NCBI RefSeq assembly: GCF_038087665.1
Contig: NZ_CP149925.1
Location: 2,418,870-2,482,869, forward strand
Reading direction: 5' to 3'
Length of the DNA stretch: 64,000 nucleotides
DNA from: Gallaecimonas sp. GXIMD4217
GTDB taxonomy: Bacteria; Pseudomonadota; Gammaproteobacteria; Enterobacterales; Gallaecimonadaceae
The translations under genes and the position numbers were made by a program. The notes under the pieces were generated by a model. The model made no database searches. It worked only from the letters and a program-made list of their open reading frames with translations, and had not been told where the DNA came from. How positions within the stretch are numbered: the stretch's first letter is position 1; each line of letters opens with the position of its first letter. Below, in pieces: positions 1 to 64,000 of the stretch.

Positions 1-1233
1 CGCCAGCCAGGCATTGCAATAGGCGGAGGCGGTGCCGTCATCCCGGTCGTAGCCGGCCTCGTCGGCCCCGGGCACGGCCAGGGCCTCCTTGAAGGCCTCG
101 TTCATCTCCCTGGCGCCATGGGCCAGCACTATGCTGGCCCGGCCACCGTCTAGGGCCAGCATCTGGCGGTAGTGGCCGGCCACCCGGGAGAACATGGCGT
201 TGGAGGTAGCCATGGTGGGCAGACCGAAATAGAAACCGTCGGCCCGGCCCGCCGCCAGCAACCTGTGGGCCAGGGCCAGGGCCGCCTCCGTCTTGCCGGC
301 GCCGGTGACATCCTCGAGGATGAAGAGCTGCGGCCCCTCCCCCAGGGGGACCGACTCGGCCCAGCCCTGAAGTGGGGTGGGCCGAAAGCCGTAATGCTCC
401 TGGATGGATCCGAAGGGCTGGACGCTGACGGGCTTGGCAAGATCGGTGGCGGCCAGGGCCCGGGCGGCTATGTCCTTGGCCTGGGGCCAGTACTCGGCCA
501 ACGAAAAGCCCCCGGCCCGGTAGTGGAAGAAGGCACTGTCGGAGCCCACCCAGTCGCTGAGGATGGCCAGGCCAGAGAGGTGCCAGCTCAGTTGCCGGAG
601 CCTGGCCAACCAGTGGCGGTCCGTCATTTTTTCCGGCGGCCAGGACACGGCGAAGAGTCTTGCCAGATCGGCAATAAAGTGCGTGGCTGCATCCAGATCT
701 TGTTCCCGGCAATAGCGGCCGAGCTCGGCCCGTTTGCCATGGGCTATGGGATAGCCGTGATGGCCGAACACCGTATCCAGCAGGCAGTTGAGGCTGTCGA
801 GCAGCGGCGTCGGGCGGCTCAGGTCGGCATCACCCAGGCCAAGCTCAGCGCCGCGGAGCCGGCGGCCCCGGGTGGCCATAAGCCAGAAATACTGGCCCAG
901 CATGTCGTGGCGGGCCCGTCTGGCGTCATAGGCCTGCTCCGGTCTGTGGCTGACCAGGGGGGTACCTGGGAAGGACTTCAGGGCCTGGAAGGCCGATGAG
1001 AACTTGCCGAGATCGTGGAGGGCCAGGGCAAAGGTGAAGATGGCGCGCAGCTCACCCGGGGATAGTTCGAGGAACTGGGCCAGGGAGCGGGTCAGGGGCC
1101 TGTCGTCCGCCAGCAGCTGCCAGCCCACCGCCGCCACGTCCAGGCAGTGGTAGGGCAGCAGGTGGTAGGCGTCGCCTTGGTGGCCTTCCTGCTGCTGGGC
1201 CTTGCCCCAGTAGTGGAAATAGCTGGCTGTCAT
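1..1233 (-). CDS. cas3: Type I-E CRISPR-associated helicase-nuclease Cas3, N-terminal part (gene runs off the left edge)
   Basis: The 411 visible codons start at an ATG preceded by AAGGAG at 6 bp and stay open to base 1, so the 3' half is outside the window. The opening residues HYWGK and HLLPYHCLDVAAV closely match E. coli type I-E Cas3. An HD nuclease domain is visible: H29, HD at 73-74 in LHDLGKF, HH at about 158-159, and a later SDWVGSD. Further on come the helicase Q-motif region, a Walker A variant (EDVTGAGKTEAA) and motif Ia (LPTMATSNAM). Known role of the family: Cas3 is recruited by Cascade to unwind and degrade target DNA. The remaining cas genes and array presumably lie to the left. 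The WYL regulator gene lies 95 bp upstream on the same strand. Subtype I-E is inferred from remembered similarity rather than a search. Confidence 0.93.
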   Translation of the reverse strand, partial: MTASYFHYWGKAQQQEGHQGDAYHLLPYHCLDVAAVGWQLLADDRPLTRSLAQFLELSPGELRAIFTFALALHDLGKFSSAFQALKSFPGTPLVSHRPEQAYDARRARHDMLGQYFWLMATRGRRLRGAELGLGDADLSRPTPLLDSLNCLLDTVFGHHGYPIAHGKRAELGRYCREQDLDAATHFIADLARLFAVSWPPEKMTDRHWLARLRQLSWHLSGLAILSDWVGSDSAFFHYRAGGFSLAEYWPQAKDIAARALAATDLAKPVSVQPFGSIQEHYGFRPTPLQGWAESVPLGEGPQLFILEDVTGAGKTEAALALAHRLLAAGRADGFYFGLPTMATSNAMFSRVAGHYRQMLALDGGRASIVLAHGAREMNEAFKEALAVPGADEAGYDRDDGTASAYCNAWLA

Positions 1234-1295
1234 ATCAGGCTCCTTGCCGCTGTGTTTTTGATCACTTTCCCTGCCCTTTGCCGCTTTCACAATGC

Positions 1296-1309
1296 TGTGC
1301 ATTTGCACA
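1296..1309. promoter_or_regulatory. 14-bp inverted repeat between the WYL regulator and cas3, candidate operator
   Basis: The sequence TGTGCATTTGCACA has perfect 6-bp arms around a TT centre. It sits about 63 bp upstream of the cas3 ATG and 20 bp after the regulator's stop codon. WYL regulators of the CapW/BrxR group are dimers that bind inverted repeats in promoters of the defence genes they control. Operator function here is inferred from position and symmetry only. No convincing sigma70 promoter was assigned in this gap. Confidence 0.45.
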
Positions 1310-1328
1310 TGTCGCCTTTGTTGACAGA

Positions 1329-2168
1329 TCAGGCACCGAACAGCCAGGGCTTGATCTGGTCGGCATTGGCAAGGATCAGCTGCTGGGCGGCGGGGTTGCC
1401 GTCGAGCATCTTGACGTTGACCTGCATCTCCAGGAGCAGGTACTGGGCCAGGGCGGCACGTGTTGCTAGGCGCAGCTCGCCATCGGCCATGCCGTAGTCG
1501 TGGGCCAGGGCCTCCTGCTGGGCGGGGCTGAGCCTGGGATCGGGCTTGAGAAGCAGCTCCACCTGGGTTTGCCAGGCCCTGTCGTCGCCGGCGCCGTGGG
1601 GCGAGGCCTCCAGCAGCTCGGGCGTGCCACGGAAGCGGCTCAGCACGAAGTCGCGGTAGTCCTGGTGTTTTTCGCACCAGGCCCGCAGGTGCCAGCGCAG
1701 GCCAGTGTTGACGAAGGTGTGGGGCACGATGATCCGCCCTTCCCTGCTGGGGTTGGTGACGGACACATAGTCCACCTCCAGGCGGCGCTGCTCGCGTATG
1801 GCCCTGAGCAAGGGGCGGACAAGGGTGGGGGATACGTTACGGGGCGGGTGTTGAAGGGCCTGGTGAGGCAACTGGTAACGGGGCTTTTCCGGCAGTGGAT
1901 GACCGCTTTGGCCGGTCATCCAGTTGAGGTATTCGGCCACGTCGCCGCTGATCTGGCGGCAGCGGAAGCCGCCGGTCACCAGGTGGGCCTTGGCGGAGTC
2001 GCAATAGTGGAGGTGGCCGGGGTAGAGCCGGCGGTATTCACCGATGTCCTTGCTGGCCTGCTGGCGGCTGATGCCAAAGAAGTGCACCAGGTGGCTGGCG
2101 TTGATCTGCCCTTCCCAATAGGCAATCAGTTCGATAAGCCAGAGGCGGCGTTGTGGCGTGGTGTTCAT
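1329..2168 (-). CDS. WYL-domain transcriptional regulator, CapW/BrxR-like
   Basis: A 279-aa protein. Residues about 15-50 form a winged helix-turn-helix (INASHLVHFFGISRQQASKDI). A WYL domain follows at about 115-185, with VPHTFVNTGLRWHLRAWC and YRDFVLSRF; the WYL tripeptide itself reads WHL, as I remember for BrxR-type proteins. The last 80 residues resemble the C-terminal extension of this group. The ATG at 2168 is chosen because AGGAA lies 7 bp upstream; a TTG 48 bp further out has no such site. CapW and BrxR are known regulators of CBASS and BREX defence operons. Here the gene is co-directional with cas3, so it probably regulates the CRISPR-Cas locus. The ligand is unknown. Confidence 0.85.
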   Translation of the reverse strand: MNTTPQRRLWLIELIAYWEGQINASHLVHFFGISRQQASKDIGEYRRLYPGHLHYCDSAKAHLVTGGFRCRQISGDVAEYLNWMTGQSGHPLPEKPRYQLPHQALQHPPRNVSPTLVRPLLRAIREQRRLEVDYVSVTNPSREGRIIVPHTFVNTGLRWHLRAWCEKHQDYRDFVLSRFRGTPELLEASPHGAGDDRAWQTQVELLLKPDPRLSPAQQEALAHDYGMADGELRLATRAALAQYLLLEMQVNVKMLDGNPAAQQLILANADQIKPWLFGA

Positions 2169-2247
2169 CCCTGGGTTCCTGGCGTCCTGCCGGTTTGTTC
2201 TTTTGTGCCACAGCAAGGCGGCGGCCGCAATGCCAATTCAGCCTTTA

Positions 2248-2261
2248 CTGATCCAAATCAA
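2248..2261 (-). promoter_or_regulatory. FNR-like dyad upstream of the WYL gene
   Basis: On the minus strand this reads TTGATTTGGATCAG, matching 9 of 10 fixed positions of the FNR consensus TTGAT-N4-ATCAA. It lies between the der terminator and the WYL gene, about 80 bp before that ATG. A matching -10 element at the expected distance is not obvious, so the match may be by chance. Confidence 0.25.
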
Positions 2262-2267
2262 GGCCAC

Positions 2268-2290
2268 AAAAAAGCCCGGCATGGCCGGGC
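2268..2290 (-). terminator. Rho-independent terminator after der
   Basis: Read on the minus strand, a perfect 7-bp GC stem (GCCCGGC/GCCGGGC, loop CAT) is followed by six T. It lies 17 bp after the der stop codon and closes the long ndk-to-der gene run before the CRISPR-associated region begins. Confidence 0.9.
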
Positions 2291-2306
2291 GCTTTCCTTT
2301 GTGCGC

Positions 2307-3818
2307 TTAGCGGCGCTTCTTGCTCTTGATGAACTGCATCAGGCGCTTGCGCTTCTTGGCCTGGGACAGGGTCAGCTTGTTGCGCTTGCCGGCGTAGGGG
2401 TTGTCGCCCTCGGCGAACTCCACATGGATGGGGGTGCCGATCACCCCCAGGCTCTTGCGGTAGTAGTTCATCAGGTAGCGCTTGTAGCTGCCCGGCAGGT
2501 GGTCTACCTGGTTGCCGTGGATGATGATCCGCGGCGGGTTGTAGCCACCGGCGTGGGCGTACTTGAGCTTGACCCGGCGGCCGCTGACCAGGGGCGGCTG
2601 GTGGTCGTCCTGGGCCATCTGCAGGATGCGGGTCAGCTTGGAGGTGGACACCCGCTTGGTGGCGGACTCGAAGGCCTCCAGCACCGATTCGAACAGGTTG
2701 CCGACGCCGGTACCGTGCAGGGCGGAGATGAAGTGGATGCGGGCGAAGTCGATGAAGCCCAGGCGCCTGTCCAGCTCGGACTTGATGCGATCCTTGACGT
2801 CGGTGTCCAGGCCGTCCCACTTGTTCACGGCCAGCACCAGGGCGCGGCCGGCGTTGAGCACGTGGCCCAGCAGGCTGAGATCCTGGTCGGTGATGCCGTC
2901 GCGGGCGTCGATGACCAGCAGCACCACGTTGGCGTCTTCGATGGCCTGCAACGTCTTGACCACGGAGAACTTCTCGACGGTGTCATGGATGCGCGACTTC
3001 TTGCGCACCCCGGCGGTGTCGATGAGGATGTAGTTCCTGTCCTCGCGCTCCATGGGGATGTAGATGGAGTCGCGGGTGGTGCCGGGCATGTCGTACACCA
3101 CCACCCGCTCCTCACCAAGGATGCGGTTGGTAAGGGTGGACTTGCCGACATTGGGCTTGCCCACTATGGCCAGCTTGACCGGCAGATCGGCGAAGGGGAT
3201 CTCCTCTTCCTCGCCTTCCTCCTCCTCTGCGTCAAGGAGGTCGTCGATGTCCTCGCCCAGCAGCACGTCCTGGCCCAGGGCGTCGGACAGGGCCTCGGAT
3301 TCCTCGGCAGTACGCTCGGTCAGTTCCGCCACCACCGGCAGCAGGGCCTGATCCAGCAGCTGGGTGACGCCGCGGCCGTGGGCGGCGGCGATCTGCCAGA
3401 CGTCGCCCAGGGCCAGGCCGTAGAACTCGCCACAGGCGGAGTCGGCGTCGATGCCGTCGGTCTTGTTGGCCACCAGGAACACCGGCTTGCCCACCTGGCG
3501 CAGGTGGTTGGCGATGGCCTCGTCGGCGATCAGCAGGCCGTCGCGGGCGTCCACCAGGAACAGCACCACGTCCGCTTCTTCGATGGCGGCCAGGGACTGC
3601 TCGGCCATCTTGGCGTCGATGCCCTTCTCGTTGCCCTCGATACCACCGGTATCGATAAGGATGAACTCGTGTTCCTCGTACCTGGCCTGGCCGTACTTGC
3701 GGTCGCGGGTCAGGCCGGGATAGTCGGCCACCAGGGCGTCACGGGTCCGGGTCAGTCGGTTGAACAGGGTCGATTTACCCACATTGGGACGCCCTACCAG
3801 GGCTACCACCGGAAGCAT
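2307..3818 (-). CDS. der: Ribosome biogenesis GTPase Der (EngA), tandem G domains
   Basis: A 503-aa protein with two GTPase domains. The first has GRPNVGKS at residues 8-15, DTGG and NKTD. The second, after an acidic linker rich in E and D around residue 170, has [12 protein letters not shown] and NKWD. A C-terminal KH-like domain ends in a basic tail ([16 protein letters not shown]). The family acts in late 50S subunit assembly. The start is the ATG giving [12 protein letters not shown], as in E. coli; an in-frame extension upstream is not needed. It is the last gene of the run from ndk and lies downstream of bamB, the usual arrangement. Confidence 0.98.
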
Positions 3819-3845
3819 CTGTTTCTCCAGTCTCTCAAGCAACAA

Positions 3846-3873
3846 ACGGCCGCGAGGGTTAACCCGCGGCCGT
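3846..3873 (-). terminator. Hairpin between bamB and der, possible attenuating terminator
   Basis: A perfect 9-bp GC-rich stem (ACGGCCGCG and its complement, 10-base loop) is followed on the minus strand by TTTGTTGCTT. The U-rich tail is interrupted, so it probably reduces rather than abolishes read-through from bamB into der. Confidence 0.5.
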
Positions 3874-3897
3874 CCTTAAAGGGTTGTCGTGGTCAGG

Positions 3898-5079
3898 TCA
3901 GTCGAGGCTGACGAGGGCCACGTCGCCGTCGCGGCTCTGCACGACCACCTTGTCATCCATCAGCAGCGGACGGGCATAAAGTCCGCTGGAATCAATCTTC
4001 TTGCGGCCGAGCAGCTCACCTGTACCGAGATCGAACCAGTGCAGGTAGCCCTCGAAATCACCGACCACCACCTTGCTGCCGACCACGGTCGGGGCGGTGA
4101 CGCGGCGATTCTCCAACATCGGCTGGCTCCACTTCTCCAGGCCGTTGCGGCGATCCAGGGCATAGAGGTAGCCCCTGTCGTCCACCAGCAGCAGATCATA
4201 GCCCACCACGACCATGGAGCGGTAGGAGGAATAATCCCGTTTCCACAGCACGCGGCCGCTCCTGAGCTCGATGGCCACCAGCTCGCCGTTGTAGGCCACC
4301 GCATAGGCGATGGGGCCGACCACCACCGGGGTGGCGTCCACGTCGCGCAGCAGCTCCAGCACGTTCTCGCCCTTGGCGGGCGAGACGGCCTGTTCCCAGA
4401 TCAGGCGGCCGTTCTCCACGAACACGGCGGCCAGCTTGCCGGCCGGGGTGCCGAACACGGCGGCGCCGGAGACGGTGGTGGGCTCGGAGGCGCCACGCAA
4501 CGTCAGGGACGGCAGGTTCTGTTCGTGCATCCAGCGCTGCTGGCCGTTGTCGGCGTCCAGGGCCACCAGCTTGCCGGAGGTGGTGTTGACCAGCACCAGG
4601 CCGGATTCCGGCACCGGGGCGGCCATGGCCTCGCCCGGCACCGTGGCCTGCCAGGCCAGCTCGCCGCTTTCGGCATCCAGGGCGTAGACGACACCGTTCT
4701 CGGAGCCGATGTAGATCTTGCCGAAGCCGGCGGAGACACCGCCGGACAGGCGCATGTTGTCGCGGGCTTCGAAGAGGCCATCCGCGTCACCCAGGTCGAC
4801 CTGCCACAGGGTCTTGCCGCTGTTCCTGTCCAGGGCCTTGACCACGCCCTCGCGGGAGGCGGCGTACAGCTTGTCGTAGGCCATCACGGGCGCCAGGTTG
4901 GAGAAATAGGGGCCGATGCCGTCGCCCACCGAGGTGCTCCAGAGCACGTCGGCCTTCACCTCGCCACTGAAGTCGACCAGTTCGGCCGGTTTGCGCAGAT
5001 CCTCATCGGTGCTGGAGCAGCCGGCCAGGGCCAGGGCGCCCAGGCCGATGAGACCGGCCCACTTTGCCAGTTTCATCAT
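3898..5079 (-). CDS. bamB: Outer-membrane assembly lipoprotein BamB (beta-propeller)
   Basis: A 393-aa protein that begins with a lipoprotein signal peptide ending in LALAGC, so the mature N-terminal cysteine is at about residue 21. Repeated PQQ-like propeller blades follow (for example ALDRNSGKTLWQ, ALDAESGELAWQ, ALDADNGQQRWM, AIELRSGRVLWK). In the BAM complex, BamB supports folding and insertion of outer-membrane beta-barrels and is periplasmic. Two adjacent ATG codons are possible starts; the first is given. The yfgM stop lies two bases upstream, so the two are cotranscribed. Confidence 0.97.
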   Translation of the reverse strand: MMKLAKWAGLIGLGALALAGCSSTDEDLRKPAELVDFSGEVKADVLWSTSVGDGIGPYFSNLAPVMAYDKLYAASREGVVKALDRNSGKTLWQVDLGDADGLFEARDNMRLSGGVSAGFGKIYIGSENGVVYALDAESGELAWQATVPGEAMAAPVPESGLVLVNTTSGKLVALDADNGQQRWMHEQNLPSLTLRGASEPTTVSGAAVFGTPAGKLAAVFVENGRLIWEQAVSPAKGENVLELLRDVDATPVVVGPIAYAVAYNGELVAIELRSGRVLWKRDYSSYRSMVVVGYDLLLVDDRGYLYALDRRNGLEKWSQPMLENRRVTAPTVVGSKVVVGDFEGYLHWFDLGTGELLGRKKIDSSGLYARPLLMDDKVVVQSRDGDVALVSLD

Positions 5080-5081
5080 GT

Positions 5082-5699
5082 TCAGCCCTTGCTTTCCAGT
5101 TGGTCCAGCTTCAGCTCCAGGGCACTGCTGGCCTGGCCTTCGCTGGCATCCAGGGCCGCCTGGTAGGACTGGCGGGCCGCGGCGTAATCCTGCCTGGCCA
5201 GGGCGATGTCGCCCTTGAGCTCGGCCACTTCGGCCTTGAAGGCGTCACCGCTGACGGTGGCCAGCAGGCTTTCGGCATCGCTGCCCTTGTCCTGGGCGAT
5301 CAGGATGCGGACCTTGCGCAGGGTGAAGATCTGCTTGAGCTGCTCGTCTTCGGACTGATTGATGGCCTGATCCAGGTGGCCGAGGGCCTTGTCCAGCTCG
5401 CCTGCTTCGACGGCGCTCTTGGCCAGGGTGGCGGCCATCAGGGCCTGGTAATGGCCGGCGCTGTCGCCCTTGATGAAGGCTTCGGCCTTGGCCTGGTCGC
5501 CGGCATTGAGGGCTTCCACGGCCTGGGTGTAGGCCTCGGAGGCCTGGCCCTGGGCTTCCAGCTGGGCATTGGAGTACCAGCGCCAGCCGTAGATGCCGGC
5601 CAGGCCCAGTACGGTACCCACCACGATGGCGTTGCCGTGCTCTCTCCAGAAGCGCTTGATGGCCTCTACCTGTTGTTCTTCTGTGCTGTAGATTTCCAC
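5082..5699 (-). CDS. yfgM: YfgM-family protein, SecYEG/periplasmic chaperone-associated TPR membrane protein
   Basis: The N-terminus is cytosolic, then one membrane segment at about residues 20-40 (AIVVGTVLGLAGIYGW), then a periplasmic TPR region with alanine-rich helices to about residue 205. The GTG at 5699 gives MEIYSTEEQQVEAIKRF, lining up with E. coli MEIYENENDQVEAVKRF, and has AGAGG 9 bp upstream. An ATG three codons earlier has the Shine-Dalgarno directly against it. The family associates with SecYEG and periplasmic chaperones. It lies between hisS and bamB, as in E. coli. Confidence 0.93.
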   Translation of the reverse strand: MEIYSTEEQQVEAIKRFWREHGNAIVVGTVLGLAGIYGWRWYSNAQLEAQGQASEAYTQAVEALNAGDQAKAEAFIKGDSAGHYQALMAATLAKSAVEAGELDKALGHLDQAINQSEDEQLKQIFTLRKVRILIAQDKGSDAESLLATVSGDAFKAEVAELKGDIALARQDYAAARQSYQAALDASEGQASSALELKLDQLESKG

Positions 5700-5717
5700 C
5701 GAATCCATCCTCTCAAT

Positions 5718-6983
5718 TTATGCAGTGGTGAGGTGTGCGGCCAGCTCGCTCAGGGCCACCCGGTTCTGGCTGCCGTCGCCGAGATCCTTGACGGTGATCT
5801 CGCCTGCGGCCAGTTCGTCCTCACCCAAAATCAGGGCGTAACGGGCACCGACCTTGTCGGCCCGCTTCATTTGTTTCTTGAAATTACCGCCGCCGCAGTG
5901 GCTCATCAGGCGCAGTCCCGGCACCTGCTCGCGCAGTTGCTGGGCCAGGACGAAGCCCTGCTTCTGGGCCTGCTCGCCGGCGGTGACCAGATAGGCGTGC
6001 ACGGCCGGCTTGATGGCGCTGGTGTCGCCCACGGCATCCACCAGCAGCACCAGGCGCTCCATGCCGAGGCCGAAGCCCACGGCCGGGGTACCCTTGCCAC
6101 CCAGCTGCTCGACCAGGCCGTCGTAACGGCCGCCGGCACAGACGGTGCCCTGGGCACCCAGGCTCTCGGTGACCCATTCAAACACGGTGCGGTTGTAATA
6201 GTCGAGTCCGCGCACCAGGCGCTCATTGACCCGGTATTGGATGCCGGCGGCGTCAAGTAGTTCACAGAGGCCGGCAAAATGGACCCTGGACTCCTCGTCG
6301 AGGTGTTCGGACAGGCGCGGCGCGTCGGCCAGCAGGGCCTGCACGTCCTTGTTCTTGCTGTCCAGCACCCGCAGCGGGTTGGAATACATGCGGCGCTTGG
6401 AATCTTCGTCCAGGCGCTCCACGTGCTGCTCCAGGAAGGCCACCAGGGCATCCCGGTACCGGGCACGGGCCTCGTTGGAGCCCAGGGAGTTGATCTCCAG
6501 GGTGACGTGGTCACGGATCCCCAGCTGATCCCAGAGGCGGGCCGCCATCAGGATCACCTCGGCGTCGATATCCGGGCCGGCGATGCCGAACACCTCCACG
6601 CCGAACTGGTGGAACTGGCGGTAGCGGCCCTTCTGGGGACGCTCGTGGCGGAACATGGGGCCCATGTACCACAGACGTTGCTCCTGGTTGTAGAGCAGGC
6701 CGTGCTCGTTGCCGGCCCGTACGCAACCGGCGGTGCCTTCGGGGCGCAGGGTCAGGCTGTCGCCGTTGCGGTCCTCGAATGTATACATCTCCTTCTCGAC
6801 GATGTCGGTCACTTCGCCGATGCTGCGCTTGAAGAGGTCGGTGGATTCCACCACCGGCATGCGCACTTCCGAGTAGCCGAAGGAGGCCACGGTGTCGCGG
6901 ATACGCTGTTCCACCATCTGCCACAGCGGGGTCTGGCTGGGCAGGCAATCGTTCATGCCGCGAACGGCTTGGATCTGTTTCAC
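5718..6983 (-). CDS. hisS: Histidyl-tRNA synthetase
   Basis: A 421-aa class II aminoacyl-tRNA synthetase. Visible motifs include RGMNDCLP at the N-terminus, motif 2 region [18 protein letters not shown], histidine-binding motifs [15 protein letters not shown] and [13 protein letters not shown], and motif 3 [10 protein letters not shown]; an anticodon-binding domain follows. I chose GTG at 6983 because it gives (M)[11 protein letters not shown], matching E. coli MAKNIQAIRGMND; there is no ATG at this position and the Shine-Dalgarno is weak. It charges tRNA-His in the cytoplasm. Confidence 0.97.
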
Positions 6984-7030
6984 AATACGGCTCTGAAATA
7001 CTCTGAAAGCCCCCGGCCGGGGCTGAATAC

Positions 7031-7052
7031 AAAAGGGCGGGACCAGCCCGCC
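7031..7052 (-). terminator. Hairpin with short U-tract between ispG and hisS
   Basis: On the minus strand a GGCGGG/CCCGCC stem with a 5-base loop is followed by CTTTTG. It lies within 25 bp of the ispG stop codon. The tract is short, so it is likely a partial terminator inside the operon. Confidence 0.5.
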
Positions 7053-7056
7053 TGCC

Positions 7057-8178
7057 TTAGTTGTCGTCCTGCTTGACGGGAATGCGCTGGCTGGGATCGT
7101 CCCGGGTGATACGGGCGCGGATGCGGCTTTCCAGCTCGTCGACGATGTTGTCGTTGTCGATCCTGTCCTTCTGGCGCTCGCCGTCCACGTAGAAGCCGGA
7201 CTTGCGCATGCCACCGGCCAGGCCGACATCGGACACCAGTGCCTCGCCGGGGCCGTTGACCACGCAGCCGATCACGGACACGTCCAGGGGCGTGGTGATG
7301 TCCTCCAGGCGCTCTTCCAGGGCGTTGACGGTACCTATGACGTCGAACTCCTGGCGGGAGCAGCTGGGACAGGCGATGAAGTTGATGCCGCGGCTACGGA
7401 TGCGCAGGGACTTGAGGATGTCGAAGCCGACCTTGACCTCTTCCACCGGATCGGCGGCCAGGGACACCCTCAGGGTGTCGCCTATGCCTTCGGCCAGCAG
7501 CATGCCGAGGCCGATGGCGGACTTGACGGCGCCGCTGCGGGCACCGCCGGCTTCGGTGATGCCCAGGTGCAGGGGCTGGTCGATTTCCTTGGCCAGCAGC
7601 CGGTAGGACTCCACGGCCAGGAAGACGTCGGAGGCCTTCACCGATACCTTGAACTGGTCGAAGTTGAGCCTGTCCAGGATGTCCACGTGGCGCATGGCGG
7701 ATTCCACCAGGGCGGCGGCGGTGGGTTCACCGTATTTTTCCTGGATGTCTTTCTCCAGGGAGCCGCCGTTGACGCCAATGCGGATGGGGATGTTGCGCTC
7801 CCGGGCCGCGTCGACCACGGCGCGGATGCGATCTTCCTTGCCGATGTTGCCCGGGTTGATGCGCAGACAGTCGACGCCGTACTCGGCCACCTTGAGGGCG
7901 ATGCGGTAATCGAAGTGGATATCGGCCACCAGGGGGATGTCCACCTGCTCCTTGATGCGCTTGAAGGCCTCGGCCGCTTCCATGGTCGGCACCGACACCC
8001 GCACGATATCGGCCCCCACCTTCTGGATGGCGCGGATCTGGGCCACGGTGGCATCCACGTCCGTGGTCCTGGTGTTGGTCATGGACTGCACGGCGATGGG
8101 GGCCCCGTCACCAATGGGCACATTGCCCACATAGATGCGGCTGGATTTGCGTCGCTGGATAGGCGGCTGATGCTGCAT
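7057..8178 (-). CDS. ispG: 4-hydroxy-3-methylbut-2-enyl diphosphate synthase (flavodoxin), IspG/GcpE
   Basis: A 373-aa protein acting in the penultimate step of the MEP isoprenoid pathway, converting MEcPP to HMBPP. The N-terminal TIM barrel contains [12 protein letters not shown] and [11 protein letters not shown]. The three cysteines that ligate the 4Fe-4S cluster are visible in ACPSCSRQ and [12 protein letters not shown], together with the downstream conserved glutamate region. It needs Fe-S assembly, and the isc cluster lies a few kilobases away. It sits between rodZ and hisS, the common gammaproteobacterial order. Confidence 0.98.
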
Positions 8179-8196
8179 AAAACTCTCTACAACCTC

Positions 8197-9087
8197 TTAA
8201 TTCGGAACCTTCAGGCGGGCCACCTTGCCCGGCTTGAATGCCGACAGATCCACGCCTTGGCCGGCGTGGCTCAGGGATACGACTTCCGGTGCGCCCAGGG
8301 TCAGGCTGAAGGGCGCCTGCCCTGCCAGGTTCAGCTGGTCACCGGCCTTCTTCACGCCGATGGTCAGTACCTTGCCGGAAGCGTCCACTATCTTAACCCA
8401 ACAGTCGCCGGAGAAGGAGAGCGCCAGGGCACTGATTTCGGTCTGGGGCTCGGCGCTGGCCGCGGACGGCTGCGGCTCGGGCTCGATCTCTTGGGGCATT
8501 TGCTGAGTGCTTTCAGTCACTTGGCTCGCTTCGGCCGCGACCTGGCTCTGTGGCTGGGTGGCCGGCGCTTCTGCCTGGACGGGCTCGGAGCGGGAGATGG
8601 GGATGTCGATGCTGGTGCCCACTTCGGCCTGGGCCCTGCCCTGCACTTCTTCCTCCAGGGGTTCGGGCACCAGGGGGGCTTCCACCCCGACCTGTTGCCA
8701 GCCCCACCACACCAGCATGGCCAGCAGCGCCAGCAGCAACAGCCAGGAGACCTTCATCAGCCGGCTGTCCTTTTCCTTGAGCACCGTCTTCTTGGAAAAG
8801 CTCTGCATCTGGGATTCGCTGATGCCGCCCACGCCCTGGGCGTCGAAACGCGCCAGCACATCGGCCTCGTCCAGCTCCAGCAGGCGGGCATAGGCCCGCA
8901 GGTAGCCCTTGGTGTAGATGGTATGGGCCTTGCTGTCGTAGTCGTCGTCTTCGAGTTGTTCGATCACCGCCTGGCGCAGGTTCAAGCGCCTGGCGACCTC
9001 TTCCACACTCCATCCACGGCGCTTACGCGCTTCTTTTAGTGTCTGCCCGGCACTGAGCGCGTCTCTCTCGTCGCTGTGCTCTGCCAT
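8197..9087 (-). CDS. rodZ: Cytoskeletal membrane protein RodZ
   Basis: A 296-aa protein. Residues about 15-85 are an HTH_25/Xre-like domain (LKEARKRRGWSVEEVARRLNL), which in RodZ contacts MreB rather than DNA. One membrane helix follows at about 112-130 (WLLLLALLAMLVWWGW). A Q, E and A-rich linker leads to a periplasmic DUF4115 domain with FSGDCWVKIVD. The protein links MreB to the envelope and maintains rod shape. Its ATG overlaps the pilW stop codon by one base (TGATG), indicating translational coupling. Confidence 0.95.
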   Translation of the reverse strand: MAEHSDERDALSAGQTLKEARKRRGWSVEEVARRLNLRQAVIEQLEDDDYDSKAHTIYTKGYLRAYARLLELDEADVLARFDAQGVGGISESQMQSFSKKTVLKEKDSRLMKVSWLLLLALLAMLVWWGWQQVGVEAPLVPEPLEEEVQGRAQAEVGTSIDIPISRSEPVQAEAPATQPQSQVAAEASQVTESTQQMPQEIEPEPQPSAASAEPQTEISALALSFSGDCWVKIVDASGKVLTIGVKKAGDQLNLAGQAPFSLTLGAPEVVSLSHAGQGVDLSAFKPGKVARLKVPN

Positions 9088-9890
9088 CAGAATTGGTTAC
9101 TCCGGTATCGTTGGCTTAGGGGTGAGTCAGGAAATTTTTCCAATAGTTCCTCACCGTATTTTTCGACGCCGCTCTTGTCGCCGGTCTGCTTGGCCAGTCT
9201 GATGGCCATGAACAGGCTCTGGGGGCTGGGTTGGCTGACCTGCTGCAGGCGGATCAGGTAGCCCTTGGCGCCGCCGTAATCCTGCCTGTTGAACCTGAGC
9301 TCCGCCATGGCCAGCAGCGAGGTGGCCCGCTTGGGATCATGGCTGAGGGCACTGGACAGGTACTCTTCGGCCTCAGCCGCCATGTCGCCCATGCGGGCAC
9401 AGAGGCCGGCATTTTCGTAGGCACCGGCCACCCGGATGTAGCCGGGGGCACGGACGGCCTTCTTGAAGTAGGTGATGGATTCTTCGTAGCGGCCCATGCG
9501 GCACAGGAAGGCCCCGAAGTTGTTCAGGGCCTCGCCGTTTTCATCGTCCAGATCCACGGCCTTGCGATAGGCCTGCTCCGCCAGCGCCATTTCGCCAACG
9601 GTCTGGTAGTAGTAGCCCTGGCTGAAGTAGACCTCGGGCAGCTTGGGCGCGAACTCCTCGGCCTTTTCCAGGTGCATCTTGGCCTTGGCGCTGTCGCCGC
9701 TGCGCAGGTAGGTGAGGCCCAGCTGGACTCGGGTCTTGGCGGCGGCGACGGCGTCGAAGACATGCTCCTCGACCACGTCGCCGGAGGCGTCATAGGTGGT
9801 GCGGGATACGCAACCAAAGAGCCCCATCAGCAGGGCCGCGGCCAGTGCCGCCGTTTTCAGGCTGTCCATATTGCCTTTGTTGGCTTTCAT
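9087..9890 (-). CDS. pilW: Type IV pilus biogenesis/stability lipoprotein PilW (PilF), TPR protein
   Basis: A lipoprotein signal ends in LLMGLFGC. At least four TPR units follow (for example AKTRVQLGLTYLRSGDSAKAKMHLEKA, described by its A, L, G, Y pattern). PilW/PilF is an outer-membrane lipoprotein needed for PilQ secretin assembly; no other pilus gene is in the window. Two starts are possible: the ATG at 9890 with GGGGA 9 bp upstream, or an ATG at 9869 whose AAAGG is only 4 bp away. The first is given. It lies between rlmN and rodZ, as in many gammaproteobacteria. Confidence 0.93.
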   Translation of the reverse strand: MKANKGNMDSLKTAALAAALLMGLFGCVSRTTYDASGDVVEEHVFDAVAAAKTRVQLGLTYLRSGDSAKAKMHLEKAEEFAPKLPEVYFSQGYYYQTVGEMALAEQAYRKAVDLDDENGEALNNFGAFLCRMGRYEESITYFKKAVRAPGYIRVAGAYENAGLCARMGDMAAEAEEYLSSALSHDPKRATSLLAMAELRFNRQDYGGAKGYLIRLQQVSQPSPQSLFMAIRLAKQTGDKSGVEKYGEELLEKFPDSPLSQRYRSNQF

Positions 9891-9919
9891 GGCTGTGGAT
9901 CCCCTAATGTTCTGAGTTT

Positions 9920-11041
9920 TCAGACCATTTTTACTGAAATGTTATCACCTTGCATCTGTTTTTTGAGCACGCGCTTGGTGCGGTCCACCACGTCGCCGGC
10001 CAGCTGGCCACAGGCCGCGTCTATGTCGTCGCCCCGGGTCTTGCGAACGATGACGGTAAAGCCGTATTCCATCAGCACCTTGGCGAAGCGGTCGATGCGG
10101 GAGTTGGAGGAGCGGCCGTAGGGCGCGCCCGGGAAGGGGTTCCAGGGGATCAGGTTGATCTTGGCCGGGGTGTCCTTGAGGCAGGCGGCCAGCTCGTGGG
10201 CCTGATCCATGGAGTCGTTGACGTGATCCAGCATCACGTATTCCACCGTCACCCTGCCCTGGTTGGCATTGGACTTGGCCAGGTAATTGCGCACCGAGGC
10301 CAGGAAGGTCTCGATGTTGTATTTCTTGTTGATGGGCACGATCTCGTCGCGCAGCTCGTCGTTGGGGGCGTGCAGGCTGATGGCCAGGGCCACGTCGATC
10401 ATGTCGCCCAGCTTGTCCAGGGCCGGCACCACGCCGGAGGTGGACAGGGTCACCCGGCGCTTGGACAGGCCATAGGCCCAGTCGTCCAGCATCAGCTCCA
10501 TGGCCGGCACCACATTGGCCATGTTCAGCAGCGGCTCGCCCATGCCCATCATCACCACGTTGGTGATGGGCTTCTTGTTGCTGTTGGCCTGGGGGCCGAG
10601 GATCTTGGCCGCCCGCCACACCTGGCCGATGATTTCAGACACCTTGAGGTTGCGGTTGAAGCCCTGCTGGGCGGTAGAGCAGAAGGTGCACTCCAGGGCG
10701 CAGCCCACCTGGGAGGAGACGCAGAGGGTGGCACGATCGCCTTCGGGGATGTAAACGGTCTCCACCTCCTGGCCGCCGGAGACCCTGAGCGCCCACTTGA
10801 TGGTGCCGTCGGCGGAGCGCTGCTCCTGGGCCACTTCGGGGGCGACTATCTCGCACTTGTGCTTGAGCACGTCCCTGAGCTTCTTGTTGACGTTGGTCAT
10901 CTCATCGAAGTCGTCGACACCAAAGTGATAGATCCACTTCATCACCTGGTCGGCGCGGAAAGGCTTTTCACCCAGCTCTACGAAGAACTGGCGCATTTCC
11001 TCACGGGTGAGATCAAGCAGGTTAATCTTGGCTTCGCTCAT
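9920..11041 (-). CDS. rlmN: Dual-specificity 23S rRNA/tRNA adenine C2-methyltransferase RlmN
   Basis: A 373-aa radical SAM enzyme. The CxxxCxxC cluster motif is present in [15 protein letters not shown], followed by GMGEPLLN and the SAM-binding region. A second catalytic cysteine occurs near the C-terminus in [12 protein letters not shown]. The family methylates A2503 of 23S rRNA and A37 of some tRNAs. The start [15 protein letters not shown] is usual for the family. It is downstream of ndk and upstream of pilW. Confidence 0.97.
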
Positions 11042-11106
11042 TGAGAACCTCAGTCAAACTACGGCGGCAGGCCGGGCATTGTACATTTTTTAATCAACAC
11101 AACAAA

Positions 11107-11124
11107 GGGGGGCCTGAGCCCCCC
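11107..11124 (-). terminator. Rho-independent terminator after ndk
   Basis: A 7-bp stem (GGGGGGC/GCCCCCC, loop TCAG on the minus strand) followed by TTTGTTGTG lies 24 bp beyond the ndk stop codon. The rlmN start is 66 bp further, so rlmN probably has its own promoter or receives read-through. Confidence 0.75.
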
Positions 11125-11147
11125 TTTTGCAATAGCTCAGACGCAGC

Positions 11148-11579
11148 TTAGCGAGTGCGCGGGCACAGTTCGCCTTCGGTGAAGAAGTAGGCGATTTCGC
11201 GGGCAGCGGACTCGGTGGAGTCGGAGCCGTGTACGGCGTTCTCGTCGATGCTGACGGCGTAGTCGGCACGCAGGGTACCGGCGGCAGCTTCGGCGGGGTT
11301 GGTGGCGCCCATGATTTCACGGTTCTTCAGTACGGCGTTCTCGCCTTCCAGAACCTGAACCATGATCGGGCCGGAGGTCATGAAGTCGACCAGGGCGGTG
11401 AAGAAGGGGCGCTCTTTGTGCTCGGCGTAGAAGCCTTCGGCCTGCTCGCGGGTCAGGTGCAGCATCTTGGCGGCAACGATCTTCAGGCCGGCAGTTTCGA
11501 AACGGTTGTAGATGGCACCGATCACGTTCTTGGCAACGGCATCGGGCTTGATGATGGAGATGGTGCGTTCAACAGCCAT
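11148..11579 (-). CDS. ndk: Nucleoside diphosphate kinase
   Basis: A 143-aa protein, full family length. The start [14 protein letters not shown] is characteristic, the catalytic histidine is in the NAVHGSDS motif near residue 117, and the Kpn-loop region is present. It transfers phosphate between nucleoside tri- and diphosphates in the cytosol. It lies between the isc operon and rlmN, the usual order in this group. Confidence 0.98.
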
Positions 11580-11670
11580 GGATAATCATCCTCTGAAAGG
11601 TTTGGGGTCTGAAATCAGCCGGCGATTATAAGGCAATTGTCGGCATTTTCCTATGGCTGGCAGATGACGC

Positions 11671-11877
11671 TCAGTCGTTTTCGAACTCGTCCAGCCAGAC
11701 CAGGAAGATCGCCTCCAGGATCCGCTCGTTGGAGCCGTGGGGATCGTCGTCGAATTCCTCCAGTTCGCAGATCCACTGGTGCAGATCGGTAAAGCGCACC
11801 GTGCGGGGATCCTTGTCCGGGAAACGGTCGAACAGCGCCTCGCCAATCTCCTGGGTATCGGTCCATTTCCAGCCCAT
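11671..11877 (-). CDS. iscX: Fe-S assembly modulator IscX
   Basis: A 68-aa acidic protein with the family signature [31 protein letters not shown] and [14 protein letters not shown]. IscX binds IscS and iron and tunes cluster assembly. The ATG at 11877 is chosen because AGGAG lies 7 bp upstream and the E. coli protein starts at the same place. It follows fdx but is separated from it by a strong terminator, so its expression may be lower than the rest of the cluster. Confidence 0.95.
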
Positions 11878-11922
11878 GGTCAAGCTCCTCATGCTGTGTT
11901 CCCTTCACAGCTTAGCCGACAC

Positions 11923-11946
11923 AAAAAAGGCGCACCGAAGTGCGCC
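11923..11946 (-). terminator. Rho-independent terminator between fdx and iscX
   Basis: On the minus strand a GGCGCAC/GTGCGCC stem with a TTCG tetraloop is followed by six T. It lies 20 bp after the fdx stop codon and 46 bp before the iscX ATG, so it should cut most isc operon transcripts before iscX. Confidence 0.88.
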
Positions 11947-11966
11947 TTGGGGCCGGGAAACGAGGC

Positions 11967-12302
11967 TCAGTGCTCCCGCTCCAGGTTGATGGTGTACTTG
12001 GGGATCTCCACCACCAGATCGTCCTCGGCCACCCTGGCCTGGCAGGACAGCCGGCTCTCCGGCTCCAGGCCCCAGGCCTTGTCCAGCATGTCGTCTTCCA
12101 GCTCGTCGCTTTCCTCCAGGGAGTCGAAGCCCTCGCGGACGATGACATGGCAGGTGGTGCAGGCGCAGGACTTCTCGCAGGCATGCTCGATGTCGATGCC
12201 GTTCTTCAGGGCCACGTCCAGGATGGTTTCCCCTTCTGGGGCCTCGATCACGGCCCCGTCCGGGCACAGCTCATGGTGGGGCAGGAATACGATCTTGGGC
12301 AT
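11967..12302 (-). CDS. fdx: ISC-type 2Fe-2S ferredoxin
   Basis: A 111-aa adrenodoxin-type ferredoxin. The four ligands are visible: cysteines in ACEKSCACTTC (first, second and third of the CX5CX2C pattern) and in LSCQARV. It provides electrons for Fe-S cluster assembly on IscU. The start codon lies immediately after the hscA stop codon. The acidic surface residues before the last cysteine (SLEESDELEDD) are typical. Confidence 0.97.
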   Translation of the reverse strand: MPKIVFLPHHELCPDGAVIEAPEGETILDVALKNGIDIEHACEKSCACTTCHVIVREGFDSLEESDELEDDMLDKAWGLEPESRLSCQARVAEDDLVVEIPKYTINLEREH

Positions 12303-12303
12303 C

Positions 12304-14166
12304 TTAAACCTCGTCTACGCTATGACCGGCCAGAGCGCGACGAATGCCGTCGTCCATGCGCCTGGCGGCGAATTCTTCCGTGGCCTTGTCGGTGTGCTCT
12401 ATGGCGGCCTTGATGGCATCGCCATCGGCACCCTGGCGGGCCTGGGCCAGGGCCTTGAGGCTGGCCTCGATGACCGCCCTTTCCTCGGCACTGAGCAGGC
12501 GCTCACCGTCGGCGGCCAGGGCGGCGCCAATGGCCTCCAGCACCCGATCCGCTTCCACCTGCTGCTCGGCCAGCATGCGCGCCTGCATGTCCTCGGCGGC
12601 ATGGGTCATGGAATCCTTGATCATGGCCGCCACTTCGCTGTCGGAGAGGCCATAGGAGGGCTTGACCTGGATGCTGGCCTGGTGGCCGGTGGACTTCTCC
12701 ATGGCGGTCACCGACAGCAGGCCGTCGGCGTCCACCTGGAAGGTCACCCTGATATGGGCGGCGCCGGCGGCCATGGGCGGGATCTCGGTCAGCACGAAGC
12801 GGGCCAGGGAGCGGCAGTCCGCCACCAGCTCGCGCTCGCCCTGGACCACGTGGATGGCCATGGCGGTCTGGCCGTCCTTGAAGGTGGTGAACTCCTGGGC
12901 CCGGGCCACGGGGATGGTAGTGTTGCGGGGAATGACCTTTTCGGTCAGGCCGCCCATGGTTTCCAGGCCCAGGGACAGCGGGATCACGTCCAGCAGCAAC
13001 AGGTCGGAGTCCGGCTTGTTGCCGGCCAGGATATCGGCCTGGATGGCGGCGCCCAGGGCCACCACCTGGTCCGGATCGATGCTGGTCAGGGGCTCGCGAC
13101 CGAAGAAGGCGCCCACCTCGTTGCGCACCAGGGGCACCCGGGTGGAGCCGCCCACCATCACCACTTCCAGCACTTCGGCTGCCTTGACGCCGGCGTCGCG
13201 CAGGGCGCGGCGGCAGGCCATCAGGGTCTTCTTGACCAGGGGCGCGATGAGTTCGTTGAAGGTGGTGCGGCTCAGCTCGAAGGACGGGTTGCCGCCATCC
13301 AGCTCCAGCTCGACGGTGACGGCTTCGCTGTCGCTGAGGGCTTCCTTGGCGGCGCAGGCCTTGGTGAGCAGCTGGCGCTCGAGGATGGCGTCCTGGAGGC
13401 CGTCCAGGCCGGCCTGCTCGCGCAGCCAGTCGGCCACCAAATGATCGAAGTCGTCGCCACCCAGGGCGGTGTCACCGCCGGTGGCCATGACCTCGAACAC
13501 GCCCTTGTTGAGGCGCAGTATGGACACGTCGAAGGTGCCGCCGCCCAGGTCGAACACGGCGATGACCCCTTCCCGGCCACTGTCCAGGCCATAGGCCACG
13601 GCGGCGGCGGTGGGCTCGTTCAGCAGCCGCAATACCTTGAGGCCGGCCAGCTCGGCGGCGTCCTTGGTGCCCTGGCGCTGGGCATCGTCGAAATAGGCCG
13701 GCACCGTGATGACGGCGCCGATCAGGTCGCCGCCCAGGCTGGCTTCGCCGCGGGCCTTGAGGGTTTTGAGGATCTCGGCGGACACCTGGATGGGGTTGAC
13801 GGTGCCGCGGCTGGTCTCGATCTGCGGCAGGCCGTTGTCGCTGGCGCTGAACTCGTACGGCAGCTTGGCGTAGCGGGCCTGGACGTCTTCCAGGGAGCGG
13901 CCCAGGAAGCGCTTGGCGGAGACGATGGTGTTATGGGGGTCCAGTTTGGCCTTGGCCTTGGCGGCCTGGCCCACCAGCAGCTCTTCGCCGTAGTGGACGA
14001 TGGACGGCAGCATCACCTGGCCGGACTCGTCGGCCAGGGCCGTTGGGGTGCCGCTGCGAACCGTGGCCACCAGGGAGTTGGTGGTGCCCAGGTCGATGCC
14101 TACGGCGAGACGGTGTTCATGGGGAGCCGCGCTCTGACCCGGCTCGGCGATCTGCAATAAGGCCAT
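12304..14166 (-). CDS. hscA: Fe-S protein assembly chaperone HscA (Hsp70 class)
   Basis: A 620-aa Hsp70-type ATPase. The start [16 protein letters not shown] matches E. coli HscA. Visible nucleotide-binding motifs are [21 protein letters not shown] and [12 protein letters not shown]; the substrate-binding domain follows. HscA with HscB binds the LPPVK-type motif of IscU (LPPVK is present in the IscU of this cluster) and promotes cluster transfer. It lies between hscB and fdx. Confidence 0.98.
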
Positions 14167-14185
14167 GGTTTCTCTTTCGTCTTGT

Positions 14186-14692
14186 TCAGTAGTCGAGCAG
14201 GGATTCTTCCAGGCTGTCCAGCTCGCGGTGCATCTTGTCCACGAACTTGAGCTTGCGTACCGTGTCGGCCGCCTCATCGAGAGCCTCTTCGGCCAGCTGG
14301 GCCTGGAAGCCCTGCTCCAGGGTCTGGCGCTCGGCCTGTATCTCGGCCCGCAGCCCGTCCAGGGCGTCTACGTCCTCGATCTCCTCCAGAGCTTCACGCC
14401 AGTGCATCTGCTGCATCAGGAAGGCCGGATCCCGCAAGGTCTGGCTCTCGCCACGGATATCCACGCCCTTGAGGCTCAGCAGGTATTCGGCACGGCTGGT
14501 GGCGCACTTGAGGGTTTCGAAGGCGTCGTTGAGCTGGGCGGTCTTGGCCAGGGCCATGGCCCGCTCGCGATCGGCGCTGGCGGCAAACTTGTCGGGATGA
14601 ACGGCTCTGGCCAGCTCGCGGTAGCGGCTGGCCAGTTGGTGCTGGTCCAGGGGAAACTGGACCGGCAGGTCGAAAAGCTGGAAGTGATTCAT
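14186..14692 (-). CDS. hscB: Fe-S protein assembly co-chaperone HscB
   Basis: A 168-aa protein. The N-terminal J-domain carries the HPD motif (RAVHPDKFA) at about residues 33-35. The C-terminal three-helix domain that binds IscU follows ([14 protein letters not shown]). The family stimulates HscA ATPase and delivers IscU. It starts one base past the iscA stop codon in transcription order. Confidence 0.97.
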
Positions 14693-14693
14693 A

Positions 14694-15017
14694 TCAGACG
14701 TTGAAGGACTCGCCGCAGCCGCATTCCCCTTTCACATTGGGGTTCCTGAATTCGAAGCCCTCGTTGAGGCCTTCCTTGACGAAGTCCAGCTCGGTGCCGT
14801 CCAGGTAGACCAGGCTTTTCTTGTCGATCACCACCTTGACGTTCTTGTCTTCGAAGACGACGTCGTCTTCATTGGTGCCGTCGACGAATTCCAGCACATA
14901 GGCCAGGCCGCTGCAGCCGGTGGTCTTGACTCCCAGGCGCACACCCAGGCCCTTGCCGCGATTGGCCAGGAAGCTCTGTACCCTGTCGGCCGCCGCTTGG
15001 GAAAGGGTAATGGCCAT
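14694..15017 (-). CDS. iscA: Iron-sulfur cluster assembly A-type carrier IscA
   Basis: A 107-aa protein, full length. The three conserved cysteines are visible in TTGCSGLAY and CGCGESF. The family receives Fe-S clusters or iron and passes clusters to apo-targets. It lies three bases after iscU, in operon order iscU-iscA-hscB. Confidence 0.97.
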
Positions 15018-15020
15018 GCC

Positions 15021-15401
15021 TTACCCCTTCTTGTGCTTGTAGTCGGCGATGGCCGCCTTGATGGCGTCCTCGGCCAGGATGGAGCAGTGGATCTTCACCG
15101 GCGGCAGCGCCAGCTCTTCGGCGATCTCGGTGTTCTTGATGGCCGCGGCCTCGTCCAGGCTCTTGCCCTTGACCCATTCGGTGATCAGGGAGCTGGAGGC
15201 GATGGCGCTGCCACAGCCGTAGGTCTTGAACTTGGCGTCTTCGATGATGCCGTTGTCGTCGATCTTCAGCTGCAGCTTCATCACGTCGCCACAGGCCGGG
15301 GCGCCCACCATGCCGGTCGCCACGTTCGGATCGTTCTTGTCGAAGGAGCCGACATTGCGGGGGTTTTCGTAGTGGTCGATGACCTTTTCACTGTATGCCA
15401 T
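15021..15401 (-). CDS. iscU: Fe-S cluster scaffold IscU
   Basis: A 126-aa scaffold with the three cluster-ligating cysteines in GAPACGDVM, TYGCGSAI and KIHCSILAEDA. The LPPVK motif recognised by HscA directly precedes the third. The start MAYSEKVIDHYENPRNVG is near identical to E. coli. It receives sulfur from IscS, encoded 18 bp upstream. Confidence 0.98.
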   Translation of the reverse strand: MAYSEKVIDHYENPRNVGSFDKNDPNVATGMVGAPACGDVMKLQLKIDDNGIIEDAKFKTYGCGSAIASSSLITEWVKGKSLDEAAAIKNTEIAEELALPPVKIHCSILAEDAIKAAIADYKHKKG

Positions 15402-15419
15402 GGTTTAACTCCTCAATCC

Positions 15420-16634
15420 TCAGTGGTGAGTCCACTCGACCTGGGACAGGTCGACACCTTCTTTGTACATGTCCCAAAGCGGGCTCATCTCACGCAGGCG
15501 ACCGATGGCGCCCTTGATGTTCTCGATGGCGTACTCCACCTCCTCTTCGGTGGTGAAGCGGCCGATGCTGAAACGGATGGAGCTGTGGGCCAGCTCGTCG
15601 TCGCGGCCGATGGCGCGCAGCACGTAGGAGGGCTCCAGGCTGGCGGAGGTGCAGGCGGAGCCGGAGGACACGGCCAGATCCTTGAGGGCCATGATCAGGG
15701 ACTCGCCTTCCACGTAGTTGAAGCTGACGTTGAGGTTGCCGGCCACGCGCTGTTCCAGGGAACCGTTCAGGTGCACCTCTTCGAGGCCCTTGACCCCTTC
15801 CCACAACTTGTTGCGCAGGTAGAGGATGCGATCGTGCTCGGCGTTCATCTCCTCGCGGGCGATGCGGGCCGCTTCGCCCATGCCGACGATCTGGTGGGTG
15901 GCCAGGGTACCGGAACGCATGCCGCGCTCGTGGCCGCCGCCGTGCATCTGGGCCTCGATGCGGATCCGGGGCTTGCGGCGCACGTAGAGGGCACCTATGC
16001 CCTTGGGGCCGTACATCTTGTGGCCGGAAAGGGACATCAGATCCACCTTCAGCTCGCTCAGATCGATGGGCACCTTGCCGGCGCTCTGGGCGGCATCGAC
16101 GTGGAAGATGACCTTGTTCTCACGGCACAGCTCGCCGATGGCCTGGATGTCCTGGATGACGCCGATCTCGTTGTTGACGTGCATGATGGACACCAGCACG
16201 GTGTCTTCGCGGATGGCGTCGCGGATCTGTTCGACCGGGTGCAGGCCTTCCTCGTTGGGGGCCAGGTAGGTGACCTCGTAGCCTTCACGCTCGAGCTGAC
16301 GGCAGGTGTCCAGCACCGCCTTGTGCTCGATCTTGGAGGTGATGATGTGCTTGCCTTTCTTGTTGTAGAAGTGGGCAGCCCCCTTGATGGCCAGGTTGTC
16401 GGACTCGGTGGCGCCGGAGGTGAAGACGATCTCGCGGGGATCGGCGCCAATCAGTTCGGCCACGTCGCAACGGGCCTGGTCCACGGCCTCTTCCGCCTGC
16501 CAACCAAAGCGGTGGGAGCGGGACGCCGGGTTACCGAACTGACCGTCCAGGGTCAGGTACTGCATCATCTTCTCTGCAACCCGGGGATCGACCGGGGTGG
16601 TCGCAGAATAATCGAAATAAATAGGAAGCTTCAT
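15420..16634 (-). CDS. iscS: Cysteine desulfurase IscS
   Basis: A 404-aa PLP enzyme. The PLP lysine is in [12 protein letters not shown] near residue 206. The mobile active-site cysteine is in [17 protein letters not shown] near residue 328. Other conserved segments include [16 protein letters not shown] and [15 protein letters not shown]. It takes sulfur from cysteine and supplies IscU and tRNA thiolation pathways. It is the first structural gene after iscR. Confidence 0.98.
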
Positions 16635-16663
16635 CGCGTTCTCCGTTACTGCCTACGCCACGC

Positions 16664-17146
16664 TCACAAACGGCACTGTACGGTTATTCTTTCTTGGGAA
16701 TGGCCGCTGCAGCTGCGCTCCTGGCGCTCGGCAACGGCTTTGACATCTTGCTGGGCGACCAGCTCGGCCAGGGAAATGCCCTCGAGGAAGCCCGAGATCC
16801 GCTGGCTGAGATTGTACCACAGGGAATGGGTGAGACACTGCTCGCCCCCCTGGCAGTCGGCCTTGCCCTGGCACCGGGTTGCGTCCACGGATTCGTCCAC
16901 GGCCTGGATGATCTCGCCAACGTTGATGGTGTCGCTGTCGCGGCCCAGGCGGTAACCGCCACCCGGCCCGCGGACGCTGCTCACCAGGCCCTGGCGGCGC
17001 AACCTTGAGAAGAGCTGTTCCAGGTACGACAGGGAGATGCCCTGGCGCTCGGAAATGTCAGCCAAAGGGACAGGACCATCTGCGGCGTGCAGGGCCACAT
17101 CCAGCATGGCTGTCACGGCATAGCGCCCCTTGGATGTCAGTCTCAT
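16664..17146 (-). CDS. iscR: Rrf2-family Fe-S-sensing regulator IscR
   Basis: A 160-aa regulator starting [15 protein letters not shown] winged HTH spans about residues 1-80. The cluster ligands C92, C98, C104 and H107 fall at exactly the E. coli positions ([17 protein letters not shown]). Holo-IscR represses its own operon through type 1 sites, and such a site overlaps the promoter 51-83 bp upstream. The C-terminal 30 residues ([15 protein letters not shown] and after) appear unlike those I recall in E. coli. Start chosen by family alignment. Confidence 0.97.
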
Positions 17147-17196
17147 CTTGCTCTCTCTTTCAAACTCATCGAGGCAACCGGCCCCATGCGGGGCGC

Positions 17197-17229
17197 ATTG
17201 TCCCAATTCCGACTATTTTGGTCAAGTAT
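17197..17229 (-). promoter_or_regulatory. iscR promoter with overlapping IscR type 1 box
   Basis: On the minus strand TTGACC and GACAAT are separated by 17 bp, ending about 50 bp before the iscR ATG. Bases 17205-17229 read ATACTTGACC...GGTATT-like symmetry and match most positions of the IscR type 1 consensus ATASYYGACTRWWWYAGTCRRSTAT, including GAC, the A/T centre and AGTCGG. The overlap with the -35 fits autorepression by 2Fe-2S IscR. Confidence 0.82.
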
Positions 17230-17253
17230 TTAGACACTGGATACCGGCAATCG

Positions 17254-18084
17254 TCAGATCCGCGGGTCGAAGCTGTCCAGGTCGGACTGGCGTTTGGCGG
17301 CGGCTTCCTGCTCGTCGGAGGCGAATTCCTCCAGATCCAGCTCCGGCAGCTTCTCCCGGCACACCTCGCCCCCCATGTCGTTGATGGCCTTGCACATGTC
17401 GTTGACCTTGCCGTCCACCACGTGCAGGTGATCCAGCAGGGCCCCTATGGCCTTGGCCACCGGATCCGGGTTGTCCTGGGACACCGCATAGGCGTCGAAG
17501 CCGTACTTCTTGGCCAGGAGCTCGCGCTGCTCCGTGGTCTGGTAGTCGGGCTGGGAGACGATACGGCCGGGGATGCCGATGGCGGTGGCACCGGCCGGCA
17601 CGTCCTTGACCACCACGGCATTGGAGCCGATGCGGGCGTTTTCGCCGATGTCCAGCGGGCCCAGCACCTTGGCGCCGGCGCCTATGACCACGCCGTTGCC
17701 CAGGGTCGGGTGGCGCTTGCCGGCCTTCCAGGAGGTACCGCCCAGGGTGACGCCATGGTAGAGGGTGCAGTCGTCGCCTATTTCGGCGGTTTCACCGATC
17801 ACCACGCCCATGCCATGGTCGATGAAGAAGCGGCGGCCGATCTTGGCGCCGGGGTGGATCTCGATGCCGGTGAAGAAGCGGTTGAGGTTGGAGATGGTCC
17901 TGGCCAGCCATTTCCAGTCGCGGATCCACAGGGCGTGGGCGACCCTGTGCCACCAGACCGCATGCAGGCCCGGGTAGTTGGTGAAGACCTCGAAGGCGTT
18001 ACGGGCGGCCGGATCCCGGTCGAAGACACTGTCGATGTCTTCGCGCAGGCGAGCCCGGATACGCTGCCAAAGTCCCATGATCAT
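17254..18084 (-). CDS. cysE: Serine O-acetyltransferase
   Basis: A 276-aa protein. The N-terminal helical domain is followed by left-handed beta-helix hexapeptide repeats ([49 protein letters not shown]). The active-site D and H of [12 protein letters not shown] and GKRHP are visible. It makes O-acetylserine for cysteine synthesis, which supplies IscS. The ATG overlaps the trmJ stop codon (ATGA). The C-terminal tail after about residue 200 is longer than in short SATs and acidic. Confidence 0.95.
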
Positions 18085-18794
18085 CTCCTCTTCTTCTGCA
18101 TGGAGGCGAGGATGCCCCTGAGGATATTGAGTTCATGATCGTCCGGGCGGGCGCGATTGTAGAGACGCCTGAGCTTCTCCATGATCTTGCCCGGGTGCTG
18201 CTGGACGATAAAACCTGTCTTGATCAGGGTTTCCTGCAGGTGCTCGTAGAAGAGCTCCATCTCCCTGGTCAGGGGGTACTCGGCTACCGCCTGCTCGCTC
18301 TTGTCACGCTCCAGCCAGGCCATGCGCACCTCGTAGGACAGGGTCTGCACGGCCATGGCCAGGTTCAGGGAGCTGTAATCCGGGTTGGCGGGGATATGGA
18401 CGTGGAAGTGGCACTGCTGCAGCTCGTCGTTGGACAGACCGCTGCTTTCGCGGCCAAACACCATGGCCACCGGGTAGTTGTCGCCCTCGGCCACCACCTT
18501 GGTGCCCATCTCACGGGGATCCAGCATGGGCCAGTCCAGGCTGCGATGACGGGCGCTGGCTCCCACCACCAGGCCGCAGTCGGCGATGGCCTGGTCCAGG
18601 CTGTCCACTAGGGTGACGGCCTCGAGAATGTCGGTGGCGCCGGCCGCCAGGGCTACCGCCTTGCCATCCACCTCGCACTGGGGATCGACCAGATAGAGGC
18701 TGGACAGCCCCATGGTTTTCATGGCCCGTGCCGTTGAGCCGATGTTGCCGGAATGGGTGGTACCCACCAAAACAATGCGAACCTGTTCTAGCAT
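18081..18794 (-). CDS. trmJ: tRNA (cytidine/uridine-2'-O-)-methyltransferase TrmJ
   Basis: A 237-aa SpoU/TrmH-class SPOUT methyltransferase. The start [29 protein letters not shown] is family-typical. The knot motifs are [14 protein letters not shown] and [13 protein letters not shown]. The C-terminal dimerisation helix is about 80 residues. It methylates position 32 of tRNAs. It lies directly upstream of cysE with a 4-bp ATGA overlap and is divergent from suhB, the same arrangement as in Shewanella-type genomes as I remember them. Confidence 0.93.
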
Positions 18795-18927
18795 TACCTG
18801 AGTGACGCGCTGGGAAAAGGCCGGCAGTGTAACATAGGGACGGGCTTTTGTGGCTTTTCTTTGAGCGCCGACTTTGCTAGACTCCGCGCCCTGCTTTTCA
18901 GCCCGTTCTTTAACATGGTGAGTCGCT

Positions 18928-19725
18928 ATGCATCCGATGCTAAACATTGCGGTGCGCGCTGCGCGCGCGGCCGGCAACTACATTGCCAAGTCCTACGAAG
19001 CCCTCGATCTGGTCGAGGCCGAGAGCAAAGGCACCAATGATCTGGTCACCAACGTGGACCGTGAGGCGGAACGCCTGATCATCGAGACCATCCGCCGCTC
19101 CTACCCCGACCACAGCTTCGTCGGCGAAGAAGGCGGCGTACAGGGTGATAGCGACCACCAGTGGGTCATCGACCCCCTCGATGGTACCTCCAACTTCGTC
19201 CGTGGCATTCCCCACTTCGCCGTTTCCCTGGCCCTGCGGGTCAAGGGCAGGACCGAGCAGGCGGTGATCTACGATCCCATCCGTGCCGAGCTCTTCACCG
19301 CCAGCCGCGGTGCCGGTGCCCAGCTCAACGGCAAGCGCATCCGCGTGGCCCCGGCCCGGGACCTCAACGGCACCATCCTGGCCACCGGTTTCCCCTTCAA
19401 GCAGAAGCACATGCTTGAGCCCTACCTGGGCATGTTCCAGGCCCTGTTCAACGAAGCGGCCGACGTGCGTCGTGCCGGCTCTGCCGCCCTGGATCTGGCC
19501 TATGTGGCCGCCGGCCGCATGGACGGCTTCTGGGAAATGGGTCTCAAGCCCTGGGACACCACAGCCGGTGACCTGCTGGTCCGCGAGGCCGGCGGCATCG
19601 TCTGCGACTTCACCGGTGGCCACAACCACCTCAGCAGCGGCAACATCGTCGCCGCCAGCCCCCGCGTCATGCCGCTGATGCTGGGCAAGATGAAGCCCCA
19701 CCTGACCGAGTCCCTGAGCCGCTAA
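18928..19725 (+). CDS. suhB: Inositol-1-monophosphatase family protein SuhB
   Basis: A 265-aa protein starting [21 protein letters not shown] like E. coli SuhB. Metal-binding motifs are GEEGG (E at about 69) and the [13 protein letters not shown] signature; a second signature is [15 protein letters not shown]. In E. coli it is an IMPase and a partner of NusG/NusA in rRNA antitermination. It is divergent from trmJ, with a 133-bp gap that holds a TAGACT -10-like hexamer but no clear -35. Confidence 0.97.
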
Positions 19726-19737
19726 GGTTCGGGTTCG

Positions 19738-19763
19738 AAAAGGCGCCGCAAGGCGCCTTTTTT
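19738..19763. terminator. Bidirectional terminator between suhB and the rhodanese gene
   Basis: A GGCGCC/GGCGCC stem with GCAA loop is flanked by AAAA on the left and TTTTTT on the right. It lies directly after suhB and one base before the stop codon of the convergent gene, so it can serve both. Confidence 0.9.
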
Positions 19764-19764
19764 G

Positions 19765-20121
19765 TTAGTCCTGGCTCACCGGTCGGCCCGAGGTCAGCCA
19801 GGCCTTGAAACCACCGGCCACGGAGTAGACCCGGCGATAACCCATCTGCTGCAGGTTGTGGGCACTGAGCGCACTACGGTAGCCACCACCACAGTAGAGG
19901 TACAGGGGGGTGTCCCTGTCGGGATAACGCTGTTCGATATCCCGCTCTATGATGCCCCGGCCCAGGTGAACGGCACCGGGCAAATGGCCCTTGTCCCATT
20001 CGTGATCCTCGCGCACGTCAATGATGACACCCTCTGCCTCGGCCAGCTGTTCCACCGTCACCTCGGTGATACCCGGCATCACCGACTGCACCAGGGCCAA
20101 AAAACCCGAACTGTGTTGCAT
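19765..20121 (-). CDS. Single-domain rhodanese-like sulfurtransferase
   Basis: A 118-aa cytosolic rhodanese domain. The active-site cysteine is in LYCGGGYRSALSA, with the conserved IDVREDHEWDKGHLPGAVHL region before it. The ATG at 20121 has AAGGAG 6 bp upstream, while the TTG two codons earlier has none. The physiological sulfur acceptor cannot be told from context; it is a single gene between suhB and small envelope genes. Confidence 0.9.
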   Translation of the reverse strand: MQHSSGFLALVQSVMPGITEVTVEQLAEAEGVIIDVREDHEWDKGHLPGAVHLGRGIIERDIEQRYPDRDTPLYLYCGGGYRSALSAHNLQQMGYRRVYSVAGGFKAWLTSGRPVSQD

Positions 20122-20228
20122 AGCCAACTCCTTGTATTAGTGGCAGTCTCAAAGTTACTTACATTTGGTAAGAGAAATCCCCTCCAAAGTCGCCTTTTCT
20201 AGAAGTGACGTATAGGGAGGGTATCGAA

Positions 20229-20519
20229 ATGAAGACACTGACCTTGGTAACAGTAATGGCCCTGGCGGCCTTTTCCAACCAGACGACGGCCGAGCCGGCC
20301 CCAGGTGCTGCAGCTACCAGTCATCAGCATTATGTGGTAACCCTGAAGTCGACACCATTTTCCGGCTGGATCACCAGGACGGTCAACGAAACCAGGATGG
20401 AGCTGAACTATGAAATCGCCCTGGATGTGAAGCAAGGCGCCGATGCCGTCATTGCAGACGCTTCCGATCTGCGCCGCCTGGCCAAGGCTGCAACCAATGG
20501 GGGGGATCTCAGTGGCTAG
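20229..20519 (+). CDS. Small exported protein of unknown function
   Basis: A 96-aa ORF with a clear Shine-Dalgarno (GGGAGG, 8 bp before ATG). The first about 22 residues form a signal peptide (MKTLTLVTVMALAAFSNQTTA). The mature part is about 74 residues, without cysteine, with no motif I recognise (for example SGWITRTVNETRMELNYEI). A strong terminator follows 30 bp later. It is a monocistronic gene, convergent with the lipoprotein gene. Coding status is supported by the signal peptide, ribosome site and terminator. Confidence 0.7.
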   Translation: MKTLTLVTVMALAAFSNQTTAEPAPGAAATSHQHYVVTLKSTPFSGWITRTVNETRMELNYEIALDVKQGADAVIADASDLRRLAKAATNGGDLSG

Positions 20520-20550
20520 TTTGGTGTTAGTGGCCGTAAAGGCAACATAA

Positions 20551-20580
20551 AAAACCGAGGTCTGAATGCCTCGGTTTTTT
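20551..20580. terminator. Bidirectional terminator between two small envelope protein genes
   Basis: An AAAACCGAGG/CCTCGGTTTT stem with 8-base loop and T-runs on both sides. It follows the small exported protein on the plus strand and the lipoprotein gene on the minus strand. Confidence 0.9.
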
Positions 20581-20611
20581 AGCGCCCAACGTCATGAACA
20601 TAGGTTCTGCT

Positions 20612-20872
20612 TTATTGACCCACTGCCTCGATGGTCCTTTGCTGGCCCAGTTCATCGACAAGACGCTCGGCCCGACGACGCTCTTCCTCGCGCTGCTTGG
20701 CGGTCACGCAGCGACGCTTGCGCAGACGGGTACCGGTTTTCTTTTCGCTCTCGCAAACCAGTTTGTTACCGCTTTCCTGATTTTGGGCAACGGCCTGGCC
20801 CTGGGCCGGCTCATCGGTGCTGGCACAGCCAACCAGGCCAACCAGGGCGGCAGCGATAAGATAATTCCTCAT
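20612..20872 (-). CDS. Small lipoprotein with conserved two-cysteine basic motif
   Basis: An 86-aa protein with a lipobox (LVGLVGC, cysteine at about residue 15). The mature part contains LVCESEKKTGTRLRKRRCVT, a VC...TGTR...RRC pattern I remember in several uncharacterised gammaproteobacterial lipoproteins. A charged helix REEERRRAERLVDEL follows. The ATG at 20872 has GGAG 6 bp upstream; earlier in-frame starts lack one. The function is unknown. Residue 2 after the cysteine is S, which suggests outer-membrane sorting. Confidence 0.8.
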   Translation of the reverse strand: MRNYLIAAALVGLVGCASTDEPAQGQAVAQNQESGNKLVCESEKKTGTRLRKRRCVTAKQREEERRRAERLVDELGQQRTIEAVGQ

Positions 20873-21055
20873 TATTGACTCCGACATTCCATTGGTTTGA
20901 ATGCGTAAGAAAACAAACATGGGGTAAAAAATCAACCAAGGGTTAACACAAACTTACAATATCCAGCCCGGATCCCAGCTGACCAGGATGTCAAAGCGGG
21001 TTGCTGCATGGAAAAACACCTCCCACAAAAAGAAGGTGAGTAAAAAATAAAAACA

Positions 21056-21083
21056 AAAAGGGCGCCTTCAGGCGCCCTTTTTT
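21056..21083. terminator. Terminator after secF
   Basis: A GGGCGCC/GGCGCCC stem with a TTCA loop, A-run on the left and T-run on the right. On the minus strand the A-run becomes the U-tract for secF, 16 bp after its stop codon. Confidence 0.88.
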
Positions 21084-21099
21084 ACATGAGCGACAGCTG

Positions 21100-22044
21100 T
21101 TAAAGCAGCGGTTCGTGATCCGCGCCTTCCTTTTCCACCTGGGGCGGCATCAGATCTTCCTTGCACAGGCCCAGTTTCAGGGCCACGGAGGACGCCACAT
21201 AGATGGAGGAGAAGGTGCCGACGGTGATACCCATCAGCAGCGCCGCGGCAAAGGCGTGGATGACGGGGCCGCCCTTGGCGAAGATGGCCACCACCACGAA
21301 CAGGGTGGTCAGTGAGGTCATCATGGTCCGGCTCAGGGTGGCGGTCAGGGCATTGTTGGTGATCTCGGCCACGTCACCCTTGCGGATCTTGCGGAAGTTC
21401 TCCCGGATCCGGTCGAACACCACTATGGTGTCGTTGAGGGAGTAACCCACCACCGTCAGCACCGCCGCCAGCACCGTCAGATCGAACTCGATGCCCAGCA
21501 GGGAAAAGAAGCCCAGGGTAATGGTCACGTCGTGGGCCAGGGCCACCACGGAGCCCACCGCCAGCTTCCACTCGAAGCGCAGGGACACGTACAGCAGGAT
21601 GCAGAGCAGCGCCACGATAACCGCCAGGCCGCCCTGCTCGGTGAGCTCGTCACCGACGTTGGGGCCGACGAAGTCGATACGCTTGAGGGTCACCTCACCG
21701 CTGGCCTCCTGGCGCAGGGCGCTGAGGATACGGTCGCCCAGGGTCTCGGCCTTGGCGCCCTGCTGGGGCTCCATGCGGATCATCACGTCCCTGCTGGTGC
21801 CGAAGTGCTGTACCGTCGGCTCGCCGAAACCTTCACGCTTGAGCAGATCGCGGATGGGATCCAGCTCCGCCGGCTGCTGGTAGGAGACCTCGATGACGGT
21901 ACCGCCGGTGAAGTCCAGGCCCCAGTTCAAGCCCTTGGTGGCCAGCAGGAAGATGGAACCACACACCAGCAACACCGACAGGATCGCCGCCGGCAGACGC
22001 AGCTTGAGGAAGTTGATGTCCTCTTTGAAAGTAAACAGTTGCAT
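21100..22044 (-). CDS. secF: Protein translocase subunit SecF
   Basis: A 314-aa RND-like membrane protein. The SecD/SecF signature GLDFTGGTVIEVSY follows the first membrane helix; five further membrane segments make up the C-terminal half (for example GVVGYSLNDTIVVFDRIRE-like segment with the D and R residues used in proton coupling). With SecD it uses proton motive force to drive late protein export. It starts 11 bp after secD. Confidence 0.97.
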   Translation of the reverse strand: MQLFTFKEDINFLKLRLPAAILSVLLVCGSIFLLATKGLNWGLDFTGGTVIEVSYQQPAELDPIRDLLKREGFGEPTVQHFGTSRDVMIRMEPQQGAKAETLGDRILSALRQEASGEVTLKRIDFVGPNVGDELTEQGGLAVIVALLCILLYVSLRFEWKLAVGSVVALAHDVTITLGFFSLLGIEFDLTVLAAVLTVVGYSLNDTIVVFDRIRENFRKIRKGDVAEITNNALTATLSRTMMTSLTTLFVVVAIFAKGGPVIHAFAAALLMGITVGTFSSIYVASSVALKLGLCKEDLMPPQVEKEGADHEPLL

Positions 22045-22054
22045 CTTGCCTTCC

Positions 22055-23905
22055 TTAAATTGACAGCTTGTTCACGCGGCGACCGCCACAGGCCAGGTTG
22101 ACCACGGCCCTGGTGCCGACGATGGCGGTGAACATGGAGGTGATGATGCCGATGGCCAGGGTCACGGCGAAGCCTTTCACCGGGCCGGTACCTATGCCGA
22201 ACAGGATCAGCGCCGTGATCATGGTGGTGATGTTGGCGTCGGCAATGGTGGAGAAGGCGTTGTCATAACCCTGGTGGATGGCCTGCTGGATGCTCTTGCC
22301 GGCCCGAAGCTCCTCGCGGATACGCTCGAAGATCAGCACGTTGGCATCCACGGACATGCCCACCGTCAGCACGATACCGGCGATACCGGGCAGGGTCATG
22401 GTGGCACCGGGGATCATCGACATCACGCCGACGATCAGCACCACGTTCATGGCCAGGGCCAGGTTGGCCACCAGGCCGAAGGCCTTGTAGTAGATCACCA
22501 TGAACAGCACGATGGCGATGAAGCCATAGAGCATGGCGTTGATGCCGTTCTCGATGTTCTCCAGACCCAGGGACGGACCCACGGTGCGTTCCTCGACGAT
22601 CTGGATGGGGGCGATCAGGGCGCCGGCCCGCAGCAGCAGCGCCAGGTTATGGGCTTCCTGGGGGCTGTCGATGCCGGTGATGCGGAAGTTACGGCCCAGG
22701 CGCGCCTGTATGGTGGCCACCTGGATCACTTCCTCGATCTTCTTCGGCGGCAGGGCCTTGCCGTCCGGGCCCTTCTTGCCGGAGGGCTTGTATTCGATGA
22801 ATACCGTGGCCATGGGCTTGCCGATGTTGTCCTTGGTGGCCCGGCTCATCTTGGCGCCGCCCTGGGAGTCCAGCTTGATGCTGACCTGGGGGCGATTGTA
22901 TTCGTCGTAACCGCTTTGGGCGTCCTGGATATGGTCACCGGTGAGCATGATGCGCTTGTAGGCCAGCACCGGGCGGCCGTCACGGCTGTCGTAGAGCTTG
23001 GAGCCCGGCGGTACCCGGCCGTCGATGGCCGAACCCAGGTCGTGCTCGGTATCCACCATGTGGAATTCCAGGGTGGCGGTGGCGCCGAGGATCTCCTTGG
23101 CGCGGGCGGTGTCCTGCACGCCCGGCAGCTGCACCACGATGCGTTCGGCACCCTGGCGCTGCACCAGCGGCTCGGCCACGCCCAGCTCGTTGACCCTGTT
23201 GCGGATGATGGTCATGTTCTGCTCGATGGCGTAGTTGCGGATCTCCTTGATCCGCGCCTCGGTCAGGCTCAGGGTCAGCTCCAGGCCATCGCGGTCGATG
23301 CGGTATTCGTTGGCGGACTGCTGCTTGAGGTAGGCCTCGGCCTGGTCGGCGGTCTGCTCGTCACGGAGCTTGACCTTGACCACGCCCTGGGCGGTGCGGC
23401 GAATGGAGATGTAGCGCAGCTTCTCTTCACGCAGGTTGGTGCGCAGGTCGGTCTGCAGCTGCTCGTCGGCCTTGTTGAGGGCCTCGTCCATGTCCACTTC
23501 CATCAAGAAGTGCACGCCGCCACGCAGGTCCAGGCCCAGTTTCATGGGGCCTGCACCCAGTGATTCCAGCCAGGCCGGCGTGGCCGGGGCCAGGTTCAGT
23601 GCCACCGAGTACTTGTCACCCAGGGTCTCGGCCACGGTTTCCTGGGCCTTGAGTTGGGTGTCGGTGTCCTTCAGACGCACCAGCAGGTGACCGTCCTGCA
23701 GACCTGCAGACTTGGGCTCGATGCCGTCTTTCTGCAGGGCTTCACGCACCTGATCCAGGGTTGCCGTCGTTACCTCGGCTCCCCGAACCCCGGAAACCTG
23801 CACCGCCGGATCCGAACCGTAGAGGTTCGGCGCCGCGTACAGGAAACCGATGATGGCGATGATGGCCACCATCAGGTATTTCCACAGCGGGTATTTGTTT
23901 AACAC
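22055..23905 (-). CDS. secD: Protein translocase subunit SecD
   Basis: A 616-aa protein. It has an N-terminal membrane helix, a large periplasmic P1 domain, the [16 protein letters not shown] signature, and six C-terminal membrane helices with [16 protein letters not shown] containing conserved D and R. The start is a GTG (LNKYPLWKY follows) with GGAAGG at 5 bp upstream. It forms a complex with SecF and YajC, all encoded here in order. Confidence 0.97.
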
Positions 23906-23927
23906 GCCAGCCTTCCTTTGTTGTTAT

Positions 23928-24260
23928 TTACAGCGATTTCATGGTGCCTTTGGGCAGTACCGCGTGTACGGACGCCTTTTGCACGGTGACTTCCACATTG
24001 TCGTTGAGGGAGATGAGCATGTAGTCCTTGTCTTCTTCCACTTTGACGATGCGACCGACCAGTCCACCTGTAGTGAGGACTTCATCGCCCTTTTTCAAGT
24101 TGCCCATCAGGTTTTTATGCTCTTTGACCCGCTTGGCCTGGGGGCGGTAGATCATGAAGTAGAAGATGGCGGCAAAGGCCACCAGCATGAAGATCAGCTG
24201 CATGCCGCCGCCCTGTTGGGGGGCAGTGGTACCGGCTGCGTAGGCGCTGGAAATGAACAT
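23928..24260 (-). CDS. yajC: Sec translocon accessory protein YajC
   Basis: A 110-aa protein with one membrane segment (LIFMLVAFAAIFYFMIY, about residues 23-40) followed by the conserved RPQAKRVKEHKNL and an acidic small domain (GDEVLTTGGLVGRIVKVEED). It associates with SecDF. It lies between tgt and secD, as is usual. Confidence 0.96.
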   Translation of the reverse strand: MFISSAYAAGTTAPQQGGGMQLIFMLVAFAAIFYFMIYRPQAKRVKEHKNLMGNLKKGDEVLTTGGLVGRIVKVEEDKDYMLISLNDNVEVTVQKASVHAVLPKGTMKSL

Positions 24261-24292
24261 GGGGATATCTCCTTAAGTGATGAAAATCCGGC

Positions 24293-26532
<2,240 letters not shown>

Positions 26533-26682
26533 CTCAAACAAAGCCGGAAAAAAGGGGGCCACAGTCTAGGCCCAGGCCAGGCCGGGTGCAAGCCGGCCGG
26601 GCCCTGACCGGGATCAATTCGCCGTGCCAATGGCTATGGTTAGCATAGGTCTGTCCCATTATCGCGGCAGGAGAACAGCATC

Positions 26683-27129
26683 ATGATGACAGTGGATGAA
26701 CTCATGACCCGCCACCCCCACACCTTGGGGCCGGAAAACACCCTCAAGGACGCCCTGGCCCTGATGCAGGATAAGCACATCCACCATATTCCCATCCTGG
26801 ACGACAAGGGGGCCCTGGTCGGCCTGGTCAGCCACAGGGATGCCCTGTCCGCCTCCCATTCCATCCTGGCCAGGGAGCCGGCGGGCCAGAACGGCAACAC
26901 CCCCTTGGCCTCCTTCATGACCAGCAAGGTGGTCAGCGTCGCCCCCCAGGCCGGCCTCAAGGAGGCGGGTCACTACCTGCAGAAGCACCAGTACGGCTGC
27001 CTGCCGGTGCTGGACGACGGCGTCCTGGTGGGCATCATCACCGAATCGGACTATGTCCAAGCCGCCCTCACCCTGATGGAGATCCTCGAAGAGCAGACCC
27101 CCTCGGTGGCGGAAAGCGGCGATGATTAA
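26683..27129 (+). CDS. CBS-domain pair protein
   Basis: A 148-aa stand-alone protein consisting almost wholly of two CBS domains: residues about 5-60 (MTRHPHTLGPENTLKDALALM, HHIPILDDKGALVGLVSHRD) and about 78-135 (MTSKVVSVAPQAGLKEA, GCLPVLDDGVLVGIITESDYV). Such tandem CBS pairs bind adenosine nucleotides and regulate partners; no partner is recognisable nearby. AGGAGA lies 9 bp before the ATG. The stop is followed within 12 bp by a HexR-type dyad, so its 3' end abuts the small RNA promoter. Confidence 0.9.
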   Translation: MMTVDELMTRHPHTLGPENTLKDALALMQDKHIHHIPILDDKGALVGLVSHRDALSASHSILAREPAGQNGNTPLASFMTSKVVSVAPQAGLKEAGHYLQKHQYGCLPVLDDGVLVGIITESDYVQAALTLMEILEEQTPSVAESGDD

Positions 27130-27140
27130 CATAACTTTTA

Positions 27141-27155
27141 TGTAATTTTACTACA
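27141..27155. promoter_or_regulatory. HexR-type operator 1
   Basis: The 15-mer TGTAATTTTACTACA fits the HexR dyad known from Shewanella-type bacteria (approximately TGTARTWWWAYTACA, from memory) at essentially all positions. It ends 7 bp before the -35 hexamer at 27163. HexR senses the Entner-Doudoroff intermediate KDPG and controls central carbon genes. Assignment is by consensus only; no hexR gene is in the window. Confidence 0.65.
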
Positions 27156-27162
27156 CAATAAC

Positions 27163-27192
27163 TTGCCAACGGGCCTTACAGACGTCTAGAAT
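27163..27192 (+). promoter_or_regulatory. Sigma70-type promoter in the 27.1-27.4 kb intergenic region
   Basis: TTGCCA at 27163-27168 and TAGAAT at 27187-27192 are separated by 18 bp. Transcription would begin near 27199. No coding gene follows on the plus strand before a strong terminator at 27316-27342. It lies between the two HexR-type dyads. Confidence 0.6.
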
Positions 27193-27202
27193 GGCCTCAT
27201 TC

Positions 27203-27217
27203 CGTAATTTTACTAGA
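27203..27217. promoter_or_regulatory. HexR-type operator 2
   Basis: CGTAATTTTACTAGA repeats the central 12 bases GTAATTTTACTA of operator 1 exactly, 62 bp downstream, that is six helical turns. It overlaps the predicted transcription start. Its outer bases depart from the consensus, so it is weaker than operator 1. Confidence 0.5.
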
Positions 27218-27315
27218 TTAGCGCTTTTGCCTTTCTGGAGCGGAAACTGCTTTTTAGCAGTGGCACTGTTCATCATCCTGGTGCTAGTGGTTCAACCACC
27301 ATACCCCTATATTTC

Positions 27316-27342
27316 GCCCGGCCCTTTTGGCCGGGCTTTTTT
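27316..27342 (+). terminator. Strong Rho-independent terminator ending the intergenic transcript
   Basis: A perfect 8-bp stem GCCCGGCC/GGCCGGGC with a CTTTT loop and six T. On the opposite strand the hairpin is not followed by T, so it serves the plus strand only. It is 74 bp before the stop of the convergent gene and could also end transcripts of the CBS gene. Confidence 0.9.
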
Positions 27343-27415
27343 ATATATGCAGGACGCCCTGCCCTGCGGATGGCAGACCCAGACATGGCGCTTGTCTGGC
27401 AGCCTGGAAAGGGAT

Positions 27416-27976
27416 TTATGGGAGAGTCTCCAGCAATGTCAGCCTGGGCCAGCGTGTCAGCCAGCCCTTTTCCCGGATCCTGCGCCTTACCAGCTCGGGC
27501 CTGGGATTGAGGGGATTGGCCCGGATCAGCAGCCGGAAGTTGTCGCCCAGGCCAAAGGGTGCCAGAAAACGGCACCTTCCCCCTTCCAGGCGTACCCCGA
27601 CACAGGTGGCCACCTCCACCCACTGGCCCAGGGCCTGCAGGCTGCCCCGGTAGGGGGCGTGGCCGTGCTTGAGATGCATGCGGGCCTGGTTCTTCACCGA
27701 CCAGGGCGCCGGCAACAGGGCGCTCAGCCGCGCTTCCAGGGCCCTGTCCCGCTCGGGACTGCGGTCGTGGGGGTCGAAATAGATCAGATCGAGATCGTTG
27801 AGGGGGGTGGCCTCCGTATGGCCGTGCAACTCGTCCCAGATGGCGTTGCGGACAAAGCCGGCGCCGATGGCCCAGTCCGGCAACGCCAGTTCGGCAGCGG
27901 CTTCCAGGCAGGCCCGGCGCCAGGCGTCGGCGGTCAGTATGGCGCTAGCACGCTGCTTAAGGTTCGGATACGACAC
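27416..27976 (-). CDS. Nucleotidyltransferase family protein (DUF925/NTP_transf_6-like)
   Basis: A 186-aa protein. GAGFVRNAIWDELHG and LNDLDLIYFDPHDRSPERD resemble the G-(S/G)-x-D-x-D nucleotidyltransferase core of this family. VKNQARMHLKHGHAPY and VEVATCVGVRLE are also typical. The start given is GTG; it overlaps the end of the upstream small ORF by 20 bp, suggesting coupling. Substrate unknown. The family is widespread in proteobacteria without a defined role that I know. Confidence 0.82.
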   Translation of the reverse strand: MSYPNLKQRASAILTADAWRRACLEAAAELALPDWAIGAGFVRNAIWDELHGHTEATPLNDLDLIYFDPHDRSPERDRALEARLSALLPAPWSVKNQARMHLKHGHAPYRGSLQALGQWVEVATCVGVRLEGGRCRFLAPFGLGDNFRLLIRANPLNPRPELVRRRIREKGWLTRWPRLTLLETLP

Positions 27977-28160
27977 TGCTGGGATTGCTTGGCCAGGGGG
28001 TGCTGTGCCGGTGGCCCATCAGATCCTGGTCTTCGTCCAGCAGTTCGCCGGTGCCGCACGGCAGGGTGCGGACCAGGGGCTCGGGCTTGAGGCAATAGCC
28101 CAGGGTCGCCGACAGCAGGGAGCAGGCCAGGCACAGGCCCAGGGTGGCTTTGGTTTTCAT
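27957..28160 (-). CDS. Small exported protein of unknown function
   Basis: A 67-aa ORF with AAGGA 7 bp before the ATG. The N-terminus MKTKATLGLCLACSLLSATLG is a hydrophobic signal sequence; the mature part of about 45 residues has two cysteines (GYC and TLPCGTG), no lipobox that fits, and is rich in P, S and charged residues. It overlaps the nucleotidyltransferase gene. No family is recognised, and expression as protein is likely but not certain. Confidence 0.5.
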   Translation of the reverse strand: MKTKATLGLCLACSLLSATLGYCLKPEPLVRTLPCGTGELLDEDQDLMGHRHSTPWPSNPSSVVSEP

Positions 28161-28247
28161 GACATCGTCCTTGATGCAAAATCTGATGACACTATAGCGA
28201 TAAGTGGCTGACACTGTCATGAATATTGTCGGCACCAGGAGACATCG

Positions 28248-28442
28248 ATGAGCATTCCCCCCCGCAGCGCCCTCAGGCCCGGCATGACCGTTGCCGTGGT
28301 CCAGAAGCAGCACCAGGGCAGCGGCGAGCTGACCGAGGGCGTGATCGCCCGGCTGCTGACCAAGTCCCCCAGCCATCCCCACGGCATCAAGGTCCGCCTG
28401 GAAGACGGTACCGTCGGCCGGGTCAAGGCAATCCGCGAGTAA
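28248..28442 (+). CDS. YwbE family protein (DUF2196)
   Basis: A 64-aa protein closely resembling B. subtilis YwbE: LRPGMTVAVVQKQHQGSGELTEGVIARLLTKSPSHPHGIKVRLEDG shares the conserved TxSPSHPHGIKVRLEDG segment. It folds as a small beta-rich domain of unknown function. GGAGACATCG precedes the ATG. It lies alone, convergent with aceA. Confidence 0.92.
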   Translation: MSIPPRSALRPGMTVAVVQKQHQGSGELTEGVIARLLTKSPSHPHGIKVRLEDGTVGRVKAIRE

Positions 28443-28485
28443 AAAGGCACTTCAAGGGCCGGTAATCACGGCACAGCCGCGCATA

Positions 28486-28509
28486 AAAAAGGCGGCCCTG
28501 GGGCCGCCA
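28486..28509 (-). terminator. Terminator after aceA
   Basis: On the minus strand a GGCGGCCC/GGGCCGCC stem with a two-base spacer is followed by six T. It begins 20 bp beyond the aceA stop codon. Confidence 0.85.
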
Positions 28510-28528
28510 ATCACAGGCAAAACACAGC

Positions 28529-29827
28529 TCAGAACTGTTCTTCCTCGGTCGAGCCGGTCAGGGCCGTGACCGATGACCGGCCGCCCTGGATGATGTTGGT
28601 CATCTGATCGAAGTAGCCGGTGCCCACTTCCTGCTGGTGGGCCACGAAGCTGTAACCCCGCTCGGCGGCAGCGAATTCCTGTTCCTGCAGCTTGACGTAG
28701 GCGCTCATGCCCTCATCGGCGTACTGGTTGGCCAGATCGAACATGTGGAACCACATGTTGTGGATGCCGGCCAGGGTGATGAACTGGAAGCTGTAGCCCA
28801 TGGCGCCCAGTTCGCGCTGGAAGCGGGCTATGGTGTCGTCGTCCAGGTGCTTCTTCCAGTTGAAGCTGGGAGAGCAGTTGTAGGCCAGCTTCTTGCCGGG
28901 GAACTTGGCGTGGATGGCCTCGGCGAAGCGGCGGGCCTCGTCCAGATCCGGCTTGGCGGTTTCGCACCAGATCAGATCCGCATAGGGGGCATAGGCCAGG
29001 CCGCGGGCGATGGCCTGATCCAGGCCGGGCCTAACCCGGTAGAAGCCTTCGCTGGTGCGCTCGCCGGTGACGAAGTCGCGATCATGGGGATCCACGTCCG
29101 AGGTCAGCAGATCGGCGGCATTGGCGTCGGTACGGGCGATCAGCAGGGTCGGTACCCCCAGCACGTCGGCGGCCAGGCGCGCCGCCACCAGTTTCTGCAC
29201 CGCCTCCTGGGTGGGCACCAGCACCTTGCCGCCCATGTGGCCGCATTTCTTCACCGAGGCCAGCTGATCCTCGAAGTGCACCCCGGCGGCGCCGGCCTGG
29301 ATCATGCCCTTCATCAGCTCATAGGCGTTAAGCACGCCGCCGAAACCGGCCTCGGCGTCGGCGACTATGGGTGCGAAGTAGTCGATGAAGGCCGCGTCAT
29401 CCTGGTCGATGCCCTTGGCCCACTGGATCTGATCGGCGCGCTGGAAGGCGTTGTTGATGCGCTCCACCACCGCCGGCACCGAGTTGGCCGGGTAAAGGGA
29501 CTGGTCCGGGTACATGCTGGAGGCCAGGTTGTTGTCGGCCGCCACCTGCCAGCCGGACAGGTAGATGGCCTCCAGGCCGGCCTTGACCTGCTGCACCGCC
29601 TGGCCGCCGGTGAGGGCGCCCAAGGCGTTCACATAGCCCTTGCGGGCGCCGCCGTTGACGCGCTCCCAGAGCTTCTTGGCGCCCAGCTGGGCCAGGCTGT
29701 GCTCGGGCATCACCGAGCCGCGCATGGCCACCACCTCCTCGGCGCTGTAGGGGCGCTTGATCCCTTCCCAGCGCGGGTTTTCCTGCCAGTCTTTGTTCAG
29801 TGCGTCGATTTGCTGTTGACGGTTCAT
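28529..29827 (-). CDS. aceA: Isocitrate lyase
   Basis: A 432-aa protein of the short proteobacterial AceA type. The catalytic KKCGHMGGK motif with the active-site cysteine is at about residue 193. Other conserved segments are [40 protein letters not shown] and [13 protein letters not shown]. It splits isocitrate to succinate and glyoxylate. AGGAAGGACC precedes the ATG. It lies 15 bp after aceB; aceK is elsewhere (54.5 kb). Confidence 0.98.
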
Positions 29828-29842
29828 GTTGGTCCTTCCTTC

Positions 29843-31426
<1,584 letters not shown>

Positions 31427-31643
31427 ACAACCCCACTTTCATTTGTTGCTTTGCAACCACAATCAAAAACACATTCAGAAAACAGGCACCGGCATAAACC
31501 GCTTGCCTCAGCCTGCTTTTTAGACTGGACAAACCAGAACAGCCAGTCAACACAAAATTAACAAAAAAAGCGAGACCCCCATGACAACTTACTGTTTTTA
31601 TTGCAATTAAAAGCAAGGGCAAGCGCAATTAAACTGAGCTTTT

Positions 31644-31671
31644 ATTCTATTTTAGAATATTTACTCAGCAA
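31644..31671 (-). promoter_or_regulatory. Predicted aceBA promoter
   Basis: On the minus strand TTGCTG (31666-31671) and TAGAAT (31644-31649) are spaced by 16 bp. The surrounding bases are AT-rich. A weaker alternative begins TTGACT near 31549, closer to the gene. Confidence 0.5.
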
Positions 31672-31724
31672 TCGAACCTGGCGAAAGCCAACACAATCCC
31701 CAAGAACAAAAATGAAAACCATCA

Positions 31725-31739
31725 CGTAATATAATTACA
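31725..31739. promoter_or_regulatory. HexR-type operator upstream of aceBA
   Basis: CGTAATATAATTACA is a near-perfect dyad (14 of 15 positions symmetric) that matches the Shewanella-type HexR consensus apart from the first base. It lies about 55-70 bp upstream of the predicted -35, a position suited to activation. HexR is known to regulate glyoxylate and gluconeogenic genes in that group. Confidence 0.6.
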
Positions 31740-31893
31740 TGGCGGACGTCATCAAATCGTCAAAAGCTGGCAAGCAAGCATTTGTTTTTTAAAATAAATT
31801 CATATGGAAGGCGGCCAAGAAAGGTCGCCAAGGGAGATGAAGCCGGCTTTCAGTTTCGGCGGCAAAAACACAGGTGTGGTAACTGGGTGACGG

Positions 31894-32292
31894 TCAGCGC
31901 CCCGGCAGGGGCCAGGGGCTGGCCAGCAGGTTGTGCAGGCTCAGAAACAAGGGTTCGGGCAGGTCATCCCAGGGAAACCAGTGCCAGCCACTGCACTTGT
32001 GGGGCTCCCGCAGTTCGGGCTGGCCCCGGGCATCACCCGCCACATAGAGGGTCACATAATGCTGGTGGGCAAAGCGATCATTGGTCACGGCGATGACGCG
32101 GGGCGCGGCCAGGCTCAGCCCGGTCTCTTCGGCCAGCTCCCGCACCGCGCACTGCTCAGGGCTTTCGCCGGCCTCCAGGTGGCCGCCGGGCAGGGCCCAG
32201 TCACCGGCACCATGGCTGCCCAGGCGCCGGCCCAGCAGTACCCTGCCCTCCCGGACCACCACCACGGCGACACCGACCCTGGGCCGGGTCAC
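31894..32292 (-). CDS. Nudix hydrolase
   Basis: A 132-aa protein with a complete Nudix box, G-x5-E-x7-REUxEExGU, starting GHLEAGESPEQ and ending RELAEETGL. The N-terminus VGVAVVVVREGRVLLGRR and a C-terminal WFPWDDLPEPLF look like the MutT/ADP-ribose class. Substrate not known. Its ATG overlaps the stop codon of the OxyR-like gene (ATGA), so the two are cotranscribed, suggesting a link to oxidised-nucleotide clean-up. Confidence 0.93.
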   Translation of the reverse strand: MTRPRVGVAVVVVREGRVLLGRRLGSHGAGDWALPGGHLEAGESPEQCAVRELAEETGLSLAAPRVIAVTNDRFAHQHYVTLYVAGDARGQPELREPHKCSGWHWFPWDDLPEPLFLSLHNLLASPWPLPGR

Positions 32293-33197
32293 AGCACCGG
32301 CTCCGGCATCAGGGCGGAGACCAGTTCGCCCAGCCTGCGGTAGGTCTGGATGCGAGAGGATGTCTGCCGCCAGACCAGGCCTATTTCCCGGTAGGCGTCG
32401 GGCTCGGCCATGGGCAGGGCCACCAGCTCGGTTCCCGTCAGGATGCCGGCCTCTATGGCCAGTTGCGGCAGGAAGGTGCTGCCCAGCTTGGCGTTGACCA
32501 TCTGCACCAGGGTGTGCAGGCTGGTGGCGGCAAAGGGGTTGATCCTGGTGGAGTCGGTCAGGCGGCAGGCACTGACCGCATGGCCGGTCAGGCAGTGTTC
32601 CCGCTCCAGCAGGAAGACGCTGCGCTCCGGCATCTTCAGCAGATCCGGCACTTCACCGTAGCGCTGCTGCAGCTCCCGGTGCATCACCAGGCTGAAGGGA
32701 TCCCGGCCCACCGTCATGGTGTGGAAGCCCTTGGTGTCCATGGGCAGGGCCAGGATCAGCAGATCCAGATCCCCCTGCTCCAGCAGCCTGAGCAGGTTGG
32801 CGGTGGTGTCCTCCCGCAGCAGCAGGCGCAGCTGCGGATACTGGTCGTTGACCTCGGTCACCAGGGTCGACAGCAGGAAGGGGGCTATGGTGGGGATGCA
32901 GCCCAGGCGGATCTCGCCGCTCATGGGCGAGGCCTGGTTCTGCACGTACTCCACCAGATCCCGGGTATGGTTGACGATGTCCCTGGCCCGCAGCACCGCC
33001 TCCTGGCCCAGGGCGGTGAACATGAAGGACTTGTTGTCCCGCTCGATGAGCTGGCTGCCCAGGGACTCCTCCAGGTTCTGGATCCCGGACGAGAGGGTGG
33101 ACTGGGACACGTTGCAGGCCTTGGCAGCCCGGTTGAAATTCTGGTGTTCGTGCAGGGCCAGCAGGTAGGTGAGGTTCTTGATACTGGGCAGGCGCAT
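32289..33197 (-). CDS. oxyR: LysR-type regulator, OxyR-like
   Basis: A 302-aa protein. An N-terminal HTH (FNRAAKACNVSQSTLSSGIQNLEESLG) resembles OxyR. The effector domain contains EREHCLTGHAVSAC, with two cysteines nine residues apart, the same spacing and context as redox-active C199 and C208 of E. coli OxyR. Other matches: IPTIAPFLL, RATSL-like FAATSLHTLVQMV. It therefore probably senses hydrogen peroxide by disulfide formation. It is divergent from the CAP-domain gene and overlaps the Nudix gene downstream. Confidence 0.85.
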   Translation of the reverse strand: MRLPSIKNLTYLLALHEHQNFNRAAKACNVSQSTLSSGIQNLEESLGSQLIERDNKSFMFTALGQEAVLRARDIVNHTRDLVEYVQNQASPMSGEIRLGCIPTIAPFLLSTLVTEVNDQYPQLRLLLREDTTANLLRLLEQGDLDLLILALPMDTKGFHTMTVGRDPFSLVMHRELQQRYGEVPDLLKMPERSVFLLEREHCLTGHAVSACRLTDSTRINPFAATSLHTLVQMVNAKLGSTFLPQLAIEAGILTGTELVALPMAEPDAYREIGLVWRQTSSRIQTYRRLGELVSALMPEPVL

Positions 33198-33389
33198 AAT
33201 TGATGATTCCGATTAGGTCACACTGGATCCTTCGTTTCCGCTAATGCCCAGTGCACCCCAGACCGACGCCCTCGTCAAGCCGAAGCCGCCAATTTCCAAC
33301 AGCGACTCGACTTTCGTGCCGGAGGATATTGTTGCCAGGAACAAATTCCCGCAACCTAACGGCAACACGGCTAACTCAAGGAAGAAGGC

Positions 33390-33908
33390 ATGACCCTGGC
33401 GTCCTGGCTGCTGACCGCCGCGCTGGCCACCGTCAACGGCAGTCCCTGTGAGCTCAATCCCCAGGAGCAGCAGCTGGCAAAGATATTGACGGGCTCTGCG
33501 GAGCAGCGGCGCCCGCAATTGACCTGCAACCCGCTGCTGGCCAAGGCCGCCCGGGAGAGAGCCAGAATGCTGGCCGAGGCCGGCGAAGTCAGCCACAGGC
33601 TGCCCGATGGCCGTGGTCCCAATCAATACCTGCGGGAGCTGGGCTACCCGCTCTGGTCCCTGTTCAGTGGCTTCAATCAGGTCGAGGCCGTCGCCGGCGG
33701 CTATGACACGGCCGCCGACGCCTTCGAGCACTTCACCTTTTCCGGGAGCCACAGGCCCCTGGTGCTGGGGGAGGATCCCTACTTTTTACAGCAGGATGAA
33801 TTCGGGGTCGGCTACCACTACCGGTGGCAGAGCCCCCACGTGCACTACTGGGTGCTGATCCTGGCCAGGCGGGATGAGGTAGAGGATAAGGAAAAGGGCG
33901 GCCGATGA
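33390..33908 (+). CDS. CAP (SCP/YkwD-like) domain protein, probably exported
   Basis: A 172-aa protein with a short hydrophobic N-terminus (LASWLLTAALATVNGSP) followed by a CAP domain: LTCNPLLAKAARERARMLAEAGEVSHRLPDG, NQYLRELGY, FEHFTFSGSHRPLVLGEDPYF and FGVGYHY. The CAP-type histidine and glutamate positions are visible in SHRLPDG and EHF. Two cysteines (SPCELN and LTCNP) may form a disulfide. It is divergent from oxyR with a 192-bp gap in which I found no confident regulatory element. Role unknown. Confidence 0.82.
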   Translation: MTLASWLLTAALATVNGSPCELNPQEQQLAKILTGSAEQRRPQLTCNPLLAKAARERARMLAEAGEVSHRLPDGRGPNQYLRELGYPLWSLFSGFNQVEAVAGGYDTAADAFEHFTFSGSHRPLVLGEDPYFLQQDEFGVGYHYRWQSPHVHYWVLILARRDEVEDKEKGGR

Positions 33909-33919
33909 GCCGCCCTTAT
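33893..33919. terminator. Hairpin at convergent gene ends (33.9 kb)
   Basis: AAGGGCGGC and GCCGCCCTT form a 9-bp stem with a 6-base loop that overlaps the CAP gene stop codon and the last bases of the convergent small gene. AAAA and TTATT flank it, so it could act on both strands. Confidence 0.6.
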
Positions 33920-34119
33920 TGATCTTCCGACTCCCAGAGCATGCGCTCGTCAAGGAGCAGGCTGGGATCCAGCTGCTGCATATGGGCCACGAAGGTATGC
34001 TGGTTGTTCAGATCCTTGATGGTGACCAGATCGTCGGCCTCATCGATGGCGACGATCCGCCCTATGCCATTGAGACTCTTATAAAACATACCCACGTGCA
34101 ACCTGTCGCGTGTCACCAT
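33916..34119 (-). CDS. Small conserved-looking protein of unknown function
   Basis: A 67-aa acidic protein: HVGMFYKSLNGIGRIVAIDEADDLVTIKDLNNQHTF resembles a small beta-barrel (SH3 or Tudor-like) fold, then an acidic C-terminal tail. The ATG at 34119 has GGAGG 8 bp upstream; the GTG two codons earlier does not. Divergent from the EVE gene with 75 bp between. No family is recognised. Confidence 0.65.
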   Translation of the reverse strand: MVTRDRLHVGMFYKSLNGIGRIVAIDEADDLVTIKDLNNQHTFVAHMQQLDPSLLLDERMLWESEDQ

Positions 34120-34194
34120 GGCCACCGCCTCCGTCTGTTGCTAGGCTGCCAACATAAACATGCTTACACTTTCACTATGGCACAGGGAGCAAAA

Positions 34195-34647
34195 ATGGCC
34201 CATTGGCTGATGAAGACCGAGCCGGACGCCTTTTCCATACGGGATCTCAGGGTCATGGAGACCAGTTGCTGGGACGGAGTTCGCAACTACCAGGCACGCA
34301 ATTTCATGCGGCAGATGCAGATCGGTGACGGCGTCTTCATCTACCATTCCAGCTGCAAGGAGGTGGGCATCGCCGGCATCGCCCGGGTGGTCAAGGCCGC
34401 CTACCCCGACCATAGCCAGTTCGATCCCGACTCCCCCTATCACGACCCCAAGGCCAGTCCGGACCAGCCGCGCTGGTTCATGGTCGATGTGGCCTTCGAA
34501 CGAGCCTTCGACAAGGTCATCCCGCTGTCGCTGCTCAAGGCCAATCCGGCCCTGGCCGAGCTGGCCCTGTGCAAGAAGGGTAGCCGGCTGTCGGTAATGC
34601 CGGTATCCGAGCCCGAATGGCAGGCCATATTGGCCATGGCCCCCTGA
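34195..34647 (+). CDS. EVE-domain protein (PUA-like, thymocyte nuclear protein 1 family)
   Basis: A 150-aa protein covering one EVE domain: HWLMKTEPDAFSIRDL, WDGVRNYQARNFMRQMQIGD, VFIYHSSCKEVGIAGIARV and RWFMVDVAFERAF. EVE proteins bind modified bases in nucleic acid. GGGAG lies 5 bp before the ATG. Convergent with nsrR. Specific ligand unknown. Confidence 0.93.
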   Translation: MAHWLMKTEPDAFSIRDLRVMETSCWDGVRNYQARNFMRQMQIGDGVFIYHSSCKEVGIAGIARVVKAAYPDHSQFDPDSPYHDPKASPDQPRWFMVDVAFERAFDKVIPLSLLKANPALAELALCKKGSRLSVMPVSEPEWQAILAMAP

Positions 34648-34660
34648 GCGGGGCCCCAGC

Positions 34661-35089
34661 CTAGAGGATGCGCTGCTGGGCCGGGAAGGGATCCTCTATG
34701 CCCGCCATCATGTCGGCCAGGCTGTACTGGTCCAGCTCCTTGATATAGGCCTGGACGGCGTCATTGAGCCAGTGCTTGAGCCGGCAGATAGGCAGGATGG
34801 CGCACCTGGGATTGGCACAATCCACCGCCTTCATGGTGGGCTCGAGCTCCCGCACCAGGGTGCCCATGCGCACCATGCGCGGATCCGCCAGCAGGGTCAC
34901 GCCGCCGCCCTTGCCGCGGCTGGTCTGCACATAGCCAAGCTGGGCCAGGCGCTGGATGATCTTCACCACATGGTGCTTGGAGAGATCATAGGCCAGGGTG
35001 ATCTCCTCCACCGGCACCCGCTGCCCCGGCTTCTGGGCCAGGTAGAAGAGGATGCGGATCCCGAAATCGGTGAATTTGGTTAATTGCAT
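34661..35089 (-). CDS. nsrR: Rrf2-family nitric oxide-sensing repressor NsrR
   Basis: A 142-aa protein starting MQLTKFTDFGIRILFYLA, close to E. coli MQLTSFTDYGLRALIYMA. HTH at residues about 25-50 (YDLSKHHVVKIIQRLAQLGYV). The cluster cysteines are in CANPRCAILPICRLKHWL (three cysteines spaced as in NsrR). Fe-S NsrR loses DNA binding on nitrosylation. The divergent neighbour is nnrS, a member of the NsrR regulon in many bacteria. Confidence 0.92.
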   Translation of the reverse strand: MQLTKFTDFGIRILFYLAQKPGQRVPVEEITLAYDLSKHHVVKIIQRLAQLGYVQTSRGKGGGVTLLADPRMVRMGTLVRELEPTMKAVDCANPRCAILPICRLKHWLNDAVQAYIKELDQYSLADMMAGIEDPFPAQQRIL

Positions 35090-35172
35090 ATCACTTCCAA
35101 AATTGCACAGGATCAACTTTGCTGTGGCCTCCACTTTATCACAAGGCATCACCATGGTATTTGTTGCATATC
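35082..35172. promoter_or_regulatory. Intergenic region between nsrR and nnrS with repeated TTGCATATC half-sites
   Basis: TTGCATATC occurs twice in the same direction, at about 35084-35092 and 35164-35172, once overlapping the nsrR start codon and once about 25 bp before the nnrS ATG. Each resembles one half of the NsrR dyad (AAATRCATCTT), with 8 and 6 of 11 positions matching. No complete dyad is clear. Confidence 0.35.
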
Positions 35173-35195
35173 GAAAACCACTTTAAGGTTTGACC

Positions 35196-36365
35196 ATGAT
35201 CAACATCACCGACAGAGATGCCCTGCTGAGGACGCCTCCCTACTGGCGGCTGGCATTTAGGCCCTTCTTTTCCCTGGGTGCCCTGGTGGCGGCCCTGCTG
35301 ATCCCGCTGTGGCTGGCCAGCCTCAACGGCCTGTACAGCCTGCCAAGGCCGGCCCTGTGGTGGCACGGCCACGAGATGCTGCTGGGCTTCGGCCCGGCCA
35401 TAGTGGCCGGTTTCCTGCTGACGGCGGTACAGAACTGGGTCGGCCGCCCCGGCCTGTCCGGCAAGCCGCTGGTGGCGCTGGTGCTGAGCTGGCTGGCGGC
35501 CCGGGTGTTGCTGCTGTTGCCCCTGCCCTGGTATCTGCCGGCCTTCTTCGATCTGGCCTTCAACCTGGGGCTGGTGCTGGCGCTGTGGCACTACCTCAAG
35601 GGCCCCAACCAGAAACACAACCGGCTGCTGGTGCTGCTGCCGGCGCTGCTGCTGCTCCTGAACGGCGCCAGCTACGGCCTGCTGGCCGATCAGGCCCTGA
35701 GCCACAGCCGTAACCTGTGGCTGGCGGTGCTGGTCTGGTTCTGCCTGGTGATGGTGGTGATCGGCACCAGAGTGATGCCCTTCTTCACGGCCCGTCGCGC
35801 CGGCCTGGAAACCCCGGAGCGCAACCTCAAGGTGATGAAGCTGACCCTGGTGGCCCTGGCCGCCACCGCCGGCTGCTGGCTGGCCGGCCTGGATGTGGCC
35901 ATCTGGCGCTGGCCGGCACTGATCGCCGCCGCCCTGCTGCTGTGGCCCCTGAAGGATTGGTACCAGAAGGTGATCTGGCAGGAGCCGCTGCTGTGGAGCC
36001 TGTGGCTGGCCTGGCTGAGCCTGCCCCTGGGCCTGGTGTTGCTGGCCTTCCTGCCCCAGCACCAGAGTGCCATTTTGCACCTGCCGGCCATCGGCGGCAT
36101 GGGCCTGATGATGCTGGGCATGATGATGCGGGTCAGCCTGGGCCACACCGGCCGCTTCGTGTACGGCCCGCCGCGCCTGGGCTGGCTGCTGGTGCTGCTC
36201 TTTGCCGGCGCCCTGCTCCGCGCCTTCCTGCCCCTGGCCCAGCCGGCCTTGTCCAACTGGGCCTGGCTGCTGGCCGGTGGCTGTTGGGTGCTGGCCTTCG
36301 GCGGCTTCTTCCTCCGTTACCTGCCCATGCTGGCCAGTGCCCGGGTGGACGGCCAGCCCGGCTAG
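35196..36365 (+). CDS. nnrS: NnrS family haem- and copper-containing membrane protein
   Basis: A 389-aa polytopic protein with about 12 hydrophobic segments. Typical NnrS features: RLAFRPFFSLGAL, WHGHEMLLGFGPAIVAGFLLTAVQNW (His residues), RVMPFFTARRAG, and MMLGMMMRVSLGHTGR. The family protects against nitric oxide stress during denitrification or NO exposure. ATG at 35196 has AAGG 7 bp upstream. Divergent from nsrR. Confidence 0.93.
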   Translation: MINITDRDALLRTPPYWRLAFRPFFSLGALVAALLIPLWLASLNGLYSLPRPALWWHGHEMLLGFGPAIVAGFLLTAVQNWVGRPGLSGKPLVALVLSWLAARVLLLLPLPWYLPAFFDLAFNLGLVLALWHYLKGPNQKHNRLLVLLPALLLLLNGASYGLLADQALSHSRNLWLAVLVWFCLVMVVIGTRVMPFFTARRAGLETPERNLKVMKLTLVALAATAGCWLAGLDVAIWRWPALIAAALLLWPLKDWYQKVIWQEPLLWSLWLAWLSLPLGLVLLAFLPQHQSAILHLPAIGGMGLMMLGMMMRVSLGHTGRFVYGPPRLGWLLVLLFAGALLRAFLPLAQPALSNWAWLLAGGCWVLAFGGFFLRYLPMLASARVDGQPG

Positions 36366-36379
36366 GCGCAGGCCCCATC

Positions 36380-36405
36380 AAAAAAGGCGCCTTGCGGCGC
36401 CTTTT
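36380..36405. terminator. Bidirectional terminator between nnrS and phoU
   Basis: GGCGCC/GGCGCC stem with TTGC loop, A-run left, TTTTCTT right. It follows nnrS and ends two bases before the phoU stop codon. Confidence 0.85.
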
Positions 36406-36406
36406 C

Positions 36407-37120
36407 TTATTCCAGCACGTTCTTCTTTATCTGTTCCCGTGAGATGTGGCGGATGTCCTTGCCCTTGACGAAGTAGATGATGTATTCGCAGATGTTCTGG
36501 CAGCGGTCACCGATGCGCTCCAACGCCCGGGCCGCCCAGACCACCTCCATGACCTTGGGGATGGAACGGGGATCTTCCATCATGTAGGTCATCAGCTCCC
36601 GGAACAGCGACTCGTACTCGCGATCGACACGCACGTCCTCGGCGTGCAGGGCCAGGGCAGCATCCACATCCATGCGGGCAAAGGCGTCCAGGGTGTCGCG
36701 CATCATCTTCAGCACGTGGCGGGCCATGGACTCCAGGCTCACCAGCAGGGTGGCCTGCTGGCTGGAGTAGCTGGCCAGGGCGATCTTGGCGATGCGCTCG
36801 GCGGTATCGCCGATGCGCTCCAGATCGGCGATGGTCTTGATGATGGCGAGCAGCAGGCGCAGATCCGAGGCCGCCGGCTGGCGCTTGGCGATGATGCGGG
36901 TGCATTCCTCGTCGATGGCCACTTCCATGGTGTTGACCTTGCGGTCGCCCTCGATGACCTGCTCGGCCAGGGCGGCATTGCGCTCATGCACGGCGCGGAT
37001 GGCGTCTTCCAGCTGCTGCTCCACCAGGCCGCCCATGGTCAGTACCTGGTTGCGCACGAACTCCAGCTCCTGGTTGAACTGGCCGGAAATGTGCTTGTTC
37101 AGATTCAGGTTGGTTTCCAT
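36407..37120 (-). CDS. phoU: Phosphate transport system accessory protein PhoU
   Basis: A 237-aa all-helical protein. The two PhoU repeats are visible, each with the conserved E/DxxxD metal-binding patterns (for example [19 protein letters not shown] and [21 protein letters not shown]). PhoU couples Pst transport to PhoR and prevents phosphate overload. It lies 9 bp after pstB, the last gene of pstCAB-phoU. GGAGAG precedes the ATG. Confidence 0.97.
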
Positions 37121-37129
37121 GGTCTCTCC

Positions 37130-37963
37130 TTAGCCGTAACGACCGGTGATGTAGTCTTCGGTCTTCTTCTTGCTGGGGGTGGTGAAGATGCTGTTGGTAT
37201 CGGCATATTCGATCAGCTCGCCCATGTACATGAAGGCGGTCTGGTCGGACACCCGCGCCGCCTGCTGCATGTTGTGGGTCACGATGACCACAGTGTACTT
37301 TTCCTTGAGGTCGTTGATCAGCTCTTCGATGGTCAGGGTGGAGATGGGATCCAGGGCCGAGGTGGGCTCGTCCAGCAACAGCACCTCGGGCTCGATGGCG
37401 ATGGCCCGGGCGATGACCAGACGCTGCTGCTGACCGCCGGACAGGCCGAAGGCGTTGTCGTGGAGGCGGTCCTTCACTTCCTCCCACAGGGCCGCGCCCT
37501 TGAGGGAGCGCTCCACCGCCTCGTCCAGCACCCGGCGGTCGTTGATGCCCTGCAGGCGCAGGCCGTAGACCACGTTCTCGTAGATGGACTTGGGAAAGGG
37601 GTTGGGACGCTGGAACACCATGCCCACCTGGCGGCGCAGGGCGGCCACGTCGACGCGGCGGTCGTAGATGTTCTCGCCGTGCAGGTCAATCTGGCCCTCG
37701 ATGCGGCAGATGTCCACCAGATCGTTCATGCGGTTGATGCAGCGCAGCAAGGTCGACTTGCCGCAGCCGGAGGGGCCGATGAAGGCGGTCACCTGGCCCT
37801 TGGGAATGCGCATGGAGATGTCGTAGAGGGCCTGCTTCTCGCCGTAGAAGAGGTTCAGGTTCTTGATCTCGAGCGCGGTCTTGTCGGCCGGCAGGTTGGC
37901 CAGATCCAGTTTCACGTTGTCGGTGATGTTCTCGGGGTTTACAGAAATCATCTTAGTCACCAT
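37130..37963 (-). CDS. pstB: Phosphate ABC transporter ATP-binding protein PstB
   Basis: A 277-aa ATPase. Walker [10 protein letters not shown], signature [14 protein letters not shown], Walker [13 protein letters not shown] and the H-loop THN are all visible, with [10 protein letters not shown] characteristic of PstB. It powers phosphate uptake. It is between pstA and phoU. An AAGG is 4 bp upstream of the ATG at 37963; an alternative ATG lies four codons in. Confidence 0.97.
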
Positions 37964-37969
37964 TAAGCC

Positions 37970-39622
37970 TTAGTGTTCCAGCGCCCGGAATTTTTCGCGC
38001 AGATGGTTGCGGATGCCGATGGCCGTGATGTTCAGGCCAACAATAACGGTTACCAGCAGGAAAGCGGTGGCGTAGACCAGGGGCCTGGCCGCCTCCACGT
38101 TCGGGCTCTGGAAGCCCACGTCATAGATATGGAAGCCCAGGTGCATGAACTTGCGGTCCAGGTGCACGAAGGGGAAGTTGCCGTCCACCGGCAGGGTCGG
38201 GGCTATCTTCACCACACCCACCAGCATCAGCGGCGCCACCTCGCCGGCGGCCCGGGCCACGGCCAGGATCAGGCCGGTCATGATGGCCGGGCTGGCCATG
38301 GGAATGACGATGCGCCACAGGGTCTCGGCCTTGGTGGCGCCCAGGGCCAGGGAGCCCTGGCGCACCGCCGAGGGGATCCGGGTCAGGCCTTCCTCGGTGC
38401 TGACGATGACCACCGGCAGCGTCAGTATGGCCAGGGTCAGGGCCGACCAGATCACCCCCGGGGTGCCGAAGGTGGGATTGGGCAGGGCCTCGGGGTAGAA
38501 CAGCTCGTCGATGGAGCCGCCCAGCATGTAGACGAAGAAGCCCAGGCCGAACACCCCGTAGACGATGGAGGGCACACCGGCCAGGTTGATCACGGCGATG
38601 CGGATCACCTTGGTGATGGCGTTCTTGCCGGCGTATTCGTGCAGGTAGATGGCGGCCACCACGCCGAAAGGGGTGACGATCACCGCCATCAGCATCACCA
38701 TGAACACGGTGCCGAAGATGGCCGGGAAGACGCCGCCCTCGGTGTTGGCCTCGCGGGGATCGTCGCCGACGAACTTGCCCAGCTGCACGAAGTAGCGGCC
38801 CAGCTTGGCGAAGAAGCCCATGTCGTTGGGGAAGCTGACGTCCAGCAGGCGGTCTATGGGCAGGGTCACCTCCTGGCCGCGCATGTCGCGCACCACGACG
38901 GCGTCGCCCTGGTCCTGGGCGCGCAGCTTGAACAGCTGCTTTTCCAGCACCCGGTACTCGTCCTCGAGACGCTGGCGCTCGGCGTCTATCTCGGCCTTGG
39001 CCTCGGCGCTCAGCTCGCCGTCCAGCGCCAGGCTACGCTCTTTCAGGCGCAGGCGCTCCAGCTGGTAGTTGACCTTGCCGATGTCCCCCTCCTGGAGCTC
39101 GGCCTGCTGGTCGCGCAACGCGTTGGCGGCGTCGATACGGGCCTCGATGGCGCCGTGCAGATCGTCGCCGGCGACGCGCTCGCCGTCTTCCACCAGGGCC
39201 ACCGGGAAACCGTAGAAGTTGCCGTCGCTGGTGCGTTCGAACACCGCCAGGCCCTTGGGCGCTTCACGCTGGGCGATCTCGGTCTCCACTATCCATCGAA
39301 AGTCCAGATCCACGTATTCCCTGTTACCCGTCTTGATCAGGTAACGGCTGACCAGCTCGCTGTCGATGCCTTCCAGCTTCATGCCGGTGCCACGCAGGCG
39401 CTCGGTGGGCACCTGCTCGCGATCGTAGATCTCGCCTATGACCACATAGGGCTGGCCCACCTCAGGGTTGACCTGGAACTCGTAGACGCTGGCCGGCCAG
39501 AAGTAGCTCAGGCCACGCCAGGCGATCAGCAGCAGCAGACCCAGTACGGAGATCAGGCTCAGGCTGACGGCCCCTGCCGTCATCCAGATCCAGGGTGAGC
39601 CGGATTTAAACCACGTTTTCAT
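37970..39622 (-). CDS. pstA: Phosphate ABC transporter permease PstA, long form
   Basis: A 550-aa protein, longer than E. coli PstA (about 296). A membrane helix at about 17-38 is followed by a large periplasmic and coiled-coil insertion of about 250 residues (for example ALRDQQAELQEGDIG and ERQRLEDEYRVLEKQLFKLRAQ) before the six-helix permease core (VFMVMLMAVIVTPFGVVAAIYLHEYA, GVPSIVYGVFGLGFFVY, EEGLTRIPSAVRQGSLALGATK). Such long PstA forms are common in marine gammaproteobacteria. The ATG at 39622 has GAGG 6 bp upstream; the GTG before it does not. Confidence 0.94.
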   Translation of the reverse strand: MKTWFKSGSPWIWMTAGAVSLSLISVLGLLLLIAWRGLSYFWPASVYEFQVNPEVGQPYVVIGEIYDREQVPTERLRGTGMKLEGIDSELVSRYLIKTGNREYVDLDFRWIVETEIAQREAPKGLAVFERTSDGNFYGFPVALVEDGERVAGDDLHGAIEARIDAANALRDQQAELQEGDIGKVNYQLERLRLKERSLALDGELSAEAKAEIDAERQRLEDEYRVLEKQLFKLRAQDQGDAVVVRDMRGQEVTLPIDRLLDVSFPNDMGFFAKLGRYFVQLGKFVGDDPREANTEGGVFPAIFGTVFMVMLMAVIVTPFGVVAAIYLHEYAGKNAITKVIRIAVINLAGVPSIVYGVFGLGFFVYMLGGSIDELFYPEALPNPTFGTPGVIWSALTLAILTLPVVIVSTEEGLTRIPSAVRQGSLALGATKAETLWRIVIPMASPAIMTGLILAVARAAGEVAPLMLVGVVKIAPTLPVDGNFPFVHLDRKFMHLGFHIYDVGFQSPNVEAARPLVYATAFLLVTVIVGLNITAIGIRNHLREKFRALEH

Positions 39623-39645
39623 CACAATCCTCGTCTCGACTGGGT

Positions 39646-41889
39646 TTACATGGAGCTGTATTTGTCACGGAGGCGCTGGCGCACGAACTCGGCCACCGTG
39701 TTGAAGAAAAAGGTGAACACGAACAGCACGAAGGCGGCCAGGAACAGCACCCGGTAGTGGGAGCTGCCCACCTCGGATTCCGGCATTTCCACGGCGATGT
39801 TGGCGGACAGGGTCCGCATGCCCTCGAAGATGTTCCAGTCCATGATGGGGGTGTTGCCGGTGGCCATCAGCACGATCATGGTCTCGCCCACGGCGCGGCC
39901 CAGGCCCATCATCACCGCGGAGAAGATGCCGGGGCTGGCGGTCAGCAGCACCACCCGGCTCAGGGTCTGCCAGGGGGTGGCGCCCAGGGCCAGGGAGCCC
40001 TGGGTCAGGTGCTTGGGCACCGAGAACACCGCATCTTCGGCAATGGAGAAGATGGTGGGGATCACCGCGAAGCCCATGGCGATGCCCACCACCAGGGAGT
40101 TGCGCTGGTCGAAGTCGATACCCAGCTCGTTGGTCAGGTAGAGACGGGCGTTGCCGTCAAAGAACCACTGCTCCAGGGCCGGGCTGATGGCGAAGCACAG
40201 CCAGCCCACCAGCAGCAGCACCGGCAGCAGTATGATGGCGTCCCAGCCCTCAGGCAGCTTGTGGCGGATGGACTGGGGCATCTTGTGCCAGGCAAAGGCG
40301 GTGCAGAGGATGGCCAGGGGCATGATCAGCAGCAGGGCCAGCACGCCGGGCAGGTTTTCCTCCAGCAGCGGCGCCAACCACAGGCCGGCCAGGAAGCCCA
40401 GGATCACCGTCGGCAGCGCCTCCATGATCTCCACCGTCGGCTTGACCACCTTGCGCATGCCGGGCGACATGAAATAGGCGGTGTAGATGGCGCCGGCCAG
40501 GGCCAGGGGGGTGGCGAACAGCATGGCGTAGAAGGCGGCCTTGATGGTACCGAAGGAGATGGGCACCAGGCTCAGCTTGGGCTCGAAATCGTCGGAGGCG
40601 GAGGTGGACTGCCAGATATAGTCCGGCTCCTCGTAGCCTTCATACCAGATCTCGCCCCACAGGGCCTGCCAGCTCACCTCGGGGTGCTCGTTCTCGACCG
40701 CGAAGTAGCGGATCTGGTCGCCGACCTGGGCGATCAGGGCGCTGGCCCTGGGCGAGAAATTGAGCAGCTGCCACTGGCCGTCCACCAGCCTTTCGCTGAG
40801 CAGCTCGGTCTCGCCGGTGGCATGGAACAGCGCCAGGTGGCCGTCGTGCTGGGCGGCCACGAAGGTCTTGCGGTACAGCTCGGCGGCCAGCTGGGACACC
40901 GCGTGCTCGGTCTGGAACTGGCGGGCCTTGACGAACTTGCGGCCTTCCGGGGTGGCGGCCTGGAACCACTGGCTCACCTTGCCCAGGCTGTCACCCACCA
41001 GCAGGGAGCTGCCGCCGGACAGCAGGGTCATGTCGGTCACCCTGACGTCCCGGCCGGTCACGTCCAGCACCTGCTCCAGCTCGGCCTCGTCGATATCGGA
41101 CACGTCGTAGACCAGCACCCGGCGCTGGCCCTGCACGAACAGGCGGCGCAGATCCGGGGTCAGCAGCAGGCGACCGACCTGGACGCCGTCCAGCTGCAGC
41201 TCCACGTGTTCCTGGCTCCATTCCACCTCTTCGGTGATGAAGTTCTCCTCGGCCACGAAGCGGGTCAGCACCAGGCGGCCGCCTGCGTGGTAGCTGGCGG
41301 CCATGGCGCCTTCGTCATTGTGCTCGAAGGCCAGCCTGGACGGGGCCTGGCCCTTGGGATCCAGGGTCCAGTAGCGGTCTTCGAGGGGGTATTCGATGAC
41401 GGGGGTCAGCTGGCGGACGTTGTTCGGGAAACTGACATCCATGTCGGGCTTGATGATCTTGACCCGGCCGTCGGCGGTGGCCAGGGCCAGTTCGCCCCGG
41501 ACCGGCATGGTCTGGGCCACCTGGACTATCTCGGTGCCCTCCAGCAGGCTCTGGGTATCCAGCACCTCGCCGGCGGGCTTGCCTTCGCCAAGGTCCTGGG
41601 CACGGAAGAACACCATCTGGCCCCGGTCGGTGAGGCGATAGGCGATTTCGTTCTTTTCCTCTATGCCCAGGTAGAGGCTGCTGCCCTCACCGGGCAGGGC
41701 ATAGCTGGCCTGCTGTTCGATATGGGCGCCGCGGAAGATGGGGGCCACCACGTAGAGCAGGTAGAAGAAAATCAACAACAGGGCCACCAGCACCATGGTG
41801 CCACCCAGGGTGACACCGTACCTGGCGAGCTTGTCTTTGACGAGCCGGCGGTTCCCGGCCGACAGGGTCAAAGCTTGTGCTTCCGACAT
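39646..41889 (-). CDS. pstC: Phosphate ABC transporter permease PstC, long form
   Basis: A 747-aa protein, more than twice E. coli PstC. A membrane helix at about 30-52 is followed by a periplasmic domain of about 380 residues with WD40-like or propeller-like repeats (for example SLLEGTEIVQVAQTMPVRGELALAT and RRVLVYDVSDI). The six-helix permease core follows (IKAAFYAMLFATPLALAGAIY, EALPTVILGFLAGLWLAP, LTQGSLALGATPWQT, GLGRAVGETMIVLMATG). The ATG at 41889 has GAGG 5 bp upstream. It is first in pstC-A-B-phoU and follows a Pho box. Confidence 0.94.
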   Translation of the reverse strand: MSEAQALTLSAGNRRLVKDKLARYGVTLGGTMVLVALLLIFFYLLYVVAPIFRGAHIEQQASYALPGEGSSLYLGIEEKNEIAYRLTDRGQMVFFRAQDLGEGKPAGEVLDTQSLLEGTEIVQVAQTMPVRGELALATADGRVKIIKPDMDVSFPNNVRQLTPVIEYPLEDRYWTLDPKGQAPSRLAFEHNDEGAMAASYHAGGRLVLTRFVAEENFITEEVEWSQEHVELQLDGVQVGRLLLTPDLRRLFVQGQRRVLVYDVSDIDEAELEQVLDVTGRDVRVTDMTLLSGGSSLLVGDSLGKVSQWFQAATPEGRKFVKARQFQTEHAVSQLAAELYRKTFVAAQHDGHLALFHATGETELLSERLVDGQWQLLNFSPRASALIAQVGDQIRYFAVENEHPEVSWQALWGEIWYEGYEEPDYIWQSTSASDDFEPKLSLVPISFGTIKAAFYAMLFATPLALAGAIYTAYFMSPGMRKVVKPTVEIMEALPTVILGFLAGLWLAPLLEENLPGVLALLLIMPLAILCTAFAWHKMPQSIRHKLPEGWDAIILLPVLLLVGWLCFAISPALEQWFFDGNARLYLTNELGIDFDQRNSLVVGIAMGFAVIPTIFSIAEDAVFSVPKHLTQGSLALGATPWQTLSRVVLLTASPGIFSAVMMGLGRAVGETMIVLMATGNTPIMDWNIFEGMRTLSANIAVEMPESEVGSSHYRVLFLAAFVLFVFTFFFNTVAEFVRQRLRDKYSSM

Positions 41890-41928
41890 GAAAACCTCAA
41901 GACGAGCCAAAAAAGACGCGGGAAGTAT

Positions 41929-41946
41929 ATGGAAGTTTTATGACAA
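41929..41946 (-). promoter_or_regulatory. PhoB box upstream of pstC
   Basis: On the minus strand TTGTCATAAAACTTCCAT: two heptads (TTGTCAT and CTTCCAT) separated by AAAA, matching the Pho consensus CTGTCATAWAWCTGTCAY at 14 or so positions. It lies 40 bp before the pstC ATG, where it would replace a -35. Confidence 0.8.
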
Positions 41947-42024
41947 CCAGGTTACATGACCCGGCACTTTACAGTACCGGGGCGGGATGCTAACCCTTGA
42001 AGAAGAGTACAAAAGGAGCCGCCC

Positions 42025-42534
42025 ATGCGCCATCTCGCCCTGTGTATTTTCGGACCGGACCGACCCGGCATTGTCGAAAAGATCTCCCGCCTGGTATTCG
42101 ATTTCCAGGGACATTGGCAGGGGGCCAGCCTGGCCCACCTGGCCGGCCGCTTCGCCGGCATCATAGAGGTGCAGGTGCCGGACGAGCAACGTCCCGCCTT
42201 CGAGGCCGCCCTGCACGAGCTGGAGGAACTGGACATCCGCATCGCCGAGGGCCAGCAGATGCCGGGCCAGCCAGGCAAGGGCTATGGCCTGAAGCTGTCG
42301 CTGGTGGCCAACGACAGGCCGGGCATCGTCCAGGAGCTGACCCACAACCTGGGCCACTTCGACGTCAACATCGAGGAAATGAGCACCCAGAGGGAGCCGG
42401 CCCACAACTACGGCGAACTGTTCCGGGCCCAGGCCAGGCTCAGGGTGCCGCTCAATGTCAGCGAGGACGACATCCGTACCCGCCTGGAAGGGGTGGCCGA
42501 CGACTGGATGCTGGAGTTGGAGCGCCTCGACTAG
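42025..42534 (+). CDS. Two-ACT-domain protein, GcvR-like
   Basis: A 169-aa protein with two ACT-type domains: LALCIFGPDRPGIVEKISRLVFDFQGHW and LSLVANDRPGIVQELTHNLGHFDVNIEEM. This resembles the glycine cleavage repressor GcvR, which binds GcvA. It is slightly shorter than GcvR of E. coli. No gcv gene is near. AAGGAG precedes the ATG by 6-7 bp. It sits between the divergent pst operon and ppk; transcription from here would run towards ppk, which has its own Pho box. Confidence 0.85.
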   Translation: MRHLALCIFGPDRPGIVEKISRLVFDFQGHWQGASLAHLAGRFAGIIEVQVPDEQRPAFEAALHELEELDIRIAEGQQMPGQPGKGYGLKLSLVANDRPGIVQELTHNLGHFDVNIEEMSTQREPAHNYGELFRAQARLRVPLNVSEDDIRTRLEGVADDWMLELERLD

Positions 42535-42538
42535 CGCA

Positions 42539-42556
42539 TCGTCATTTTTCTGTCAT
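42539..42556 (+). promoter_or_regulatory. PhoB box upstream of ppk
   Basis: TCGTCATTTTTCTGTCAT: heptads TCGTCAT and CTGTCAT separated by TTTT, a near-consensus Pho box. It starts two bases after the stop of the upstream gene and ends 60 bp before the ppk ATG. GGATAG about 10 bp downstream may be the -10. Confidence 0.8.
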
Positions 42557-42615
42557 ATTCAAGGGGATAGCGGCTCTTAAAATGGAGCCGCCATCGGCTT
42601 ACAGGACGTCATCAC

Positions 42616-44682
42616 ATGAGCCCCCATGTCCCCCTGCTGCCCAAAGAACTGAGCTGGCTGTCCTTCAACGAACGCGTCCTGCAGGAGGCCGCCGACAGGA
42701 CGGTACCCATCATCGAGCGGATCCGCTTCCTCGGCATCTACTCCAACAACATGGACGAGTTTTTCCGGGTGCGGGTGGCCGACGTGCGCCGCCGGGTGCT
42801 GCTGCACGAGGAAAGGGGCGGCGATGCCGAGGCCCGCGAGCTGCTGGCCGACATCCAGCACAAGGTGATGGCCCTGCAGGAGCGCTTCGATACCCTCTAC
42901 CGGGAGTGCCTGATCAGCCTGGCCCGCTACAACATCTTCCTGGTCAACGAAGATCAGCTCAGCGACGAGCAGAAGCTGTGGCTGCAGCAGTATTTCGACG
43001 ACAAGATCCAGCGCCATATCGCCCCCATTATCATCTCCCCCGGTGTCGACCTGGTGAAATGCCTTAAGGACGACGCCACCTACCTGGTGGTGGAGATCCG
43101 CAAGGGCGAGCGCCTGGATTTCGCCATGGTGGAGATCCCGGCCAACTCGGTGCCCCGCTTCGTCCTGCTGCCCGGGGAAAAGGGCCGCCAGCGCAAGACC
43201 CTGGTGCTGCTGGACAACATCATCCGTACCTGCCTGGGCCAGATCTTCGACGGCTTCTTCGAGTTCGACTCGCTCAGGGCCTATTCCATGAAGATGACCA
43301 GGGACGCCGAATACGATCTGGAGAACGAGATCTCCATGAGTCTGGTGGAGCAGATGTCCCTGGGCCTCAAGCAGCGCCTCACCGCCGAGCCGGTGCGCCT
43401 GGTCTACGACCGTGACATGCCCCAGGCCATGCTGGACATGTTGGTGGAACAGCTCGGCATCTCCAACATCGACGCCATGGTGCCCGGCGGCCGCTACCAC
43501 AACTTCAAGGATTTCATCGGCTTTCCCAACGTCGGCCGGCGCTACCTGGAGTACGCCAAGCTGCCGGCCCTGACCAGCCGCGCCTTTGCCAGCCACAAGA
43601 CGGTGTTCGACGCCATCCGCGCCCAGGACATCCTGCTTTATTACCCCTACCACAAGTTCCGCCACCTGACCGAGTTCATCCGCCAGGCCGCCTTCGATCC
43701 CAAGGTCACCGCCATCAAGCTCAACATCTACCGGGTGGCCAGGGAGTCGCGGATCATCAAATCGCTGGTGGACGCCGCCAACAACGGTAAGCAGGTACTG
43801 GTGGTGGTGGAGCTGAGGGCCCGTTTCGACGAGGCCTCCAACATCGAATGGGCCAGGCACCTGACCGAGCACGGCATCAAGGTGGCCTTCGGCATCCCCA
43901 GCCTCAAGGTCCATTCCAAGCTGTGCGTGGTGCACCGCCAGGAAGCAGACGGCCTCAGGCGCTATGTGCACATAGGCACCGGCAACTTCCACGAGAAGAC
44001 CGCCAAGTTCTACACCGACTTCGCCCTGCTGAGCTGCCAGGCGGAGATAAGCCTTGAGGCGGACAACGTCTTCGACTTCATCATCAACGCCTACAAGCGC
44101 TTCAAGTTCAACCACCTGCTGGTGTCGCCGGTCAACGCCAGGCGCCGCCTGCTGCAGCTGGTGGACCACGAGATAGACAACGCCAAGAAAGGCCTGGTCG
44201 CCGCCATCACCCTCAAGGTCAACAACCTGGTGGACAGGGAGATGATCCAGCGCCTCTACCACGCCAGCCAGTGCGGGGTACGGATCCGGCTGATCGTGCG
44301 CGGCATGTGCTCGCTCAAGGCCGGCGTCCCGGGCCTCTCCGACAATATCCAGGCCATCAGCGTGGTGGACCGTTTCCTGGAGCACCCCAGGGTGATGGTG
44401 TTTCACAACGGCGGCGAACCGCAGCTCTACATCGGCTCGGCGGATCTGATGGCCCGCAACCTGGACAAGCGGGTCGAGGTATCCACGCCCATCCTGGATC
44501 CCGTGCTCAGGCAGCGCATCATCGATATCCTGGCCATACAGTTCAGTGATACCACCAAGGCCAGGGTACTGGATGCCGAGCAGAGCAACCCCTATGTGAA
44601 GCGGGGCAACAGGCGCAAGATCCGCTCGCAGATCGCCATCCACGACTACCTGCGCACCCTCGAACAAGACCAGGATGAATGA
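42616..44682 (+). CDS. ppk: Polyphosphate kinase 1
   Basis: A 688-aa protein, full family length. Starts MSPHVPLLPKELSWLSFNERVLQEA. Both histidine-lysine domains are present: GIPSLKVHSKLC (phosphohistidine H at about residue 435) and RFLEHPRVMVFHNGGEPQLYIGSADLMARNLDKRVEV (second conserved H). Membrane-associated enzyme that makes long-chain polyphosphate from ATP. PhoB box 60 bp upstream puts it under phosphate control. The expected downstream partner ppx is represented only by a short remnant. Confidence 0.97.
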   Translation: MSPHVPLLPKELSWLSFNERVLQEAADRTVPIIERIRFLGIYSNNMDEFFRVRVADVRRRVLLHEERGGDAEARELLADIQHKVMALQERFDTLYRECLISLARYNIFLVNEDQLSDEQKLWLQQYFDDKIQRHIAPIIISPGVDLVKCLKDDATYLVVEIRKGERLDFAMVEIPANSVPRFVLLPGEKGRQRKTLVLLDNIIRTCLGQIFDGFFEFDSLRAYSMKMTRDAEYDLENEISMSLVEQMSLGLKQRLTAEPVRLVYDRDMPQAMLDMLVEQLGISNIDAMVPGGRYHNFKDFIGFPNVGRRYLEYAKLPALTSRAFASHKTVFDAIRAQDILLYYPYHKFRHLTEFIRQAAFDPKVTAIKLNIYRVARESRIIKSLVDAANNGKQVLVVVELRARFDEASNIEWARHLTEHGIKVAFGIPSLKVHSKLCVVHRQEADGLRRYVHIGTGNFHEKTAKFYTDFALLSCQAEISLEADNVFDFIINAYKRFKFNHLLVSPVNARRRLLQLVDHEIDNAKKGLVAAITLKVNNLVDREMIQRLYHASQCGVRIRLIVRGMCSLKAGVPGLSDNIQAISVVDRFLEHPRVMVFHNGGEPQLYIGSADLMARNLDKRVEVSTPILDPVLRQRIIDILAIQFSDTTKARVLDAEQSNPYVKRGNRRKIRSQIAIHDYLRTLEQDQDE

Positions 44683-44794
44683 AGAGCCCAACCCGCTGAG
44701 CCGCGTCGACCTGGGCGCCAACGCCTTCCAGCTGCTCACGCCCTTCGCATCCTCGCCAAGGAGCAGGTGCGGCCGGCCCCTGGTCCTGGACTGA
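44675..44794 (+). pseudogene. Short ORF overlapping the ppk end, probable remnant of exopolyphosphatase ppx
   Basis: The ATG overlaps the last codons of ppk, exactly as in ppk-ppx operons. The 39-residue product begins MNEEPNPLSRVDLGANAFQLL; VDLGANAFQLL resembles the Ppx/GppA N-terminal phosphate-1 motif VDLGSNSFHML. After about residue 21 similarity ends, with a stop at 44794 and a terminator 18 bp later. A full Ppx has around 500 residues. I read this as a deleted gene; it could instead be coincidence. Confidence 0.45.
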
Positions 44795-44812
44795 AGCCGA
44801 AGCCGCAGCAAG

Positions 44813-44840
44813 AAAGGCCGGGCAGCAGCCCGGCCTTTTT
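44813..44840 (+). terminator. Terminator after ppk
   Basis: GGCCGGG/CCCGGCC stem with a CAGCAG loop and a TTTTT tail, 130 bp after the ppk stop codon and just after the ppx remnant. Confidence 0.88.
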
Positions 44841-44849
44841 AAGCGTCCC

Positions 44850-44881
44850 AAAAAAAGCCGGGCTGGAAAATCCAGCCCGGC
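44850..44881 (-). terminator. Terminator after pstS
   Basis: On the minus strand an 11-bp stem (GCCGGGCTGGA/TCCAGCCCGGC) with a short loop and seven T, 37 bp after the pstS stop. The strongest terminator in the window. Confidence 0.95.
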
Positions 44882-44918
44882 CACAACCCTATTGTGCTTG
44901 TCAGCTCCAGGGAGAAGC

Positions 44919-45893
44919 TTACAGCTCGATGCCCAGGGCCTTCAGCTCCTTGGCAACCACGGCCTTCGGCAGGGGGATGTAACCGTCTTTGGCAACGATT
45001 TCCTGACCCTGCTTGGACAGCACCAGCTTCAGGAACTCAACCTGCATGGGGTCCAGCGGCTTGTTGGGGTGCTTGTTGACGTAAACGTACAGGTAGCGGG
45101 ACAGCGGGTACTTGCCGGTGGCGGCGTTCTCGGTGGTGGCTTCGATGAAGTGCTTGCCGTCCTTGGACAGGGGCAGAGCACGCACGCCGGAGGTCTTGTA
45201 GCCGATACCGGAGTAGCCCAGGGCGTTCAGGGAAGCGGACACGGACTGCACCACGGAGGCGGAGCCGGGCTGCTCGTTGACGGTGTTCTTGAAGTCACCC
45301 TTACACAGGGCCTTCTTCTTGAAGTAGCCGTAGGTGCCGGATACGGAGTTGCGGCCGTACAGCTGGATGTCCTTGTTGGCCCACTCGCCGGACAGGCCCA
45401 GATCGCCCCAGCGGTTGATGGCCTTGTCGGCACCGCACTTGATGGTGGCGGAGAAGACGCCGTCAACCTGCTCCATGGTCAGGCCCTTGATGGGGTTGTC
45501 CTTGTGGGCGAACACGGCCAGGGCGTCGATGGCAACGCGAACGGCGGTGGGCTTGTAGCCGAAGCGCTTCTCGAAGGCCTCTTCTTCCTTGGACTTCATC
45601 TTGCGGCTCATGGGGCCGAACTGGGAAGTGCCTTCGGTCAGGGCCGGCGGAGCAGTGGAGGAACCGGCGGCCTGGATCTGGATGTTGACGTTCGGGTACT
45701 GGCGCTCGAACTCTTCTGCCCAGAAGGTCATCAGGTTGGCCAGGGTGTCGGAACCAACAGAGGACAGGTTACCGGAGATACCGGTGGTCTTCTTGTACTC
45801 GGGCAGGCTCTTGTCAACGCCGGCCATGGCGCCGGTGGCGAATACGGTGGCTGCGGACAGACCCAGGGCACCAACCAGTTGCTTCAGTTTCAT
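44919..45893 (-). CDS. pstS: Phosphate-binding periplasmic protein PstS
   Basis: A 324-aa protein with a Sec signal peptide ([24 protein letters not shown]). The mature part shows [45 protein letters not shown] (phosphate-binding residues) and [18 protein letters not shown]. This is the longer PstS family common in Shewanella and Vibrio rather than E. coli type. GGAG lies 9 bp before the ATG. It is downstream of phoR; a four-heptad Pho array inside phoR's 3' end probably drives it. Confidence 0.95.
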
Positions 45894-45955
45894 TTGTTTT
45901 CGCTCCATTAAGCGGTAGTGAATTCCGTTAGCGGTGCCCATTGTTGTGGGCGGAC

Positions 45956-45995
45956 GTGACAAGCCTATGACCCGTTGATGACACTTTGATGACGC
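45956..45995 (-). promoter_or_regulatory. Tandem PhoB box array (four heptads) overlapping the phoR 3' end
   Basis: On the minus strand GCGTCAT, GTGTCAT, GGGTCAT and TTGTCAC occur at exact 11-bp steps (starts 45995, 45984, 45973, 45962), with spacers CAAA, CAAC and AGGC. This is two adjacent Pho boxes. The first three heptads encode the last residues of PhoR. The array ends 63 bp before the pstS ATG and so gives pstS its own promoter. Confidence 0.85.
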
Positions 45996-47290
45996 CCCGC
46001 TTCCACCAGCTCCTTGGGCAGGCGAAAGGCGAATACGCTGCCGCGGCCCACCTCGGAGTCGATCTCCAGGCGGGATCTGTGGCGACTGAGCACATGCTTG
46101 ACGATGGCCAGGCCCAGGCCGGAACCGCCGGTGTTGCGGCTGCGGGCCCTGTCGACCCGGTAGAAGCGCTCGGTCAGGCGCAGCAGGTGTTCGGGGGCGA
46201 TGCCGTCGCCGTTGTCGGTGACCGAGAAGCGGGCGCTGCCGTCGGCTTCCCGCTGCCAGCGCACAAGGATCTCGCCGCCCGGTGGCGTATAGTGGATGGC
46301 GTTGGCCACCAGGTTGCTGAAGGCGGACATCAGCTGATCGCCGTCGCCATGGACCCTGAGCTCGGCCACCTCGAAGCTCAGCCTGTGGCCCTTGTCGGCA
46401 TTGAGGGTTGCCATCTCCGCCTCCAGCCGGCCCAGCAGCGACGGCACGTCCACCAGCCGCTCCTGATCCTGCTCGTTGCCCCCCTCCAGCCTGGACAGCG
46501 CCAGCAGCTGCTCCACCAGGCTGTCCATGCGGGCCACCTGGTCGCTCATCATGTGATGGGGCCGTGCCCAGGGGCTGTCCGGCAGGCGGGGATCCTCGCC
46601 GATCATCTCCAGGTAGCCGCGCAGCACCGTCAAGGGCGTGCGCAACTCGTGGGAGACGTTGGCCACGAAGTCCCGGCGCATCTGCTCCAGCTGCTGCAGC
46701 CGGGTCACGTCCCTGGCCACCAGCAGGGTCTCGTTGGCGGTATAGGGAATGATGCGCAGCTCCAGGAAGGATTCGCTGCTGACGGGCGACGGCACCACCA
46801 GGGGTTCGCTGAAGCTGTTCTTGTTCAGGTAGCGGACGAACTCGGGGCGCCGCAGCAGGTTGTCCAGGCGCTGGCCGGCGTCGTCCGGCCACTGCACCCC
46901 CAGGATATGGGTGGCCAGCTTGTTGGACCAGACGATCTCCCGCTCCTCGTTGAACACCACCACCGCATCCGGCAGGGCTTCGGTGCCCTCCCTGAAGCGC
47001 TTGAGCAGCTTGCCCAGCTCCTTGCGGCGCTTGAGGTTCTTGCGCTGCAGGAAGTAGATGCCGTCGAAGATGTACTGCCAGGTGCCGCTGCCCCGAGGTG
47101 GGGAGAACTGGCGGCCGTCCCACAGCCACTTCAACAGGGCGATGAGCTGGCGGTAGTGCCAGGCCAGCAGGCCCAGGGCGCCTACCAGCATGGCCGGCAG
47201 GGGCTGGCCAAGCAGCATGCCGAAGCCGGCCCAGGCCAGGAAATAGGCGGCCAGGCTCCAGCCCAGCCGCCACAGTGAAAAGGCGTGCAT
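45965..47290 (-). CDS. phoR: Phosphate regulon sensor histidine kinase PhoR
   Basis: A 441-aa protein. Two membrane segments at about 8-45, a PAS domain at about 95-200 ([21 protein letters not shown]), H-box [21 protein letters not shown] with phosphorylated His near 218, N-box [10 protein letters not shown] and G-boxes [11 protein letters not shown] and [12 protein letters not shown]. It phosphorylates PhoB at low phosphate. It lies 9 bp after phoB and upstream of pstS. Confidence 0.97.
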
Positions 47291-47299
47291 TCAGTCTAC

Positions 47300-47989
47300 T
47301 CAGATACGGCTGGAGAAACGGTAACCGGCACCGCGCACCGTCTGTACCAGCTTGTCGTGGCCATGGCTCTCCAGGGCCTTGCGCAGGCGGCGGATGTGGA
47401 CATCCACCGTCCTGTCTTCCACATAGACATTGGTACCCCAGACGTTGTCCAGCAGCTGCTCGCGGCTGTAGACCCGCTCCGGGTGGGTCATGAAGAAGTG
47501 CAGCAGCTTGAATTCGGTGGGGCCCATGTCGATGGGTTCCTCGTGGGCGGTGACCCTGTGGGAGACCGGATCCAGGCGCAGGCCACGCACGTCTATGACA
47601 TCATCGACGCTGGTGGGGGCGACCCGGCGCATCACCGCCTTGATGCGAGCCATCAGCTCCCGGGGCGAGAAGGGCTTGGTGATGTAGTCGTCGGCGCCCA
47701 CTTCCAGGCCCCGCACCTTGTCTTCTTCCTCGCCGCGGGCGGTGATCATGATGATGGGGATCTGGCGGGTAAATTCATTGCTCTTGAGGTTCTTGGCCAG
47801 CTGCAAACCGGAGCCGCCGGGCAGCATCCAGTCCAGCAGGATCAGATCCGGATAGGGCTCCACCACCCTGGCCTGAGCCGTTTCAATGTCTTCGGCCTCG
47901 ATCGCTTGATAGCCGTGCTGATCCAGCACAAAGGACAGCATCTCGCGGATCGGCGCCTCATCTTCTACGATAAGCACTCTTCTCGCCAT
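47300..47989 (-). CDS. phoB: Phosphate regulon response regulator PhoB
   Basis: A 229-aa OmpR-class regulator. Receiver: [11 protein letters not shown], phospho-acceptor D in [13 protein letters not shown] (near residue 54), K in [12 protein letters not shown]. The winged-helix effector ends [19 protein letters not shown] and VRGAGYRF. It is first in phoB-phoR-pstS, with a Pho box upstream for autoregulation. Confidence 0.98.
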
Positions 47990-48040
47990 GGGTTCATCCC
48001 GTTCCCTTAATTCAGACAGCTGCCATTATTCTGGACCATT

Positions 48041-48058
48041 GTGACAGTTTTATGACCT
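48041..48058 (-). promoter_or_regulatory. PhoB box upstream of phoB
   Basis: On the minus strand AGGTCATAAAACTGTCAC, heptads AGGTCAT and CTGTCAC with an AAAA spacer, very close to the consensus. It lies 52 bp before the phoB ATG, with CAGAAT suitably placed as -10. Confidence 0.88.
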
Positions 48059-48107
48059 ACACGCAGAAAAAACGTCACAAAAAGTACATTAAGCAATTGT
48101 AATAAAA

Positions 48108-48134
48108 AGAAAAAGGGAGAGCAGACGCTCTCCC
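48108..48134 (-). terminator. Terminator after the porin gene
   Basis: GGGAGAGC/GCTCTCCC stem with a GTCT loop, then TTTTTCTTTTT on the minus strand, 24 bp past the porin stop codon. It separates the porin from phoB. Confidence 0.92.
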
Positions 48135-48157
48135 TTTTCTGACCGTGAGGACGGGGT

Positions 48158-49132
48158 TTAGAACTTGTGTTCGATACCCAGGCCCAGGTAGTCGTGATCT
48201 TCCTTGCCCGCTTCCTCGAAGGAGAAGGTGGAATAGAAGCCGAATACCTTGGTGGACTTGCCCAGCTTGTAGTCGACACCGGCGGAGATCACGTCACCGG
48301 CGGCCTTCTTCTTGCCGAAGGTCATGTCGGTATCCTGGTACTGCAGCTTGAAGGTGGTGGCGCCCAGCTTGTAGGCGGCGTTGACCAGGTAGCCGTCTTC
48401 GTCCTTGCCGCCGGCAGACTTCTCGGACTGCTGGTACATGCCGCCCAGGATGAAGTCGCCGATCTTGCCGTTGACGGTGGCGCGCACGGTGTCCAGACCG
48501 GCGACGTCGTCGTCATAGGCGATAGAGGCGAAGAGGTTGGACTTCTTGAACTTGGCGTCGCCGTACATCAGCGCCAGGGAGTAGCCGTCGGTGCGGTCGC
48601 CTTCGGACTTCTCGCGCTGCTTGGAATTGTCTTCGGTGATGTAGCTGACGCCGGCCTGGAACATGCCGAACTTGGGCGTCTTGTAGGTCACGGAGTCGCC
48701 CAGGCGATTCTCGCCACCGAACAGCTGCTTGATGTCGGCTTCCAGGTCGTTGAACAGGTCGATCTTGCCCTGGGACTGCTTGAGCAGGGTGTCGTTGCGA
48801 CCCACCAGCACCTCACCGAAGTTGCCCTTCAGGCCAACGTACTGGTTACGGGCCTTGATCTGGTCGTCGGAGCTGTCGCCCTTGTCCTGGTCGGCAACAT
48901 TCACTTCCCACTCGATCTTGTAGACGGCGGACAGCTCCTCGGACAGGGCCAGCTCGCCCTTGACGCCGAAGCGGGAGGCATTGCTGACGACTTCGGTCTC
49001 GGACTGGCCTTCGTCGGAATCCTGTACGGTCACGTTCAGTTTGCCGTATACGGTCATGGCGTCGTCGGCCAGGGCGGCGGAGGACATGCCCAGCAGGGCG
49101 GCAACGGCAAGAGCGGTCTTAGCAACTTTCAT
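48158..49132 (-). CDS. Outer-membrane general porin
   Basis: A 324-aa protein with a signal peptide ([22 protein letters not shown]) and the porin start DDAMTVYGKLNV. Alternating beta strands are seen throughout (for example SRFGVKGELALSEELSAVYKIEWEV), ending in YLGLGIEHKF with the C-terminal F used by BAM. Position next to phoB and a Pho-box-like sequence upstream suggest phosphate regulation, as for PhoE or OprO/P, but no basic phosphate-selectivity signature can be confirmed here. Confidence 0.9.
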   Translation of the reverse strand: MKVAKTALAVAALLGMSSAALADDAMTVYGKLNVTVQDSDEGQSETEVVSNASRFGVKGELALSEELSAVYKIEWEVNVADQDKGDSSDDQIKARNQYVGLKGNFGEVLVGRNDTLLKQSQGKIDLFNDLEADIKQLFGGENRLGDSVTYKTPKFGMFQAGVSYITEDNSKQREKSEGDRTDGYSLALMYGDAKFKKSNLFASIAYDDDVAGLDTVRATVNGKIGDFILGGMYQQSEKSAGGKDEDGYLVNAAYKLGATTFKLQYQDTDMTFGKKKAAGDVISAGVDYKLGKSTKVFGFYSTFSFEEAGKEDHDYLGLGIEHKF

Positions 49133-49209
49133 GTTCTTTCCCCAAAGTTTTCTTCAGTCCTTAAAGGACAAGTTCCGTGTTTGAACGGCGCACATAGTGA
49201 CAGAGCTAT

Positions 49210-49227
49210 ATGACATTTTTATGTCGT
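49210..49227 (-). promoter_or_regulatory. Pho-box-like sequence upstream of the porin gene
   Basis: On the minus strand ACGACATAAAAATGTCAT: heptads ACGACAT and ATGTCAT with AAAA, about 4 mismatches from the PhoB consensus. A third heptad-like CTCTGTC follows in phase. It lies about 80-95 bp before the ATG. The core is also an inverted repeat (GACAT-TTTT-ATGTC), so another regulator is possible. Confidence 0.45.
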
Positions 49228-49349
49228 GAAGCTTATAGATCGCGATCAAACTTCCTGCCACCAGCTGGCAGCCCCCCAATGTTAATTTCATGTAACAAAT
49301 GGAAGCCGCAAGTGGCTAAGGGGAAAGGATTTTTCCGGGGCCAAACGAT

Positions 49350-49898
49350 TCAGTCAAGGGCCTGTGCCGCCAGCAACCTGGCCATGATGTCGGCATCCCG
49401 TTCGGCAAAGGCCACCAGGCTGACCGATTTCAGGCCGCTGCCCTGGCGGCAATGGCTGGCAATGGCGTCCAGGGCGATGCGGATCGCCTCCTCCAGCGGG
49501 TAGCCGTAGACGCCACAGCTGATGGCGGGAAAGGCCAGGCTGGTGCAGCCCTGCTGCTCGGCCAGAGCCAGGGAACGTTCGTAGCAGGAGGCCAGCAGCT
49601 CGGGCTCGCCGCGCCCGCCGCCGTGCCAGACCGGCCCCACGGTGTGGATCACCCACCTGGCCGGCAACGCAAAACCCGGGGTCAGCTTGGCATCGCCGGT
49701 GGCGCAGCCGCCCAGTTTGGCGCAATGGGCCTTGAGTTCGGGCCCTGCGGCCCTGTGGATGGCGCCGTCCACGCCACCGCCGCCCAGCAGGCTGTTGTTG
49801 GCGGCATTGACGATGGCATCCACGGCCAGGGTAGTGATGTCCCCCTGGAGGGTCTGCAGCCGTCCCCAGGCCGTATCCTTTACGTAAATCTCTTTCAT
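49350..49898 (-). CDS. Macrodomain protein, O-acetyl-ADP-ribose deacetylase (YmdB-like)
   Basis: A 182-aa single macrodomain: [36 protein letters not shown] contains the ADP-ribose contact residues ([18 protein letters not shown]). Later [16 protein letters not shown] is the second signature. The family hydrolyses O-acetyl-ADP-ribose or removes ADP-ribose from proteins. GAGG lies 7 bp before the ATG. A single gene upstream of and divergent from tal. Confidence 0.93.
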
Positions 49899-50015
49899 TC
49901 CACCACCTCATCCGACCAGTTGAGATGAAAGCGTTTTCGCCATTTTTATTTCAAATCCATGGCTGAAAAGGACTTTTCATGCTTATAAGATGCGGGGCAA
50001 AGGCCGCTGCCGCGG

Positions 50016-50042
50016 CCATCCTGAAAACCAGTTTCAGGATGG
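50016..50042. repeat. Perfect 11-bp hairpin upstream of tal
   Basis: CCATCCTGAAA and TTTCAGGATGG flank ACCAG. No U-run follows on either strand, so it is not a simple terminator. It is 82 bp before the tal ATG and could be an operator or a 5' UTR structure. Confidence 0.6.
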
Positions 50043-50123
50043 TCATGAAGCTACCAGGACGCTCGCCGGCACCGCCCTTTTCAACCACACTCTATTCTGT
50101 AGTTCAGCACAGCGAGAACCACC

Positions 50124-51074
50124 ATGGCCAACCAACTCGAGCAACTCAAAGCCCTGACCACGGTAGTGGCGGACACCGGTGAGATCGATGCCATCCGTCG
50201 CTATCAGCCCATGGATGCCACCACCAACCCGTCCCTGATCCTCAAGGCCGCCCAGTTGCCGGAGTATGCCAGCCTCATCGACGACGCCATCCATTGGGCC
50301 AAGGCCCAGGACAACGGCGACAGCGTCCTGGAAAACGCCATGGACAAGCTGGCCGTGAACATCGGCGTCGAGATCCTCAAGCTGGTGCCGGGCCGCATTT
50401 CCACCGAAGTGGATGCCCGCCTCTCCTACGATACCCAGGCCACCATCGCCAAGGCCCGCAAGCTGGTCGAACTGTACGAGCAGGCCGGCGCCGGCCGCGA
50501 CCGCATCCTGATCAAGATGGCCTCCACCTGGGAAGGCATTCGCGCCGCCGAGGTGCTGGAAAAGGAAGGCATCCAGTGCAACCTGACCCTGCTGTTCTCC
50601 TTCGCCCAGGCCAGGGCCTGCGCCGAGGCCGGCGTCTACCTGATCTCGCCCTTCGTGGGCCGCATCCTCGACTGGTACAAGGCCAACGGTGACCAGGCCG
50701 AGTACGGTGCCGAGGAGGATCCGGGCGTGCTGTCGGTCAAGGCCATCTACGACTACTACAAGCGCCACCAGTACGACACCGTGGTGATGGGCGCCTCCTT
50801 CCGCAATGTCGGCGAGATCCTGGAACTGGCTGGCTGCGACCGCCTCACCATAGGCCCGGGCCTGCTGGCCGAGCTGGAGGCCGCGGATGCCCCCGTCGAG
50901 GCCAAGCTGACGCCCAGCGGCGAAACGGCCCAGCGCCCTGCCCCCATGACCGAGGCCCAGTTCCGCTGGGAGCACAACCAGGATCCCATGGCCGTGGAAA
51001 AACTGGCGGAAGGCATTCGCAAATTCGCGGAAGATCAGGAAAAATTGCAATCCATGCTGGCCGAGCGTATCTAA
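50124..51074 (+). CDS. tal: Transaldolase
   Basis: A 316-aa class I transaldolase. Schiff-base lysine in [17 protein letters not shown] (near residue 131); also [27 protein letters not shown] and [13 protein letters not shown]. Non-oxidative pentose phosphate pathway. It is 61 bp upstream of pgi. A half HexR-type TGTAGT is present at 50098-50103, not a full dyad. Confidence 0.97.
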
Positions 51075-51135
51075 GGCCAACAAGGAAGAAGAACGGTCAC
51101 CTGCGGGTGGCCGTTTGGTTTGAGAGGAAGACAAG

Positions 51136-52770
51136 ATGACAGCACTGACCCGCCTGCCCGGTTACGCCGCCCTCGAGGCCCGCAAGGACAGCCTGCCGCC
51201 CCTGCGCACCCTGTTCGAACAGGATCCCGGCCGGGGCCGCCGCCTGTCGGTGGAAGCGGCCGGCCTGTACCTGGACTACTCCAAGAACTGGGTGGACGAC
51301 GAGATCCTGTCCCTGCTCTGCCAGCTGGCCGACCAGGCCGAACTGCCGGCCAGGATCCAGGCCCTGCTCGGCGGCGAGCCCATCAACCACACCGAGGGCC
51401 GGGCCGTGCTGCACACCGCCCTGCGCGGCAGTGCCGATGCCAACGTCAGCGTCGACGGCACGCCGGTGCTGGCCGAGGTCAACGCCACCCTGGCCCGCAT
51501 GGGCGCCTTCGTGGCCGAGGTCCTTGAAGGCCGCTGGACCGGCTTCACCGGCAAGGCCATCACCGACGTGGTCAGCATCGGCATCGGCGGCTCCTTCCTG
51601 GGCCCCAAGGTGATGACCGAGGCCCTCAAGCCCTATTGGCAACACAAGGTGCGGGTGCATTTCGTGGCCAACGTGGACGGCACCGCCATCAGCGACAAGC
51701 TCAAGGGGCTGGATCCCGAAACCACCCTGTTCGTGACCGCCTCCAAGTCCTTCACCACCCAGGAGACCCTGAGCAACAGCCTCAGCGCCCGGGCCTGGCT
51801 GGAGCGGGCCGGCGCCGGCTTCGCCGATCTGGCCAAGCACTTCGTGGCCGTCACCGCCAATATTCCCAAGGCCGAGGCCTTCGGCATCAAGGCCGAGAAC
51901 TGCTTCCCCATGTGGGACTGGGTCGGCGGCCGCTACTCCATGTGGTCCGCCATCGGCCTGCCCATCGCCCTGGCCATCGGCATGGAGCATTTCCAGGGCC
52001 TGCTGGCCGGCGCCAGGGCCATGGACAGCCACTTCGCCAGCGCGCCCCTGGCCGAAAACATGCCGGTCCTGATGGCCCTGCTGGGCGTCTGGTACACCAA
52101 TATCCACGGCGCCCAGTCCCATGTGCTGCTGCCCTATGACCACTACCTGCGCGCCTTCCCGGCCTATGTGCAGCAGCTGGACATGGAATCCAACGGCAAG
52201 AGCTGCACCCGCGGCGGCGAGACGGTGGACTACGCCACGGGCCCGGTGATCTGGGGCTCCGAGGGCACCAACGGCCAGCACGCCTTCCACCAGCTGCTGC
52301 ACCAGGGCCAGCTGCTGGTGCCGGCGGACTTCATACTGCCGCTGAAGAGCCACAACCCCCTTGGCGATCACCACGCCATGCTGGCCGCCAACTGCTTCGC
52401 CCAGAGCCAGGCGCTGATGCAGGGCAAGACCCTGGCCGAGGCCGAGGCCGAGCTGAAGGCCCAGGGCCTGGACCAGCAGCAGGTAGCCTTCCTGGCCCCC
52501 CACAAGGTCATGGCCGGCAACAGGCCCTCCAACACCCTGCTGATGGAAAAGCTCACCCCCGAAACCCTGGGCGCCCTGGTGGCCCTGTACGAGCACCGTA
52601 CCTTCGTCCAGGGTGTGCTCTGGGATCTCAACTCCTTCGATCAGTGGGGCGTGGAGCTTGGCAAGGTGCTGGGCCAGGGGATCCTGGACAAGCTCAAGGC
52701 CAGGGATGCCAAGCTGGATCTGGACGGCTCCACCAACGAGCTGGTGGCCCGCTTCCGCCAGAGCAAATGA
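51136..52770 (+). CDS. pgi: Glucose-6-phosphate isomerase
   Basis: A 544-aa protein. Signatures: [54 protein letters not shown], the catalytic E in that region, and the C-terminal [12 protein letters not shown] motif. Interconverts glucose-6-phosphate and fructose-6-phosphate. GAGAGGAAGAC precedes the ATG. Follows tal, typical of Shewanella-like genomes. Confidence 0.98.
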
Positions 52771-52784
52771 CGGCAACGGCCAGT

Positions 52785-52813
52785 AAAAAGGGCGCCCTGG
52801 GGCGCCCTTTTTT
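52785..52813 (+). terminator. Terminator after pgi
   Basis: GGGCGCC/GGCGCCC stem with a CTGG loop and TTTTTT tail, 15 bp after the pgi stop codon. Confidence 0.92.
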
Positions 52814-52910
52814 GTTCTGTCGCAACATGCCTGTAACAAAGTTGTTTTAATTTCCAGCACTGCATGGTATCTATTTCGGTGAAAACAACACCAAGAGCAT
52901 AGGAGGTTCC

Positions 52911-53090
52911 ATGGACCAGGTGCAGGATATGCAGGGTGCCCTCAGTGGGGATAAGCGCGAAACGAGGGGCCGTAACAAGAAACGCCGCTGGCGCGAGATT
53001 GAGGCGATCAAGGAGCGGTTCCGCCTCAAGAAGGAGCTGGAAGACATCGACTGGAGCCATGACTACCGGCTCGAGGAACTGGAATTCTAA
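52911..53090 (+). CDS. DUF3545 family small protein
   Basis: A 59-aa highly charged protein: an acidic start, then RNKKRRWREIEAIKERFRLKKELEDIDW, matching the DUF3545 family of Vibrio and relatives (KKRKWREIEAIKDK...LRKEL). Strong AGGAGG 4 bp before the ATG and a terminator directly after the stop support it. Function unknown; basic then acidic helices suggest nucleic-acid or protein binding. Confidence 0.85.
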   Translation: MDQVQDMQGALSGDKRETRGRNKKRRWREIEAIKERFRLKKELEDIDWSHDYRLEELEF

Positions 53091-53091
53091 G

Positions 53092-53118
53092 AAAAAGCCC
53101 GGCTCTCGCCGGGCTTTT
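53092..53118. terminator. Bidirectional terminator between the DUF3545 and hemerythrin genes
   Basis: GCCCGGC/GCCGGGC stem with TCTC loop, AAAAA on the left and TTTT on the right, filling the convergent gap. Confidence 0.88.
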
Positions 53119-53663
53119 CAGTCTTCGCTTTCCTCGTTCAGCCGCGACCACAGGGCCTGGTAGCTGGCCTTGACCTCGATGCCGAACAGGGGATCCTTCT
53201 CGGTCTTCTCCTTCAGCCGCTGGCCGAAGCTATCCCAGTCCTGGCTTTCCATGGCCTGCTCCAGGGCCGGGAACAGTTCACCTTCCTCGAAACGCATGTG
53301 CTCGCGCTGGTGGGCCACATAGTTTTCCAGCGCCGCCAGCACCTCGTCCTTGGGCACCACGGCGTCCATCATCACCATGTCCACCAGTTGCCGCAGGCTG
53401 CCGGTATCCTCGGAAAGCGCCTTGTGCTGCTTGCGGATCTCGTCGCCCAGGGATGGATCGGCGAACTTTTCCCCCACGGCGTCCAGCAACAGCTCCTCCT
53501 CGGCATGGTGGACCTGATCGGCGTAGTGGTAGAGGTAATCCAGGATATCGCGAACCAGATCGAACCTGACCACCTGCTCGGCCCGCAGGGCGGCCGCCTT
53601 GGCATCCAGCACCGCCAGCAGGCGCCTGATATTACTGTGATCGCGACGCAGAAGATCCAGCAT
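53118..53663 (-). CDS. Hemerythrin HHE-domain protein
   Basis: A 181-aa four-helix protein. Histidine and glutamate ligands of an HHE domain appear in LRRDHSNIRRLL, YLYHYADQVHHAEEELLLDAV, IRKQHKAL and NYVAHQREHMRFEEGELFPALEQ. Such proteins bind di-iron and are linked to oxygen or nitric oxide handling. ATG at 53663 has GGAG 6 bp upstream. Not next to other NO genes. Confidence 0.9.
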   Translation of the reverse strand: MLDLLRRDHSNIRRLLAVLDAKAAALRAEQVVRFDLVRDILDYLYHYADQVHHAEEELLLDAVGEKFADPSLGDEIRKQHKALSEDTGSLRQLVDMVMMDAVVPKDEVLAALENYVAHQREHMRFEEGELFPALEQAMESQDWDSFGQRLKEKTEKDPLFGIEVKASYQALWSRLNEESED

Positions 53664-53731
53664 GGCTAACTCCGAAACAGGGCTTACCCAGTGATCATAG
53701 TCAGCCAGCCGGTCCCTTGCTAAAGGTCGAT

Positions 53732-54403
53732 TCAGATCTGCCAGTCGATGGGGCCCTGGCCCTGGCGCATCAGCAGGGCGTTGGCCTGGGAGAAATGGCG
53801 GCAACCGAAGAAGCCCCGGTGCGCCGACAGCGGCGACGGATGGGGCGCGGTCAGCACATGGTGGCGGTTGCGGTCGATGATACGGCCCTTCTTCTGGGCA
53901 TGGCTGCCCCAGAGCAGGAACACCAGCCCTTCCCGATGCTCATTGAGGGCCGCCACCACGGCATCGGTAAAGGTTTCCCAGCCCCAGCCGGCATGGGCAT
54001 GGGCCTGGCCCGCCGCCACCGTCAGCACCGCATTGAGCAGCAGCACCCCCTGCTTGGCCCAGTCGGTCAGGCAGCCGTGCTCGGGCAGCTGGAAGCCGGG
54101 AATGTCCTGGGCCAGCTCCTTGAACATGTTCTGCAGTGACGGCGGCACCTTGATGCCGGGCTGCACCGAGAAACACAGGCCATGGGCCTGATCCGGGCCG
54201 TGATAGGGATCCTGGCCCAGGATCACCACCTTGACCCGGTCGAAGTCGGTGTACTTGAAGGCGTTGAAGACGGCCTCGGCCGGCGGGTAGATGGTCTGGC
54301 CCTGGTCCCTGGCCTGCTGGACCCTGGCCAGCACATCCTGGAAGTAGGGCTTCTGCTTTTCTGCTCCCAGTACATCTGACCAGGATTGGGGGGCTGTCGT
54401 CAT
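53732..54403 (-). CDS. ung: Uracil-DNA glycosylase
   Basis: A 223-aa family 1 UDG. Motifs: water-activating [18 protein letters not shown] (D near residue 64), [20 protein letters not shown] and the minor-groove loop [21 protein letters not shown]. Removes uracil from DNA. The ATG at 54403 has AAGG 6 bp upstream; an ATG two codons earlier overlaps that site. Divergent from aceK. Confidence 0.97.
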
Positions 54404-54506
54404 GGGCATCCTTCTGGGCCTGTTTGCCGGCCGCTAATGCTGCCCGAGCCGGCCAGCAGGTGCAAGGGGCGCCACCTTCAGGCATGCTGGAGGCAAAGGA
54501 GGAGAG

Positions 54507-56183
54507 ATGTCGACCACGATAACAATAACATCGGCCTTCGAAAGCCACTGGCGACGCTTCAATGCCCTGACCGAGCAGGCCTACCGGGCCTTCGCCGAGG
54601 GTGACTGGGCCGGCCTGCAGGCCCTTTGCCGCCAGCGCTTCGACTGTCACGACGCCCAGGTGCAGGCGCTCAGCCAGGCCATCCCGGCCGATCTCGACTG
54701 GCCACAGCTGGCCAGGGACTACCAAACCCGGCTGGCGGCGCACCCGACCCGGGAGCTGGCGCTGACCTTCTTCAATTCCCTCTATGCCCGCTGCCGCCCC
54801 CACTGCGACTGGGTCCCCTTTGGCCAGGAGCTGCTGCATCAGCCCATCACCGGCACCCAGCCCTACCGCCGCTACGGCCTGAGCGGCAAGCTCAGCCACC
54901 TGATAGCCCGGCTCCTGGACGACGCCGGGCTGCCGCTGCCCCTGGCCGATGCCAGGGGCGACATCCGCCGCATCGCCCGCAGCCTGAGGCGCCAGCTGCT
55001 GCCGCTGCTGGAACAAAGCGACTACCCGCTGCACCTGGATCTGCTGGCCCAGCCCTTCCTGCGCAACAAGGGCCTCTACCTCATCGGCCGCATCAACCTG
55101 GACAGCGGCCTGGTGCCCTTCGCCCTGGCCCTGGTGCGCACCGAGCAGGGCCGGCTCCGCGCCGACGCCCTGCTGCTCAAGCGCGAGCACCTGTCCATCC
55201 TGTTCGGCTTCGCCCGCTCCGACTTCCTGGTGCAGAGCCCCTGCCCGGCCGAGCTGGTGCGCTTTTTGGCCAGCCTGGTGCCCCAGAAGCCCCTGTCCGA
55301 GCTCTATGCCGCCCTGGGCCATTACAAGCAGGCCAAGACCATGCAGTACAGCGAGCTGGTCACCGCCCTCAGGGCCGGCCAGAGCCGCTTCGTGCCGGCG
55401 CCGGGCATTCGGGGCATGGTGATGGCGGTGTTCATGCTGGAGCGGCATGACAAGGTGTTCAAGGTGATCCGCGACAGCTTCCCCCACACCAAGTCCATCA
55501 GCCACGAACAGGTGGTGGAGCGCTACCGGCTGGTCCAGCGCCACGACAGGGTCGGGCGCATGGCCGACACCCAGGAGTTCGTGGATCTGCGCCTGCCCCT
55601 GGCCAGGGTCGACCAGGCGGTGCTGGACGAGCTGTTGAGCAGCTGCTCCCAACGGGTGGCCGTGGAAGGCGATACCCTGGTGCTCAGGCATTGCTTCACC
55701 GAGCGGCGCATGTGGCCCCTGAACCTGCTGCTGCAGGAAGCCGACATGCCACAGCGGGAGGCCGCCCTGGCCGACTACGGCCAGGCCCTCAAGGACATCG
55801 CCGCCGCCGGCCTCTTCCCCGGCGACATGCTCTACAAGAACTTCGGGGTGACCCGCCATGGCCGGGTGATCTTCTACGACTACGACGAGCTCTGCCCCCT
55901 GGACGAGGTGCGCTTTCGGGAGCTGCCCAAAGGCACCGGCGATCCCCAGCAGCAGGGTGCCGAACCCTGGTTCGCGGTGGCCCCGGGCGACGTCTTCCCC
56001 GAGGAGTTCCGCCACTTCCTCTGCGCCCGCCCGGAGGCGGCCCGGGTCCTGCTACGGCAGCATCCCGAGCTGTTCACTCCCGCCTTCTGGCGCCAGGCCC
56101 AGCAGGACGCCGCGCACGGGCACATGGCCGATCTCTTTCCCTATCCCGAGCAGCTGCGCTTTGGCGACGGCCATCGGGATTGA
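54507..56183 (+). CDS. aceK: Isocitrate dehydrogenase kinase/phosphatase AceK
   Basis: A 558-aa protein. Characteristic segments: NSLYARCRPH, FKVIRDSFPHTKSISHEQVVERYRLVQRHDRVGRMADTQEF, ITERRM-like FTERRMWPLNLLLQE, and FPGDMLYKNFGVTRHGRVIFYDYDELCPL. It inactivates or reactivates isocitrate dehydrogenase to control flux into the glyoxylate bypass. It is 25 kb from aceBA rather than in that operon. GGAGGAGAG upstream of the ATG. Confidence 0.97.
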   Translation: MSTTITITSAFESHWRRFNALTEQAYRAFAEGDWAGLQALCRQRFDCHDAQVQALSQAIPADLDWPQLARDYQTRLAAHPTRELALTFFNSLYARCRPHCDWVPFGQELLHQPITGTQPYRRYGLSGKLSHLIARLLDDAGLPLPLADARGDIRRIARSLRRQLLPLLEQSDYPLHLDLLAQPFLRNKGLYLIGRINLDSGLVPFALALVRTEQGRLRADALLLKREHLSILFGFARSDFLVQSPCPAELVRFLASLVPQKPLSELYAALGHYKQAKTMQYSELVTALRAGQSRFVPAPGIRGMVMAVFMLERHDKVFKVIRDSFPHTKSISHEQVVERYRLVQRHDRVGRMADTQEFVDLRLPLARVDQAVLDELLSSCSQRVAVEGDTLVLRHCFTERRMWPLNLLLQEADMPQREAALADYGQALKDIAAAGLFPGDMLYKNFGVTRHGRVIFYDYDELCPLDEVRFRELPKGTGDPQQQGAEPWFAVAPGDVFPEEFRHFLCARPEAARVLLRQHPELFTPAFWRQAQQDAAHGHMADLFPYPEQLRFGDGHRD

Positions 56184-56219
56184 TAGACTGGCAACCACAG
56201 CATATTGCAAGGACAGACC

Positions 56220-57515
56220 ATGTTGCGTTCCCTGAGCCTGCTGGCCGCGCTGTGCCTGAGCGCCCAGCTCCAGGCCGCCCAGGCCCCCAAGAACATCATC
56301 TTCATGATTGGCGACGGCATGGGCCCCGCCTACCCCGCCGCCTACCGCTATTTCGCCGACGACCCCGCCACCCCCAGGGTGGAGAACACCGTCTTCGACG
56401 AGATGCTGGTGGGCATGGCCACCACCTACCCGGATGAGCCGGACACCATAGTGACCGACTCCGCCGCCGCGGCCACGGCCCTGGCCACCGGTCATAAGAG
56501 CTACAATGGCGCCATCGCCGTGGATCGCCAGAAACAACCCCTGGCCACCCTGCTGGAGCTGGCCAAGCAGCGCGGCCTGAGCACCGGCCTGGCGGTGACC
56601 TCCCAGGTCAACCATGCCACCCCGGCCGCCTTCATGGCCCACAACGAAAGCCGCCGCAATTACGACGCCATCGCCGACGCCTACCTGGATGAGCGCATCA
56701 ACGGCAAGCCCAAGGCCGACCTGCTGCTGGGCGGTGGCCTGAAGTTCTTCAAGCGGGAAGACCGGGATCTGGTGGCCGAGTTCATGGCCCTGGGCTACGG
56801 CTTCGTGGACAGCGCCGAGAGCCTGGGAAAGGCCGACCGGCTGCCACTGCTGGGCCTGTTCGGTGACGTTGCCCTGCCCAGTGCCATAGACGACCAGAAG
56901 GGACCGCGCCTGGCCGCCATGACCGCCAAGGCCGTCACCCTGCTGGACGACAACCCCAAGGGCTTCTTCCTGCTGGTGGAAGGCAGCCAGATAGACTGGG
57001 CCGGCCACGACAACGACATCGTCACCGCCCTGCACGAGATGGCCGACTTCGCCGCCGCCATCCGCTGGGCCAGGGATTACGCCAGGGAGAACCAGGACAC
57101 CTTGGTGGTGGTCACCGCCGACCACGGCACCGGCGGCCTGACCCTGGGCGCCGACGGCAAGTACCAGTGGCGGGCCGACTTCCTGCGCCAGATCCCCCAT
57201 TCGCCGCGCCGGGCCGCCAAGCTGCTGTTGGCCGCCGACGAGCCCCGGGCCCGCCTGGGCGGGATCCTCGGTTTCGCCCCCTCCAGGGAAGAGGCCGAAG
57301 CCGTACTCGACGCCAGGGACGACGGCCCCGATGCCCTGGCCAGGGCCATCAAGACCCTTATCGACAAGCGCAGCCTGACCGGCTGGACCACCTCAGGCCA
57401 CACCGCCATAGACGTGCCCGTCTACGCCTTTGGTCCCGGCGCCGAGACCCTGGGCAAGGTCATGGACAACACCGAGCTGAGCCAGCGCCTGCTGGCGCTG
57501 ATGACGGCCCGCTAG
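56220..57515 (+). CDS. Alkaline phosphatase, PhoA family, exported
   Basis: A 431-aa protein with a signal peptide (MLRSLSLLAALCLSAQLQA). Active-site motifs: MIGDGMG (metal D), VTDSAAAATALATGHKSYNG with the nucleophilic Ser, SQVNHATPAAF, FFLLVEGSQIDWAGHDND and VTADHGTGGL, then TSGHTAIDVPVYAFG. It releases phosphate from esters in the periplasm. No Pho box is visible just upstream. Its stop codon overlaps that of the convergent lasT gene. AAGGA is 6 bp before the ATG. Confidence 0.93.
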   Translation: MLRSLSLLAALCLSAQLQAAQAPKNIIFMIGDGMGPAYPAAYRYFADDPATPRVENTVFDEMLVGMATTYPDEPDTIVTDSAAAATALATGHKSYNGAIAVDRQKQPLATLLELAKQRGLSTGLAVTSQVNHATPAAFMAHNESRRNYDAIADAYLDERINGKPKADLLLGGGLKFFKREDRDLVAEFMALGYGFVDSAESLGKADRLPLLGLFGDVALPSAIDDQKGPRLAAMTAKAVTLLDDNPKGFFLLVEGSQIDWAGHDNDIVTALHEMADFAAAIRWARDYARENQDTLVVVTADHGTGGLTLGADGKYQWRADFLRQIPHSPRRAAKLLLAADEPRARLGGILGFAPSREEAEAVLDARDDGPDALARAIKTLIDKRSLTGWTTSGHTAIDVPVYAFGPGAETLGKVMDNTELSQRLLALMTAR

Positions 57516-58198
57516 GCGGGCGGCTTCAACAGCTTGTTGGCCAGGAACAGGAACAGCCGCAGATCGCGGCTGCCGGCCTGGTTGAGTTGCTGGATGGCCC
57601 ACTGGGCCGGGGTTTCGTCCGTGTCGACCCCGGCCTGCTCGAGCAGCAGCCCCAGCTGCTGGCGGGCCGCCGCCAGCTCGCCGCCCCTGGCCGCCTCGGC
57701 GGGCGGGGTCAGGCTGGCGTCGCGGCTGTCCACCGACAACGCATAGGCATACAGCATCACCGCCTGGGCCAGGTTCAGGGACGGTTGGGGCTGGGCCAGG
57801 GGGATATAGGAGCGCAGCTGACACTGGGCCAGCTCGGCGTTGGACAGACCGGATTCCTCGCAGCCAAAGACGATGGCAGTGCGCTCCGCCACCTGGGCCA
57901 GATCCGCCAGCCTACCCCTGAGCTGCTCGGGACTGTGGCAGGGGATCTGATCGCCCCTGGCCCTGGCGGTGGTGGCCACGGCCAGATCGCAGTCCGCCAG
58001 CGCCGCCTCCAGGCTGTCGAAGGACTGGCCCGCCAGCAGCTCCCGGGCGCCGTGGGCCACCCAGGCCGCCTCATCCTGGCGATGGGCATCTGAGCCCACC
58101 ACCCGCAGATCGTCATAGCCCATGGTCTTCAGGGCCCGGGCGGCAGCCCCCACGTTTTCGGGACGGGCCGGCCGGACCAGCACAAAACAGAGTTTCAT
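57512..58198 (-). CDS. RNA 2'-O-methyltransferase of the SpoU family, LasT-like
   Basis: A 228-aa protein starting MKLCFVLVRPARPENVGAAARALKTMGYDDLRVV, resembling E. coli LasT more than TrmJ. Knot motifs are VFGCEESGLSNAEL and NLAQAVMLYAYAL. The C-terminal domain has about 70 residues. RNA substrate unknown. It is paralogous to trmJ (18.1 kb). Convergent overlap of 4 bp with the alkaline phosphatase gene. Confidence 0.9.
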   Translation of the reverse strand: MKLCFVLVRPARPENVGAAARALKTMGYDDLRVVGSDAHRQDEAAWVAHGARELLAGQSFDSLEAALADCDLAVATTARARGDQIPCHSPEQLRGRLADLAQVAERTAIVFGCEESGLSNAELAQCQLRSYIPLAQPQPSLNLAQAVMLYAYALSVDSRDASLTPPAEAARGGELAAARQQLGLLLEQAGVDTDETPAQWAIQQLNQAGSRDLRLFLFLANKLLKPPA

Positions 58199-58278
58199 CT
58201 TTTACCTCGCAGCAACGCAGGCGGAGCTTACGCCATCGCCTTGGACTAGGCTAGTAGGGGTGAAAAAGGAGACCGCCC

Positions 58279-58548
58279 ATGAAGCTGGACGCCGACATCC
58301 ACAACTATATGGAAACCCTGCTGACCCAGGTGCTGGACGACTATCCGCTGCGGGTCCCCCAAGACGAGCAGGCCGACCTCTGCTGCCTGGTGCTGAACCG
58401 GCACCCACCCCGTTATGTCCGTCACGACGTCGATACCGCCTTCTTCATGACCGAAGACGATGTGCTGGCCCTCAAGGCGCAGCTACGCCAGTCCATCGCC
58501 GAGGTGGAAGAATATCTGGCCAGCGCCCAGGCCAGGCAAAAGGCCTAG
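58279..58548 (+). CDS. ComFB-family protein
   Basis: An 89-aa protein: HNYMETLLTQVLDDYPL, CCLVLNRHPPRYVRHDVDTAFFM fits the late-competence ComFB domain (HNxME..., ALNxLPPRYV). In other bacteria ComFB proteins bind cyclic dinucleotides; whether this one does is unknown. GGAGACCGCCC precedes the ATG. Its stop overlaps the end of the convergent solute-binding-like gene by 4 bp. Confidence 0.83.
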   Translation: MKLDADIHNYMETLLTQVLDDYPLRVPQDEQADLCCLVLNRHPPRYVRHDVDTAFFMTEDDVLALKAQLRQSIAEVEEYLASAQARQKA

Positions 58549-59246
58549 TTGCCCAGCCGCCTCAGGCCTTCATTGAGGATCCGCTGCCAGTGCCGCCCCT
58601 CCTCGCTGTTCCTGAAGGCCACATAGAGGGACTTGTCGTCCAGCAGCCTGGGGCTCACCGCCAGTTGGTCCCGGTAAGGCTGTAGCAGGGGATCCCTGTC
58701 CAGCCAATGGTCCAGCACCCTGGGGTCGATGACGATGGCCCGCACCCGCCCATGGACCAGCTTCATGATGTTCTGGCGGTCGGAATCGGCCAGATCCACG
58801 CGCTGCTTGCCGGCCGCCACCGCCAGGTCGAAGGCCTCGGTGTTCACATAGTCCCGCACCACCCCGATCCGGTAGCGCTGCAGCTCCTGGACATGGCGCC
58901 ATGGGATGGGGTCGTCCTTGCGATAGGCCAGGGCCAGGGGCCCGGAGCCTATGGGATCGGATAACTGGTAGCGAGCCGCCACCTGTGCCGAGGCATACTC
59001 CGGCAGGTAGCCCAGGTAACGGGACTGGCCGTCCACCAGCGCCACGGCCCGCTGCCAGGGAAAGAAATCCACCTGCAGTTCATGGCCCATGGCCGCCAGG
59101 GCCTGGCGTGTCACCCTGATCACCTGGCCCTGCTCGGCCAGATCGTTGCTCGCATAGGGCGGCCATTCCAACGACGCCAGGTAGAGGGTGGCGGCAGGCA
59201 GGGGCAGGCACAGCACCAGCAGAAAACTTGCCAGGATCCTCATCAT
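58545..59246 (-). CDS. Periplasmic solute-binding-like protein (SBP_bac_3 type)
   Basis: A 233-aa protein with a signal peptide (MMRILASFLLVLCLPLPAA). The mature part, LYLASLEWPPYASNDLAEQGQVIRVTRQALAAMGHELQVDFFPWQRAVALV, is typical of the stand-alone polar-amino-acid-type binding proteins common in Shewanella and Aeromonas. There is no transporter gene beside it. The ligand is unknown. Confidence 0.88.
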   Translation of the reverse strand: MMRILASFLLVLCLPLPAATLYLASLEWPPYASNDLAEQGQVIRVTRQALAAMGHELQVDFFPWQRAVALVDGQSRYLGYLPEYASAQVAARYQLSDPIGSGPLALAYRKDDPIPWRHVQELQRYRIGVVRDYVNTEAFDLAVAAGKQRVDLADSDRQNIMKLVHGRVRAIVIDPRVLDHWLDRDPLLQPYRDQLAVSPRLLDDKSLYVAFRNSEEGRHWQRILNEGLRRLGN

Positions 59247-59326
59247 TTAACCGCCCCCTCCTGCCCCATCGGGCTATGCTTAAGTTTAGGTCATGGCCTC
59301 TATGACCTTCTGCCCAGGAGAAAACC

Positions 59327-59839
59327 ATGAAAAGATGCTTGCACCTGGGGCTAAGCTGCTATTTTGCCCTGCTGGCCAGTGCCATGGCCACCACAGAAGA
59401 GGCGCCGGACAGGCTGCCCGATGCGTCCGACTGGCAGGTTCAGCAGCAACAGCCATCAGCTCCCTACGGCGACTTCGCCGTGCCCAATCGGCAAGGGGCC
59501 GGCAGCCTGTTCCTGGCCCTGCTGCCCAGCGACAGTCGGCTCAACGTCAGCCGCGGCCAGGGCCAGCCCGGCAACCTGCAGATCCGCAGCGACCAGCTCT
59601 GGGGCATCAACAGCTGGCTGAGCGGCATGGCCGGGGTCGGCTACACCAGAACCAGCCTGGAAGGCCCCTTCCCGGGCATGAAGGCGGAAACGGAAAAATA
59701 CGGCAACTGGCGCCTGGGCCTCTTTGCCGAGCTGGCCGGCTTCGACCTGGAGCTCAGCTACCAGCAGGCCACCATAGAGCCCCTGGCCCAGGACCGCAAC
59801 AGGGTCGCCTTTACCATCTCCCACCAGTTCAGTTTCTAA
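59327..59839 (+). CDS. Exported protein, possible small outer-membrane barrel, unknown function
   Basis: A 170-aa protein with a signal peptide (MKRCLHLGLSCYFALLASAMA). The second half has alternating hydrophobic strands (WLSGMAGVGYTRTSL, WRLGLFAELAGFDLELSYQQA) and ends in FTISHQFSF; a C-terminal F suggests outer-membrane insertion. No family recognised. AGGAG upstream of the ATG and terminators downstream support it as a single gene. Confidence 0.7.
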   Translation: MKRCLHLGLSCYFALLASAMATTEEAPDRLPDASDWQVQQQQPSAPYGDFAVPNRQGAGSLFLALLPSDSRLNVSRGQGQPGNLQIRSDQLWGINSWLSGMAGVGYTRTSLEGPFPGMKAETEKYGNWRLGLFAELAGFDLELSYQQATIEPLAQDRNRVAFTISHQFSF

Positions 59840-59852
59840 GGCCCCGAAAACG

Positions 59853-59878
59853 AAAAAGGCTCCCATTGGGAGCCTTTT
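59853..59878 (+). terminator. Terminator after the small barrel-like gene
   Basis: GGCTCCC/GGGAGCC stem with a three-base loop and TTTT, 18 bp after the stop codon. Confidence 0.85.
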
Positions 59879-59918
59879 CATCAATAAGGGACCTGATCTT
59901 CTGAAAATGTTCTGAAAC

Positions 59919-59943
59919 GAAAAACGCCGCCCAAAGGGGCGGC
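59919..59943 (-). terminator. Terminator downstream of tRNA-Leu
   Basis: On the minus strand GCCGCCC/GGGCGGC with a short loop followed by GTTTTTCG. It begins 19 bp past the tRNA 3' end. Confidence 0.8.
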
Positions 59944-59961
59944 ATTTTTGTCTTTAAAATC

Positions 59962-60048
59962 TGGTGCCTAGGGTCGGACTCGAACCGACACGGGTTTGAC
60001 CCCGGCGGATTTTGAATCCGCTGCGTCTACCAATTTCGCCACCCAGGC
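59962..60048 (-). tRNA. tRNA-Leu (anticodon CAA)
   Basis: An 87-nt tRNA read on the minus strand with CCA encoded. Acceptor GCCTGGG pairs with CCTAGGC (one wobble or mismatch), the D arm contains GGTAGAC, the anticodon stem-loop is GCGGATTCAAAATCCGC with CAA, a long variable arm typical of Leu follows (CGGGGTCAAACCCG), and the T arm is GTCGGTTCGAGTCCGAC. Confidence 0.97.
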
Positions 60049-60146
60049 AGGTGCTGGGCATTATACGTAAAAAGCCCTTTGGTGCAACCATTTGCGGGCG
60101 GCGCAATTCTGCTAAACTGCCCCGGCTTGAGCCCTTGGAGAACTGC

Positions 60147-60644
60147 ATGAATAGCGAACAACATTGGCCCCGCGCCGGCCTGTTCCGGCGCCTGGCGTCC
60201 CTGGTCTACGACTACCTGGTGGCGGCCGCCATCTACATGGTGGCCGGCGCCGTTTCCTTTGGCCTCTTTGCGCTGCTGTTCGCCCAGGGCCTGCTCCCCG
60301 ACCAGGGCTTCGAGCACGCCATCGACCTGCAGCAGGCCTCGCCCTTCTACACCAGGCTGATCTACGCCTGGAACCTGTTCTGGGTGGCCTTCTATTTCGT
60401 GCTGTCCTGGAAGAAGGGCGGCCAGACCCTGGGCATGAAGGCCTGGCGGCTCAAGGTGCAGAACGCCGACGGCACCACCATTTCCACCCTGCAGGGGGTG
60501 GTGCGCTGCCTCACCGCCCTGGGCGGCCTGGGCAGCCTGGCCATCCTGTTCAACTGGCGCAACAAACTGGCCCTGCAGGACTGGCTGGCCGACTGCGAGA
60601 CGGTGGTGCTCAGCAAGGAAGCCAACAAGCTCAAGGAAAGGTAA
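60147..60644 (+). CDS. RDD family membrane protein
   Basis: A 165-aa protein. The RDD-type start RRLASLVYDYLVAAAIYMVAG has R and D in the first helix region. Three hydrophobic segments are seen (about 20-45, 68-90, 120-135); KKGGQTLGMKAWRLKV is the second signature and NWRNKLALQDWLADCETV the third. Function of this group is poorly known; some are ion transporters. GGAG 6 bp before the ATG. Convergent with lptG. Confidence 0.9.
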   Translation: MNSEQHWPRAGLFRRLASLVYDYLVAAAIYMVAGAVSFGLFALLFAQGLLPDQGFEHAIDLQQASPFYTRLIYAWNLFWVAFYFVLSWKKGGQTLGMKAWRLKVQNADGTTISTLQGVVRCLTALGGLGSLAILFNWRNKLALQDWLADCETVVLSKEANKLKER

Positions 60645-60647
60645 AAA

Positions 60648-60669
60648 GGCGCCCAAGGGCGCCTTTTTT
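60648..60669. terminator. Terminator between the RDD gene and lptG
   Basis: GGCGCCC/GGGCGCC stem with AA loop, A-run left, TTTTTT right. It serves the RDD gene and, in reverse, lptG. Confidence 0.88.
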
Positions 60670-60674
60670 CTTGG

Positions 60675-61739
60675 TCAGGCCTGGCGCCTGAGCAGCCACA
60701 CCGACAGGCCGATGAACAGCAGGCTGGGCAGGGAGGCGCCCAGCACAGGCGGCACCTCGTAGACCAGGCTGATGGGCCCGAAGATCTCCGACGACAGGAA
60801 GAAGCCAAAGCCGGTGATCACGCCAAGCAGTACCCGCGCCCCCATGGTCACCGAACGCAGCGGCCCGAACACGAAGGAGCAGGCCACCAGCAGCATCACC
60901 GCCAAGGTCAGCGGCGACAGCAGCTTGCGCCAGAAGGCCAGCCAGTAGCGGGAGGCATCCTGGCGGTTGTTCTCCAGGTAGTCCAGGTACTGGAGCAGGC
61001 CCTGCAGCGACAGCGCCTCGGGCTTGACGGTGACCACCCCCAGCTTGTCCGGGGTCAGCTCGGAGCCCATCACGGCGCTGGCCCTGCTGGTGGTGCTGGT
61101 GCCGCCGGCGTCGATGCGGGTCTCCTTCACCTCTTCCAGGTGCCAGCCCTCATCCTGCCAGGTGGCCCTTTCGGCATGGAGCATCAAGGTCAGCTTGCGA
61201 TCCTTGAACTCGTAGAGGGTGACGTCGCCGAGTTGATCCGCCTCCAGCAGCTGCTGGATGTGCACGAAGCGATCCCCGTCCCTGGCCCAGAGGCCGTTGG
61301 CGTCCCGCAGCAGCGAGCCGCCGGACAGGGCCTGGCTGCGCATCTCCCTGGCGTGGCGCTCGGCGGCCGGGGCCACGAACTCGCCCAGGGCGGTGACCAC
61401 CAGCATCAGCAGCAGCACCGTCTTCATGGCCGAGGCGATGATGTTGAACCTGGACAGGCCGGAGGCCTGCATCACCGTCAGCTCGGAATTGCTGGCCAGC
61501 ATGCCGAGGCCAATCAGGCCGCCCAGCAGCACCCCCATGGGGAAGAACATCTCAATGTCCCTGGGGATGGAAAAGAGCACGAACATGGCCGCATCCGAAG
61601 TGTCGAAGCTGCCCCGGCCCACGTAGCGCAGCTGCTCCACGAACTTGATCAGTCCCGACAGGCCCACCAGCACCGACAGGCTCAAGGTGGTGGTGGCCAG
61701 GATCATCCGGCCGATATAGAGATCGATGATACTCATCAT
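60675..61739 (-). CDS. lptG: LPS export ABC transporter permease LptG
   Basis: A 354-aa protein, six membrane helices in two groups of three around a periplasmic domain. Start MMSIIDLYIGRMILATTTLSLS; conserved ELTVMQASGLS and SEIFGPISLVYEVPP. With LptF and LptB2 it extracts LPS from the inner membrane. The ATG at 61739 overlaps the lptF stop codon (ATGA), with GGAGG 5 bp before it; the next ATG is directly adjacent. Confidence 0.96.
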   Translation of the reverse strand: MMSIIDLYIGRMILATTTLSLSVLVGLSGLIKFVEQLRYVGRGSFDTSDAAMFVLFSIPRDIEMFFPMGVLLGGLIGLGMLASNSELTVMQASGLSRFNIIASAMKTVLLLMLVVTALGEFVAPAAERHAREMRSQALSGGSLLRDANGLWARDGDRFVHIQQLLEADQLGDVTLYEFKDRKLTLMLHAERATWQDEGWHLEEVKETRIDAGGTSTTSRASAVMGSELTPDKLGVVTVKPEALSLQGLLQYLDYLENNRQDASRYWLAFWRKLLSPLTLAVMLLVACSFVFGPLRSVTMGARVLLGVITGFGFFLSSEIFGPISLVYEVPPVLGASLPSLLFIGLSVWLLRRQA

Positions 61740-62833
61740 GGGCGCCTCCGCATCCAGCCCATCAGCCTGGTGCCGGTGCTGCGGCCCTTGATGATCAGCG
61801 CCACGCCGATCACCAGGGCGCTGGCGTGGATCCACCATAGCCCCAGCTCCATGGGCAGCTTGCCGTCCTCCAGGGCGCGGCGGCCGGCCAGCAGCAGCAG
61901 GAAGTAGCCCATGTACAGGCCCAGGGCCGGCATCAGCTTGGCGAACTTGCCCTGGCGGGGGCTGACCTGGGCCATGGGCACGGCGATGAGGATCAAAAGC
62001 GGAATGGACAGCGGCAGCGCCAGGCGCCACTGGATCTCGGCCCGGGCGTCCGGGGAGTCGTCCTGCAGCAGCTCGGCCAGCGGCAGGGCCGCCAGCTTGC
62101 GGCGGCGCTTCTGCACCTCCTGCTCGCCTATGGCCAGGCTGTAGCTGGAAAAGGCCAGCTCCTGCAGTTGCGGTTGCCCGGCCTTGCCTTCATAGCGGTT
62201 GCCTTCCTCCAGCACCAGCCGCTGGCTGTCGCCCTGGCCGTCCTCGACCCGGCCGGCGGCCGCCATCAGCACCGAGGACTTGCCGTCGCCGTCGGACAGC
62301 TGGGCCACGAAGACGCTGTCCAGCTCGCCGCCGTCGCGGCTGATGTCCTCGATGAACACCACCGCCTTGCCGTTGGCGGTGCGCTGGAAGCGCCCTTCCT
62401 GCAGGGTAGCCAGGCCGCTGGAGGCCTGGGCCTTTTCGATGAGCTGGTATTCCTTCTCCAGCGCCCAGGGCCCGGCCACCAGGCTGATGCCGGCGCCCAG
62501 CAGGGCAAACACCAGCCCCAGCACCAGGGTCACCCTGGCCACGTACCACTCGGAGACGCCGCAGGAGTGCAGCACCGTCATCTCGTGCTCGGCGTACATG
62601 CGGCCATGAGCCAGCAGCACCCCGATGAAGAGCGCCAGGGGCAGGATCAGCGCCAGCAGCGCCGGCATGTGCAGGCCTATGACGGTGGCCACCAGGGTGC
62701 CGGGAATGTCGCCCTCGGCGGCGTCGGAGAGCACCGACACGAACTCCCGGCTCATGAAGATGGCCATCAGCACCCCGGCCACGGCCAGCGTGGATTTCAT
62801 CGCCTCGAGAAAGAGGTAGCGAAGTATGATCAA
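61736..62833 (-). CDS. lptF: LPS export ABC transporter permease LptF
   Basis: A 365-aa protein, six membrane helices around a periplasmic jelly-roll domain. Start MIILRYLFLEAMKSTLAVAG; conserved EHEMTVLHSCGVSEWYV and LALPLSIPLLILIAVPMAQV. Partner of LptG, encoded with 4-bp overlap. Divergent from pepA, the usual arrangement in gammaproteobacteria. Confidence 0.97.
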   Translation of the reverse strand: MIILRYLFLEAMKSTLAVAGVLMAIFMSREFVSVLSDAAEGDIPGTLVATVIGLHMPALLALILPLALFIGVLLAHGRMYAEHEMTVLHSCGVSEWYVARVTLVLGLVFALLGAGISLVAGPWALEKEYQLIEKAQASSGLATLQEGRFQRTANGKAVVFIEDISRDGGELDSVFVAQLSDGDGKSSVLMAAAGRVEDGQGDSQRLVLEEGNRYEGKAGQPQLQELAFSSYSLAIGEQEVQKRRRKLAALPLAELLQDDSPDARAEIQWRLALPLSIPLLILIAVPMAQVSPRQGKFAKLMPALGLYMGYFLLLLAGRRALEDGKLPMELGLWWIHASALVIGVALIIKGRSTGTRLMGWMRRRP

Positions 62834-63062
62834 AACGGCGCCCTTAAGCAGAAATTTGCAGTTTTGCTAAAATCGAACGAAATAAAGGCTGAAGCACTTG
62901 TTTTTACAATTTTAACCGGTTTTAATCGGGTCGGCAGACGGCGTGATAAGGCCCTGCCCGTCACCTCAGGTCCCGCCTGAAGTCCCTGACCCATAAGGGC
63001 CTTGCCGCACAGCATTATCCATAAATCTGCCAGCTTTGTCTTTAGGACCTCAAGGAGAGCAC
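62834..63062. other. Divergent promoter region between lptF and pepA
   Basis: 229 bp without an ORF. The half near lptF is AT-rich (TTTGCTAAAAT and TTTTTACAATTTTAACCGGTTTTAA) and likely holds the lptFG promoter; AACCGGTT is a small palindrome there. The pepA side ends with AAGGAGAGC before the ATG. No confident -35/-10 pair was assigned. Confidence 0.5.
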
Positions 63063-64000
63063 ATGGAATTCAGCGTTAAAAGCGGAAGTCCGGAAAAACA
63101 GCGTAGCGCCTGTATCGTAGTCGGTGTCTACGAGCCTCGCCGCCTTTCCCCCGTCGCCGAGCAACTGGACAAGATCAGTGACGGCTATATCTCCAATCTG
63201 CTGCGCCGCGGCGATCTGGAAGGCAAGGCCGGCCAGGTACTGCTGCTGCACCATGTGCCGGGCGTGCTTTCCGAGCGGGTGCTGCTGGTGGGCTGCGGCA
63301 AGGAGCGGGAGCTGGACGAGCGCCAGTACCGCCAGATCATCCAGAAGACCATCGCCACCCTCAACGACACCGGCTCCATGGAGGCGGTCTGCTTCCTGAC
63401 CGAGCTGCACGTCAAGGGCCGCGACACCTACTGGAAGGTGCGCCAGGCGGTGGAAGCCACCCAGGCCGGCCTCTATTCCTTCAACCAGCTCAAGACCAAG
63501 AAGGAAGAGCCGCGCCGGCCGCTGCGCAAGATCACCTTCAACGTCCCGACCCGCCGCGAGCTGGGCCTGGGCGAAAAAGCCATCCGCCACGGCCTGGCCG
63601 TGTCCGCCGGCATGGCCGCCACCCGCGACGTGGCCAACCTGCCCCCCAACATCTGCAACCCCGCCTACCTGGCCAAGATCGCCACAGAACTGGCCGAGCA
63701 GCACGACAAGCTCAGCGTCGAGGTCATCGGCGAGAAGCAGATGGACGAGCTGGGCATGCATTCCTACCTGGCGGTGGGTCGCGGCTCCGACAACGAATCC
63801 CTGATGACGGTCATGCACTACCGCGGTAACCCGGACCCGGACGCCAAGCCCATAGTGCTGGTGGGCAAGGGCCTGACCTTCGACTCCGGCGGCATCTCCC
63901 TCAAGCCCGGCGAGGGCATGGACGAGATGAAGTACGACATGGGCGGCGCCGCCGGCGTGTTCGGCACCATGACCGCCCTGGCCCAGCTGGAGCTGCCCCT
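63063..64000 (+). CDS. pepA: Leucyl aminopeptidase PepA, N-terminal part (gene runs off the right edge)
   Basis: 312 codons are visible. The N-terminal alpha/beta domain ([24 protein letters not shown]) is followed by the catalytic domain start with [51 protein letters not shown]; the metal-binding K and D residues of this segment are present. Cytosolic M17 peptidase that also acts as a DNA-binding co-factor (XerA role) in E. coli. AAGGAG upstream of the ATG. Truncated only by the window end. Confidence 0.97.

What the first reader, a model, noticed from the sequence alone, without database searches (positions are those of the whole stretch)
1..2168. Type I-E cas3 preceded by a CapW/BrxR-like WYL regulator
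The HD and helicase motifs identify cas3, and RWHLRAWC plus YRDFVLSRF identify a WYL protein of the group known to control CBASS and BREX. Having it directly upstream of and co-directional with cas3 suggests that the same ligand-responsive switch has been adopted by a CRISPR-Cas locus. I do not know whether this pairing has been described for type I-E.
Basis: partly seen in the sequence, partly recalled or inferred. Interest (0 to 1): 0.65.

Follow-up and report, generated by a model that had tools for sequence, protein, structure and literature searches.

The report
BrxR-type switch heading CRISPR operons
A phage-defence gene switch of the BrxR/CapW kind sits at the head of a type I-E CRISPR operon, and a conserved DNA docking site between the two genes, shared with other CRISPR subtypes, points to it controlling the cas promoter directly.

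Summary
Window 1329-2168 (minus) encodes a BrxR/CapW-family regulator (PDB BrxR E=1.4e-53), 95 nt upstream of and co-directional with type I-E cas3. The host genome carries the whole operon and an array of at least 81 repeats. The pairing alone is already in print as passing remarks.

What appears new is a regulatory unit. In the WYL-cas gap lies a conserved block: an imperfect palindrome (GT-N11-AC in 39 of 53 sites, often GTAAA-N5-TTTAC, the core of the crystallised BrxR target), a fixed distance upstream of a weak sigma70-like promoter (TTG-N19/20-TAnAGT). Held-out models find it in 53 of 56 CRISPR-linked loci, the window's included, heading I-E, I-F, I-C and one I-G operon. It was not found upstream of those WYL genes, before tested cas1f or cas3 genes lacking a WYL, or beside most non-CRISPR WYL relatives. 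Cas subtype shows no phylogenetic signal on the WYL tree (24 changes; shuffled mean 23.4), so regulator plus promoter behaves as a subtype-agnostic unit.

The site centres near -60 of the predicted start, unlike BrxR (about -39) or CapW (-10). I therefore favour activation of cas, perhaps by single-stranded DNA; repression remains possible. Direction and ligand are untested.

The parts
1..1233 (-). 5' part of type I-E cas3 (ATG at 1233; the gene continues left of the window, 908 aa in all at L005:15377-18103)
1329..2168 (-). BrxR/CapW-family wHTH-WYL-WCX regulator, 279 aa, ATG at 2168
1289..1328 (-). 40-nt conserved block of the WYL-cas gap (predicted operator plus promoter-proximal ACAGnnTTG)
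   Evidence: held-out score 28.8 bits, best of 500 shuffles 6.2; 30.9 bits with the full model, which includes this site, next best on either strand of the window 7.4
1311..1325 (-). core imperfect palindrome GTCAA-CAAAG-GCGAC (GT-N11-AC; 5 of 8 pairs matched about its centre), centre about -61 if the -10 is at 1264-1269
   Evidence: BrxR co-crystal target GTAAA-N5-TTTAC read
1296..1309 (-). second, perfect inverted repeat TGTGCA-AA-TGCACA; many other loci show CCTG..CAG here
1287..1292 (-). predicted -35 hexamer TTGTGA of the cas promoter
1264..1269 (-). predicted -10 hexamer GAAAGT (17-nt spacer), 3 of 6 to consensus; the script scored it equal to AGTGAT at spacer 20 and listed that one
   Evidence: the stringent sigma70 scan found no promoter here
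2274..2290 (-). terminator-like hairpin after der, separating the WYL gene from the upstream gene

Best explanation
The WYL protein is a dedicated regulator of the neighbouring cas operon. As a dimer its winged helices bind the palindrome at 1311-1325 in the WYL-cas3 gap, about 60 bp upstream of the predicted cas transcription start. From there I think it most likely recruits RNA polymerase to a weak promoter (TTGTGA-N17-GAAAGT), as a class-I-type activator. A ligand in the WYL/WCX groove would turn it on or off; by analogy with CapW, DriD and PafBC this is single-stranded DNA made during phage infection or DNA damage. Regulator, operator and promoter form one unit behind which I-E, I-F, I-C or I-G cas operons have been exchanged. 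Shown here: family, adjacency, the conserved block and its position, and the mixing of subtypes. Inferred: binding by this protein, the promoter, activation rather than repression, and the ligand. I put control of cas through this site at about 0.9, and activation specifically at about 0.55.
For: Family. Arg35 and Gln37 of the recognition helix (SRQQ) match BrxR R38 and Q40; these and Y134, R145, R158, H160, R178 of the WYL domain are invariant in 19 CRISPR-linked proteins. Operator: 53 of 56 loci at p<0.01 and 31 of 33 protein clusters held out; 51 of 56 and 31 of 33 in a stricter rerun. GT-N11-AC in 39 of 53 sites against 2.2 expected. Half-site bases change with the recognition helix: 13 of 16 RQQASK proteins have GCGAC, 7 of 8 RQQAY/RQQAH proteins TTTAC. 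Specificity: 17 WYL-less cas1f loci score at most 3.4 bits, 10 of 13 with a WYL hit 18-40; 5 WYL-less cas3 loci at most 0.4; upstream-of-WYL regions at most 5.7. Position: best -10 at spacer 16 or 17 in 40 of 53 sites, mean match 3.58 against 3.12 (sd 0.10) shuffled. Exchange.
Against: No binding or expression data for these WYL genes were seen in the passages read. The promoter is predicted and weak, and the window is not among the 40 sites with spacer 16 or 17 (its two candidate -10 hexamers tie), so the -60 placement could be wrong. The BrxR and CapW proteins in the passages read are reported or suggested to be repressors. A second inverted repeat reaches to about -37, where a bound dimer could block sigma or alpha-CTD. 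The WYL activators DriD and SiwR bind over the -35 or between -35 and -10, not at -60. Three of 56 loci miss (L070 has a variant palindrome, L058 an insertion inside WYL, L103 extra genes in between). 14 of 53 sites lack GT-N11-AC, and several are poorly palindromic about the common centre. L223, with an adjacent WYL and cas1f, shows no motif.
Confidence: 0.6

Rival explanations
1. The regulator is a repressor of cas, like BrxR and CapW. It holds the cas promoter off by blocking alpha-CTD or sigma contacts from about -70 to -37, and is released by single-stranded DNA.
For: CapW represses and BrxR is reported or suggested to repress (PMC9122588, PMC9122589, PMC9122601, passages and sections read); PMC13373217 (passages) says CapW/BrxR represses until it binds ssDNA. 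A second inverted repeat ends next to the -35. In L229, where WYL and cas1f are only about 12 nt apart, a weaker motif (8.9 bits; 4 of 1000 shuffles as high) lies upstream of WYL, an autoregulatory layout.
Against: The main palindrome centres about 21 bp further upstream than BrxR's site (-51 to -27) and about 50 bp further than CapW's. The promoter hexamers are poor, as expected of an activator-dependent promoter. No site was found upstream of WYL in the 56 loci.
Confidence: 0.32
2. The conserved block is an RNA hairpin or terminator of the WYL transcript, or the site of an unrelated factor; WYL itself does not bind it.
For: Some sites fold well (L039, L042: z below -5), and a T-rich stretch follows the palindrome.
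Against: Many sites do not fold (window z -1.0; several positive z). Conservation reaches beyond paired positions (G at 20 and 33, TTG). The motif tracks the presence of WYL, its bases follow the recognition helix, and GTAAA-N5-TTTAC equals the core of the solved BrxR target.
Confidence: 0.05
3. The adjacency is hitchhiking in defence islands without function.
For: BrxR-family genes sit near many defence systems (PMC9122601, section 22), and non-CRISPR relatives are common.
Against: Fixed order and strand, 46-316 nt between matches in 16 of the 17 Cas1f cases, and a conserved block in the gap across several subtypes.
Confidence: 0.03

Closest known systems
BrxR of Acinetobacter sp. NEB 394 (BREX regulator, PDB 7t8k/7t8l)
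   Same: Closest solved relative (E=1.4e-53; 36-38% identity in Foldseek); same SRQQ recognition residues; target core GTAAA-N5-TTTAC, the form of many cas-gap palindromes
   Different: BrxR's site lies upstream of its own gene at -51 to -27 and brxR is 10 nt from the next gene; here the site lies between regulator and cas, near -60, and none was found upstream of the regulator
CapW of CBASS (PDB 7tb5, 7tb6, 9c5g)
   Same: wHTH-WYL-WCX; His in place of the WYL Tyr; conserved pocket; an ssDNA-bound structure exists (9c5g title)
   Different: CapW sites overlap the -10 and it represses CBASS (PMC9122588, passages)
WYL genes of type I-E* in Serratia and of I-E in Zobellella denitrificans ZD1
   Same: WYL gene upstream of cas3 in I-E* (PMC9981886, passages); WYL gene counted with the I-E genes of ZD1 (PMC6742469, passages); the ZD1 locus is L099 here
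   Different: No BrxR assignment, operator or cross-subtype link in the passages read; the Serratia passage says WYL had been reported only for I-D and VI-D
WYL gene upstream of type I-F in Marinomonas mediterranea
   Same: WYL gene upstream of a I-F operon (PMC8523701, one passage)
   Different: Mentioned there for a CsrA site and a two-component system, not as the regulator
Sll7009 of Synechocystis type I-D and WYL1 of type VI-D
   Same: WYL-domain proteins serving CRISPR-Cas (PMC9122601, PMC4012209, passages)
   Different: Other subtypes; WYL1 acts on Cas13d; not compared by sequence here
DriD, PafBC and SiwR
   Same: WYL factors that activate, DriD and PafBC on ssDNA (PMC12340889 passages, PMC11804915 abstract start in a listing, PMC10693628 passages); DriD and PafBC match the model's fold
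   Different: DriD and PafBC are distant in sequence (12-16% identity); DriD and SiwR bind over or downstream of -35

Membership tests
BrxR/CapW WYL transcription factors | wHTH-WYL-WCX architecture and closest relationship to BrxR/CapW among solved proteins | tested here: met
   pLDDT 85.5; first 15 Foldseek hits are BrxR or CapW; TM-scores moderate, 0.48-0.59
BrxR/CapW WYL transcription factors | Recognition-helix and ligand-pocket residues | tested here: met
   R35, Q37, Y134, R145, R158, H160, R178 invariant in 19 sequences; of the BrxR pocket residues named, H147 is Glu143 here by the alignment (chain numbering shifted by 3, worked out by hand)
BrxR/CapW WYL transcription factors | Homodimer binding a roughly 20-bp palindrome | tested here: inconclusive
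   A matching palindrome is conserved; binding and dimer not testable
BrxR/CapW WYL transcription factors | Ligand (ssDNA) response | not testable with these tools
   No assay; only pocket conservation
BrxR/CapW autorepressor layout | Operator upstream of the regulator's own gene, over its promoter | tested here: not met
   Best upstream-of-WYL score 5.7 bits in 56 loci, -12.4 for the window; L229, outside those 56, is a possible exception
Type I-E CRISPR-Cas | cas3, cas8e, cse2, cas7, cas5, cas6e, cas1, cas2 and an array | tested here: met
Class I transcription activators | Binding site upstream of the -35 (about -41 to -81) with positive control | tested here: inconclusive
   Predicted centre -60/-61; promoter and positive control not tested

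The most novel reading that the evidence does not exclude
A subtype-agnostic regulatory dock for CRISPR-Cas: a BrxR-family regulator with its own operator and weak promoter, behind which I-E, I-F, I-C and I-G cas operons are swapped, and which activates cas in response to single-stranded DNA. It would tie adaptive immunity to phage-induced or host DNA damage and reverse the sign of the BrxR/CapW switch.
Probability: 0.35. Interest if true: 0.8.

Novelty: new variant of a known kind. Interest (0 to 1): 0.62.

Why it matters
To my knowledge, how most type I cas operons are switched on is poorly known. This gives a predicted regulator, its exact DNA site and a promoter, in mostly marine-named gammaproteobacteria, that can be tested by one gel shift and one reporter. 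Keeping the control region while the cas machinery behind it is exchanged would show that regulation of CRISPR-Cas can evolve as a separate module. It also joins CRISPR-Cas to the DNA-damage-sensing switches of BREX and CBASS with a predicted operator, not just by gene neighbourhood.

Tried and rejected
Chance adjacency: rejected. A general cas-promoter feature: not supported, because 17 WYL-less cas1f loci and 5 WYL-less cas3 loci lack the motif. The cas3 control is small: I fetched 20 of the 29 Cas8e loci without a listed upstream WYL; 12 gave no cas3 by BLAST, L238 only a partial one (best score 2.9 over a long stretch), and L240 and L242 proved to hold partial WYL matches. A general feature of WYL relatives: of 83 loci scanned outside the list, 3 (L100, L102, L106) are second copies of CRISPR loci. 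Among the other 80 (some cut by contig ends), L076 (12.0 bits, before a 1,064-aa helicase-like protein), L142 (10.7, upstream side) and L143 (8.0) are the highest. RNA hairpin: weak. Rfam found nothing at its gathering scores in L005. Carriage by viruses: 13 viral-contig loci encode relatives; none showed a cas gene by my references or the motif (several flanks are short). A 17-nt operator pattern in the host genome is not specific enough to name other targets (95 matches at up to 2 mismatches against 38 for the reversed pattern). Related proteins between WYL and cas3 in L116 and L124 gave no family above cut-off.

Limits: the 58 CRISPR-linked loci (56 after dropping identical gaps L128 and L131) were picked by eye from 141 stretches as those with a BLAST-recognised cas gene downstream; the three second copies were left out. 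L079 was read at the same WYL gene as L084. The tree used 55 of the 56 (L058 left out for its insertion), 32 of the 80 non-CRISPR relatives picked by hand, and 4 reference chains, with the quick method (SH-aLRT only). Training positions came from all loci; one search repeats the test without that, against mononucleotide shuffles. The I-G case is one locus. Blankenchip and Corbett 2024 (PMC11662680) is not held; its title and the ssDNA statement come from PMC13373217 passages.
Full report
Observation. Minus-strand genes for a WYL protein (1329-2168, 279 aa) and the 5' part of cas3 (1-1233) are present. The window lies at 2418870-2482869 of a 3.35-Mb single-contig genome. The sequence to its left (L005) holds cas3, casA, casB, casC, casD, casE, cas1 and cas2 of type I-E in order on the same strand. 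A CRISPR array of 61-nt period follows, with 81 exact repeat cores. The WYL gene is the first gene of the cluster; a terminator-like hairpin after der precedes it.

The protein. By sequence its solved relatives are BrxR of Acinetobacter (1.4e-53), two CapW-type proteins (7tb5 2.7e-48, 7tb6 1e-42), a third CapW (9c5g 2.5e-36) and BrxR of E. fergusonii (7qfz 2e-29). An AlphaFold model (mean pLDDT 85.5) has BrxR or CapW chains as its first fifteen Foldseek hits, then the WYL activators PafBC and DriD. The TM-scores are moderate (0.48-0.59) with rmsd near 15 A, probably because domains are placed differently in the single-chain model, so the fold match rests on Foldseek E-values. In an alignment of 19 CRISPR-linked relatives, Arg35 and Gln37 (BrxR R38 and Q40) and Tyr134, Arg145, Arg158, His160 and Arg178 of the WYL domain are invariant.

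Adjacency. A search of 394 genomes of the order found relatives at E<=1e-20 in 138. With the window's locus that makes 141 stretches; in 61 of them a BLAST-recognised cas gene lies downstream on the same strand, directly or after a few other genes. Three of the 61 are second copies and two more have gaps identical to others, leaving 56. The subtypes are I-E, I-F (with a variant layout in L050, L057 and L112), I-C and one I-G. PADLOC was run on representatives only: Cas1f of L037, Cas3c and Cas8c of L046, Cas8e of L048, Cas7f of L050, Cas3g and Cas8g of L098, Cas3c of L120; the rest were typed by BLAST to these. Counted from the cas side, a relative stands directly upstream in 17 of 63 Cas1f loci (46-316 nt between matches in 16, 1,753 nt in one with an insertion) and in 8 of 37 Cas8e loci, one per genome, 36 of them over the family cut-off. 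These are lower bounds, since one search used the 83 best listed WYL matches. In G100, not counted, WYL and a cut-off cas3 lie on another contig than Cas8e.

The operator. Printing the gaps showed a common block. Aligned by expectation-maximisation it occurs in 52 of 56 loci, and in 53 once a wider stretch is scanned. Consensus.ctgtc.Ag..a.tTtaCCTGtg.ataT..cCaGtaTTG. With each WYL cluster (65% identity, 33 clusters) held out, 53 of 56 loci reach p<0.01 against 500 dinucleotide shuffles, and 31 of 33 clusters reach the floor of 0.002. The window scores 28.8 bits against a best shuffle of 6.2; L070, L058 and L103 miss. A stricter rerun, in which the model is also initialised without the held-out cluster, gives 51 of 56 loci and 31 of 33 clusters above all 200 mononucleotide shuffles (window 30.6 against 3.2). 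Within the window the site is the best on either strand by 23 bits (that model includes the window's own site).

Controls. No upstream-of-WYL region of the 56 exceeds 5.7 bits. Of 30 Cas1f loci (the best 30 of 63), 17 lack a WYL and score at most 3.4. Thirteen have a WYL hit, and 10 of those score 18-40, two of them (L225, L233) outside the training set. The three failures are L208 (a 31%-identity hit), L223 and L229. L229 has a gap of about 12 nt, and a weaker motif lies upstream of its WYL gene (8.9 bits, 4 of 1000 shuffles as high). Five WYL-less cas3 loci score at most 0.4. L240, where only WYL residues 1-73 were matched, still has a 24.1-bit site; L242, with a match to residues 11-84, has none (2.6). 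Among 80 non-CRISPR relatives the highest are 12.0, 10.7 and 8.0 bits.

Why it is read as a BrxR-type site. Luyten et al. 2022 (PMC9122589, passages and part of section 19) give the co-crystal target ATACCGTAAAAATAATTTACTGTAT, with R38 reading the G:C and T:A at positions 6 and 7. Its core is GTAAA-N5-TTTAC. Many cas gaps carry the same core (for example GGTAAAGTCACTTTACC in L056). Relatives near the window carry GTCGC-N5-GCGAC or mixed forms; the window itself has GTCAA-N5-GCGAC. All keep the outer GT and AC. GT-N11-AC occurs in 39 of 53 sites against 2.2 expected, maximum 8 in 200 shuffles; 14 sites lack it. The inner bases follow the recognition helix: 13 of 16 RQQASK proteins go with a GCGAC arm (exceptions L098, L130, L134) and 7 of 8 RQQAY/RQQAH proteins with TTTAC (exception L060); helices ending in KY go with a palindrome shifted by about one base. 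This is descriptive and not corrected for phylogeny. Palindromy about the common centre ranges from 0 to 8 of 8 pairs (window 5).

Promoter and direction. The block ends in ACAGnnTTG. A -10-like hexamer, often TAnAGT, follows at spacer 16 or 17 in 40 of 53 sites; the mean match to TATAAT is 3.58 of 6 against 3.12 (sd 0.10) for shuffles. The window is not among the 40: GAAAGT at spacer 17 ties with AGTGAT at spacer 20. The stringent sigma70 scan finds no promoter in the window's gap, so it is at best weak. With spacer 16 or 17 the palindrome centres at -60 to -61. BrxR's site spans -51 to -27 and CapW's overlaps the -10; both act as repressors as reported or suggested. Sites between -41 and -81 are given for activators that contact the alpha-CTD or sigma (PMC12340889, passage). 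Position is thus my reason for preferring activation; it is an inference. CapW binds ssDNA (9c5g title; PMC13373217 passages), and DriD and PafBC are activated by it; the conserved pocket makes ssDNA the first ligand to test.

A unit that outlives its cas operon. On a 91-protein tree, 51 of 55 CRISPR-linked rows fall in one group (SH-aLRT 92) with a single row without cas genes, L105; L070, L086, L091 and L094 fall outside. Subtype needs 24 changes; 200 label shuffles give a mean of 23.4 (range 18-28), 143 of them at or below 24, so subtype carries no phylogenetic signal here. Close relatives show the joint. L046 (I-C) against L110 (I-E) has 84% identity in WYL and 90% from the stop through operator and promoter, then 30% over the next 600 nt (48% of aligned bases); L039 (I-F) against L041 (I-E) has 77%, 89% and 41% (47%). 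In L048 a truncated Cas1f start (about 78 residues) lies between WYL and an I-E operon, which reads as a trace of such a replacement.

Print status. Ten literature searches were made in an open-licence library that lacks most subscription journals and preprints. The pairing has been noted (PMC9981886, PMC6742469, PMC8523701, PMC9122601, PMC9122588, passages or sections read). I saw no report of the shared operator, the cross-subtype unit or a test of function; absence from these searches is not proof.

Score. The adjacency alone would be ordinary. The conserved, helix-matched block across subtypes, and the lack of any link between regulator lineage and subtype, raise it to a testable new variant of a known kind.

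Noticed in passing
   Followed up: partly
L058:3684-4817: A transposase-like gene (judged by eye, no family search) lies inside the WYL gene upstream of a I-F operon.
   Followed up: no
L116:9383-10420 and L124:9013-10065: Similar-looking 345-350-aa proteins of unknown family (PADLOC none, Pfam none above cut-off) lie between WYL and cas3 in a I-E and a I-C locus.
   Followed up: partly
G000:C1:2570525-2571262 (L036): A second BrxR-like WYL protein (31% identity) in the same genome, outside the window; its neighbours were not read.
   Followed up: no
L076:3963-7157: A non-CRISPR WYL relative heads a 1,064-aa helicase-like gene and has a weaker version of the same motif (12.0 bits) in its gap.
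   Followed up: no
   Followed up: no
L005:3983-4479: At the array end far from cas2, a 60-nt sequence is repeated (97% identical) on both sides of a break in the repeat spacing.
   Followed up: no
L129, L132 and most of L137-L175 (not L141): Many Halieaceae and related genomes carry BrxR-like WYL genes with no cas gene recognised and varied neighbours.
   Followed up: partly
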